This document shows, piece by piece, positions 1-64,000 of a DNA stretch of 64,000 nt. The stretch is taken from positions 867,958-931,957 of the forward strand of contig CM038913.1 of the NCBI GenBank assembly GCA_021904315.1, given 5' to 3'. Source of the DNA: Sphagnum magellanicum (lineage: Eukaryota > Streptophyta > Sphagnopsida > Sphagnales > Sphagnaceae). The translations under genes were made by a program, and so were the position numbers. Below the pieces are notes generated by a model, which was not told where the DNA came from, did not search any database, and worked only from the letters and a program-made list of their open reading frames with translations. Numbering within the stretch: the stretch's first letter is position 1; each line of letters begins with the position of its first letter.

Positions 1-1
1 T

Positions 2-79
2 TTTGAAACCATTATTCTAACTCAAAATGGATTGCTGCTTGCAGCTTTGGGATTCCTGATGTGTCTCTTCTTCGTATGA
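2..79 (+). CDS. possible C-terminal end of a gene entering from the left edge (hydrophobic tail)
   Basis: An open frame from the window edge runs 25 codons to a TGA and encodes a strongly hydrophobic tail (about residues 11-25: LLLAALGFLMCLFFV), as expected of a C-terminal membrane anchor. A splice-acceptor-like ...TTGCAG lies inside it, so only the last part may be exon. The family is not recognisable from this length, and a chance open frame at the edge cannot be excluded. Confidence 0.2.
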   Translation, partial: FETIILTQNGLLLAALGFLMCLFFV

Positions 80-2134
80 CCACACTCAGGCCCACTTCAT
101 ACAAGAGTTGACTGCCTTCACTCCTTATAATTTAAAATCCTATGGACTTGTTGTAAAGACCTGCTCTGATTTTTTAGTGTAAATTGGAGGGTATTTTAAT
201 TAGTGTATTATTTTACCCTCCATTGCTTGGGGAGAGGGGGAGGGGGTTGAAAAACAGAATGTCAAAATGGGCGTTCCAGTTTTCAAAATGCCCTCAATTT
301 CTTTTTCTGTTTTCCCATAGTACTCATCAAGTATGGCAAGAAAAAGGAACCAAAAAGATTGGAGCAGGTGTAACCAAAAAAGAACAGGATGAAGTTATCC
401 CCAAATGCAATGTCCTTCCTCCACACTCAGATTATCAAGTACTACAGAAACAAAAGAGCATGTTAATGTAGTGAAAGTATCTATACGATAATGTCTAAAC
501 ATTTTATTACCTCTCCGATCACGCCTAAACTAAGGGTTGTGAGGGATCAGTGGGATTCTAGTTTCTTCTCGACGAGCCCACTGGTCATAATTGTGACAAT
601 ATCAATAGTCACAAAATTTGCCCACAGCTCTCATGAAATTGGTCCAAAGAAGTCTAACCATAAACAACATTCCCATATATAGAGCAACTTTACAAGGTTG
701 AATAACACTAAAAAATCAATCACATTCTAACAGAACGCAAATGTCCCATGAATTTGTTCACAAAGATGTAAGATGTAGCATATAGCTCATACAATTTGAA
801 GCTTAGGAAGTTGGACAAAGTGGAAATAATGATCCACACATATCACCATAAGATTTCTCGTAACAACTCAAGTCTCCAAACTCAAATTTCCTTTCAGAAT
901 TCCCAATATAGTGTATACTCTCATTCCCAAAATCACAAAACAAGCACTTCTCCCACATAATCTCATAACATCCCCCACAGATCACAACTTGAATTATGAG
1001 TGATCTCTCTTTAAATCCCTAGGATGTTTCATCACTTCCCTCAATTTAACCCTTACCTTTTTTGAAATCCCTAGGACATTTCATCATTTCCCTCAATCTA
1101 ACCTTTAACCACTATTGCTACTTCTATCACCTCTTCTTTCAAGCATATGGTGTAGCAGAAAAAGCATGACTCCAGAGGCGAAGTTCTCAATAATAGCTAG
1201 GCACTCATCCTACATTATTTTATTAATGCCCTTAAACTCTAACCAATTATCTCCATGACTAGGATGAAACAATCAACAAAAAATAAAAGAATTTCTTAAC
1301 TATATCTGCTGATCCACATATGCACATCCATATATATATTGTGAAGCATATATCAACACTTTATAATGCACATCTTCCAAAAAATAGTTCAAGAGTACTT
1401 CAAACTCATCTAGAAATCAACACATCAAGAACTACCAGACACAAACCAAAGTCACGCCATCAAAATATCAAATCACCATTATAACATTGTCTCCCATAAC
1501 TTGCAAGAAACAAATAAAAAAAAGCAAAACAAATTGTTTACATCAACATCAATTGCTGCAACTTTTGTCACCTTCTACTTTCAACAATTAATAATATTGT
1601 TATATCCAATTAGAGTTTCATAAACCCTAATTATGTGTCACATAGTTTTTACTAGTGTTATGTGGGTATTTGATTTTTTGATAGTATCATTTTAATTAAA
1701 AATTTCACAATCAAATAATCATTAGTTTTGGGTTTTTGAAAGAAAATTAAAAATTAGAAAACCATTGGTTCCAATTATGCTAGACACATCAAACTTTCAA
1801 CCAAAAAAGAACAATTGGTTATAAAGGTGATTTTTTGAAATATTCAAAAAAATTGAAAATCGAGGTTTTATATCAAAATTGAATTTTTGAATTTTTTTAT
1901 CCCATTAGGTAAGTGGGTATATAATATATTTGGTTTGATAGCCAATGAGTGTTTGGGGTGAATGCATGTTACAATGTACACAAAAAATTGTCATAGTTTG
2001 ATAGTTTTCAGTACCTATCCAAATTTCATGCATTATAGTGAAAATGTGGAAAATAATTTTCACAAAAAATTTGTAATAGATGATGGTTTATGTCACAATC
2101 TAACATTATGTTGTGAAATCAATGCACATATGAA
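80..2134. other. A+T-rich spacer, no gene recognised
   Basis: Short open frames here have no recognisable domain. A CT-rich acceptor-like stretch ending in CCCATAG at about 300-320 precedes a 150-base open segment that could be a terminal exon, but nothing supports its coding. The rest is A+T-rich intergenic sequence with homopolymer runs. Confidence 0.5.
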
Positions 2135-2260
2135 CACTACAACAAAAGGTGTCCCTGTACGTCAAGTGATTTCATTGGATTTTGAATGAATTCACTGGTT
2201 GCAATGAACGGGGACCAATGAAAAAGCAGTGAATTCACTGGTTTAGTGAATGGAGACTAG
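2135..2260 (+). mobile_element. possible CACTA-type transposon end
   Basis: The sequence begins CACTACAACAAAAGG, close to plant CACTA terminal repeats. It is followed by several copies of a TGAATTCACTGG-like motif in both orientations (about 2170-2260), like the subterminal repeats of that superfamily. No matching opposite terminus (TTGTTGTAGTG) was seen downstream in the window, so the element is either truncated or this is a chance match. Confidence 0.3.
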
Positions 2261-5200
2261 TGAATTGCACCCACATTTTATAATAATGGAATGATATATA
2301 GTCCAACAAAATATTATTTTAATTTGTAGAGCATTGTCACATTTTTACAATTCCAACAAAAGGATTAAGAAGTATCACATTTAATGATAATTTTTCCATG
2401 AAAATTTGTAGATACATAAAAAAAAACCATAAAAAAATATATTTCCCATTAAAGTTTTTAATTTTTCTTAAATCATGGAATTTAGATCAAATGATTTAAA
2501 AATTTTCATTTGTACATTATGGTATGATAATGTTTATGATTATGATTTTTTTAGGTTGAAAAATGTTCTTCCATTGAAGATTTACTTGGGCTAAGTGTTT
2601 CTTTAATCATTTGACAAAAGTAAAATGAAGTTTTGAATTTTTTTAACATGATAATTTATTATCAAATAAAAGTTTTTAAAAAACATTTATTAAATTATTG
2701 GTGTACATTTACACAAATGTATATGTTTCGATTTCATATTCATTATTTTTGTGACTTACTCTTTTTATTTTGAAGCTCAAATCATTTATATGTGATCTAT
2801 AAAATAATTCAAAGTGAGTGAAGTTTTATGTGTTACTACTTTTGATATTATATGTAGTTCCAAATTTCCTTCAAATTGTGTACATCGTAGTGTGCATTCA
2901 CCCTTTGTAGCAAATTTTAATAACTTCACAACCTTAATCTTTCACTCATTGAAACCTTTGGTTACTTTTGACATCTTTTGAATTTGTTGGTGACCACATG
3001 ACCTAACACCCATGAATGTACCATCTTGATTTTAGGTTATTTTGCATTTCATTGCATGAACCCCAACAATCAACCCCAACCCCTTTGGCCTAGGTTAACC
3101 ACCACAGCCTACTTGCATTTTTCTACCTACATGTCCTATTGTTAACCCCCTCCTTCCCTTCCTTACCACCTTCTATGCTCCCTAACCTCTTAGGACTCTC
3201 CTTGGTCAAGGAAGAAGCTTAAGCTTGTGTATATAATTCATGGCCATTAGAAAAAACTTAAGTTCATTGAAGGAGTTCTATTTCTCTCTTCCTTCAAATT
3301 TTCCTTCTTCTTTTTCTTGTATCGATTATTGTCTTTTGTTTTTCTTATGCATTTTTTTTCTTTTACTTGTTGTACTTATTCGTTTTTAAAAAAAAAGATT
3401 GAGCCTTAATGTTTTCTTAAGAAATTAATGTATTTGCATTGAGTAGGATTAATGGCACCATCAAGGATGAGTTTGTTCTAGAAGTTGTTTTTGTCACATT
3501 ATTTGGATATTTTCTTGTACATGGCCCAACATGGGCATTTGATGATTCAAATTGTAGTTGCTTATTGTTGAACGCATGTGATCAATGATCAAGAATAGGA
3601 TAGATTTAGTTAAGAGTCTCCATCTAATTCATCATAACACATATTGTTTAATTTTCAATATTCAAGAGATTACTTTTGAATTTTTGTGAAAATATATTTT
3701 TGTAACATTCTTTCCCATCTTCTTTTTTTATACATTTTCCTTCCCTTTACAAACATTGTATAATCTATGTTAATCTTAGCATACATTGTCACTTAAGGTG
3801 AAAAAATGTATTTGTATTTCAAATCTTGGGAATATAATCAATCTTGCCAAAAATGAAATAAAAATCATAACATTATGAAGGTATTGCAACTCCTAGCATG
3901 GTAGATTAAAGTTTGTAATCAAAATGAGGGTTGTGTGAAAGCCTTTGGGTTTTTCTGAAAGTTTACAATGATGATGTGGGTATTACAAACATCTTTGCAT
4001 CTTTTAATTAGGGTTTGTGATTAAAATGAAAGTATTGCGCTTGCACTTGGTATTTCTTAAAGTTTGATGTCACAATAAGGGTATTACATAGCCTTAGGCA
4101 TTTTCCCATTATCAATTGAAGTTTGTCAACATGAAGGTATTACAATCAAGTTGCCATATTGCTATTTGCGATTAGAGCTTCTAGAACAATAGGGATAGTG
4201 CATTTTGTGATGTATTGTCAATTTAAACATTTATACTTATATGATGGTTGATAGTTTTGAAATGTAACCCAAATGTAAGTATTGCAATATGTGTTTGTGC
4301 ACATAATGCAATACATGTAATAGGGGTTAACTTTTGTGACATGGTCGAATGAAGGATGAATGTGTTTTTGTAATACCCACATGTTGGTACGGCAACATCA
4401 AGGTCTTTTGTGTGGGTAGGTTTAGTTTGCCATTAATCTATGGAAAGTAATGGTAGGTAGGTAGGCCCATATAGGTAAGGTCATGTTAATGAAAGTAACT
4501 TGTGTCAAATAGGTAATCAATAGGTGGTAGGTTGGTAGTTAATAGATAATAGGTCAAGAAGGAGGAAGTAGGTTAGTATGAAAAGGGAAAAGAAAACCAT
4601 TTAAAATATATATATAGGTAAATAGAACATTAAATAACCTAACTATGTTAACTATAGGTGATTAGTTAGAGGATAGGAACCCAATGAAAAAAATCTTGTA
4701 TAGTTTGCATCCATCCAAGCTATTATGTTCATGGTTATTAGTTCACTTTGGGGGTGAAAACATGAAATAAGAAGTCAAGGGCACCAAGGTTAAAGTCTTT
4801 CCAAGGATTGCATTTTCCATGTGACCCCTTCCCATTAGTTTATTATGCCTTTTTTTAAAAAAAATTCAAATAAAATATCAATTTTGAATCCAAATATGAC
4901 CGACAACTTGATAAACATTTTTTTGTGTCAAATTCTACATTATAATCAATGTTTGTTTTGAACTATAATATGAATTTGAAACTAATAATAATAGTGATTA
5001 AGGATGTTGAAGTATTACAATTTTTAAAAACCCATGTATAAGAGATTTTTGAATGGTTTGAACACATGGAGCCCCTCTCGTGAAGTTTATGAAAAATTCA
5101 AAAAAGAAAAATATTTGGTGCACATTTGACAAGAAAAAAAACTTTTGCAACAAAAAACAACACATGCCCACATTCTTTTTTTAAATGTTTTAAACATATA

Positions 5201-8200
5201 AAAGGACTCTTAAAACATAATGAACATGCATGAAATTTTTTTGATTGCAACTTTGAAAATATAAAAAATTATTTCAATAATAAAACTAATTTTTCTACAT
5301 AAAGTGTTTCGATGTTGATTTTTCAAAAATAAGTAGGACAATTTTAAAGAATTATCCACACCATGTGTGGCTTTTATTTCATGCTTTCACCTAACATTTT
5401 CTCAACATACACATTTTGTTATAGGTGTTCACCATGTTCAAAATTATTTCCTATTCTATTCAAGAATTTGACACAATAACATGTGTTATTGATGGCCTTG
5501 GGTGAACCAACACCTATGTTGACATTGTGGTCGAAATTCAAATCTTGAAATTTTTTTAATGTTACATCTAAGATCATTTCCACCAACACATCGCATTACA
5601 TATTTTGAGTGAAGCTAAGAAATTTTTTTTTAGTAAACTTAATAAAATGGTTGTGGTTCAATAATTTTGCTTGATATGCTAAGGCTACCAAAAGTCACAA
5701 TACAATATAACCTTTACTCTTAATTATTCAAACATATTGATTTGGTCCAAGTGATTTGTTATGATAGTAAGTTCCAACATAATAATATCCTAGGTCCATG
5801 TGTAACCCATAATTACATCCCACAAACATTGTTAAGGTTTGTGGTGTGAAAGGAGACATATTTATCTTTGTCTTAGTACTGAAAACGACATCCTACTTTG
5901 TCTTTTATCATTTAGTTGAATGTTTGATGATTTATGAAAATGACAATGGTGATGGTGTTGGTTTATGAAGGTGCAATACTTTTGGGATTAGTTTGGTGTT
6001 TGTTTTTCTTGTGTGTGAATGTGATTCAGCCAAGAATGGAACAAGGCCTATGGACAATTGGAATAAGCAACAACTATTTTGTGGAATTAAGTACCATTTT
6101 GCATTTTGTGTTTCTTTGGGAGGTTGATGTTTTCTTTGTTCTTATCTATGTCGTAATCACATTGATGGGAAAAATGTCCTGATGTGAATTCAAGTGGATC
6201 TATGCATTGATCTCTAAAATTTTAATTGTGAAGGATAATTAGTAAACATGAAGTTAGATGTAGTTAAGTCTTTATAAACATGGATAGAATTGATGAAAGG
6301 CTTTAAAGGATTAATGTGAACTAATTTGGTTTTCACATCAATGGTTCAAATTAAGTATATATGAGTGTTTATAAGTAGTTTACAATATTGTTCATGTATG
6401 GGGAGGTTGAATACTTGTCAAGATGTGAGTTTCGAATATAGGTTTTGTCTTCTAGGAATCTTTTTGTCATGTGTAAGTTCAATTGGTGGTGTCATTAGGA
6501 GGTTGGGAATTTCTACTTGTTAGCACCTTCCCAAATTATGATGATAAAAAAATCAAAATGGGCTAGTTGTTATGAAATTATGTGGGGGTTGTTTGTGTTT
6601 AGGATGCCATATCAAAAGATCATGATAGCCCTATGAAAAGAGATCTATAGTAATGCAATCATCACATGCCAATAGATCTAGGATTAATAGTTTAATCATG
6701 TAGGAGCTTTATTTAAAAAGGAATCATGAATATGTAGGGTTGTAATAAATGTGAACTATTGTTCTAAACAAATTTCTTTGTACATTCTTGTCATGTGTTG
6801 TTGTGGGTATATAACATAAATATTGCATTTTCCTTTTTTGTAACACATGTTCATGGGTGGGGTTTTGGAATTAGTAAATAAGTAATTTTTACAAAGGCAA
6901 ATGTCAAATATGGGTGAAACTACCCTAACTATGGTGAATATCATGTCTTTAGATTGAATCAAGGCCTTTGAGTTCAAATTTAACATTTCCTAGATTAAAT
7001 ATGGCCACTAGAAAATCAACCTCACTCAAGAAAATAAGGTACTAGTGAATGTGCTAGTTCACCTTAACATATTTTTTTCATTGGGTTCATACCAATGTTG
7101 GAAGGCTTTTGAATTTCAATGGGTTCAAGATAAGTTATAAGGTCAAGTTCTAAGGGCTTTAGATCAGAAGTTCCAAATTTCCTTATAACCACCATCAAAA
7201 CTTATTCGAAGAATTAACTTATTTTAAAAATTGAATTAGAACTTGAAGCAAAGGTGTTGTTCCATTTTTAATAGGGTCAAATTTTCTAAATATGTCCATA
7301 AATACAAATTTATTGAAAAGAAAAACTTGACTTTACAATTTATATAAGTTTTTGTATTTGACTAATTGTACATAATTAATATTACATAATATCTTTTTGC
7401 AGTGTGTGCCTTAATTGAACAAACTAAACAATTTTTTTTTTTGGGTTTAATTGTGTGTAATGGAAATGGAACTAAATATTGTTTTAAATCAAAGCAATTA
7501 TGATGTTTTTGTGAAAATGATTGAAATCAAAAAAATTAAAAATCCAAAAAATCGATTTCAAGACTCAACCAAAGATTTTATAAAAAAAAGAAAATTAAAA
7601 CAAATATCAAAAGTTCCATTTGAAATCAAGAACCCCACAACATTGATACCATGTTTGAAACCTACTCCACCAGTTTTCATTGGATTCAGAACGATCACTT
7701 GAAAACCATGGACCACAAAAAAGGATGAATCACACAACACTAATCATCGTCATGTAAGCTTGAATAGAATCAATATAGACAATAATTACTAATACAATCA
7801 TTAGGTATACCGCATCATTTGCGCATAATGTTGACCTAAATACTTCAACAATCTTAAGCACTATCATGGGATCAAATCGTTTCGAGTTTCCTTTCTTGAA
7901 CTATCTTTGCCTTTTTTATTTGATTTCATCAAAGAAACACCAAACCCTTATCACAGTGCACATTTTGAACCACATTCCTAACTCCAGAAACACTCATAAC
8001 ATTCGTACAAACTCCAACCCCAAAAAATAAACTCAGAACCCTTGGACACAACAACAATGAAATGCATTAAACCATCCATCACACAATCAATTCCATGGTC
8101 ACAGAAGCCTTTATAAGGCATAATTCAGCATACTAAAACTACCTTCAACTCATACATTTATAAAAACATTAAGTTGAATATACCTCGGAGTTCCCATCAA

Positions 8201-9900
8201 TGTAGGTTTCACTCCCATAACAAATTCAATTCCACCCATTACTCCATAACAATCCAACTAATACATGCAAGTGGAATTGACAAAGGCAAGCTCTTAACCC
8301 CCTATGGCTCTTCATCATGTCCAAATGCCTCTAAAGAACACCTAACATTACTACTAGTTAGGAATTTTAAATCCTTTACAAAACAAAAACAAAAACAAAA
8401 AATATACAACCACATACTAGCTAATTCCAACCTCCACATTCTTCTATTGTCTATTCAACAACTAAGACAATTGCTACTTATCTATAGCTTGAGCCTCCTT
8501 TGCACCCCAAAAAGCTCTCCTCCACAGGTTCTCATAGCATGCAAAATGTCATCTTGCCATGCTTGAGCTCCTCAAAAACATAGAAAAACTAATCCTCAAG
8601 TCCACACAACAACAAACACTTGAGCTTATCCCAAGCATTGCACCCACCATAACTGAAATTCGTCGCATACATCCAGCCTACTTCTTTCCATGATGAAAAA
8701 CAAAAAAGATGCTAAACTTTACCAGCACAGCTGATATAAACATTCCATACAGATGAGTAGAACACCTAAGCCCTAAATCCACATCACAACTAGTTTTAAG
8801 AAAAATAAAATTTGATGAATGTCAAGGTATCAATCAGTAGCAAGGTCAGGATATTAATTAGTAATGAGTAACAAGCTTTCAGGTCCATGTTAGGTCAATG
8901 AGATTTAGGGTCTAGTATTTATAGTGGTAGGTACAAAGGCATTGGTTATACTAGGTATCTCAAAAGACAGTGTAGCCACCCTCACCACTTGTTTTCTCCC
9001 ATTTCTCAAAACCCTCACACTATGTCCCCAAATTTCTGCCACTGCCATTAGCCCAGGCCAAAAATGGTGACAAACGGTTTCGAAGATGAAAATTTCATGC
9101 AGCCAATGGGAGGGCTCAACATGCACTTGTGATGGGCCCTGTTTTTTTCCTTTGGAGGTGAGGTGGGGGGAGTGTTTTTCTTTTTTCTTTTTTCACTTCC
9201 TTGTTCCCAATGTGTTCCGAACATGTTCTCATCACGTTCCCTTGAGATTCCCCAAGTTCACAAGTTGTTCCCTAAGGCATGCTCAATAGCATCTCAATTT
9301 TATCCCATATGGTTGGTTTGCCCAAAGTTCACTTCTCATGTATATAAACTGTTGGGGAATATATTTATTTCTATTTTGCAACTGGGGTTTGGAAGAGGTG
9401 CTTCCATTGGGGAGTGCTCAATGTTCCCAAAAAAATGTTGATGGGCCAATGAGTTATGAGTCCTTCAAAAAAATAAATCAGTTATGAGTGCACCCATGAA
9501 CTAATTAATATGGATCACACTATATCACCTTCATTGTCAAGCTTCGGCTCCAAAGCATTGATGCAGGAGCACTCTCCAAGTGAAACTTGTGAATTGCTTT
9601 TCAAGCGGCACACTTTTTCTTATTTTTTGGGTACTTTGTGCTGTTGCACACAAAAAAAATTGTTCAAAATAATTGAACTTTTGATAAGAATTTGTGAGAA
9701 TGGCTTTTGAAAATCGACTGTTATGAAATGTCTGAGAACCAGCACTTGGAAAAGCAGCTGAAACTTTTTTCCTCAAAATTTTGAAACCCTGCCTGATTCT
9801 CTTTGAAGATGATTATTTTTGTAAAGAATCCAGACAATCTTCTAAGAGCTGGACCCAATAGTTCTGTAAAAAAAATCACTGAGAACCGCCCAACACTGGT
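2261..9900. other. long A+T-rich intergenic region without recognised genes
   Basis: About 7.6 kb of A+T-rich sequence. Open frames are short, mostly lysine, asparagine and phenylalanine rich, and none carries a known motif. Locally repeated GTAGGTAGG/TAGGTA words occur near 4,430-4,560. It is probably heavily decayed repeat sequence, but no element boundaries can be supported. The last kilobase (about 9.0-9.9 kb) rises in G+C toward the following pseudogene. Confidence 0.5.
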
Positions 9901-10371
9901 TGGTAGCAACATGTGGGTTCAACCTGGTGTCTAGGTTTTCAATTGGGTTGGTACCAACTTGGGTTCACCATGGTTGCTTGGAAGCACTGAATTGAATTGA
10001 TGTGAGAATTGGGCAACTTGGTTACAGCCTTCTTCTCTGGACAAGTTATGTTGATTCTCGATGTTTTCTCTTGCCAGTGCTTTCTTACGGATTCTTATGC
10101 AATGTTGCATGTGATAGAGAAATCATAGAAATTTATGCAGTCTTAACATCCCAGTAGTACTTTAATTTGCATGTTATGACACATTGTGGGAACCACTACT
10201 ACATGTCCACAAATTGCAGGGGTGGTTTCTATTACTTCTGCAAGCTTGCAATCAGAATTGCTGTACTAATTCTGTATTTCTGCAAGAACTTTCTGATTGC
10301 AGGTTGTTTGAATCCAGGTTTGGAGGTAGGTTAAGCTCAATCCATTTTGTGGTGGTTACAGTTGCTTGCAG

Positions 10372-13300
10372 CAACAGTATTGGCAACAAGAATTCATTGG
10401 ATCTGTGAACAATGCAAGCATCAGGAATCATGTTTTTCACCTTGCCAAAGACCCACATGTGGCTGGCACTCCTGAAGATTTTGCAACTGCAGAGTATGTC
10501 TTCCAAAAGTTCCACAATTATGGCCTTTCTGCACATCACACGGATTATGATGTGCTTCTCTCCTATCCTTTACATCGTTCTCTTATCCATAGTGCCCCTG
10601 CAAAGGAGCCTATTGTGCTCTCACTGAAAGGGAAGCCTGGGTTAGGAGATAGCTGCAGTAGCAATCCAAAGGTGATGCCAACATTTCACAGTTTTTCTCC
10701 CTCTGGAAATGTGAGTGCTGAGGTGGTGTATGCTAACTATGGGAGATTAGAGGATTTCCAGAAGCTGGCAAAATTGGGGATAAATGTGAAAGATGTGATT
10801 GTAATTGCAAGGTATGGCTTAATCTACTGAGGAGACAATGTTGAGAGTGCAGCCCAGGCTGGGGCAGTTGCTGTTGTTATCTACTCAGATCCTCAAGATT
10901 ATGCAGCAAACTACACCCAAGGAGTTTACCCAGATTCTCAGTGGCTGCCTCCCAGTTGCACTCAAAGGGGTTCAGTGTACAAAGGATTGGGTGACCCTCT
11001 CACTCATGGCTGGCCTAGCACTCCAAATGCAGAAAGGATATCACTCTCCGACCCGCAGACTACGCTGCCTACCATTCCATCACTGCCCATATCAGCTGAG
11101 GATGCACTGCCCATACTGGCCTCTTTAAGTGGTCCCATCTCCCCAGCTGAATGGCATGGTGCCTTGGATTCGCCTCACTACAGGGTTGGACGAGGGTCTA
11201 ACTTCTCATTTAGTGTGAGCTGTTCTCTTGCATTGCTACTTTTGTTCAATGTGTGTGAGCAGCCAGTATGTGCCTGTGCCTCAATTTAAAACTTACTTAT
11301 TTGTGCATCTAGCTGCAGCATTTCCTCCTCATCATGTTTGTGCTTTCAAGTAGTAATCATATGCATATTATTCAATTGTCTATGAGTATTTGTCCTCTCC
11401 CAACCTGGCAGTAGATTGCATAAACACTCCTTTGCTGGCTTTGTTGCATACTCCTGATAAGGAGCACTAAGAATGGAAGTAGTGACCATATAGCCTGGCT
11501 TGAAATTGAGTGACACTGAAGGCCTGAGAGAGGGACTGACCAATGAGTGTTGTATGACTTTTTCCACTCCAATCAGACTGTAACATGAATATAGAATGTA
11601 GTTGCTACCATAAAAGGAGCAAACAAGCCTGATAGGTATTCTGGTGCACTTCTAGTGATAAAGGTCTACATTGGGTAAAACATAGAGCTTCTGCAGGATG
11701 AGATGCAGGAAAGAGTGGATATCTGGAATTCCTTCCTAGTGCACATGAGTTGAAATGAAGGAGGATTTGCCAACATGGTGGGTTTTGATGCATGGGTGTT
11801 AGCTCATTTGGAATATGAAACTATCAGTGGCATATAAGTAAGTGTTGCTGCTTGTCATCAGTGAACGTTTTATGATGTGTGCAGGGCTGGTACATTATAT
11901 TAGGAAATCACCATGATGCTTGGGTTTTGGGGGCTGTGGATCCCCACAGTGGCACAGCATCACTTCTTGATGTCTAACTGCTCACTGGATATCTTGTATG
12001 TCACTGGGGGTAGTTCATTTCAGCATGTGTGTCAATTAATCATGCCTCTGGTTGAATTGTCTCTGTCATTTTATTGTGCTGACAATCAAGCCAAGGCTTT
12101 CTTGATATGTAAGAACCTATGTGTCTGACAAGATAAGAGAAAAGAAGGGAGAAATATGTTAAAGCCAGTATAACTAAGAGACTTTTCTTGGAGAGGTGCC
12201 CAGGTTTACATCATTCAGATGGTATAACTTGTCCCATTGGGACTGGACCCTTGTCCTCCTGCTCATAAATGAGATGAGCAAACAGTTTTTGCACTAGGCC
12301 ACTGCTTCATACTGTCAACAAACACAGGGTGCTGGTCTAACACTGAAGATTTGGGTATGTGAAGGTTGCACAGCAGTTGGGTGAGCTTGTAGCAAAGGGT
12401 TGGCAACCAAGAAGTATTGTGTTGTGCAGTTGGGATGCTGAAGAGTGTAGTGTGGTCTGTCTGCTGTTCTTCTCCTTCACATGCCTTTCCTATTTGAGCA
12501 GATCTTAAGAATTTGTGAGCTAGGCATACATTGGCTTGAGGCCAAATTACTGCCTGCCCTTTAGTCAACAATTTTTTTGTATTGTATTAGGGACTAAGTA
12601 ATGGCATGCACAATGATTAAGGGTTTTTGTTGCTGTTGCACCAATCAAATAGATCTCTCAGCCTGTGAAATACCATTGAAAGCAGAATCACATCAACACA
12701 CACAGTGGGTCCTAATAATTGGGACAGAAGAACCTCAGCACACTCACATGTTGTATTTCCAGCCAATCTGACTGAGGTAGATGGAAAGCTGGCCATGCTT
12801 TCTCAGGAGATCAATATAATTTGCACCCACAGTTTATGCTCAAACAGCATTAAAGCCAAAGGTTGAATCATTGTGCATAAAAGGAGAACAGAAAGCAAGT
12901 GTGAGGTGAGGTGGATGCAGGTGGGATCTACAGAGTGGGTGGAGCAAAATATTGACCTTTTGGGTGTAAATGCAGTTGCAAATCCGAATCTAGATGCTTG
13001 TGTGATTGGTCTGGGCTTCTCTGCTGGAGCTTCACCAGAACTTGATGACCTTCTGCAGGAGGTTACTAAGCACATCAGCTTTGTGAATCCCTTGGTGAAG
13101 TTTTACTGCTCACTATTCTTGTCAGACTCCAGATTTTGGAACTGCTTGCTTTTACATAGCATGACACAATTTTCATGGGACATTGTATTAGTAGCAACCC
13201 CACTCTGCACATAAATAGTGATAGCCAGATAATGAGAGAGAGGGTAGATTGTGGGTGACAGGTGAAGGATCCTGACTCAGTGGATGACACTGTGTTTGAA

Positions 13301-14870
13301 GCATGGATCACTTCTCGCTGCACCATTAGTACAGTCTTTACCTTATGTCTCTGCAGCATGCATAACTTAACTTTCATTCACTCTCCATCAAGTTCAGGGC
13401 TTTCCAGGGAAATCCCCGTGAATGATGGTGTCCATTCCAATTTTCAAGTGCATGATCTGTTTCTTTTTTCTTGCTGAGTTCATGTTGAATCAGGGGAGTG
13501 GGTTGGGAGTTAGATCTCATAATTAGTGCTTACAGCTGATGAGGAGTTTGGGTGCCGATGGGCAGGTTGAGTGAGGGAGTTTCAGATTTTGCAGCCTTCT
13601 TGCAACGTGCAGGGGTCACGCCAGCTCTTGACTTAGAATTTGGTGCTGGTAAGAGCCAAAACCTGTCTGATCAAGAAGTTTTGATTACATCTGAATGTGA
13701 ATGGCTGCACATAGTTTTTGGTATTGTTCTAAGATCTGCTAGGGATTTTTAGAAGGATCCAAATCCAAAGGTAGGCATAGTTGTGAAGGCTGGGAGGCAC
13801 TTCCATGCTGTTCGGAGTTAGGGCTGGACTTGCAGCCTCAGGTTAAGATGGTGGACACTGTGAACCTTCTTGTCATAACAAGGCTCTTGTGAAAGTCTTT
13901 TGTCTTTGATCATTTGTCATTGGGCAATCACATTGTCAGCTTAAGGCTCAAGCAACTAGATACAGTGCCCTTCTTCTCAAACCAAGGCTCTCATAACACT
14001 GTTTGCTTGAGGGTTTGCTTGGGGATTGATTTTTCAAGATGATAATCCAATGAATCACTTTGCATATGATAACTTCAACTGGGTGGAGAAATTTGGAGAC
14101 CCACTGTTTCATCGTCATGTTGCTGGTACTTCATCCTTCCATTTTGATTTTGTTCCGTTCTCTGGATGAACAGTATTGTAGAAGTTAGAAAGCTTGCTAT
14201 CAGAGGTTATCTCTGGTTGTGCATTTAAAGCTTCATTGTTAGGAGTAAGATAGGTGTCTTCTCTGTCCAGTAGATAGAAGAGTAGATAGCACACTGTTTT
14301 GCTAATGGATATTTAAGTCTCCAGCTCAAGGTAATATTTCCTTTGCTTGCAGTTACAAAATTGCTGGGCCTATTGGCAATGTGGCTATCTAGTGACGTGG
14401 TGCTGCCCTTAGACTACGTAACATATGCAACAGACCTGCAGGTAATTTTGGTGCAATCATCTGCAAAAACTGACTGCACAAACTCACTCACTGGGTTTTA
14501 TTGCCCACAGTCTTCTGTAACCCAAGATGTCATGTAATGCAATTCCCCATATTCTCAGATAATCCAGTGCTTGAGAGACCGCAAACAATTTCCCCACTGT
14601 GAGTTTGTGTGCTATCTGAGAAATGCTTTCTTTGTAGAACAGAAAGGGGGTCCTATCTTATAATATTGCGAGAAACATCAACTGAACCCATGATGTATTT
14701 GCCACATGAAATTCCTTTATCTGTCAGTGGCACTGTCGGATGTATGGACCTGTGAGGGAGAACATCTATGGAACTTATGGAACTACAACATTTCCAGGCA
14801 TCCAAACTGCCCTTGCTCAAGATCAAACTTTTTCAAAAACCGCAGTAGTTTCTACACCATGTAATGCCCA
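10372..14870 (+). pseudogene. AMP1-like glutamate carboxypeptidase (peptidase M28 family), degenerate
   Basis: Family: plant AMP1/LAMP1 proteins are homologues of glutamate carboxypeptidase II, membrane-anchored, with a PA domain and an M28 zinc-peptidase domain. Seen: exon-like block 10,372 to about 11,214 encodes the N-terminal and PA part (DPHVAGTPEDF, LLSYP, VIARYG) but has an in-frame TGA at 10,828-10,830 where the family has Arg (CGA to TGA). Block 11,885-11,973 encodes the zinc motif ([16 protein letters not shown]), then shifts frame. About 12,876-13,071 encodes GSTEWVEQN, but the preceding DAEEYG catalytic/zinc motif is not recognisable. Further pieces: 13,262-13,310 (DPDSVDDTVFEAW), 13,536-13,650 (GVSDFAAFLQRAG), 14,041-14,128 (FGDPLFHRHVAG), 14,353-14,441 (clean AG/GT borders) and 14,728-14,850 (FPGI). 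No 5' membrane-anchor exon or C-terminal end was found. Not expected to be enzymatically active; it could still be transcribed. Confidence 0.85.
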
Positions 14871-14879
14871 ACAAGGCAG

Positions 14880-17800
14880 GCTTGATGGGAATAAGGCCCA
14901 TGCTTGGCTTCACTTCATGGAGCCCTTATTCCCATGAAGTGCATCCCCACAGGCTTTACCCTACACATAAGTGTCTAATTTAAGACATTCAAAGGTCAAA
15001 GAACCATTGCACACTAGTCCTTCAAACCCTTATGAGCATTACCTAATGTTAACTTGAAATTTATCTTAAAACAGCTATTCATTTATTTGTTTGCTTGATG
15101 TCAGTTTCAAATTGTATTCTATGTATGCTCATCACTAAGCTTACCTTTAACCAGCTTCCATTTGGGGTGGTTACTACCATGTGTTTTGATGTTACAACCA
15201 TCTGGATCTAATTTCAAGCTTAGATGCTTTTTCAGCTGTGGCAGATTGAAAATCAACAATGTGGGCTTTGTTTGTCCCCCTTCTGAAGAGGGAGGAGGAG
15301 GAAGCTTGAGAAGGTGCTCCAAATCCTCCAGCTCAAAACAAAGGAAATTGCTCTTCCTCATGCAATGATCAAAAGAGCTTTTTCTTTCCCTCAAGAGTTA
15401 TAAATCACCTTATAATCTCGTGCCCTATTTTTCTTGTTAGTTTAGAAACTTGATGATTTTTATTTTTTTAAAAATAAGTTTTTAATTCAAATTCAATTGC
15501 ATTTGCTTATAGCTTTAGAAGGGGATTTTAGTTGCTTGGAAAATCAATTTGCACCTGATCTTTAATTGAGCTAAAGGGCAATTGTGTGCAACATGCTTTA
15601 GATGTACCAAGTAAAATATGTATGTTAATTGCACTTCTTGAGGCCAACAGCAAAATAGCTTTGTCACCACCACTATGGCGACTTATTCTTTCTCTCGTTT
15701 AGGGCATCAATTATGAGACACTTCAGTGTAGGATATTGACTGAAAAGAGGGTTGCTCTATGCATGGGGGTCTAGTGAAAGGCAGGAGTCAAGCATGGGAC
15801 CTGAATTACCAAAACTGCCGCATTTGAGGTCCTTATCTGACATAAAGATCTCCTAGAATTTTAATGAGAGTGAATTTGTTTGAGGAGAGAAGATACCTTA
15901 ATTTTGAGGAACCAGACACATAAGGTGCCTTCTCTGTTGTGGAATAAGGTGTTTCCTCTGGTGCAGCAGGAATATTAACCAGGTTAAGGTGCCCTGCACA
16001 CACTTAGAATGTAGAATCTACAAGGTCTTGATGATCTCAACTATGAACCAAACTTCTGCACCAAATGCCATATTTTATTGGAAAGATCATAAGCCTATGA
16101 AAAGGTGAAATTGGAGACATAAGGTGTCACCAACGTTGCTAATAATGCATGTTCCCAATCAAATTCCAATTATCAACAGGGGATAGTAGAGAGAGGCTTC
16201 TCATGTCTACAAGAACCCTTTCGCACTTGACTTTACACAGTGAAGCCATTTAGATGCACAAGGCTGTTGAATTTGGAGGCTACACAAATATGTCCATAGT
16301 ACAAATCCATCTTGGAAGCTTCCAAAGTTGGCCAGTGCTTAATTACTTTTTAATACACAGCCAGGCTAGCGTAGAAATCTGTCACAAAGGAGATCAAAAT
16401 AACAGAGTTTTCAAAAACCAATGGACCCACCTGCTATCAATTGCGACATCTCTAATGCGCCATGAAGATATTTTTTATTGTTAACACTATTACACCAAAT
16501 ATGATCCATAAATAACACTCATTTCGAATCAGATCTGCAGATTCTGACCCTCAATGAGATTTGAAGAATAATCTTTTTCACACTTCACATGTTGCTGGAA
16601 TACTGTCTGCAGCTTCACACTGACTGAGACTCCTGAGGTTTCTGGACAGTAAAGTGTTGTTGCCAACTCTCAGTGTCTCACCAAGTACTTCTGAAAAAAC
16701 ATGAAGATATTTTTCTCTGCTGATTTATTGAGTTCTACCCACAACATTTTCCACTCAATCTTTGCAATCACTGATCTGACTGTTTTGGCTAGCATTAAAT
16801 CTCACCATTCAAACTAACAGAAACAACATTCATGTATATTGAGCAGATAATAATATTTAATAAGAAAACAAGAGCAGATCAGAGAGCACAATTTAGAAAC
16901 ATCAGAAGTCTGATTTAATAATTACATGATTGTTACAGCAAGACTCATTTGGAATGTACAATGTGCACACATTGACATTAACTGATCCAGCATGGGAAGA
17001 AAGAACAGAGCTGGCTGGCTGGTTGCCCAACTTAGTGTTCACCCTCAGGATTAATATCATCTTCAGGTCTATGAAACCCCAGAAGTAGAAAGGAATATCA
17101 AACTCATAGCAGGCTGGCATTTGGACCTTCCATCAGCAGTGCCCAGGACAAGCTGTAACCTGGATGACATTTTAAATGACTACCTATCATAGAACTGGTA
17201 TCCTTTGTGCAAGTTCACTCTTGCAGCCCATTCTGCAATCACTGTTTGGAAGCTGAATCTATTGCTAGTTGAGGTCTTGTGCCACCTGCAAAGCATTTGC
17301 TCTTATGCTTATTAGAACAAGCTCACCTGGTTCAGATGTATCTGGATCTGATAAAAAAGCCACAGCAACTAATCTAATGTTCAAGGTAGCCAGCAGTGCT
17401 AGAGTGTCCTGAAATGAACAACAGTTCTCTCTAAAGCCAATGCATTCCAACAAGCAGAGTCAGTAACCAGAAACCTTACAGGAGGGTTGCCAGAATCCCA
17501 CAATGTGGCCAGCACATTATTCAGGTGCCCAACAACTCTGCTGCTTCTGATATTGCAATTCATTCCATTTCCTTCATCCTAGATGTTGCATTTTTTTGGT
17601 TGTACCATTTTGCTCATATCTGTAGAATCATGCAAACAGGTTGACCATGCATCAGACACATGTCGTCACCCACACAATGCCATCCATAATAAATCTCCAG
17701 TCATACAATGTAAGTGTATAGTACTACAAACAGGACATACCTACAGAATACTCAAAAGGCCTTTCCAGTAGAGCCCAATAAGAGGTGTGGGTTTTTATCA

Positions 17801-18103
17801 TTGCAACATGCTCAACCACTGTTCCATTTGACTCCCATGTAACTGTCTCCTGCAGCCCAAAGTTAACCAATAAGCTCACATTACTACAATATCATCCTTT
17901 GAAAACCTTTATAAGCTGTGTCTCAAAAGATGAATTAACACCATAAATACACTAAAAAATGGAACTGACTGCTTCACAATTCTCCATGAAGACCACCATG
18001 GCATATCTTTCTTAAGAGTCCAAATAACAAACTACAATTTCAAAAAGCCTTTAAAGAATTTGCTACCTGGTGAAATGTGAAAGGACCTCACAAACAGTAA
18101 TCC
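14880..18103. other. spacer between the AMP1-like pseudogene and the ACR gene
   Basis: No coding region with recognisable domains. G+C is intermediate, like the introns on either side. The part next to 18,104 must contain the 3' UTR of the minus-strand ACR gene, and the part next to 14,880 the remains of the pseudogene 3' end. I could not place polyadenylation sites with confidence. Confidence 0.5.
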
Positions 18104-20618
18104 TTACAACCCAAGTTGAGTAGAAGCTCCTGCGGTTGACATAGACCTCCAGTTGAGAGTTGCCAGGCCATACAAGAAGCGTTCAGACAATCGGAGGAGG
18201 CCTGCAAGTGAAAGCTTTGACGGACATTGCAACTCTTGTGAAGGGGGCTTACAAATCCTTGGGGTCTCCTTCACTTCGAGTATTGAGTGTCCCAATTCCC
18301 TTCTCAATGTCTCTACAATGTTGATGTCCACTGGATCCCCAGAAGCATTGATAACATAAAACACATTGACTGCCTTGTCATCTTGGGTTGCTACATCTGC
18401 CCGTGTGACTGACAGACCATTTTCTCGAAACACTCGTGTAACATGAGACAAAAGCCCCACCCTATCATGTGTGCATAACTCCAGTCTCAGACCCTGCACC
18501 ATAATAAAATGCAAAACATGTCAGTTGGCAGAATGCTTTGGAAAGCTCTTCCTCACCATCCAAGAAATCTTCATATGATGTGTGCCAGTCAAGTTCTTTA
18601 CTCAAATGGGAATTTTCTTACCTCACAAGATCGCCTATCAATGGCAGCCTCCAGGCACTGCTTCATCCACTTCTCAGCTTCTACATCGAGAGTGCAACCA
18701 CTGACATGACGAATGTAGTATTCCTGTTATGAAGGCAAAGAAAGAAATTGCAGGCTGGTCAGGGAGCAATTTGAAACAACGCAACATTTTTAATCTTCAG
18801 GTACCAGTCCCAGGGGTGCATGCATGAGAGAAGGGCCTAATTTGAGAACCTTCCAGCATTTGTGGTACCTGTCTTCTTTAAGGGTCAGTACAGGCCCGTG
18901 TGGGAGGTGTCAAGATCTCAAAAGCTTCTCAAACTAGGGCCTCCTATTATGCAAAAACAATAAACAATGAACTAGGATACTTCAAGTGCCCATAATGAGC
19001 AAGAGTGATGGGAGGGATGAAGTCCCTGAAACTATGACATATCTCTGATCTTCCACTCTCTGGAAACTCTACCTACTGGGGTGGAAACTGGAAACCCTAG
19101 CTCCTGGAGCATGGAATGGGGTACATACCTGTACAGCATCAGTGCCATTGGAATCGATGGTGGCGTGGAAGACGACGTATTGCATATCTGTCAAGGTGCA
19201 AACAATGTCGAATAGAAGCTTGGGTCGATCTTTACAAGAAATGTTGATCACAGAATAGCCCCTCTCGTTACGGCTCTGGATGGCGATCACCGGCTTCTCC
19301 TTATCTGCCGCTAGACTTCTTCTGATGCTGTTGCTGCATCTTGTTGTTGTTGTGGGAAACTCAAGGGCTTCTTCGTAATCACGATCCGCGAACATCATCT
19401 GATGAAGCCGTCTCTCCGTGTGCGTCACCTCGGTTCCAAAGTCTGTCTTAGCACCCCTGATTTCGTCATCACCTGATTTCATGACTTGGAATAGCTGGTT
19501 CTTGATGCGTTGCAGTTTGTTCCCGTTTGCAACGGGGCCGGGCGTCTCCTCGTCTGTTACGTAGATCACACAAGCTACTCGCAAGTTGTGAGTCCATACT
19601 TCCGCCGCATTGACATTGCATCCTGTTTCTGTGAGCACGGCAGAAACCTCTGATAGAAGCCCTGGTCTGTCTGTCCCTGTGAGCTCTATTACTGTGTGCT
19701 CGGCTATGGACTTCACTCCCACCGAGCGACCAGGGCACCGTAAAAGCTCAACTGAGGACACTTCCCGCTTCTTTCTAGCTCCCAATGTCTGCAGACAGGA
19801 GGAGCCCCAGGAAACTCTTAGAAAAAAGAAAAAAAAGAAAAAAGGCTACCCATTACAGCAAACCTACACCTACAGCCCAGAGAAGAGAAGGAAGAACAAT
19901 TGCTGCCTCTGGTGTCTTCGCGGACCTGCTGAATGTAGTTCATGATTCTGTCCTCGGAGACCTTCTTCCCGAACAAGTCTGTCACATGGAATACTGCGCC
20001 AAGAATAAGGCACACAATCAGCGACAAATCGAGAATCATGAGGAAAAATGTGTCGAAGATTTGCAGAACGCAAGGATTTAGCCTCACGATTTGCTGAGAG
20101 AAAAGATTGCATGTGGAGCAGCATACATACCATCCATAAACCATCCGCCATCGGAAGAGATATAAGCTTTGGATATGGCCAACTCGAGATCAGTGAGAAC
20201 TTGTACAACGCTGAGAAGAATTCTGTGTCTGTTAGCGCTGTGGAACTGTTTTTTCACATTTCCAACAGCAACAGCAGTAAGTTGATGATGCACGTAGAAA
20301 GGTCCAGCACCTTCACAGTACAAGGCAGCAGCAATTTCCTAGCTAGGAACACCAGCATCAGCTTCAAGGAACAAGAAGAAGAGGAAACCTAGTACCTTCA
20401 CAACTGTAATATCCTCGAATGCATCGTTGTCAACTACGACTCTGCACCACAAGCACAAGCAATCCATGAGAAAGAAGAGCTTGAATGATGTTATCACTAT
20501 GCTACCGGCGGTGGGTTGCAGGAATCTCATACCTAGGAGGATTGAAGCGAGGCCCGCTGGTTTCATATTCAGGATCAAAGTAGGGCCAGCTTCCAGATGC
20601 AATGCCAGGAGCCGCCAT
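18104..20618 (-). CDS. ACT-domain-repeat (ACR) protein, seven exons, 488 residues
   Basis: ACR proteins are plant proteins built from four ACT domains, which resemble amino-acid-binding modules of GlnD and metabolic enzymes; they are thought to sense or regulate and have no known catalysis. The model joins exons 20,618-20,533, 20,441-20,396, 20,245-20,131, 19,993-19,926, 19,788-19,129, 18,723-18,622 and 18,493-18,104. All introns are GT/AG and phases agree, giving 1,467 nt with one stop. The start is the ATG that opens MAAPG and leads into SWPYFDPEYE, the family N-terminus. ACT1 is about residues 37-105 (DGGWFMDVFHVTD), ACT2 137-210 (GTDRPGLLSE, AAEVWTHN), ACT3 284-358 (CKDRPKLLFD, HATIDSNGTDA, EYYIRH), ACT4 360-435 (LELCTHDRVGLLS). 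The C-terminus has the family ERFLYG motif. Odd: residue 52 is Arg (NRHRILL) where ACT1 normally has Gly. Length is near the family norm. Likely functional; ligand unknown. Confidence 0.93.
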
Positions 20619-20842
20619 GGAGTTCTGGGTAGATCCAACAGGACGATTCCTCCAGAAAAAGAGCTTTCTCTCCGGGTCTCTAGATCCCTAGAAAGGACAC
20701 CTCAGTAGGTCGTGGAGCTCTTAGTGATTGCCAGCTCTTCAACGCAGTATCCAGCAGAATATACAACATCCTCAACACGAAGAACAAGTCCGCGTGAACC
20801 ATGCAGAATCCTTCAGAAAACCGTGCATTGCCCGTTATAAGG

Positions 20843-20904
<62 letters not shown>

Positions 20905-21375
20905 AGAACAAGACCAACCACGACTGCTCTCAGATTCACTAAACTCCAAACCGTGCTTGCAAATAGCAACAAGTACGACGACCGCGTATGTGCACAATGC
21001 AGACACTTTAGGAGCTGCCTGCTAAACAAAAGGGGGGAAAAAACAGATGCAGGAGGGAAAACGAGAGTGGACAACCTACTACAACAGTATATAACGGAAC
21101 AAGAAGAAGACGAGGCGAGACCACGACAGAAGAAAAGACTGCCGTCGACTTATTTTCTCCAGCGAGTTTTCCGCACACAAAGCAGAGAGCTGCTTCTTTT
21201 ACAACAAATGGGTGTTTTGCAAAGGATTTGCTACAAGGAACAGGAGCAGTAGCTGACGACAAACAATCATGGACTGCAGCAGCAACAGCAGCACTGGAGC
21301 ACGACCAACAAACAGCAGCAGAAGGAGCAGCAGCAAATGGTAGAAAAAGGATTAGGAAATCTTCGCAGCTTGGCG
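20619..21375 (-). other. predicted 5' leader of the ACR gene
   Basis: Between the TATA-like box and the ACR start codon lies about 750 bases of G+C-rich sequence, read on the minus strand as CTGCTG-rich and then GA-rich stretches typical of plant leaders. It may include an unrecognised leader intron. Open frames here on both strands come from the microsatellite and CTG runs. Confidence 0.45.
20845..20902. repeat. (TC)29 / (GA)29 microsatellite in the ACR leader
   Basis: 58 uninterrupted bases of alternating TC on the plus strand, read as GA toward the ACR gene, about 230-285 bases upstream of its ATG. GA tracts in plant leaders can bind BBR/BPC GAGA factors; that role is inference here. An uninterrupted run of this length is expected to vary in length between individuals. 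Confidence 0.97.
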
Positions 21376-21403
21376 ACTTTGCAGCTCTGCGGTGGTAAAG
21401 GAT

Positions 21404-21413
21404 GAAATATAGG
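21404..21413 (-). promoter_or_regulatory. TATA-like box of the ACR gene
   Basis: The minus strand reads CCTATATTTC here, in a G+C-rich setting (CCGCCGCC just upstream), followed after about 30 bases by leader-like sequence. It is the only TATA-like site near the expected distance, which puts transcription start near 21,375. Confidence 0.45.
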
Positions 21414-21604
21414 CGGCGGGAGGCGAGTGGCGGGCACGGGCTTTCTGCCCCCATCCTGCATACGTTCTCCAGTTCCCCCGTGAACCGGACCCCGTTCCCA
21501 CATCACAATCCCCCTAACTCCCGCTTTCTTCTTTTTTTCGTTCCTCCTGCCCGTCATTTGGTATTCAGTTTTTTTTGTTGGTTTCGTTAACTCTGCCCTT
21601 TTCT

Positions 21605-21900
21605 GGCAGCAGGGTGACCAGGCTACGGGGTTTCTCTGGGGGATAGACAGACAGACGTACGTACAGACGGACAGAGTGCAGACAGCACACAAGGTAAAAA
21701 TTTTACTTTCCTCTGTGCAAACAAATCTCAAGCTCAAGAAAAAAATAAAATTCAAAAAACCATTGGTTTTGAGTTTTTTTGGTTCCATTTAGGGCTGCCC
21801 ATTTCAGGCAGCAGGGTGACCAGACTGGGTTTCCCTGGGGGACAGCGGGCAAGGTTTAATGTTTAATTTTTCAATGTGCAAAAAAATTTCAAGCTTAGGA
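21605..21900. repeat. direct duplication upstream of the ACR promoter, about 200-bp spacing
   Basis: The block beginning GGCAGCAGGGTGACCAG at about 21,606 recurs at about 21,808. After each copy come TTTC(C/T)CTGGGGGA, then AAGGT with an A+T-rich tail containing GTGCAAA and TTTCAAGCT-like words. Divergence between copies is moderate. In the first copy the spacer holds a short CAGA/GTAC-rich run (about 21,645-21,675). Confidence 0.7.
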
Positions 21901-24900
21901 AAAGTAGTCCAAAAAATGTGTTTGAGAAAAGGTGAAAAACAATCAAACTTGTTTTGTGAACCCTTTAGATTTTTAGTAAGGTAAAACCACCCATCACCAA
22001 TCAGTAGCCAATAAGTGAACACCCAGACCACCCTAATTGGAAGGCACATTATAGTGCACAATCATTCCTCTACCTCAGAAGCAAGTGTTCTGTATTCATA
22101 AAACTCTGGCTTTTCCCCTTCTTTCAATTCTCCCACGGGGCAAGAGAGCATTACCAAAATTGGGCTTGCACTAGACTTTTGTCTCAGATGCCCTTGTTTT
22201 GGTTTAGGGTTTTATGCCCTCGCCCTGGGCTTTACCTTACACATAGTAATCATACTTAGTCAACAATTTGCATCATCCCAGATCATTGAGAAGGGCAAAA
22301 CAAAAGGAGTGAACAAACATTAGAGGGAACCTCTCATGGATATAAGGCCTAAGCTGTTTTTTATTTAACCCTTTTTTAACCCTAGACAACAGTGGCTTCA
22401 TAAGCCCCCCCTCCTGACCCCTGGGACGTAAAGCACCAGCAGAATTTTGTCAGTGTATGTGGAAGGAACATCATAAGCAGAATATGTCCTCCACAAACAA
22501 TGGGCATTTCAAAAAATGAAACACCTGCCCCAGTGGGCAATTTTCTTTTCGAAATGCCCTGCCTCTATTCTTTTAGTTTCAGAAGGTAATAGTAATGCCC
22601 AAGGAGTCGAGTGCTATTCTGGGAACAATCTGCTCCTTAGCCGTTACCCTGCAATTTACCCTACACTTCAATATAATCAAAATAGTCTTTGGTTTTGTTC
22701 AGAGTAAGTAAAATGAGTTGATGAGTTGTAAAGGAGTATGAAGAGTCATGACGACTGACACTCTTGAATTCCACACTCAGTCCGTATCTGCTACTTCACG
22801 ATACTTACTTACACCAACCCCAACATGTTAAGTTGGTTCTGATACAAAGCACATTCTAAAGTACACCATTCTGAATCAGGAATGTACACACACACACATA
22901 TACAGATGACAATTGTATTGTCATTACCTTATTAAAACTAATGAGCTTTGAATACAAGTGAATGCAAGTGAGTTAGTTTCAGAGCTTTTAGGCTTACCCT
23001 CGTTATGCATTTCAAGTTAGGAAAAATATGATACCAAAAGTTGTATTTTTAGATGTAACAAAAAAAACAGATCTGAAATAAAAACCAGCAGTTGCACTAT
23101 GTTAGATATGACCTCTCTAGTCCAAGACTCCAGTTCTTTAGAGAAGGGAAGACGGGTGTTCCAGAAATAAGCGCCCACCTGAGGCAGAGTCAAGGGGCCA
23201 TTTATTTGCAGAATGAATGCCTCACTCTGAGGGCGTTACCCAACATAAAACACACCAAACTTTTTATAATTATATTTCCCATGATACCCCCATACTGAAA
23301 GTAAAGAAAAAAAAATTGGTGGAAAATTTTGCCCACCCCAGTGTGGAGGTGTCCTTTGGACACACTAGAAATCTTTTGTGGTTGCTTTATGTCAATGGAA
23401 TAAGTGGGTTTCTTGTTTTCTCCTCTTAAGGCTCCCCATTGTGGGTTCTGCACTCTTGGATGTGGTCTTTTGTTTGGATTTCGGTCCTTTCTTTTTTCTT
23501 CTCTTGGTCCCTTGCTGGATGTTTTTCCTTTATTAATTTAATAAGTGTCTTCTTTACCAAAAAGACCACAAAACCCAAAAGAAAAACTGGAAAACAACTG
23601 CTAACTTTGTTTGTTGTGGAGGCATCTGCTGATTCTCTTGGGAAACCCACACCCCTCCCATGTGGTGGGGTGATCTTCCCTCATGCTCCAGAGAGTCCTG
23701 GCTATGATTCTTAGCCAGGTTGGTTTGATATCAACAAAAAGCCTACCCTGACAAGAATGCATAATAATGTTTTGGAAGGGGCAGTTACAGTGACTGCCAA
23801 GCTCCCTTTCCTTCCTGCATTGTTGAATTCAAGATTGGAATGGTGGCTCCTTGCCCTAATGACACCTCTGTACATTGTCTAATCCCACAACAAACCCAAT
23901 GGACAAGTATCACTAAACAGAGAAAGATAACCAACCAAGAATTGATTATATCAGTCAATGTTTAGTCATGTGGAACTTGATATGATGATTCAAAACAACC
24001 CAATCGAGCTTATTTATGGTGCTCCACTCAAAATTGAATTAAATCCTAAACCCTGGAAGAAAACCCAATTGACCTCAATTCAAGTTTTCTTTCTCCTTTT
24101 TTGACTATCCTCACCAAAGCACATGGCAAAATAGCCAATGCTTGCAATGCCATAAAGTCCACACCAAACCAATGCATTCCATGAGGGGTAGGGGGTGGGC
24201 TTGCAATCTTAGCCTCTATAAAAATACATGGAGCAATGCTCTCATTACCTCTCAACTTCCGCGGCTTGTGTACCTCTCACCAATTACTTTTTTCTTTTCA
24301 ACATTGTAATGACATCTTCCCATTAGGGATCTAAACTTACAGATTCTGCCATAGAAACTATTTTTCATTATAATTTGCTTTACAACTCTGATCACAATCA
24401 TCTGGCAACATTATAAGTAAGTCAACCATTGGTTGAAATACAAAGCTTTGGGAGTTATGAATCAAACTATGACTTGACTTGCTATACATTAACATCTATC
24501 ATTTTTTTAATGAAAAAATAAGAGAGCCCCAACGTTAATAACATACACATTTCCAAAACAATTACACTTTTCAATGTTCCTTATAGCAAAGATTTCACTC
24601 ACTTTCCATTACCTCTTAACTGACAATGTCATTACGGTATAAGAAACTCTCTCATGACAACAAGGGAATGGAAGGAGACCCTAAACTCACTGAAGAATTA
24701 GTTTTAATTTAGCCCTAGATCATTAAGATTTCTGAACTTAATCTTGACCTTATCTTTCTTCTCCACAAAATTTTCTTCCTCTCACTTTTGTCACCCTCCC
24801 CGCCATCCATGACGAAAGTATTGGAAAACATATTTAGGCAAATGGCCTGCCAGACAGCAAAATCTTTGCAGGAACATGAAATATAAAGTTTTAAAATAAA

Positions 24901-25680
24901 AACATTGACTACAGTCTAGGAGACACCCAGACCAGAAAGCAGCTGCCACAAACAGAAACAATTTAAATCTATTATTTTAAAAAACACTAAAACAACTATT
25001 CCCAACAATAAACGCACTTCCTCTTAATGATACGAAATCAAAGATTTGATTTTGCCCCGCCTACAAATCTCTCTACTAAGTGTTCCAACCCCCCTCCCAC
25101 CACCCCACTCTCCCCCCCCCACCAACAATCTAATAAATTATAAAATAAAACCAACCCTAATAAATAACTCCACTCTTATTGGACCACCCTACTTGGTATG
25201 TAAGTAAGTGATCATGAGATAACTAAATTATTAGATAAATCTTTTTGAATAATTATTGGGTTTGCAATCAACCAAAGTTCCTTCCCCTGCCACACCTAAT
25301 AAAAATTTTATTATTAAAATAAAACCCTAATAAATAACTTCATCCTTATTAGTGGGTTATTATGATACTTTACTACCCAATTTGCTAAAAAAGAATTTTT
25401 ATTTTTTCTCCAATCAATTGAACACAACTTGGTTAATAATTTTCTTTTTTGAATAATAATAATCAGAACTCGGTGTGTAGGGTAACGGTGGTGCATTAAC
25501 TGAGCGTGTGGCCGTCTTGTGGGGGATCATGGATCTTACGGCTGATTGGCCGGACTAAATCACCGACCAATGACAGAGCTCCAATTGTACGTTGACTGAC
25601 TAGTAAGTAAGGGAGTAGTAGGTTCTATGTACTTTGTTCCTTACCTATTTTCGGATTTTGGTTGGAGTTGGTTGCGGTAA
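21901..25680. other. intergenic region, no gene recognised
   Basis: No open frame shows a known domain. A G+C-moderate part (to about 24.3 kb) grades into A+T-rich sequence. A short perfect stem, GGGCATTTC / GAAATGCCC, occurs at about 22,503-22,556. A C-rich run lies near 25,088-25,122. Confidence 0.45.
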
Positions 25681-25692
25681 ACTTTTGGCCTT

Positions 25693-25830
25693 GGTCTCTG
25701 GCCCAAAAATAACAGCCTTTCGGCCCTTTGTACTTTGGCTTCAGTTCCTGATTACTAAGTTTGGTCTCGGGCCCAAAAATAACAGCCTTTGGGTCTTTGT
25801 ACTTTTGGGTTCAGTTATTACTTAAGCGGG
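25693..25830. repeat. two copies of a 70-bp direct repeat
   Basis: GGTCTC(T/G)GGCCCAAAAATAA begins at 25,693 and again at 25,763. Each copy continues into AACAGCCTTT(C/G)GG and a CTTTGTACTTT...TTCAGTT segment. The second copy runs into a GGGCGGGCGGGC run at about 25,827-25,842. Confidence 0.8.
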
Positions 25831-25847
25831 CGGGCGGGCGGGCGCCT

Positions 25848-26220
25848 GTGTGAAAGGGTTTATTATAGATCCTGACATTGTGAACAAGTGAGAACGGCCG
25901 TACTTTTTTTGCTTCAGTTATGTTTTCCTTTTTTTTGGGTAATAGATACGCGCAGGTGTGAACGTGTGTGAACGTGTTAATATAGATACTGACACGGGAA
26001 TAAATTAATGGGAACGGGCTTGCGTTTTGTACTTGGTTTTTCAGTTATTTTATGGCAGGCGTGGGGGTGTGAACGTATTTAATGTACTGACACAGGGAAC
26101 ACATGGGAACATTCTACCTCTGTACTTTGCTTCAGTTCTTCATGTGGACTCGGAAGACTGTTGTGAAAATGTGAACGTGTTTACGCTTACTGACTGACAC
26201 GGAAACGCTTGAGAACTTGG
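25848..26220. repeat. four degenerate copies of a ~100-120-bp repeat
   Basis: Copies start near 25,848, 25,967, 26,067 and 26,171. Each has a GTGTGAACGTGTTTA-like start, then ACTGACA(C)GGGAA, an (A)TGGGAAC segment and a TGTACTTTGCTTCAGTT segment shared with the 70-bp repeat just upstream. The whole 25.69-26.22 kb tract is therefore one family of related tandem units. Confidence 0.7.
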
Positions 26221-26375
26221 TTTAGCCACACGCTTGGCGAGAAATTCGGCCGTCCCGTAGGACAGACAGGTAGTGGGGGCGGGGGGGGCCGTTAGTGCAA
26301 GATTGTAACGGCCGGCCCCCTGAAGTGACGGTTTCGCCTTGGTGGGTGTGTGGCCGGTCGCCATTTATTACAAGC
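26221..26375. other. G+C-rich patch with CpG and CGGCC words
   Basis: A short G-rich, CpG-containing stretch (GGGGGCGGGGGGGGCC, CGGCCGGCC) stands out from its A+T-rich surroundings. An open frame on the minus strand (26,364-26,140) has no family resemblance. It could be promoter or first-exon sequence of an unrecognised transcript, or the core of a repeat. Confidence 0.35.
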
Positions 26376-26929
26376 TGGTGAGTCCCATAAGTAAAAGAAA
26401 TTTAAATACCCAATACCCTAGGTAGGTAACTATTGTGTTCTTTACTTGTGTTCACAACTTCCCATCATTCCTTGGCCGTGACAGTAATAAAAGTATTGAA
26501 GTAAAGTTTCTTAAAACTAAAATTACAGTAAATCCAGTTTCTTAGGGAACTGAGTTGCTTCAGTTTTACTTCCTCAGAATTTTACCTCATAGTTCCAGTT
26601 TACAGATCTATGCATCGATTGTAGCTCTATTTGAATTCAAGATTGGAGTGGTTTTTTCCAGTTTGGGCACATATCATTTTTTTTTAATATCCATCAGTTC
26701 CGGTTTTTAAATTCCTTTTCACGAACCGGGTCGGATCTTAAATTAATATTTTATTTTTTCAGTTGTAAAATTTGTTAAGTATATCAACATATTTATTTTT
26801 TAAATCAAAATGTGGATCTCACACTTCTAACTATCTTAGAAAACAATATATGGCGAATATTCAAGGTGATTTACACAGCTTAGATAACAATGTTCAAGAA
26901 TTTTATTATTAAATTATAAATTACAAATT

Positions 26930-27990
26930 ACATGCCCACAAGCTCATCTCACTCAAACCCATCTTCATATTTTAGCTCTTCTTCTAAAGCAACATCAACT
27001 CCGATCAACTATTTCAAGTTAAAAAACAAAAAAAACAACCTGCCTTAAGATCATTTGACCAATTCTTGCCTATAAAAATATCTAACAAAATTATTTAACT
27101 ACAACCTGCAACTCTTCAAATCCATCAATATCCTAACTAGGCAAAAAATCCTTTCATTTCAATTTAACATCCATAATCCCAAGGATCTAATGGCCAAGGA
27201 AAACAAACAATTTGAAAACAAGTATTCATGTTTTCTGCATCATTCCAAAAGATATTTAATATTCTTTGCATCAACATGCTACCTCTGGAACATCTATAAA
27301 TCCCTATTCACCAACTCCTTGGCTAGCTCAGTAGTCCTAACGATGATCTCAAAAATATCAAAACAAGAATTAATTGATATGCCATAATTTCAAATTCCAA
27401 CAAAGGGTGAAATGCATGGTGTGATTTTAATAGCATTGGAAACAAGCATTGTTTATCATAATCTTCCACTATAAGAACAACTTGTTTGCAACTAATAAAA
27501 GATGAAACCAACCCAAGATTTTTAAATCTTGGGTCTAACATTAGAAATAACATGTCATGGATTTTTTTTCTTTTCATATTTCATTAGGAATTATAGAAAA
27601 CCATCTAAAACATCACATATTGCTTTCTAACATTAGAAGCAAAAATAGACAATTTTAAAGCCACAACCATCTAGTCTTTCATCAAATTAGCCATAGAAGG
27701 TGTCATTCCAAATTCTTCTTTTAGTTTCAAGGCCATCATCATGATAATTGTTGCATGCAAGGCATCAAAAAATAACTAATGCCCACATGATCGGTTAAGC
27801 ACACAAACATTCAGAACCAAAAAACCAATATTAATAATGACTTTAGAAAAATCCCAAGTTAAAAACAAAAGCACATGGCTAATAATCCTCATTGATGTTT
27901 GGTGATTGTCACATAAAATAATTAATGCCCTAAATTGCAATGATTTTTAAAACCATATGATTTTACTTGCAAACTTGTAAAAATAGATTA
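26930..27990 (-). pseudogene. hAT-superfamily transposase remnant (C-terminal part)
   Basis: The minus strand from about 27,577 reads HDMLFLMLDPRFKNLGLVSSF, the LDPRFK block of plant hAT transposases. This is followed by YDKQCLFPML and, after stops and shifts, ELVNRDL, VDAKNIKYLLE and KNWSNDLKAGC, then an acidic tail (ALEEELKYEDGFE) near 26,960. This is the family order toward the C-terminal dimerisation region. About 27,600-27,990 upstream may hold more of it (LKLKEEFGMTPSMANLMKD). Multiple stops and frameshifts make it non-functional. No terminal inverted repeats or 8-bp target duplication were found. Confidence 0.7.
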
Positions 27991-28294
27991 AGTATCTATA
28001 AATTTCAAAAAAAAAACCAAAAGCACAATAAAGTTATTTGTAAAGTGGATTAAACACAACACCAAAAGCCTATGTTTGGCCCATTTACAAGACGTAACTT
28101 CAAAAATGATACCAAAAAATTACACATGGGCCCAATGGGCCTTGAAACTCATATTTCACATAGGACTTAACATGAACTGAGTTTCCTACCAACTTTCCTA
28201 TATGTGCATTGCTCAGAAAAGCTTACATCTTGTCACATTTTTACCTTTATGTTTGCACCTTCATTTGTCATTGCATGTTTACCTCTACATTTGC

Positions 28295-28505
28295 AATGGT
28301 TTTGGCTTGCATAACTTTAAAAGTTTTAATAGTCTCCTACCTTACATCACCCTACAACCTCCCATGTTTCAGCACCCTACATCTATGCTTGTAGGAACTT
28401 CATTGGTGTTGGCTTGCATAGTTTTGGAAATAATAGTCTTTTATCGTGCATCACCCTATAACCTCCCATGTTTCAACACCCTACATCTACACTTACAAAA
28501 ACTTA
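28295..28505. repeat. two tandem copies of a ~108-bp unit
   Basis: The block TTGGCTTGCATA...CATCACCCTA(C/T)AACCTCCCATG...CACCCTACATCTA occurs at about 28,302 and 28,410 with a few differences. Open frames of the two copies share peptide stretches for this reason alone. Confidence 0.75.
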
Positions 28506-29270
28506 AAGGGGGAATTCTGAGGAACATTGTCTCATCCCAAGTTCAATAGCAACAAGGAGAACTTGCAGCAACATCTTTTAAGGTGAAGTTTAGCCCAACA
28601 TTACACCAAGATGGCTTTAATAACTCAAGGTATAGAAGAAGATGAAATTTTATTTTATTTTCTTGCTCGTAACCATTTTTTTTTGTAAGCATTTTTCCTA
28701 TTGATGTGGTCATTCTTTGTGTGTTGCCACAATGGTTGTAATTTTTTCCAAACATTAATTGGTGGTTAACTAAAAGAATCATTGAAGCAAACCAATTTTG
28801 AACCTCCAAGACTCGAAACAAAACACCTTGTCTTGTCTCCAAAAATTGAAAACCTTTTTTCATCTCCACAAACTCCAAAAACAATGCCTTGTATTCAAAA
28901 CCCTAAACCTTCAAAATGGCCCCCATAGCCATGAAAAACCAAAAAATCCCAAAACATTTATTGCTTCCTTTGACTAATGCATTCATGATTGAACATATCC
29001 TCCCAAAATTGCCTTTGGACCCATCTATGATGTGGCGGCTTCATCAAGTAAACCATGTGTGGCATAGTTGTGGATGAGTCCCTTGAATGGCATGCCTTAA
29101 ACATTGTGAAACATCACAATGTGTTTTATCACCACACTATTGCTACCCAAGGACTTCCAAGGTGCTCTTTGAAATAGAGTTTGCAATTTGAAGTTCATTG
29201 TTTGAAGTTTTGTTTGCTAGATGATACAAAGATTTGAGACTTTGGTTTTAAGGTGGCTTTGAAATTTCAT
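28506..29270. other. spacer, no gene recognised
   Basis: A+T-rich sequence with a minus-strand open frame (28,884-28,543, 113 codons) lacking any recognisable motif. It probably belongs to a decayed repeat. Confidence 0.4.
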
Positions 29271-29279
29271 GTGTTATTG

Positions 29280-29822
29280 GACCTTTTCACATAGGTAATT
29301 AACTTTCATGTGTATGGGCATTCAAACCCACCCTTAAACCATGTTTTTGGTTCTACAATTCAATAAACTTGGAAATTTTGGGTGACTTGACGTCCATGGG
29401 TATTTATATATTCCTGCAACCTTAAGAATTGGTTTATAACCAAAATGACTTCAAGTTTTGATACCTTGGATGTGTGTGGTGACTTTGAATATGGCCCTAA
29501 AACCCTACCCTAAGTTCTGTAGATGTAAACAAGTGGTAATTCAATTTCATTTTGGAAGATAAAGGTTCCTAAATGACGTAGAAACTTCTTTGTATAGTTT
29601 GTAGTTTAATTCAATACCCTAATTTGTTGGACTTGAAAACTTTAATACATAAAAGACACATGAATCCATCTTCATGGCTTTCAAACTTTCTAGCTTACAC
29701 CGTTTACTAAATTACATGTGTATAGGTACTTATGTACCCCTAAAACCTATCTTGTTCATTCTAACCAAAAGGTATTCAAGTTTTCTTATATCTTGGATGT
29801 GTGTGGTCATTTTGAATATGGT
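29280..29822 (-). repeat. about 1.7 copies of the ~330-bp tandem unit, minus orientation
   Basis: On the minus strand this matches the array at 35.3-36.7 kb. Shared landmarks are TTGAATTACCAC, CTTAAGGTAAGG-like, ATATTCAAAATGACCACACACATCCAAG and GGTACATAA...CATACACATG words. The copy nearest the LTR begins in mid-unit, exactly at the point where the plus-oriented array stops at its own LTR (36,725). Confidence 0.8.
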
Positions 29823-29827
29823 CCCGA

Positions 29828-30224
29828 TGGTCAATACAAAATTCCTATTTTATATTATGGTCTAATTTTGGATTTAAAAATATATCATGAACCCAATACT
29901 AGCAAAATTTGCTCATTCAGATCTACTCATATCTAGGTTCATAACTTTAATCCAATCATGAAAGTATGAAAAAAACATCAAAATGGAATTGAAGCTTTTC
30001 CAAAAAACAACATACTCTTGTTCCATATTTTCATCAAAACTCAATATTCTCCAATGAATCATATAATCCTTTTCTTCTTGCCAAAAAATAATCATCTTAA
30101 AATAGTTTTATGATCAATTCAAATGATGATAAAAACTATGTAAACTAACCAATAAACCCTAGAAAAGTAACTAAGTAAATAAATATTAACTAACTATTTA
30201 CAATGAGTAATTATTTCATTAACA
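29828..30224 (-). mobile_element. 3' LTR of a rearranged LTR retroelement (minus orientation)
   Basis: Read on the minus strand it starts TGTTAATGAAATAATTACTC and ends ...TATTGACCA, 397 bases. It is alignable along its full length with 36,726-37,145. Immediately upstream on the minus strand is a purine tract (AGGTGGGGTAA), as expected of the polypurine tract next to a 3' LTR. Immediately downstream is TCGGG, a near match to the TCAGG before the other LTR, then array unit sequence. An open frame inside (30,095-29,913) is shared LTR sequence, not a gene. Confidence 0.8.
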
Positions 30225-30659
30225 TTACCCCACCTATACTCTAAATTATGTTGCGGAATTCTAGATCAAAGTATGTTTAGAAAAATAAATCTGATGTTGT
30301 TTTTGATCCTATGGATCAAAAATTTGATGTTGATCTTGTTATACTACAATTTGATCTATCTGTATTATAGTTTGATCTTTATGTGCTTGTTGTACTTCAA
30401 ATTGAATCAAAGGTTGATTTTCTAATGTATTCAAAATTTATTGTTGTTTTTACTTTACCTTTGTTGGTAGCTATGCATTTATTTGTTGATCTATTGTTAT
30501 TTATTCCTATGAATGTAACTCTGATGTGATTTATATCTGCTATTATAATTACAAATTTAATGTGACCTGAATTTGCTCCTTTTGTTGCAGCTATAATGTT
30601 GGATCAATATGATCCTCCTGTAGTTCTTCAGTTTTGTGTTCCTCCATTTGTTTCTACTT

Positions 30660-32275
30660 TCTTATTTTTATAGTTGTGGATGCATACTCTTGGGAACTAA
30701 CCTCCTATGGAACATATTTAATGGCTTTAAAATTTGTTCTGATACATTTTTCACACCACTAACTTCCCTCTAAGAATTATCCCTTCCTCCTCTAAATTTT
30801 GTTGGTTCCTCCACTTTTGTTATTGTCCCTAATGGTCCTACACCATTAGTTTGTCCTTTATCTTCTTCCTTATCTGAGGTTTTTGGTTCTGGAGTTAGGA
30901 CTAAAGGTTCATATTGGAATGACAGTCTAACCTTTTCCATTTGAAATATCTTATGTCTATAGAGCTTCTCATTTCATTCATACCTTCTACATATTTTTTC
31001 TATATCCTTCTAGACTATATCTTGCACTACATCCCACCACATATATGCATCTTTCTTTTCCATTATCAATGCTTTGAATTTTACCTGAAACAAACCATGC
31101 TTCTTCTTGAGTTCATTGTTTTCTCTAAAGACATTGTCATATTTGAAAGGTTTAATGCCATGGGCCTATTCCATAATATGCTGCAACCTTTCATTAATAA
31201 TCTTCTACCTTTACAAGTTTCTATCCATCCCTGCTTGTCTCTACTTAAATTACTTTTGTATTTCATTCTTGGATTGGCATACATTACCAATATCATCTCT
31301 AAGCTCCTCCAACTCCTTTTGTTGCTTCAAGAAAGTCTATTCCATATTCTTATAATTTTTCTAAAGTTTATTGTGTTCCACATTCAAAAAATCATTATCT
31401 GCTTTTAACTTCCAATGATTGGCATTCATCTGCATCAGAGTTGCCTGTAAAAAATCCCTTTTTACTTTGATCTTTTCCAAATCCTTATTGTGCTTCTCCA
31501 TGTTGTTAATCTTCTATCAGGCTATTTGTAGTTCTACCAACACCTCATTATTTTCATCATGCTTCACATGCAACTCTACTTTCAGCTTTTGCTCCTTCTC
31601 CAAAGCCCCCTTCAAATTCTAAACAAATTTGTCCTTCTCCTCTATGATTTGTTTATTTTTAATTTCCATTCCAAAGAGTCTAAACATAATGTTCATCATT
31701 TGTGTGTTGTATTTTGTTGCATGTTGACACATACTAGTAGTTTTCCTATGTTCATCCAGTTCTACTTCTAGTCCTTGCAGAAACCCTAGTGTATGAAACT
31801 AGTTAGGAGTTTATCCCCTATAACCAATATATGAAGAACCTAAACCTCTATGTGAAGTTTAGATATCTTCAAAAATATTTGTTCTTGTAGTAGAACTTGG
31901 TGTTGATGGTAGCATACCTTCATTATTTTGTGGTATTGGAGCAAATTGTTGCACATTTAACAAATCTGGTTCTAGCTCCTATATTTGCTCCTCTCTTCCC
32001 TCCTAGGCTTGAGATTATGGCTCCCTTTTGGGCCATCTTTAATACTTTTGCCCATCTAATTTCTTCTCTTGCTTTGGAGAGATTTGTGGTCTTATATTGG
32101 ACCTAGGAGACATGGACTTCTCTTTTTGTCTTTGTTGATGCTACTATTGTTATTTTTTCAGCAACTTTGTTACATGTTGAGGGTTAACATTGCCTTTCAT
32201 TGTAGTGTCCTCTTGTCTTCTCTATCTCTCTAGCCAAGTTTCCCTCTCCTCCTCATCATCATCAGATTGGGACAT
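30660..32275 (-). pseudogene. degenerate coiled-coil protein inside the LTR element (second part)
   Basis: The minus strand reads, with interspersed stops, from an ATG at 32,275 (MSQSDDDEEERETWLER) through a long charged heptad-like stretch (31.7-31.1 kb: EKEQKLKVELHVKHDENNEVL, KHNKDLEKIKVKRDFL, LKQQKELEELRDD) to a hydrophilic end (VRLSFQYEPLVLTPEPKTSDKEEDKGQ) near 30.8 kb. The stops are mostly TAG/TGA/TAA single-base changes in an otherwise continuous frame, so the source was one long coiled-coil protein. It lies between the 3' LTR and the CACTA insertion, and continues across that insertion into 34.46-35.24 kb. No pol motif was recognised. Function unknown; the family was not identified. 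Confidence 0.6.
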
Positions 32276-32280
32276 TATAA

Positions 32281-34446
32281 CACTACTAGAAATTTTGGGT
32301 TTTGCAATTGTTGTTTGCAACTAAAATTCAGTTGCATGCGACACATGCAATTGCAAATTTGTGTAGTTGCCTAAGACAAGTTGCATGCAACACTACGTAT
32401 GCAACATGTATATACAATGTTAATATACATGTTCATACATACATACCAATCCAATGTAGTTGCACCTTATATGTAACTTTCTTTGCAACTACATGCAATT
32501 AATCAAAATATGACACATGTTTAAAAATTAGATAACTAATTTGTGGACACATGTCATTATTATTATTATTTTTCAAAATTAAAAATTCATTGGATTAATC
32601 TAAATCATTAAATTTTTTTACCATTAAGATGATGACATGTGGCACACCATGGAACGTTCATTGACCATTTGACACGTGTTCAATATTTTAACACCAATTA
32701 TATGGTGACATGTGGCAATCAAGGCCCACCTATTTTTTAAAAATTAAATATTAATTAATGAAATATAAGTCATCCAATTTATGGCTAATAAGATGTTGAC
32801 ACGTGGTGCCTAGGTAGGTAGAAAATAATTAAACTTTATTAAGTAAGTAGGTTTATTTAGGTATGTAAGTAGGTTGAAAAATAGCTAGGCTTAGGTTATC
32901 TCATGAACCAACCTAATTGCACATTAGATGCAACTACTGTATTAAAGTATAATAGCCAGGGGAGGGCTCTATTGCTTTTGGTGTCCAAAAAAAACTTGAA
33001 GCCCTCCTCTTGGCGCATCTAACACACTAAGAATCGTTGAAAACAAATCAGAAATGAGAAAGTTATGGTCCCCCAAAGTAAAGGGGGTCAAAAAATTCCA
33101 AAAAAAAACTATTGAGGCCAGTTCTTAAACACCCAGAAAGTTCATTTTATGTTGTTTTTTTGCTATTAAAGTTCCAATGTGATTTGTAGGACTTCAGATG
33201 GTGCTTCTACAACACTTTAAATCATTCAAAATGAATAAGAAATAAGAAAGTTATGAGCTTTGAAAGTAGGAGGGGTCTTAAAAAAAAAAAACAAAAAACA
33301 AAACGTTTTATAACTTTGAAAGCTTATTTTTCTTCTTGTTAGTTTTTCATTATTCCTTTTCATTTGCACTCCAAAAGTGATTATAGGATATTTAGTAATT
33401 ATGATTACTTAATGAAAATATGATTTTAATATTATTATCTGGTTTAAATTAATAATTGCTTAGAACGTTTGTATACTTGTAAGTTAATTAGTGTAGTTTA
33501 TTTACATTAATATTTTAACATAAATAATAAAATTTTAAATATATAATATCTATTGATTATATATATAATTTATTATCCCTATAATTATAATAAAAATTTA
33601 ATTAATAATTATGATTATTTATAATAATTTTAAAAATATTATCATATTAATTGATTTCAAATAATTTTTTGTTTAATCAAATGTACATTTTCTGAAAAAT
33701 GTTCCAAAATAAAATAAAGTCAAACATATTTAAACCATGGTTTAGTTTAACTTAATTTAACATAATTTAATTTAATAATAATTAGTTTAACCTAACTTAA
33801 TTTAACCATTGTCAATTTTAACTTAATTTAATTTAGCCATAAATATTTTAGCATAATTTAATTTAACCATATTTAATTTATCCTAACTTAATTTATTTAA
33901 ATTTAGTTCAGCCACAATAAATATAATCTAATTTATTTCAGCCATAGATATTATAGCCTAACTTAATTTAACCATAATTAATATAGTTTAATTTAATTTA
34001 GCCTAACTTGATTTAGCCATAATTAGTTTGGTTTAACTTAATTTAGCCATGATCGGTTTAATCTAATAAATTTAGCCATGGTTAATTTTAGCCTAATTTA
34101 ATTTAGCCATGGTTAGTTTAACTTTTTAGTTTATTTAACCTAGGTTAGTTTAGGCTAGCCTAAATTAGCATGGGGTTAACCTTAGTACTAGAGGTATATA
34201 ATATTATTATATATAGCCTATGTAGATATATTAAGTATAGTATTTAAGTATGTATAAGTTTAGGCCATTATTTTTATGACACGTGTCCATGTTGTACACA
34301 TTTAGTTGCATGTTAGTTGCACACATAACCATATGGCCCAAAAATTATACAATACCAAATTTGTAGTTATAAACATGACCAAGATAGCTACAAACGACAA
34401 CCAGTTGCATAGTGACTAGTTACAAATGACAAGATTTCTAGTAGTG
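32281..34446. mobile_element. non-autonomous CACTA transposon, 2,166 bp, TSD TAA
   Basis: Terminal inverted repeat CACTACTAGAAAT at 32,281 and its reverse complement ATTTCTAGTAGTG ending at 34,446. The 3-bp target duplication TAA lies at 32,278-32,280 and 34,447-34,449. Subterminal AGTTGCA/GTTGCAT motifs recur at both ends (32,300-32,490 and 34,295-34,415). No transposase-like open frame is present, so it would need a partner element to move. It interrupts the minus-strand coiled-coil pseudogene, so it arrived after that element. Confidence 0.9.
33715..34165. repeat. degenerate A+T-rich tandem motif inside the CACTA element
   Basis: Many imperfect copies of a 25-40-base word of the form TTTAATTTAGCCATAATTAG with variants (TTTAACCTAACTTAATTTAACC, GGTTAGTTTA). 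The repeated A/T-only blocks with interspersed GCC or ACC suggest slippage expansion of a simple sequence. Confidence 0.7.
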
Positions 34447-34459
34447 TAACTATTCTTCT

Positions 34460-35240
34460 AGTTGTCCTTGTTTATAATTATTTCTCCTTTTTATGATAAA
34501 TGTGTGTAAGGTTCAGAGGTTTTTTGTTGTTTATGAACCTCTCCCTTATAATCTTTTTCCTCCTCTTATCCTCTTATGGTTGTTCAATATGCTTCTTCTC
34601 CTCCTATGATTCTACTCCTTGAACTAGAAACCATATCTAAAACAAAACTTCTAGGACAATAGTAGAATGGCATACATCCTTTTTGGGTTTTTTCTTGGCA
34701 GTTCCCTCAATCATGTTCTTCTAACATTATTCCCATCTAATCAACTCTTTGACCAATTGAAAATACATGATTGCAGCCCAATCGATAGATTCTCCATGAT
34801 TTGTTTTACAGATCATCATGGCAGATTTGTTGTACTTTATCTTTCTAATAGATAATGGGCAAAATTGCAACAATCTTGTTGACATATTCTAGTTTCATTT
34901 TCTTCAGAACCCATCCTTCATTAGTGTTATAAATATATGGAACCCTATGAACTATGTCTACCAAAGCTTCTTTAGCATTTGACATTTCTGCTTGATCAGC
35001 TTCTTTCTCACCTATGTGGAAAATTTTAAAATCTTCAGTTAGAAAATGTTTATCTACAATTATTTGCTCTTCTTCCATCATAATTTTGATTTTGTTGTGC
35101 TCAAAATCCAAATTCCAGTTATTCAAAAATTCAACCAAAATGTTATGACAGGGAATCTTCCATTCAACTTCAAATAAACCTACCAAACTGGTTTTGTTTG
35201 CCCATTTTCTTTCGTCCTCTCCAAAACTTGTCTAAAACAT
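34460..35240 (-). pseudogene. degenerate LTR-element protein (first part), split from the rest by a CACTA insertion
   Basis: From about 35,240 the minus strand reads FGEDERKWANKTSLVGLFEVEWKIPCHN... in one open stretch to 34,845 (includes IIVDKHFLTEDFKI and EADQAEMSNAKEALVDI). It continues with stops (KTQKGCMPFYYCP, SSSRSRIIGGEEAY, EEEKDYKGEVHKQQKTSEPYT) to the CACTA insertion at 34,449. Removing the 2.17-kb insertion brings it next to MSQSDDDEEE at 32,275. I do not recognise the family; position between tandem units and a 3' LTR marks it as the internal region of the element. Confidence 0.55.
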
Positions 35241-35309
35241 AATTTTTTCAAATTATTATTATAACTTTGTTATGTAGGAATAAAAATATACCTAACCTCA
35301 TCATCGTGT

Positions 35310-36725
35310 TGAGTTTGTTTATTTCATTTAAGGACTTTTATCTTCCAAATTAAAGTTGAATTACCACCTTTATACATTTATAGAGTTTAAGGTAAGGATT
35401 TAGGCCAAGGCCATACTCAGAATCACCACACACATCCCAGGTATCAAAAGACTTCAAGTCCTTCTAATTATAATGAAGAAGATAGGTTTCAGGGGTACAT
35501 AACTACCCATACACATGTAATCCAATAGATAGTTGTAAGCTAGAAAGATTTAAAGCTAAGAATATAAGTTTTAGGTGTTATTGAGTACCATGTTCAACAA
35601 GGCCAACAAATTACGGTATATCATTGAGTTGTAGACCATCCAAACAAGTATTTATTTCATTTAAAAACCCAAACTAGTTTCTAAACTAAACTTGAATTAC
35701 CACCTTTATACATCTACAAAGCTTAAGATAAAGATATATTCAGGGCCATACTCAAAATGACCACACACATCCAAGATATAAAAAAACCTTGAATACCTTT
35801 TGGTTGCAATGAACAAGATAGGTTTCAGGGGTACATAAAAACCCATACACATGCACTTTAATAGACGTTGAAAGCTAGAAGATTTAAAGCCAAGAAAATG
35901 GGTTTAAAATGCTTTTCAATACCATGTTCAACAATACCAACAAATTAAGGTATTCATTGAGTTACAAACCATCCAAACAAATGTATATTTCATCTATAAA
36001 CCCCTAGTTTCCAAACTAAAGTTGAATTACCACCTTTATACATTTGTAGAATTTAAAGTAAGGATTCAAGGCCATATTCAGAATCACCACACACATCCAA
36101 GGTATAAGAAGACTTGAAATCCTTTTGGTTGGAATGGAAAAGATAGGTTTTAGGGGTACATAATTAACCATACACCTGCACTCTAGTAGACGGTGTAAGT
36201 TGGAAAGATTCAAAGCCAAGAAGACAAGTTTCAAGTGTCTTTGAATACTATGTTCAACAAGGCCAACAAATTAAGGTATATCATTGAAATGTAGACCATC
36301 CAAACAAGTGTCTATTTCATCTAGAGATCCCTATCTTCCAAATTGAAATTGAATTACCACTTTTATACATCTATAAAGCTTAAGGTAAGGGTTCAAAGCC
36401 ATACTCATAGTCACCACACACATCTAGGGTATATGACTTGAAGTCCTTTTGGTTGTAGCAAACAAGACCTAATTTACTTGGGGTACATAACTACCCATAC
36501 ACATGCACTTCAGTGGACAATGTAAGTTGGAAATATTCAAAGCCAAGAAACATGTTTCAACTATCTTTGAATACAATGTTTTGCAAACAAATTAACATAT
36601 ATGGTTGAATTGTAGACCATCCAAACAAGTGTATTTCATTTAAAGGCCTAGGCTAGTTTCAAAACTAAAGTTGAATTACCACCTTTATACATATGCAAAG
36701 CTTAAGGTAAGGATATATATTCAGG
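35310..36725 (+). repeat. tandem array of ~330-bp units (about 4.3 copies)
   Basis: The landmark TTGAATTACCAC(C/T)TTTATACAT recurs at about 35,353, 35,693, 36,024, 36,351 and 36,673, spacings 340 to 322 and shrinking. Other shared blocks are ACCACACACATCC, AGGGGTACATAA, CCATACAC(A/C)TG, CATGTTCAACAAGGCC and TAGACCATCCAAACAAGT. The array is cut in mid-unit by the LTR that starts at 36,726. The same unit in reverse orientation flanks the other LTR at 29.28-29.82 kb. Confidence 0.9.
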
Positions 36726-37145
36726 TGTTAAGGGAGTAATTACTCATTGTAATTATTTAGTTAGTTAATATTTACTTACCTAATTACTTTTCTAAGATTT
36801 ACTAACTAGTTTACATAATTTCTATCACCATTTGAATTTGAATTTATCATAGGATTACTTTAAGATGATCATTTTTTGGCAAGAAGAGGAGGATTATATG
36901 ATTCATTGGAGAATATTGAGTTTTGATGAGAGTATGGAACAAGAGTATGTTGTTTTTTAGAAAAACTTCAATTCCATAGCCAAATTTGATGTTTTGATGT
37001 TTTTCTCATACTTTTATGACTAGATTGAAGTTCTAACCTAAATATGAGTAGATATGAATGAGTAGATTTTGTTAATATTAATTTCATGATTTTTTTAGTC
37101 CAGAATTAGATTAGAATATATAGAAAAGGAATTTTGTATTGACCA
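36726..37145 (+). mobile_element. 5' LTR of the rearranged LTR retroelement (plus orientation)
   Basis: Starts TGTTAAGGGAGTAATTACTC and ends ...GTATTGACCA, 420 bases, preceded by the 5-bp sequence TCAGG. It aligns throughout with 29,828-30,224 on the minus strand but with many substitutions and indels, so the insertion is old. Directly after the LTR comes TTTGGCAACCAACTTAGG, a plausible tRNA primer-binding site beginning near TGG; the tRNA was not identified. Confidence 0.8.
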
Positions 37146-37372
37146 TTTGGCAACCAACTTAGGGCCTAAATTTAGACTAAAATTTAGAGTGTTGTTTATG
37201 CCTTGTTGTTGGAATTTTTGTTTTTAAAATTTGATAATGAACTTCAATTTTCATTTTTTCCAAATCTTGATCATAAATTTTTGTTCAAGAAGTGGATTTA
37301 AGTAGAGTAACTAACTATGAAGATTTTGTTATAATGCAGAAGTTTGTTTAGATTTGAGTTAGAAGTGGAGAG

Positions 37373-37866
37373 ATGGAAAATAAAATTGTAACTATAAGTT
37401 TGAAGAAACAATTAGATCAGGTTATAGTACATGAACAAGTGGAAAATGACATAACCATAAATAGGAATTTGAGTGTAGATAAAATAGATGAGCAATTTAT
37501 AACACCTAGAAGAGTTTCTCAATCAAAATAGAAACATCCGTGGACAAAAGAGATACCTATAGGCCATAGAATGCCTCTAGTGGCATTGATAATTTTTTGA
37601 GAAGTGCAAACTAGTGAAGCATGGAGGCGCACTAATAATTTACAACGAAATAGGAGAAAAGAACGTTACATTGAAAATGCAAATTCACAGGTTGAATTTA
37701 GACGAATAAATCAAGAATTTGAACCTCAACAAGGAATTGTGTTGGAATTTGTAGGTTTAATGCAATAACATGACTCTAATGCTCTTATTCATGAAAACAA
37801 ATAGAGATTCAATAGGTCAAAAAAGGGAGAAAGTAGTGCCAAGGTATAGATTTACTTCACCTCTTT
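37373..37866 (+). pseudogene. degenerate Gag-like N-terminus downstream of the 5' LTR
   Basis: An ATG at 37,373 opens MENKIVTISLKKQLDQV and continues, with two in-frame stops, through TPRRVSQSK, KHPWTKEIPIG, RRTNNLQRNRRKERY and FEPQQGIVLEFVG. The first residues resemble the start of the minus-strand Gag at 41,434 (MLKVITISIQKQLE), suggesting a related Gag. It ends abruptly near 37.87 kb, where minus-strand Gag-Pol sequence begins. Confidence 0.45.
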
Positions 37867-37898
37867 ACTATTGAGAGGAACATGATGACGCAAAATGT

Positions 37899-40800
37899 TT
37901 ATAATAAATGTTGTTGGAAAGTATTAAAGGATATAACTATATTAACAGGTAGTACAAATACCGATTCGACATGTATATCAAATGAAACAGGTGATTCAAA
38001 CATAGGTTCAACAAGTACAATAACTTGTTCAACTAAATTTAAACCTACTGATGCAATCAACTTAACAAGTTGATATAACCAAACTGATGTAGGGACAACT
38101 ATGGTTTCTATTGAAAACAGTCCTAGTTTTGTGGCAAACATCAAATCCTCCTCTTTGTTAGATATTATAAAATGGAAATCATAACAAACTAACACTTATG
38201 GACAACTTGGTTGGTGTTCCAAGTTTCTTAGTAACATGTATGGTTTTGATTGTACCAATTCCTTGTATATGCTAATATTATTGCCCCAATCATGAGACAC
38301 TTTAGCATCCTTTAACCAAGGATGGCCTAACAACATAAAGTAGCTGGAGTCCAACACACTACTTTGAATTACAGTGAAAGTCACTACATAGGGAATTCCA
38401 TGAATAAGAATTTTGAGATCCTTAATCAAACCTAAAGGTTTGGCAATGGTTTGATTAGCCATACGTAGATTGTAAGGTGTAGGTTTTGGTTTTGATAGAC
38501 CTAATTGCACCTTTAGCTTTTCGTAATGATATTAACTCCAAACTACCATCTAGAAATACATCTTCAATAAAGTTCTTCCCACTTGAACCTATATTATTGC
38601 CATTTGATGATCAATGGCAATTGATGCAATTGTCAATTCTAATAAAGAAGGTTTTGATGGTACTAAGTTAAGACTATAATGTTTGATATTAGGAATCACT
38701 TGCAACAATTGACCCAAGTTTATACTTGGTTATGATATCCCTTAGACTTTAAAGTTGCTAATTCACTTCACTAGTTCGATTTTTTACAACTGGTTGAGTT
38801 GTAGTAGGATTATTAGACAATCTAGCCCAATTACTTTGCAATGACTCCTTATTGATGGTAACATGATATTTATTAGTCCCACCATGTTGTAGTTGTTTGA
38901 CAATTTTAATGAATGAATCTTGTATATGTTTTTCTTGTTGCCAATCTTTAGTTCCTTTAGCTTTAACCGGCTCCCTTTCTTTGAACACCTATTATTTCGA
39001 CTACTGACTACGAGTGGTAATAATAATTACTACATTAACTAGCACATTGCTGATTTTAGGTAGTTTAGGTGTTATCGTAACATTAAAACTAGCAAGTTTA
39101 GTTTTGAACATGTTTTGTACCTCAATCTTCCTAAGGCACTTTCCTAGATCTATGTTCTACACTAGAATAAATTATACAGGGATAATGAACATGTATTTTT
39201 CCTAATTTAACAAGTTGGATTTTAATTTTTGCTACAAGTTCTATAGACTTAATTGTAGTAGTTGGCATTATTGGTACTTCTTTTTTTTCTGTTATGACAA
39301 GTTTAACTGAATGACTGGTCTTACCATAATTAGTACATGGTAATGTTGATTTAATTGTAACAACATGTACTATAGGTTTAATTACTGCATTAGCCTTTAG
39401 TGTGGTTAGTAAAGCATTGTAACTCAAATAAACAAGTCCACTTTCTTCACATATTACAACAGCCTCCTTGTGTTTAATTAAAGTATTTCTCTCCATACTT
39501 GCAGTTGTTAATCTTACGTAAGGTAATAAACATGTTTTGAAAATAGTGGTGAAAAAAACATATGGTGCTCTAACTATAGACAATTAGTTAGTTTCAATAG
39601 GCATTCATAGTAAACCTCAACATGTTTAGTGATTTGTTGTTGTATGTTCCATAGTTGCATATAGACCTTTTCATTGTTCTGTATAATTCTGAATCACTTG
39701 CAAAATGTTTGCTCCAACTCTTCGAAAGTGTAATATAGATGGTCTTGAACATAATTTTCACCCCATTCATAAATATTATCTTTGAAAGTAAAACCAAATA
39801 GGTTGATGATGTCAACTTCCACCGTTTCACCATCAATTTTAATGGCTTTCTTGAACACTCTGATATGAACATCCATATCAATGTCTCTGACATAGGTTGG
39901 ATATTGTAGCTTCTTATATGGTAGCTTGGTTGTTAGTTTTGGTATAGGTTGCATAACAAGTGGTTGATACCATGGTGTTATAAACATGTGCAAGTTAGGT
40001 GCTGGCCATCCAAAAGATTCAATAGGTGGATTAAAAGGTGGTTCTTTAGGCATATCTCCTCTAGGTGAACTTCCTCTAGGTGAATCTCTAGTTTGTCCTC
40101 CATTTGGTGGTTATTGAGCATAACCTCTTGGTACATAAGTTTGGTAAGCTAGTAGTAGCGTGTATAGTGGTTGGAACTGGTGTAATAACAGGTTGCTGAA
40201 CATGTCGTCTATCCCTACTGGTCACTAGTTGAACCATTGTAGGAAACTAATTTCCAATAAGGTATGGTGTGTACGTTGGTGGTACAATAAGTTGTTTAAG
40301 TATTAAGTACACATTCCCAGGTACATAACCTATATAATTCCTAAAGATCAAGGAATCAAATCCTTTTGTTCTAATTGGATATGCTAGATACAAACTAGGA
40401 TCTAAAGGCACAAAAGGGGGTATGACATTATACCACATTGGGTATGTTGAAGTAGGTAAAATATTGGTTTTACCTGGTACAATTCGTGTAATAGGTTGTG
40501 ACCAAGTTGTTTGATAGTTAACATGTATTGTTGTATGACTTAAACTAGGATTCATGGTTTGAGTTCCTAATACAAACACATTGGGTACTACTGTTGGAGT
40601 GGTTGGAAGGACAAGTTGATGAATATTCACCACCTCCTCCCATAATAATTGCCTTAATCTATCATCAATTAATGGACAAGAATTGAACAAGTGTCCCATT
40701 TGACGATAATATGAACATGTTATAGTTCTAATACCTTGGTTTCCGCTTGAAACTAGTTTGTGATGTGGAACTTGTGATTTTTCACCTAGACTAGATACTA

Positions 40801-41434
40801 ATCTAATAGGCCAAGTGCCTTGTCGATAAATGATTCCCTGTTGAACAAATGTGGGTGTTGTTCTAGGTTCAATAGGTTCTAAATGTGGTATAGAAACTGA
40901 TTGATTAGATGATCTTCAGTTGATGTGACAAAGTTGCTCCAACCTGTTGAATAGGTGAAATCATTCCATCTTTGAATTAGTGGGTACCAAATTGATGTTG
41001 GTGTGTGGTGATTGGTTTTGAAAACTAGCATGTGTTATAATTGGTGTAGATGCACCGATTATGGGTAAATTGTAACCTAGGGTTGCAAATTGCCATGGTT
41101 ATTGCATAGAGACAACTTCATCAAATAATTGAATAGGTTCATGATTGTCATCATGATAAACATTCACTGCCCATGGTTGGGTTATCATTTGTGGTGTTTT
41201 TTAATGAATGGTTGAGAACACCATTGGGTCTCTTCGCACAACTGATTTTGGTACATTTTGATGTTGTTCATTGACTTCTCCCCTCTGTGTTGCATTTGTG
41301 TTTAGTGCATTCATAGGTTCATCTCCCATAAGTTGCACTTGTTGTTCATCTTGTTCTTGTGTAGGATTCGAAACAAATTAATGTTTGACTTATTCTAGTT
41401 GTTTTTGAATACTTATAGTAATTACTTTTAACAT
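37899..41434 (-). pseudogene. Ty3/gypsy-type Gag-protease polyprotein, degenerate
   Basis: Read on the minus strand from an ATG at 41,434. A CCHC knuckle lies near 40,720-40,680 (CSYYRQMGHLFNSC, second Cys replaced by Tyr). A capsid-like block follows at 40,053-39,694 (YPTYVRDIDMDVHIRVFKKAI, NLFGFTFKDNIYEWGENY). Two more knuckle-like motifs (CTNYGKTSHS near 39.3 kb; YPCIIYSSVEHRS near 39.17 kb) have also lost Cys. Next come a protease active-site-like LDG near 38,550 and the protease C-terminal block LLGHPWLKDAKVSHDWGNN (about 38,345-38,280). The frame goes on as EEDLMFATKLGLFSIETIVVP to about 37.9 kb. Stops and frameshifts are scattered throughout. No RT follows on this strand; the RT at 44.6 kb is on the opposite strand. 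Confidence 0.8.
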
Positions 41435-42285
41435 TTTTTGAAATCAATAGGTGTTGGGAAGCCATTGTATTATTTTTCAACATAATTTTCTTAGAACAAC
41501 CCCTCCTAGTAGTCAGAAGTTAATATACAACTTTTTTGACAAATTGGGTGCCTATGTTATTTCAAAAACTTTACACAAACTTCACCTTATTCTTAATGTT
41601 TTCAAATTAATCAAAAATAGAAACTTGAATCCTAAAATTTACACAAAACAAACAAACATGTATAAACCAAAATTTCAAGCATGATTGCTTTTCAAATCTG
41701 ATTTATTAAAACTATTGAATCAAATCAAGATCCTAAGCATGACTGCTTCTAAATTTTGATCCCTAGTATGGTTGCCAAATGGTAATGGGTTTTTATATTC
41801 CCATCAAGGTTATTCTACTTCTAAATTCTTCAACAATAAGTTCCTAAATAACAACATGTACATGCAAAACACTAACAAAACTTAAACTACATACAAATCC
41901 TAGATTAACAAATATACAAATTATTCAAAACTTGAAAGAAATTAACTAAAAGAGTAATGATTCATATTCTATAAAATGAAAATTGAAACACTGTGAGGCA
42001 ACTTTTGTCCCTCTACCTCCGGTTCTACAAGGTGACTATGCTTGAAAGCACAAATGCTACCGATGAAGGACGAATGCGAATGTATGTTTAGTTATTAGGT
42101 TACGTTCGTAGATGAAGTTAATTATTTTGCCTTCCAAGCATCATTCACAATTCAACATTGATAGATTCGTTATTTAAATTCACACATTCCAAAAACCAAA
42201 ACCTTATATCAAATTGTCATCCCTTTTAATGAACACTTATGGACTCAACACCTTTTTAAACTTGGTTACAACCAGCAAGCCTTTG
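41435..42285. other. A+T-rich sequence upstream of the minus-strand Gag
   Basis: On the minus strand this is where a 5' leader and LTR would be expected, but no TG...CA boundary, primer-binding site or second LTR copy could be identified. A lone 77-codon plus-strand frame (41,451-41,684) has no motif. Confidence 0.35.
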
Positions 42286-42289
42286 AACT

Positions 42290-42626
42290 ATTGTTTCTAA
42301 CACATAGGTTGTCTAAATCTCGCTTGCTTTAGCTCTTTGGAAAAAGCTAACCACTAGGCGCACCTTCCCACCAAATATTAAGATCTGCAGTTAAATAACT
42401 AGGAAGTTATGCTACGAAACCCGAGAGGGTTTTGCAAAGGAAATTGGTCCAACTCGACTACAGACCCTAGTCACTTGGAGAATTGTTTCTCCCACATACG
42501 TTGTCCAAATCTAGCTTGCTATAGCTCTCTGGAAAGCTAGCAACAATGCGCATCTACCTACCAAATCTTAGGCTCTGCAGCTAAATAATTAGGAAGTTAT
42601 ACTACGAAACCCGAGAGGTTTTTTTG
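42290..42626. repeat. two copies of a ~145-bp block, 192-bp spacing
   Basis: ATTGTTTCT...ACATA(G/C)GTTGTC(T/C)AAATCT...AGCTCT(T/C)TGGAAA...CTGCAG(T/C)TAAATAA...GAAGTTAT(G/A)CTACGAAACCCGAGAGG occurs at 42,290 and 42,482. The two copies are clearly homologous, with scattered substitutions and one small indel. Confidence 0.85.
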
Positions 42627-42857
42627 TGAAGTTTCTCTAAATTCTAACCTTCCAACCTCATCATTCCTCACCCGCATTCCTTAAAACTACTACAAGATCT
42701 TCCCTCCACTCCTTTCCTTCTTCCCTCTCCTAAGTCTCGTCCCCATTCCCTTCAAAAAGCTTGTGAAACAAGTATTCAAGGAAATTCTCCAAGGCAAAGA
42801 GAGACCCCCCCAATCATCCGAGCCGCCTTTTAAAGAGAAAGAGAAGGGAGGAGGGAG

Positions 42858-42998
42858 GATCCCATGCTTGGTGGTCAAAGAAGATCCCTTGCTTGGTGGT
42901 CAATGAAGATCCCTTGCTTGGTGGTCAATGAAGGATCCCATGCTTGGTGGTCAATGAAGGATCCCATGCTTGGTGGTCAATGAAGATCCCTTGCTACC
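42858..42998. repeat. minisatellite, five copies of a 25-26-bp unit
   Basis: Units GATCCC(A/T)TGCTTGGTGGTC plus AATGAA(G) start at 42,858, 42,883, 42,908, 42,934 and 42,960, with a partial sixth. Only one or two bases differ between units, so expansion is recent. It sits about 145-270 bases upstream of the TATA box of the ORF at 43,224. Confidence 0.95.
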
Positions 42999-43127
42999 TA
43001 TTCCCATTTCCCCTTGAGCAACTTATTTGAACCTTCATTTTATTTTATTTTTTATCCTTTGACCTTAAATTTTTACTTTACCACGGTCCTAGGCCATCAT
43101 TTACACCTCCTCTTCCTTTCCTCGGCC

Positions 43128-43134
43128 TATAAAT
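43128..43134 (+). promoter_or_regulatory. TATA box of the orphan ORF
   Basis: TATAAAT in a C-rich context (CTCGGCC upstream), about 90 bases before the ATG at 43,224. It would start a transcript near 43,158-43,162. The match to a plant core promoter is good but unsupported by expression data. Confidence 0.5.
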
Positions 43135-43223
43135 CATGACCGCAAAACTTGATGTCACAAGTCCACCCCACCTCCATTGTCAATTCGATTTTGTTGAAGA
43201 TCTTTCCTCTCTTCCTTGAAAAT

Positions 43224-43646
43224 ATGGCGTTGCGCACGGTCACATCCTACGGGCCTCAAGCCGCACAAGCGGATGCAGAACTGCCTTCGGAGTCATCTTT
43301 AGATCTAACCCTAACGCAGCATCCTCGCGATGAAAAACCCGAACCTCGCGAAGTGCGCGCTCATCTCGAAGTTGAACCCCCTCGAGCTTGGTACTATCGT
43401 ATTTCGCCAAACTCCCGCACCCTGGTGATCTTATTACAAGTTGACCCCGCTTCTGGTGACGAACCCAAAATTGTCTACGAAGGTTGTTATGAAACCGAAA
43501 ACACTTCTATCTTCGCTTGGTCTTCAGTTCCCGGCGTTGGACACTATCGTTGGTTGCGCGGTCCGATTTGTCGACTACCTCTTAATAGCAAAGCGGACTA
43601 CCTAGTTCGTACCATTCGACGCATTCTAGACTTCCTACAGTTATGA
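43224..43646 (+). CDS. orphan 140-residue protein, CpG-rich coding sequence, family not recognised
   Basis: The ATG at 43,224 in context AAAATATGGCG is chosen because an upstream in-frame ATG (43,152) lies before the predicted transcription start. The protein starts MALRTVTSYGPQ and has an acidic, proline- and glutamate-rich N-terminal third (about residues 8-60). A compact hydrophobic/aromatic C-terminal part follows (WYYRISPNSRTLVILLQVD, GCYETENTSIFAW, GHYRWLRGPICRLPL, YLVRTIRRILDFLQL). No signal peptide, zinc motif or catalytic motif is evident. Codons rich in GCG, CGC and CGA contrast sharply with the CpG-poor retrotransposon debris on both sides, suggesting a recent arrival or selection. 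With its own TATA and AATAAA it looks like a compact intronless gene. Alternatives: an ORF carried by an LTR element, a captured gene or a virus-derived sequence. No function is assigned. Confidence 0.5.
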   Translation: MALRTVTSYGPQAAQADAELPSESSLDLTLTQHPRDEKPEPREVRAHLEVEPPRAWYYRISPNSRTLVILLQVDPASGDEPKIVYEGCYETENTSIFAWSSVPGVGHYRWLRGPICRLPLNSKADYLVRTIRRILDFLQL

Positions 43647-43710
43647 GCTAAAGCGTAGCTTAGGACTTGACATGTACTTGTAGCTCCTTGTTGAGCTTGC
43701 TCATAATCTA

Positions 43711-43716
43711 AATAAA
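43711..43716 (+). terminator. AATAAA polyadenylation signal after the orphan ORF
   Basis: AATAAA 65 bases after the TGA that ends the orphan ORF, preceded by TTG-rich sequence (TTGTAGCTCCTTGTTGAG) that could act as a far-upstream element. It fits a transcript of about 580 bases from the TATA box at 43,128. Confidence 0.45.
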
Positions 43717-43734
43717 CATTTCAGTCCTCATGAA

Positions 43735-44630
43735 ACTCCTATTATCATTGGCACACTGTCACATCGTCTATTTAATCATTAAGCTGATTTGAATCAATCC
43801 TTCGCTCCTATGGGTTGAAGATTGCTCTAGTTCTATTGGGCCTTTCACTAACCCCCTCACCCTACTTCATAAATTCCCAGTGTTCTTGCTACTTGCCAAC
43901 TACTAATACTAGACCAATGTTTTGTCGCACACCATGAACTCTGGTGTTTGTTTTTCTTTCCCCAGCCTTCTAGAGATTTCTCATCCCTACTTCCGCCAGT
44001 AAGGTTCCAAAACTATGGTTTATCCATTCTTTGTTGCAGAAAAGAACTAACCCAATTAATATCGTATTTCAGACAACTAAACCCCCCCCCTCACACCTTG
44101 TGCACACTCATCAACCCCTATTCTAACACAAAGTTGTTAAACCCCCCTAATAACTTCACCACACTCACATATTCCTAACCCAATTTTAAAATATTGAGAC
44201 TACTAGCCATGGCCATGTCGGTAGAGCTCACAAACACACAATCAAAAATGAAATCTAAAAGCTCCTTAACATGTTTGTCCTCCTGGTCTTATACTAGTTA
44301 TTTTAAAATACAACAATTATAATTGATCATTGTAAATAGTCATTAACCAGTACCTAGATTAATGATTCAAAATTTCAAAAAACTACACCTTATTTAACCA
44401 CTTGTGCAATTACTAGTTTTGCCAAATACAGGTTCCACAAATCAGATGTTGACTAACTTGTCAACCTATCTTCATAACCTAGTATAACATTACCTATTAG
44501 GTTTAGTAATTAGTTAGGTCAATACTATAGGTTAGGTTAAATAATAAGTTAAATCACATGTTAGGTTTAACAACATGCTTACATTTTAAACCTATTAAGT
44601 CACTTGTTAAATTTGGGTAACAACCACAAA
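43735..44630. other. spacer between the orphan ORF and the reverse transcriptase remnant
   Basis: No coding or Gag sequence is recognised. Short C-runs occur near 44,080-44,150. The part 44,430-44,600 has repeated TTAGGT(T)TA words. The Gag and protease that should precede this RT are missing on the plus strand. Confidence 0.4.
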
Positions 44631-44634
44631 AAAG

Positions 44635-47600
44635 GATCCATACCCATTACCTTTTACAAATGAAGTTTTAAACACAATAGAAGGGTATGAGGCATATTCT
44701 TTTTTAGATGGATATTTAAGATATCATCAAATCTATATAACTCTAAAGGATAGATATAAGACTACATTTGTTACAAACTTGGGGGGTTTTGTATGGAAGG
44801 TGTTGTCGTTTGGAATAAAAAAAAGACCTCTAACGTATCAAAAAGTTGTTACCAAAACATTTAGATAATATTTGGATAGTTTTATGAAGATATCTTTGAA
44901 TGATTTTAGTGTATAATGACATGGACAGTCATCTGCAAAAGCTTAGATTATGTTTTCAAAAGTGCAAAGAATATGGCATTAGTCTAAATCTAGACAAATG
45001 TGCATATATGGTATTTTCAAGGATGATCTTGGAGTTCATTATTTCCAAAGAAGGGAAACTACTAGATCCAAAGAAAATACAAGTAATAGTAAACATGCCA
45101 CCACCTAAAAATCCACAATAGATTCAAATATTCAATGGGATGGCATAGTTTTACATACACTTTATCAAAACTTTGTTACTATTATGGCACCTATCATTAA
45201 ATTGACCAAAAATACAAGCTTTTTTTTGGACAAAAGAATGTCAAAAGGCTTGGGAGTTGATCAAATATAAGTATATTGAAGCATTGATATTGATATCATT
45301 AAACTAGCAGTGGAGTTTCATGTTCATACATATGCATCTTTATTAGCTATGGGAGCTATGTTATCTCATAATTTAATAGGGAAGAGTGATCAATCAATGG
45401 TGTATGCTTATAGACTTTTGAACATAACAGAACATAATTATAACACAAGAGATAGAAAGGCTTTAGCAATGGTTTTTCCTTTGCACAAGTTCAAACATTA
45501 TTTGTTGGGTAATAAGTTTGTCTTTTATGTAGATCATATTGCATTGGTCTATTTGGTCAACAAATCATAAGTTTTAGGAATAATAGCTAGATGGTTATTA
45601 TTGTAATTGGAACATGACTTCACAATAATGTATAGGCAAGGCATAGCTCATGTAGTTACAAATGCATTGTTAAGACTATTAGATATTATAGAACCCATAT
45701 GTGTGCCTGATCAAACCACATATGCAAATTTGTTTTACACAAAGCTTGAATGGCTAAATGATGTAAAAGAATTTTTGAAAACAAATTAGATTAAGGGCAC
45801 ATTATTTATATAACAAAAGTAGAAACTAGTCAGGAGAGCAAAACCTTTCACATTGAAAAATGGTGAATTATACATAATGGGCCAAAACAACAAAGTGTGA
45901 AGATGTTTAACAACTATAGAAGCATAAATGGTGATGAAAAAATTACATGAAGGACCATTAGGAAGGCATTTTGTAATTGAAATCACATACAGGAAAATAT
46001 TGGATGTCGAATATTAGTGGCCAATTTTGTATAGAGATGTGCATGACTACTGCAGATCTTGTGATGCATGCCAAAGAAAAGGAAGATTGGTGACACACCC
46101 CCAAGCTCCTTGATAGACTCAACTATGACTCCAAGGTGAAGACAACGAAAGGATAAGGAATTGGGTTTCGTTCCCTAGCTCATAGTATTTCAGGAATAGG
46201 ACAAGTTGGAGCTACGGGATGGGGACTAGGACGAATGATAAGCATATCAATCATTCACATGGACCTGCACAAACTAAATAACAAGTTGATTAATGCATAG
46301 TTGGAGCACCTTTGGTGCACGGATAAGCCACGGGCAAACACGGATTCGCAAGATTCATCACGGCCTGGACTTGGGGGAAGCCACCACCTTCCCCCTTATA
46401 GTATTATTTGTGCTTGGCCATAGGGCCTACACCCAAATGTCATTTTGTCTCGGGACTCCCAAATTGGGAGTCCTAAAATTCCCGAAATAAGGACTTTCAT
46501 GACTTTGGAAGCCCATGACTTTTTTTAAACCTCCAATTGAAGTGAGGTATAAAATATAATTATAGCCCTTGTTGAGAGCTTTCCAACGATATGTAGCACA
46601 CCACCTATATGTAAGTAAATCAAGGCGATTCCTGACTTTTGGTGGTCGGGAATCAAATTGGTAGTTTGACTCTCGACCCTTCTTTTGGCCATAACTTATG
46701 TTTTAAAAACCCAAATGGGTCATGTGAGCCCATTTTAGACATCTATATTTCAAGAGCTTTTCAATGATATAAGGAACTTTTCAATCCAATGAGTTTTGGC
46801 CTTTGCAATTGCCCTTTAAAAATTAAAGAGTCCATCAAAACTCCAACTCCCGCTCATTTGGGAGTGTGTGGGTTCATTCCCTCATAGTCTCCTACACTTT
46901 TAGGAGCATGAAATGTGACTTTCGGGCTTCATTTTTGGCCTACACCTTTGTAAGCCCTTGTTTTGGTCGTGAGCCCAAGGTTAAGGTTGCGACTATTGAT
47001 GATTTAAAATCTTATAAGTACATTAGTCACAAGTCTTCTAGAATGACCATTTCTGAAATGGGGACTTGATTTTGTGGGGCTAATTAAACCAATAGGTAGA
47101 TATACAAGAAATAAATATATTTTTGTAGCCACTGATTATGTTATTAAGTGGGTGGAAGTAAGAACATTGAAAATTAATACTGCAATAGTAACAACGAAAT
47201 TTTTGTATGAGTGCATATTAATTAGGTTTGGATGTCCTTTGACTATAATCATAGATTAGGGAGTTCATTTCATTAATGATGCCATCAAATATTTGATAGA
47301 TCATTTTCTATTGAAACATGTGAGTTCTACAACCTATTATCCTTAAGGGAATGGTTAGGTTAAGTCTACTAACAAGGTATTTTGGACATTATTGATCAAG
47401 TTAGTTAGTGAAAATAGAACAAATTAGGATGAACATCTATTAACAATGTTATTTTTATACAAAATTATATACAAAATAATAACATGGTATACACCATATC
47501 AATTAGTGTATGGATTACATCCATTGATGCCCACATAATACACAGTGCCAGTTGTTGGTGGACTTCAAAGAAATAATACTTTAGCGAGAGTTTTAACTAA

Positions 47601-47920
47601 TAGAATTTTAGAGTTGGAAAATTTATAGGAGGCTAGAATGTAAGCTATAGCAACTAATGGTATTTAGTACTGAAATAGAGCATTATGGAATTAACAAAAA
47701 AACTTAGAAAAATAGTTCGGTTTTGGTGATTATGTTTTATGGTTTCCAAAAGTAAATAAGTCACACTTAACAAAATTTACTAAGAAATGGTTTGGACTGT
47801 ACAAAATACAATATTGTGTTGCCAAACAACATTGTGTTATTGGTGATAATTGAGAAGTTTGAGACTAATCTTGTGTTGGTCAATGTGAATAAATTCAAAC
47901 CATACCTTACACATAATTGA
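44635..47920 (+). pseudogene. Ty3/gypsy RT-RNase H-integrase, degenerate
   Basis: RT: 44,640-45,120 reads TNEVLNTIEGYEAYSFLDGYLRYHQI, KTTFVTNLGGFVWKVLSFGIKK, then a catalytic region where the expected (F/Y)xDD is corrupted to FLNDF, then LDKCAYMVFS. RNase H: 45,300-45,700 reads EFHVHTYASLLAMGAMLS, ALAMVFPLHKFKHYLLG, YVDHIALVYLVNKS. Integrase zinc finger: 45,948-46,095 (GPLGRHFV ... YCRSCDACQRKG). Integrase core: 47,046-47,640 (PFLKWGLDFVGLIKPIG, YIFVATDYVIKWVEVRTL, LYECILIRFGCP, TPYQLVYGLHPLMP). Order and motifs match Ty3/gypsy, but stops and frameshifts abound. A ~930-base insertion splits the integrase. No protease or Gag precedes it on this strand. Confidence 0.88.
46099..47040. mobile_element. 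insertion within the integrase, possible solo LTR
   Basis: Integrase sequence stops after CQRKGRL and resumes at PFLKWGLDF about 940 bases later, whereas the family has only a short linker. The insert is less decayed and richer in G+C than the host element. It begins near TGACACACCCCCAAG, like many plant LTR starts, and contains TATAAAAT at about 46,545. I could not find a convincing CA end with a matching 5-bp duplication, so the class is open. Confidence 0.4.
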
Positions 47921-47924
47921 TTTT

Positions 47925-50900
47925 GAATCCAAAAGGGTGTTAATAGAGGACAATGCATTAGGCAGGTGACTTAAGTAGATGACGATGGTATCAAATAATT
48001 TAAGTTAAGGTGATGACAACGCATACCATAATCCGACTAGGAGCCTATTTATAAAATAATGCAAGGCTTCCAAAAGGTGATAGTCATAGTCATTCAAGGT
48101 GGTCTTGCATTTCATTGTGCACCGATTGTTTCAACTTATGCATGATGTAACTGTAAAAACACATGGGCACATAATGATTGTGGGTGTACCATGAGGTGAG
48201 GAAGTCAAGGTGTTTTAGGACATTGTGAATAATGTACCCACTTTAAGATAATGAAGCTTATATGTGTGTAACTTACCCAATTGTGTCCATTGTAGGCTAC
48301 ATCTTAGAGGAGCTCATCAATAAATAGGTTGCCATGCATTTTACACAATTCATCTTAGTGTAGTTTCTATTAATGAGTTGCAAAATCTAGTTATAATATC
48401 CATCCAAAAGTATCTACAAAAACACATATTTATCTATGTGAAATAGACCTGTAAAAGATAAGGCTACCAATGTCATATTGTTATTATGGAAATCTAGGTC
48501 CTAAACACAACTAATAATGAATGAATAGGGTTAAAACAATATAAAGTATACCAAAAAAATAAACATCTCCACTTTAACCCCGCGCCTCTTATATAATTAC
48601 CATAAAATAACATCAAATTATGTGAAAGTATGTGTCAAGTAACATTAATTGGCTCTATTGAGTTTATAAGAATCTAATTCTAAGAAAATTTAAAAGAAAA
48701 TGAATTTTAAAAGTAGATTAAAAAAAAGTACAATTGAAACTGACTAAAAATATGTGTTCAAACCTACTTTTTGGTTAGAAAAATTAATGAAATTGATATG
48801 TAATAAATTAGGAAATAATGATCAGCATATATTTTAACAAGTCATTAAAAAAAATCTATTTTCTTTTTGTAAAAACCTATTTGACACCTACTTGAAACCA
48901 AAAGCCCATGGTGAAAAGTAGATGTCAAAAGCTACTTGTATTTTGAAACCTACTTTTACAGTTTGAAATATGAAAATCAATGCACATTAGGTAAACATGT
49001 ATCATATTTAATCATTGTAATGAAAAAATTCAATGTTCCAAAATTATATAATGGGTTTTATTGTTATTTTAAATCTACTTGTTCCAATTTTGACAAGGTA
49101 ATCAAGTTGTTCACTTTATTTCGCTTGCACCCCATAAGGTTTAAAGGGTTGAATAAACATTCTACAAAGTAGAAGTAAAATGTAACTTGCACAACAAAAA
49201 CATTAAAGGGGGTAAGTTGTAAACCATTGAATTTGATGCATATGGCTTTGAAATTACCAATAACAAAGGCTTAAATAGTTATTACTACACCTGACACTAT
49301 AGATGGAACAAAAAAACACTATTGAACAATAAGGTGTAGCCTAATGAAATTTAGTCTATGGAAGGACCCATTCACCCGATGTTGCACTAGGTCCATACCA
49401 ATGTTGTTGTGTAGAAGTACACTTGATTTTTACACCTTAAACCAAGTCAAAGTGCCATAAGCCATTAAGAAAGGTGATGAACATTGGAAAAAAACAATGT
49501 CAGAACTAAAATCCCATCGTGTAGCAGATTTAATGTTGTGGCAAATTGTAAAACAATCTCACCTCTTCTCCCTGACCTAGTTGATTTTAATTTGGAGTTG
49601 TAGTAGATAAAAACACAACATTGGGAGCTACATGGTGAACACCATATGCAAAATTTCAGTTATTAGTGTTTCTCACCAACACATGGCCATGTTTGAAATC
49701 CAAAGTGAAATTCCATAAATTCCCACAAGTGTCATAAACTTGATATTATTTGAAACCAGGTGTTGTGTTTAGGTGGACATAATTAGGCCACTCACCATTT
49801 AATTTTATTACTAAAATCTTTGGGCAATTATGTGGCCAATTTTTCAAATGTTCATCCCATGTACAAATTCAACCTAGTGTTGAATAAGTCAACGTGCATT
49901 GCAGCATGAAGATAGAACCTTGGAGCTCACCATGAAGACGTTCACCGCACTAACTAGCTCTAATACAAAGCATAAACCTTTGAGGTGCATAAACAAAGCC
50001 AAACTCATATGTCGTTTATGCAAGAATGTTGTTTGTTATTTGTTTGCCTTGGTGCAAATCCCTTTGTTCTCAATGAAACCTTGCAACCAAATTCCAACAC
50101 TTTCAAACATTTGTTAAGTTAATCCCCCAACATTTTCATACTTACATTAGAAATTATGGTGCACTTAATTGGTTGTCCACAAGAAAAATGCCATGAATGG
50201 CCTTGCATTATGCAATGATACAAAAATATATACAAAATTGTCCAATTACCACAAAATCAAATTCACTAAATGTTATTGACCTACTTACTAATAGGTAATG
50301 TTTAACTCAATATCTAGGTAGGTTATGTTTTGATGTAGGGGGTCATGTATTTCCATAGCTAAACAAGGAGTGTCTTCACCACTCCAATGATAATACTTCA
50401 ATCATGTTGTTAGAACTTCAAGAAGGTCACAAAGGGTCTTAAACACACGTGTAATGCAATAATATTGTTTCCAACACCAAGATATCATCCTTTTCTTCCA
50501 CATTGCAAAGTTTTGTCTTAATGTCCATCTAAGATTTGGATGACAATGGCACTTGGGAAGGTATGCCCACCTCAAAATGGAACAATACATACATCAATGG
50601 GCACTTTACACACAAGTGTCAACAATAGTCAATGTCTTCCAACACTTCTTCAATAGGGGTCTAGCATGGTGGAACCATGGTTGCTTAGGTGTGTTGGTTG
50701 CTATTGCATGGAATTTAGATGAATCATCATTCTTGGAATTTTTTGGGGCAACACCTATTTTACAAGCGACCCTAAAACACCATAAGATAAAGTAACACTT
50801 ACATAAAACCTTTTAAACAACCACAAGATCACTCCATTGCATATAATCAATTCCCACAATAGTTTGTATGGTCATGAATCATAATAACCAAAATTGTCTT

Positions 50901-53900
50901 CTAGTAAGATACATAATGGAATTTAGCATGTGCACATACCTTCAATTCGACAAACTCAAAACCTTGTATCGTTGGTTAGTTGGGGTAGATGGGTTGGGAC
51001 ATAATTCAACCCAGAAGGTGGGTTTTTGTAGTAGGAATCTTTTTCCAACACATTATTTGTTAGTGAATACAAAGACATTGGATAACTAAGTGCTTCAAAC
51101 AGCAGAACTTCGTTGCTCATGATGGCACATCATAAAGTGTGCACGTCCTTCGTAAAGCTTGGTGGGAGGAAAGTGGCCTCCATGGGCACTAACAACTCGT
51201 GCCCATTGTCATTAATGTTTCCTTTGCACTATTGTTGTTGGAACCTCCCTTTCTCTTTTCTATCCAGTTGAACAAGGTTGGTTGTTAGAAGTTAGCCTCC
51301 TTGTCTCCCACCAAATGTTGCCCAAACCAAGTAGATAGAGGCAAAACATTCACTTCAAACCTTAAACTAAAGTGGTTCTATATGAAGTTAGAACTTTTAG
51401 GTTAACCATTGAACCCTGAGTTTTGCGATTGTTAGGGTGTGAATGAAATCTTCATCCTTATATTTTGGTTGATTAATTACAACAGAAGTATGAACAACTA
51501 TTGGATCTATATATAATGATTAAATCTTGTTGGGGAAAAAAAATTCAGGGATTTATTTAATCAAAATTATGTTGAGGGTGAAGTAATTAAGGTGAGCAAT
51601 TCATGTGCAAAACCCAATTTGCATGATGCATTTTTTAAATATGTATAATAAAACTAGAATCATCTTAAGGCGCAAGTGGAGTTACGACTATAGTCATAGT
51701 CGAACATGGGCTGGCAAATGGTTAAAATGACTAGATGACTCGCCGTGGGACATGGTCATAAAATGTCCTAGTCATAGATGTTGCCTTTTGGCATTGTGTG
51801 TGTGCATACATAGTTGGTGTTGCACCAAATATATGGGGATTCGCTTTTGATGGGTGTCATTCAAATACTTTCATAAAGCCAATTCCACCATAATTATTAG
51901 GTAGATTGTCCTTGATGTTTCAACCTAAATGTATTGGATGTAAAGAGATTATTGTTATGCTTATTATGTATTTAATTCCTCCATGCCATCTTTTCATAAA
52001 GTGGGTTATCAAAGGTATGTTATTATGATAGAGCTACACATATACATTGAATATGGATCATTGGTCTTGTACTTATGGATCACAGACAAAGCTTGTAGTT
52101 GAGCAAGCCAAGAGAATAAGGGGTATTTATCCTCCAATTGCAAAAGTTTCTAACATACAAATGTGAGTTTGATTATAGAGAAGTAAACAAGCTTGTTGGC
52201 ACCACTATGCATAGAAGTAATTAAGGATAATAATAATGTGCTATGTTGGATGAAGCAACAACATCCTTTATATGTTTTAGTTGCATGAACTCTATTGGCG
52301 AAAATTATAAATGTTCAATGAACTTTAAATTACTACTAAATTAGTCATGTAGAAAACCTTTTAAAGCAAAGTTATAGAGAACATTGGGTCCAATGAATTT
52401 TTTGTTGGTATATTTTATTTAGTTACAATATTGAAATCGCATTCACATTTTTTGTAATTGTAGAATTGTTAAATTTGATCACCAAGGTCATGGGTGTTAT
52501 TGTGTCGATGTGCTTGAAACCAATTATTTTAGTTTGTGTGTAAAGTTTAACATATTGGTGGTTTTATTGGTGCAAGTTATTTACAACGACATGGGATGTT
52601 TTTGGGTGACATATGATGGCATTTGAACTTCGCTTGTTTGACCAATTGATGTAATATGGTTTGTTATATTTATGATTACCACTCCAATTAAAGTAATGAT
52701 TCACCAATTTGTGATTTCTTTCTTTTACATTTTTTTTCCTATTAATAAGTCTACTGATCCCTGATGGCACCTTTCCTAGAATTAGAAAACAAGATGAAAT
52801 ACATTATTTTCCATGAATAGTGAAGATTGGACATAAAGACATTAAGAAATGTGAATTGTCCATTTGTTTGTGTTTTTTAGATCAAATACATTGTTGTTGC
52901 ATCTTCAAATGTACTCCATAGTATTCAAGGAAGCAAAATCAACTAGTGAGAACTTGATGGGTATGTCTTTCTATTTCCCTCTAACATGGGGCTAGGAATG
53001 AATGTTTCCTTGCAAGTATCTTTTCACTTCAATTGATGCAACAATCTATGTTTGACCATTGAAATATATGCATTGAGGACAAAAGAATGTTGCCACCTTG
53101 CTCCTTAGAACATTGTTTTATTGGTGCAATGGAACTTGTATTCAAAATGCCTTTTTGTTTTTGTGAATAACTACCAAATTTGCAAGCAATTAGAGTATTT
53201 AAGTTCATTGATTTAATAAAGTGGTCAAACTTCTTGTTAGAATAACTTGTTAATAATGTTTTTTATACAATGATTTGCTTTTGTACAAATGCATGGATTC
53301 TTTAAAGGTTAAAACTTGTTTTTTTTGCCCATTTGTACAATTCAATGTTAGGATTCTTTTAAGCTAAATTTTGTAATTAACAATTGAGATTATCCTTAAG
53401 TCTGCTTTTGGAATGAAAAACTTATTGCAACTTTTGCATCATGAACCTTAAGGTAATTTATATTGCTATTTAGCAAGAAGTAGAACCTAAAGCTAGGAAA
53501 TTAGAAACTATTTCGAATATGAAGTTCATGGACACGATGCAAAATAAACCTACATACATGGTACCTATTAATAGGTACCTAGGTACATGACATAACATGT
53601 TAGTGAAATAAGTAATGTAAAAAAATTAAAACTCATTGACTAATATTATAATATGTACATCAAAAAAAAAAAATCCATCAAGTTCATTACAATATGATGA
53701 TAAAATATTCCATCTTTTGAAATGGTATTACAATGATGAAGACTTTTATATGTTTGAAGCTTTTATATGTTGAAGACAAAAATATATATATACTAAAAAT
53801 ATATATATAGACATCATAATAATAGGGATTCAACAATGAATAAAAACTAGAAGATTTTATTGGTTGAACAAGGCATGATACAAACTAAGTTTGAAATGAA

Positions 53901-56660
53901 AATGGAGTACATAGATCACAATTCATGTTAGTGAGATTGAAGGACGGTGCTTTTAGGACTTTCAATTATATTATCCTATTAAGCTTTTTAGATATTCATC
54001 AAACCAAATATTAAAAAATTGCTAATTCAACCTTCTAAAAACTTGGTTTTAAAAAACTTTTGATAATTTTGGCTTTTCAAAAACCTTCCAATTTTTTTTG
54101 TTAATTAGGTCTTCTAGAAGTTTATGTAAACTAATTCCTCTAAAAGTTTTCACTAATTAATTATAAAATTTTGTCAACTAATCCTTTAAAAGACTTATAG
54201 ACAATTCTTTAGATCTTTGCAATAAACTTCCTTTGATATTTATTGTCATTGAAATTATACTAATTAACTTTATTTTGATCATTTGTAAAATGTATAATTT
54301 TTTTTTTTCAAATGGTTGTGGCCTTTTTAAAATACATGTAATCTATTAAAGCCTCATCCTGCAAACATATATGTTCATAACAAGAATAATCAAACAAAAA
54401 CAATTCAAGAAGTCAATTTGAGTGGATGATGGTATGTTTGATTTAAATAAAGCATAGTGTATAATCACAAGATCAAATTAAGGGAAATCACATGTTTGAA
54501 CCATGTTAACAAGACAACCACAAGTGGGAACTTTGGCTTTTAAACTTCTTTGACACCTTCAACAATCTCATTTGTGATTTGTACAATCTTTTGTTGAGCT
54601 TTACATAAAGAAGTTGATTTTTTCTTCTCTCAAAATGTAAAATCAATCATTTTCTTTTAGCAACTTGCTTTCATACTAAGAATTGAATAACATACCATCA
54701 TAAATATAAGATCATGAACAAGAAATATTTAATTTGATAAATCAATGAATTGATACAATTGAATGACTTTACATGAAAAGATGATAAGTAGGACTGATAG
54801 CCACAAGGCAATTGTAAGAATGACAATACAAAAGAACGATTGAAGTTACACACAAAAGGCTTGTTAAATTATAAACCCTAAAACATGACCCCAATTATTT
54901 TTTCAATTCTTTCCAAGTTTTGTTGGAATTTTAAAAGAAAATTCTTTCATGAATGAATGAAATATTATTCTTTCAATTAGAATTTTTTTAATGAAATTCA
55001 TCCAAGTTTAACAATAATTACCTTTAGTATATGGCAAATGTGTGGTTTTGATTATCATATTTGTGTGTGTTGTGATTGTATTAACGTGCATTCACACTTA
55101 ATGTTAAGTGAAAATATAGGTGGCATTTTAGGTGGCACCCAATGTTAAATGGGTGATTGTTTAATATTAAATGAATGTTAACTTAATGTAAAATCTTTGT
55201 GGTAAATAGGTTTAGGTCCTAAATGACTAGCTTGGTGTTAGGGGACATAATACTAGAGTCCTTAACATCAAGTGTGAATGCAACTTTATATAGGTAATTT
55301 TGAACTAAGAAATTTGGTCATGTGAAAATGTGTCATATTATTTAAGGTCCCATTATTGAGGTTAGACTATAGTTCACAACCTTAACATAAATACATGAAA
55401 AATATCAAAAGCATTCTTATCACAAGTCATTGGATATATTCTTGATAATACAGATTGAAAAGATGTGGAGACAAATGAATGGGGTAAGCATGAGAGTTGG
55501 TTCAAATGCAAATGTGGTTTGACAAAGGAACATGAAAGGGAACTCACCTAGGAATGTGAAAATGCCCAAAAGTCATGAAAAAGTGAATTCGCAAAGTGCG
55601 CTATGGGGATGTATTTCTTCCATGATGTTTGGATGTCATTTGTGCAAGGTGAGGCCCCAAAGTGGGGGAATTGTTTATACAAGGGGCTTAGGATGAGGTT
55701 ATAGTTGAATTTAACCTCACATTTTGGGAATGTCCTTCACCTATGGGCTTTACCCATTGTAAAACATGAGGCCAAGCTTATTGTGAACATAAACATTGGT
55801 GATCATGAGCAAGGTTTTTTTTTGGCACCCATCACAAGCAATTTGTTAGGGCAAAAAACTTTTTGCTCGTCAAAAAAAAGGCAATGAAAAAAAAAGCATG
55901 TCACATGAAAAATAAAATAAAATATAGATTTTTCAAAATAATAATTAAAAATGCACTTGTTAGTGGATGGAAAGTTAAATTCAACTAGCACCTAACATTG
56001 GTACCTTCACCTTCTTGAATGAGGCTGCTTAGAAGACATCAACTCGAGAAATGTTAAAATTAGACCATGATTTAGTGTAATGGTTGAATATTTATAATAT
56101 TCAAAACATTTGAATATTTAGTTTCTATCATGCTACCATTGTAGGTGATGGGAATTAGTTCATTGAACTTGCTTGAATGAGGCTACCAAGACATTTTAAA
56201 AATAAGTTGTGAATGAAGCTAAGTCATCTTTCTTATTCGACAAACCCCAGCAAAATTTGGAGGGCGATGTTTGAAGTGTGGCACAACATGAAAAATCAAA
56301 GAATTCTTAGTTGGGATTCGTTGTAAGAAGTTAAAAGTTTTATTTCATTTTTGTTAATTTGATATGTTTTGATGTTCATATTTTTATATGAAAGATTAAA
56401 GTTTTGTCAACTCATCATGTGAAATGCAAAATGAAAACTAACTTGTCACAAGAAAGTAAGTAGACATTGCAAAATGCACCAATGATCATGAGGCATAAGT
56501 GAGAAAGGGTGTTTACACCTACTCCTTAAGTGTGAAAGGGATCTTAAGTGTAGTAAGGTAATGCCCGAGGTTGGGTCATTCCCAAAATAACAAGCCTACA
56601 AGGGTGGAGGTTGAAGGCCTATCATTTCTTGGCACGAGGGTATTGCACAATGTAAAAATT
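47925..56660. other. long A+T-rich region without recognised genes
   Basis: About 8.7 kb in which open frames are short and without motifs. Simple A/T runs and ATATAT tracts occur (for example 53,785-53,815). Near 53.99-54.2 kb several TTCTAGAAGTTT/CTCTAAAAGTTTT-like words recur at short intervals. The part from 49.9-51.4 kb has fewer A/T runs and may be an older transposon body, but no protein family could be read. Nothing here supports a functional gene. Confidence 0.45.
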
Positions 56661-56668
56661 GACAAAGT

Positions 56669-56772
56669 TTTATTTATTTATTTATTTTATCTTATTGTGA
56701 TATCCGATGGGTACCCATAGGATATACCCATTGGATACCCATAGAGTATCACAAGAAAATAAAAATAAAAAT
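56669..56772. repeat. imperfect hairpin with ~45-base arms
   Basis: The left arm ends TTGTGATATCCGATGGGTA and the right arm reads TACCCATAGAGTATCACAAG. A+T-rich flanks (TTTATTTATTTTA and AAAATAAAAATAAAA) extend the pairing, and a loop of about 15 bases lies between. The size suits a small foldback element or a small-RNA precursor. Confidence 0.65.
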
Positions 56773-57272
56773 GATGAGAGGCATTTTGAAAAAATGAAAT
56801 GCTCACAAGAGTTATCACCATTCCAACCAGTATTTCACCTATCAACCAATGAAAAAAATTAATCTTCATAAGTTCATCCAAAAAAATCCTATTAATATCA
56901 GGTTAAAAGGTAAAATGTAGTTACATATTTATTTGTATTATATATCACTATGTACTTTGTATATCATATGTTAATATCAATTATAAAATGTGATTATACA
57001 TTACATGGGATTTTTTTTCATTTTTGAGATTATAAAAAATTGGTCATTTTTTTTAATAGCAAAATTTGTCGAACGTACATTAGAAAAAAATTTCCAAAAA
57101 ATTTCCCAATTTCTTTGGCGAAAAAACTACAAATTTTTTCCCAAAAAACACTGAAATATATGTATACTTGTAAATAAACATTTATTCTATTTTTCAAAAA
57201 AAGAGAATGTGTGACTGTCAAGCGTCGGAAGGCGCATTGGAAATAGGATTGATTGTTTTTTCTAGAAAGTTC

Positions 57273-57365
57273 GGCAGCCTGATTATGCGCGGAAAGTGCT
57301 TCGCCGTTTTCTTGGGCAGCCTTTATTCTGCGCAGAAAGTGCATCGTCCTTTTCGCGGGCAGCTG
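57273..57365 (+). repeat. promoter-proximal 42-43-bp direct repeat (2 copies plus partial)
   Basis: GGCAGCCT...GCGC(G/A)GAAAGTGC(T/A)TCG...TTTTC starts at 57,273 and 57,315, and a partial third (GGCAGCTG) at 57,358. It is upstream of the CHCH gene, in the region expected for its core promoter or leader, and may supply repeated regulatory motifs (inference). Confidence 0.8.
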
Positions 57366-57645
57366 TAATATGCCCGCAAGATCCTTTCCCCTTCCTCCAC
57401 GAAACGTCAGTTCCTACAAAAAGCAGAAGCTCTGGTTAGGGTTTGCTTTTCGTCGTCTTCCTTCGCTAATATCTCGGAATTCTGTTTTCTTCCTCTGCGT
57501 TTCTTGTGGATCGCAGTGTGTTTTTCTTTATTGCACCGTGTTTTCTTCATCGTTGTAGTTTTCTCTCTCTTTCTTGTGATTTTTGGGGGGGTTTTTTTCC
57601 GCTCCAGAGACTTGTTTTTTTAGCATCTAATAGTTTTTTGCAAAG

Positions 57646-58083
57646 ATGCCTCGTCAAAGGAGTGCAGGAGGGCGAAGTGGATCGCGGCCGATGGCAAGAG
57701 GGGCACCTCCACCAGCACGGGTGCATCATGCTCCACCTCCGGCTCCCATGCAGCAGAGCAGTGGTGGAGGATCTATGCTTGGAGGTTTGGCCAGCACTAT
57801 TGCGCAAGGGATGGCGTTCGGGACAGGGAGTGCCGTGGCGCACAGAGCCGTGGATTCCATCATGGGACCCCGCACCGTTCAGCATGAAGTAGTGCAACAG
57901 GAGGTTGGAGGAGTAGGGGGTGCCGCGCCGCTTGCGTCTCCCGTGGCCATGGATTCATGCGTGAACCAGTCTAAGGCTTTCCAGGACTGTCTGAATGCCA
58001 ACGGCAGTGATATTGGCAAGTGCCAGTTCTACGTCGACATGCTGAATGAGTGTCGTCGAGGTCCTGCTCAAATGGTTGTGTGA
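57646..58083 (+). CDS. CHCH-domain (twin CX9C) protein, CHCHD2/CHCHD10-like
   Basis: Twin-CX9C proteins of this type are usually imported into the mitochondrial intermembrane space by the Mia40 disulfide relay; the CHCHD2/10 group is linked to respiration and cristae structure. The 145-residue ORF has a basic, proline-rich N-terminus (MPRQRSAGGRSGSRPMARGA). A glycine-rich hydrophobic middle follows (residues 42-73: GSMLGGLASTIAQGMAFGTGSAVAHRAVDSIM), then the CHCH domain with Cys105/Cys115 and Cys126/Cys136, each pair exactly CX9C. Length and domain order match the family. The ATG context AAAGATGCC is acceptable and no in-frame ATG lies upstream. The coding region has no intron, whereas the ACR gene nearby has six. 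A C/T-rich leader (57.37-57.64 kb) with GGTTAGGGTTTGC precedes it. Probably functional. Confidence 0.92.
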   Translation: MPRQRSAGGRSGSRPMARGAPPPARVHHAPPPAPMQQSSGGGSMLGGLASTIAQGMAFGTGSAVAHRAVDSIMGPRTVQHEVVQQEVGGVGGAAPLASPVAMDSCVNQSKAFQDCLNANGSDIGKCQFYVDMLNECRRGPAQMVV

Positions 58084-60700
58084 TATGCCTTTATGTGCGG
58101 ATGCTTCGACTATTACATTCGATGCTAGTGATGAGATAGAAGAGATTCTTTTACGTGCATGAAATTGGTAGAATTTAGCAGTTACCTTGCAAATGGAAGT
58201 TTGATGTTCCAATGGAAACTCATGGACCATTTGTAGGATCTGCCTTCATTTGACTATATGTGAATATGTGAACGTTCTTCATTGGAAGTAAAGTATCACG
58301 CATTTGCTGAAGATAAAAAAGTTTGTGTTATGGCCACAAGTTAGAGAAGTTTCAATTGCCTGAATTGGTGTGCAATGTGAGATCTGCACCATCAGTGTAC
58401 TGTCTCTTCAGGTTTTCTGTTTCAATTTGTGATGGAAACTTCGGTTTGAGGCAGCTGTATCCAGTTATCTCTGATTTTGCTAGTCATCGATCTAATTCGC
58501 TTCTGTGGATCTTCCAATGGGAGAAACCTTCGTTCTGGATCATAACTGAATGATATTGATCTATTCCCCCTTTATCATCATTGGAGTGGGGATTTAAGAT
58601 GTTGATTCAGAGGAAGTGGAAGTTTATCTCCATTTCTGCCAGCTATTTCTGTATGCTTTGGTGGGGGTTCAGTTCAGCAGTTTGGTGGCCCTTCAGACGA
58701 TGGATTGGGTTGTTATGTGCTCAAGTATTTGAGTCATGTCCAGGTGATGACCTTATAGGTTCACCAGCACATCTATGTCCATCAAAATAGGTCCATTCCT
58801 TGCAGGTTCTTATCCATCTCCTGCATGTTATAGTGCTTTAACTGATTTTTTTTATGATGTTGCTGTATTGCATTGTTCAGGAATGTTACATTCTGCCCTG
58901 TTGCAATTATGCTTTTGATGGTGTCTTCTTGACCTAACTTCCCTGTGACAGTATAATGTTTGTAGTGACATCATTGTGTGGCCAAAGAGATTTGGTAACT
59001 TTGCTGTAGAGCAGTGTTGTACTAGCTGTAAGAAACTAGATAATGATTTGAATGTGCCTGCACAAGCCCTTGAAGAACAGGGAAAGAAACTTTCGTGTGT
59101 GCATTACTATCAGCTTGTTTAGATGATCCTAAAGATGCTACCATCCCTTCTTTCAGGTTGTGTAATGCAGGTCCCAGTTCATTGGTTAATGTTTCACATA
59201 ACCTTCACCCATTGTCAGGAGCTCATGAAGTCAGTGGGGATGTTATGATTGGTGGTGAATACCATACATGTTAGAAGGTCCATGAACATCTGTGCAACCA
59301 GTCATTCAAACTACTCCTTGGTTTCTGTTTCTGGTATTGTTTTCTTATGGTTGGATTATCTCTCTTGCACACTTTCTGAATATTGATTGCTGTTATGTTG
59401 TGAGATCTGAAGGGTCCATCTATAACAACCTTATTATTGAGTCATCTCTCAATTCTGTTTGGGTATTTTTTTTGAAATTGGAAGTATGGTGAATTTCTCA
59501 GTACTTATGAAGGGAGATATATATATCACTTCTTTGAGGATCTGTCCTGGCATAGTTATGGTTGTCTGTATGCATTAAGTTGCATTTGCCCCCTCACAGA
59601 TTTTGATATCCTGATGCTTTTGAAGCATTAGCCCTGTCGAGCTCTTCTAGCTTCGCTCGATGGATACTGTGCAATCTAGGTTGCCTGGGGATGTCAGAGT
59701 CTGTGCAATCTTGCAGGGCATGCATTGAGCTGGTGTTGGCTTGATACATCATCTTGCTCTCCTTGTTTGCCCCTAAGAGCTGGCAAGGAGTTGTACAATC
59801 CTATCAACTATCTTCATCATTCTGATCACTTCAATGAATCCAGGTATGTGGTTGTCTGTTTCCACATTTTTCATTTGTGCAGTAGCCCAGTTTGTGGTTC
59901 GTTACTGTTACTGCACTCAGTCCCTTTCTTTTGAGATAGTGGGTCATTTGGTTCTGGCAGAGTCAGGCATGTAAGCGTGACTGTCTGACAACCTGATTTC
60001 AGACTTTTGCCTTTCATTTCCAATTTCCACATCGGAGGTGCTCTGTCCACCTTCCAGAAGCAACACCTGCAGAGCTATGATCTGTAGTTTTCTTTTTCTC
60101 ATCCAACTGGAAAGGATGCAAATTCTCTGCAAGATCTCTCTATTTTACGTGTGGTGATTGCTGAGAAGCTGCAGTACACTGACTTAGGATGATGAGCTTT
60201 TAGAAGCTCAGGCACTCCAATGGCCTTATGATTACTGTAAGTCCAGAGCCTTCTAGGTTGCAGCAAAATGCTTGCATGGCTTAAGAAATAGGAGAAATTC
60301 TCATAAGTCAAGATATGTGTCATTGTTCTAGCACCTACCTATGTCTGTCACTAAGTGGATATGACAATACTAGGCTTGCTTGTGTGAATCCAAAGAGAAG
60401 AGACTTCAGATCAGTGCAAGGATTTTGGAGAGGTGAACTGTGACAGTAAGAATAGATATATATGTATCTGCATGTTTTCAGTATGACTTTGGAGTCTGTT
60501 TCATCAAAATGTGAAAATGAAGAATTTCGTGCAATCCACGTGATTGTGAACTTGCTTTGATTTGTTATGTTCCTTTGAAGAAGCATCTTTGGCTGTTTTA
60601 ATCAGTCATTTGTTCCTGTTTCCCAAAACTCCCAGCAATCTGGAAAAGAAATCTTGATTTTTTGCAGTGAACTCAAAAGTCTCCAATTGCACCCTACTCA
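58084..60700. other. region downstream of the CHCH gene, no gene recognised
   Basis: G+C is similar to introns and flanks of real genes rather than to the A+T-rich repeats, so this may include the CHCH 3' UTR and unrecognised transcribed sequence. Splice-like sites are present, but no set of exons with a recognisable protein could be built on either strand. Confidence 0.4.
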
Positions 60701-60710
60701 CAACTGGTTT

Positions 60711-60980
60711 GCATTGATGCTCCAAAGTTTCCAACAATGTCCTGAACTAAGTTAAGCATTGACGCTCCAAAGTTTCCAACAATGTCCTGAACTAAGTTAA
60801 GCATTGACGCTCCAAAGTTTCCAACAATGTCCTGAACTAAGTTAAGCATTGACGCTCCAAAGTTTCCAACAATGTCCTGAACTAAGTTAAGCGTTGATGC
60901 TCCAAAGTGTCCAACAATGTCCTGAACTAAGTTAAGCGTTGACGCTCCAAAGTTTCCAACAATGTCCTGAACTAAGTTAA
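60711..60980. repeat. minisatellite, exactly six copies of a 45-bp unit
   Basis: Units begin at 60,711, 60,756, 60,801, 60,846, 60,891 and 60,936, all 45 bases: GC(A/G)TTGA(C/T)GCTCCAAAG then T(T/G)TCCAACAATGTC and CTGAACTAAGTTAA. Few substitutions separate the copies. Because 45 is a multiple of three, the minus strand reads a 15-residue repeat (LNLVQDIVGNFGAS plus M or T) through the whole array; no evidence makes this a gene. Confidence 0.97.
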
Positions 60981-61020
60981 GGCCCCAAATTAGTTTTCTC
61001 CCACCAAAGCTCCCAATCAT

Positions 61021-64000
61021 GTCCTCAACTTATGTGCTTCTGTCTTTGAATATGCCACCCCAGACCTTAATGTCATTGAATGGCTTCATCCTTGCCCATT
61101 ATGTTGGGTGCATGATGTGGCTTGCCTGCCATCTTACCCCACATAATGAGCAGGGGCTTGACCATTCCATAGTACAAACCTGAAAGAAGGTTTAAAGTGT
61201 CAAATTGAACTAAGAAAATTACCACATCATTCTGTGGCATGGGTAATAAGAAATTTTCAACCAGCAGCAAGCTAGTAGAAGTTGTGTGACAAGCAAAAAA
61301 ATGGATTTGTCATTCTAAATGGTTTAGCAAGTCATATTGAAAATTATAACTATCAAAAATAAGTGCACAACAAATATGGACATTGAAAAGTAGAATAAGG
61401 ATTGATAATCATATGTAACAATCTACCCTAGAACCATGTTTACACTTGGTTGGCACAAAGAAACACCCAAGAGTCCCCAACATGCCCCAAAACATTAAGT
61501 CAGTTACCACAAAATTAACAAACTATGGGTAGTAGTGTGCATCATTGCCAACTCAAATGTAGGCAACATCCTTTGGAAAGGATGGGTTGTCAAATGGGTT
61601 TAGGCTTAACCTAGTTGCTAAATGCCACTATGACACAACCATATGGAGTTAGAAAAATGAGTTGATCATCAAGCAATCCATGTGATGCATGCTGCAGAGA
61701 AGGCAAGGACATAGGGTTTTATGAATTAGGACCATACCAAAGGTGCAGAGCCCTTGCCAGAAGAGATCCATGCTTCAAATACAGCAATCGGCACTAGAAG
61801 GATTTCCAGATAAGGATTTTGAGAACCTGGAAGAAGGAACAACCCAGAAGTGGAAGAACAAAACTGCAGAAACAAAAAAAAAGCACAAGCAGTATGAAAA
61901 AAAGTGACAAGAGGGGTGATAACAAAAATTGCATGCATCATGGTTTCTAATCCCAAAGAAAGAGTAGCATCATCACTGTGTGGGTGACAGATAGATAGAT
62001 AGATAGATTGCAGACGATGAGATGTGCAGAACAACCAGGCCCATTCCATCAAGACCCGCAAGCCATTCAGGATGAGCAGACAGCGTCTGTAATGTTTGAT
62101 CTCTGTGTCACATAGTCGCATCCATATCAGTGGCAGCACTTCTACATGCTTGCTCCTGGATGCCGGCTTAATTGTGCACATTGTTTTCCTCCCCCCTATT
62201 CCACTGAGTTTTCTGGATTTCAAGTCGACACACCAAAAACTCACATACTAGTTCATCAAAGAAAGGCTCACACAAGCTCGACGTATGTCCTAGAGAGACA
62301 TTCTCTCAGGTTAAGTTAGAGATCTGAGTAAAAACAAGAAGCCATAAAATTTGTGAAACCGTAGCTCACTTTTGTGAAGCTTCTGCCGGCGAGGCGAAAA
62401 TGAAGTAGCTCTAAAGTCAGCACAAAGAAACTCATCATGCACAATATTTCCATACACATAGAAATCAATCTCTGAAACCAAGACCCCCTCCCACACATGT
62501 TTGTCAAAATTTCTCTCGGACGATATGCGAAGGCAGTTCCAGATCTGACTCCCAGAGGGTCCAACAATCAAGCTATGGGTCCAACAGCCATAGCTTCAAC
62601 CATCTTCTAAACAACACTCTGTCGTCTAACTACCTTTGCAACAGGGCTAACAAGAATGCACAGACCACAAATCCACAGTTGCAACAAAGAGGTAAGTTCT
62701 TCTCTCTCCATTTTTGTTCACCGTGTGCAGACCTTCTCAATGGGTTTTTTTTGGCGATATTAGTCCTGTTTCTTTCCTTGTGACTTTGGAGACAGGGATG
62801 AAGATGAAGGCCATTTGTTCATTACTGAGGACCACATTATTTGATAGAGGAAAAACCATGTAAATAAAATACAAGGATGGGAACCCATCCATCAAAAGTA
62901 CAAGGCAAATGAGAACACAAGTAGACAAACCTAAAGGAAAAACAAAAGCAAACAATCAACAAAAATCAGGTAAAGACCCTATGCAAAGAGGATTCATGGA
63001 TACGAAATGACAATCAACGATAACTAAGAGGACCTAAGTTGAAAGAGTTGCCATCTACCATAAATTGGCTAGTGAGAAAGGTGCTTTAGGTATGATGTGT
63101 GGAAGAGATAAGGAAGACTGATCAAGTGCAGCAGCCCGTTGAAGAATCGTTATGGTTTGCACATGTTGCAGGGCTATTCACGTATGTTGTTGATAGTAAG
63201 AAACAAGCATCCAAGGAACTAAAGAGGATTGCTCATGATACACGATAATGGTTTGTGCACAAGCGGTCAAAAATGAAGATCAAAACCATTTGTTCATTAC
63301 TTGCAGAGGACCTCATTTTGATAGGAGACAAAGGTTGTTGCAAAATAGTCACTGGGTGTAGATAGGTAGTAATCTAGATGGAGTTTTGCAATTGAATATA
63401 GAGCATGGAATGTTGTAGTTTGGAGGGAGAGAAAAGGCCTTCGCACATGTAGCGAGGTTGCACTCCAAAATCTCACGGATGAAGCGTAAGGACTAAGGAC
63501 CCTTCAGGGATCAAGAATATAGGGGTTCATGTGTTTTGGCTTTTACACATTGAGCCCTAGGAGTTTAGACCTCAACTTTTAATGCACCTCTATTTTAACT
63601 TGCAAAAAATATATATAAACTAACCTTAGTCACATTAAAAATCCCATTTTGATGGAAATGCTAACTCATTCTAAAATTGATGTTTCTTTCTATTTTGTGG
63701 TTAACATAGGCCTAAAGATGATATTAAACCTGAAGGTGATATTAAGATGAATATGTGACTAAACTACCATTGTTAGTTTAGGTTATTTGACAAACCCTAA
63801 AAAAAATCACCATTCTTCATGAAAGAACTAGTAAAGAACCAATGATTAGATGATTATTTGACTTATTCAATTTTTTTTGAGAATTGTGATAAATATATCA
63901 AAATTTGGGTATTTGATTATTTGAAAACCATGGTTAACACATTAGAATCTTGGCATCATCATTTGTTTGGATGCAAATTTTCACTAAAGGGCTCAAAAAA
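61021..64000. other. right-hand flank, no gene recognised
   Basis: Two minus-strand open frames of moderate length (62,244-61,726 and 62,571-62,311) have no recognisable domain. A short (GATA)n run lies at 61,990-62,007. The last kilobase is A+T-rich. A 22-base stretch at 61,760-61,781 nearly matches an exon of the AMP1-like pseudogene (see findings). Confidence 0.4.

Follow-up and report, generated by a model that had tools for sequence, protein, structure and literature searches.

An LTR-like repeat family of Sphagnum magellanicum with a conserved 140-codon open reading frame

A stretch of 64,000 nucleotides from the Sphagnum magellanicum genome (positions 867,958-931,957 of contig CM038913.1; hereafter the window) contains an uninterrupted open reading frame (ORF) that is rich in CpG dinucleotides and surrounded by CpG-poor retrotransposon remains. 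This raises the question of whether the ORF is a gene in its own right or a part of one of the repeats. Previously, a reading of the sequence alone described it as a compact orphan gene, interpreted its CpG content as the mark of a young, newly acquired or selected sequence, and proposed the genomic copy number, the dN/dS ratios among copies and a comparison with viral proteins as means to decide. In this work, genome-wide protein searches were combined with comparison of the repeat boundaries, analysis of codon evolution and profile searches to infer the origin of the ORF and of the DNA that carries it.

The open reading frame and the unit that contains it

The ORF starts with the ATG at 43224 and is closed by the TGA at 43644-43646 (140 codons plus stop, 43224..43646, + strand), with A at position -3 and G at +4 of the start codon, in agreement with the strong ATG context reported by the sequence-only reading. 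An in-frame ATG at 43152 was considered as an alternative start; 43224 was taken because the upstream codon is not kept in the alignment with L029 and L030, two copies of a diverged subfamily. The expected signals are also in place: a TATAAA box (43128..43133, +) lies 96 bases before the ATG, close to the distance of about 95 bases given earlier, and an AATAAA poly(A) signal (43711..43716, +) follows the stop codon after the reported 65 bases. Both signals are kept in L029 and L030 despite a noncoding identity of 71-75%. Retrotransposon debris around the ORF is likewise real, as a broken fragment of a reverse-transcriptase RNase H domain (Pfam PF17917) was found at 45310-45567 (+).

The description as a compact orphan gene, in contrast, does not hold, since the ORF is located inside a dispersed element with LTR-like ends and a target-site duplication. 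This solo-LTR-like unit of 2,241 bp (41992..44232, +) begins with TGTGAG and ends with CTCACA, and its two limits are common to most of the twenty 10-kb stretches that were compared with the window. The boundaries are sharp among the copies in loci L010-L028, where the 5' end reads TGTGA in 17 of 19 copies (TATGA in L011 and L025) and the 3' end reads CACA in all 19; the unit length varies between 2227 and 2720 bp among copies. The window unit is flanked by 5-bp duplications of AACAC (41987..41991 on the left and 44233..44237 on the right, without strand). Perfect 5-bp duplications were observed in 20 of the 22 copies with placed ends, namely in 17 of 19 copies in L010-L028 and in the window, L029 (TGGCA) and L030 (CCAAG) copies; L010 and L022 are the exceptions, and both L009 copies and the L034 copy were left out of the count because an end was unplaceable. 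The U3-like part of the window unit contains two tandem copies of a stretch of about 144 bp (42290-42433 and 42482-42623, 84% identical; 42290..42623, +), and a 25-bp minisatellite of 5.4 copies (42858..42995, +) is located directly upstream of the promoter.

A six-frame protein search of the genome (438,994,042 bases) identified at least 150 copies of the ORF with 79-100% identity (the best 150 of 1134 candidates), and the matches listed for this family, termed family A, are spread over 21 contigs. With the diverged L029 copy as query, largely the same places were returned (lists compared by eye). A separate observation concerns two family-A units on contig C4, L022 (3475-5757, +) and L034 (544-2826, -), which are identical over 2,283 bp, lie in opposite orientation about 10.5 kb apart and both lack a matching duplication; the pair suggests a later rearrangement, perhaps gene conversion or inversion between copies.

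A second protein family, family B, was recognized through L012 and L024, which encode proteins 41% and 37% identical to the window protein. With a part of the L012/L024-type protein as query, at least 150 family-B matches were obtained (the best 150 of 710 candidates), and another family-B member as query also gave at least 150 (the best 150 of 1060 candidates). In an alignment of 24 proteins, comprising 14 members of family A and 10 uninterrupted members of family B, the latter are colinear with the window protein and 39-47% identical to it. Family B follows the same protein plan as family A, and its 3' ends read CTCACA in all four cases viewed.

Solo LTR or self-standing element

The unit shows the features of a solo LTR: TG..CA ends, 5-bp duplications, one unit per site, and a predicted promoter and poly(A) signal (as sequence motifs). 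TG..CA ends combined with 5-bp duplications are the typical product of an LTR integrase. With the solo LTRs of Ty3/gypsy or Ty1/copia elements it shares the single TG..CA unit per site and the perfect 5-bp duplication, and it differs from them in the presence of a selected ORF and in that no full-length parent was found. We consider it probable that the unit is a solo LTR carrying a selected accessory gene.

The search for the remainder of such an element gave the following picture. Within the unit, self-comparison of the window (pieces over 60 or 80 bases) revealed internal repeats only and no long direct repeats at its termini. The short terminal direct repeats at both unit ends that characterize TRIM elements are absent from it, and in place of the two LTRs around a primer-binding site, gag-pol and a polypurine tract that make up a complete LTR retrotransposon, the window copy has one unit flanked by duplications. 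Among the matches listed for both families, no full-length element with the unit as its LTR was found in the genome. Same-strand pairs within 30 kb are represented by one case among the 150 listed copies of family A, whose members each own a duplication and hence are two solos, and by three cases among the 150 listed copies of family B. A family-B same-strand pair 3.8 kb apart on contig C17 is 86% identical, with differing 3' flanks and an unplaced 5' end in the second copy. Among 54 exact 5' ends (list read by eye), no same-strand pair within 30 kb was noticed, and none is preceded by seven uninterrupted purines, a pattern that interrupted polypurine tracts would escape. For the primer-binding site, the LTR end followed by TGGTATC gave no match, and the LTR end followed by TGG within 5 bases gave 11 matches, of which three of five inspected belong to copies with perfect duplications (exact ends only in both searches). 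Since neither a full-length element nor an interior was found, the internal region, and hence the LTR origin of the unit, is something that we infer. In Physcomitrella, elements with a high ratio of solo to full-length LTR copies have been described (PMC7251063).

The strongest competing explanation, which we regard as unlikely, is that the 2.2-kb unit is itself mobile: a transposon with one gene, a terminal inverted repeat of 6 bp and a target duplication of 5 bp, which never possessed a gag-pol interior and was moved by an external integrase or with assistance from the protein that it encodes. The searches made revealed no LTR pair, primer-binding site or polypurine tract adjacent to any copy, and no full-length form was recognized among the matches listed, which include at least 300 copies in the two families. 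However, the TG..CA ends and 5-bp duplications are traces of an LTR integrase, the promoter and the poly(A) signal are placed as in a U3-R-U5 structure with tandem repeats in the U3-like part, and the protein of 140 amino acids has no transposase-like match.

Selection and CpG content

The ORFs of the window copy and of L029 and L030 are 0.86 and 0.83 identical, respectively, compared with 71-73% DNA identity over the whole unit and 0.71-0.75 in the noncoding flanks of the ORF. In the same comparison, the identity is 0.88-0.89 at first, 0.91 at second and 0.71-0.76 at third codon positions; the ORF is thus more than a chance frame, as its first and second positions are more identical than both its third positions and the flanks. 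The dN/dS ratio is 0.12 between the window subfamily and L029/L030 (48 pairs) and 0.71 within the window subfamily (276 pairs), the latter being also the value obtained from 400 runs of a neutral simulation with abundant C-to-T changes, for which the analyst chose the mutation weights. Hence the protein was under purifying selection in the active or source lineage, whereas individual copies of the window subfamily decay neutrally and single copies are dead: the protein mattered to the lineage, not copy by copy. Loci L001-L005 and L008 (coinciding with later loci or with the window), the L034 copy (identical to L022) and, for family B, L042 and L043 (frame shifts at the 3' end) were dropped from these estimates. 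Intermediate ratios were obtained between the family-B groups B1 and B2 (0.27, 42 pairs), within B1 (0.41), within B2 (0.42) and between L029 and L030 (0.37), as expected if selection in the source lineage is mixed with decay of the copies. Between family A and B1, dN is 0.49 and all 156 pairs are saturated at synonymous sites.

The ratios among copies, one of the comparisons proposed at the outset, divide the earlier suggestion of selection into two parts, one that stands for the source lineage of the repeat family and one that fails for the window copy itself. The same reading would have counted its gene as refuted if the ORF were part of a long LTR body in which no frame is conserved; the unit does resemble such an LTR body, but the frame in it is conserved across copies.

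The CpG richness in CpG-poor surroundings was confirmed: the ORF contains 36 CpG in 423 nt (observed/expected ratio, o/e, 1.35), whereas the whole window contains 593 (o/e 0.29), and among 1060 sliding windows of 420 bases none has 36 or more CpG and 0.2% reach the o/e of the ORF. By codon phase, the CpG sites of the ORF number 13, 8 and 15, and family-B ORFs contain 20-40 CpG each (15 loci). Among 20 copies, CpG transitions per CpG per pair amount to 0.164 in the ORF versus 0.201, 0.195 and 0.203 in three other parts of the unit, with a mean pair identity of 0.961 in the ORF versus 0.958-0.973 elsewhere. Because CpG is lost in the ORF about as fast as in the rest of the element, its richness is no sign of recent acquisition, as had been supposed, and present protection from methylation is unsupported as its cause; most likely it was inherited with the constrained coding sequence of the source. 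This calls for caution in general, since a CpG-rich ORF within a CpG-poor plant repeat can be the legacy of a constrained source.

A host gene, recently acquired or exapted and placed by chance among repeats, would share with the ORF a CpG o/e like that of the host gene start near 57.0 kb and a complete unit of promoter, ORF and poly(A) signal. However, the presence of at least 150 copies on 21 contigs among the matches listed, the neutral decay within the subfamily and the 5-bp duplications that flank the whole unit make this very improbable, and for the family as such, copy number together with neutral decay rules out a lone or newly acquired host gene. Still less credible is an ORF that arose by chance in an LTR without coding function and whose frame and CpG persist through base composition only. 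Inertia could have left frames intact in so young a subfamily (stops are absent from 14 of the best 20 matches and from 35% of the neutral copies simulated with 16 changes), but chance fits neither the codon-position pattern and the dN/dS between subfamilies nor a family-B protein that is still colinear and 37-47% identical although the synonymous sites are saturated.

The encoded protein and comparable systems

The encoded protein has no known relatives. No Pfam match was found for the window protein or for any of the 24 aligned proteins, and none in PHROGs for the window protein; a single NCBIfam match (E 0.2, 12 bits against a cut-off of 197) is not a family match, and three PDB searches gave one match with E 4.7, none, and one match with E 1.5, hence no convincing structure. 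These searches accord with the earlier failure to recognize the protein. A viral origin was rejected, as a search of viral contigs, a comparison of the kind suggested beforehand, detected relatives neither for the window protein nor for a family-B protein, and no relative of the window protein was detected in prokaryote genomes using short peptide patterns, which reach close relatives only. AlphaFold2 models had a mean pLDDT of 37.0 (single sequence) and 38.8 (24 sequences), too poor for a fold search. The 24-protein alignment has 30 invariant columns, many of them in GHYRWLxGPI and in the C-terminal TIxxILxFLQL, and the most constrained part of the protein is the C-terminal helix ending in IRRILDFLQL. 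Its spacing (I-x2-I-x3-L-x-L) presumably fits a leucine-rich nuclear export signal, and for this reason a role in RNA export similar to that of Rev/Rec may be offered as a guess to be followed up. The LDLTL of the window protein resembles the EAR repression motif (LxLxL); this assignment is weak, as position 28 is not invariant and LDV is found in 4 of the 10 aligned family-B members.

Mobile elements do not usually keep a gene in the LTR. Animal retroviruses include cases of LTR-borne genes, such as sag of mouse mammary tumour virus, which is alike in being a protein gene within an LTR and differs in the kingdom of its host. Closer to the present host are the accessory ORFs (aORFs) of plant LTR retrotransposons (env-like genes, Grande gene23, RIRE2, Retand; PMC7264820), which likewise encode an extra protein without clear database relatives, occur in most copies and are conserved. 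According to that review, aORFs are internal and mostly follow pol, ahead of the 3' LTR, whereas the present ORF, although similarly conserved in frame, lies within a single LTR-like unit in the sense orientation to its TATA box and poly(A) signal (PMC7264820). Grande gene23 has its own promoter, and roles similar to those of retroviral accessory proteins have been proposed for the antisense class of plant accessory ORFs (PMC7264820). The phrases "within the LTR", "inside the LTR" and "in the LTR" are absent from the review text as available (PMC7264820), and no report of an ORF in a plant LTR was recognized in the literature, as judged by titles and abstract beginnings mostly outside subscription journals. 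The novelty of an LTR-located plant ORF is judged solely from this literature result and that review (PMC7264820).

If the unit is a solo LTR, its parent would be a lineage of LTR retrotransposons that has lost its internal part or retains it in very few places, and in which the LTR itself bore the gene, with TATA box, 140-codon ORF and poly(A) signal in this order. The promoter of any copy could then yield a short mRNA of about 0.6 kb for the protein, apart from any gag-pol transcript. The protein may have served active elements in trans as an accessory factor, kept in the source lineage by the purifying selection described above, while each inserted copy would enter the neutral decay that was observed. 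We somewhat favour the broader proposal that the LTRs of plant retrotransposons can house an accessory gene, which makes every LTR, also a solo one, a complete promoter-gene-terminator cassette; the gene would have been under purifying selection since before the two families (37-47% identical) separated, and after loss of the retrotransposon the cassette may persist as a family of dispersed genes able to act in trans. If so, the LTR would join the known locations of plant accessory ORFs, and solo LTRs would be more than dead promoters, as the protein made by a recent one could still promote or impede its active relatives. The family also provides a system in which selection on a source lineage can be tested against decay in the sampled copies.

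Several other features were observed in the window and the sampled loci. A second LTR-like repeat lies at 46091-46884 (-) in the window; its full copy in L012 (8780-9774, -; 995 bp, TGTCGC...GCGTCA, duplication AACTA) is inserted in the family-B unit there, and more matches are found in L011, L013, L016, L019, L028 and L031. A frame of this repeat encodes the peptide GAISGLPLGSPGKNSHLDV...YYKGEGGGFPQVRAVVSLV, which we take to be one that occurs in many plant genomes. Two host genes of the window encode a CHCH-domain protein (57646-58083, +) and an ACT-domain (ACR-like) protein (18104-19785, -). CpG-rich stretches are located at 57.0 kb and 19-21 kb, with another, to which no gene is assigned, at 25-26 kb, and a tandem array at 35316-36725 (period about 330 bp) has an inverted partner near 29.4-30.2 kb.
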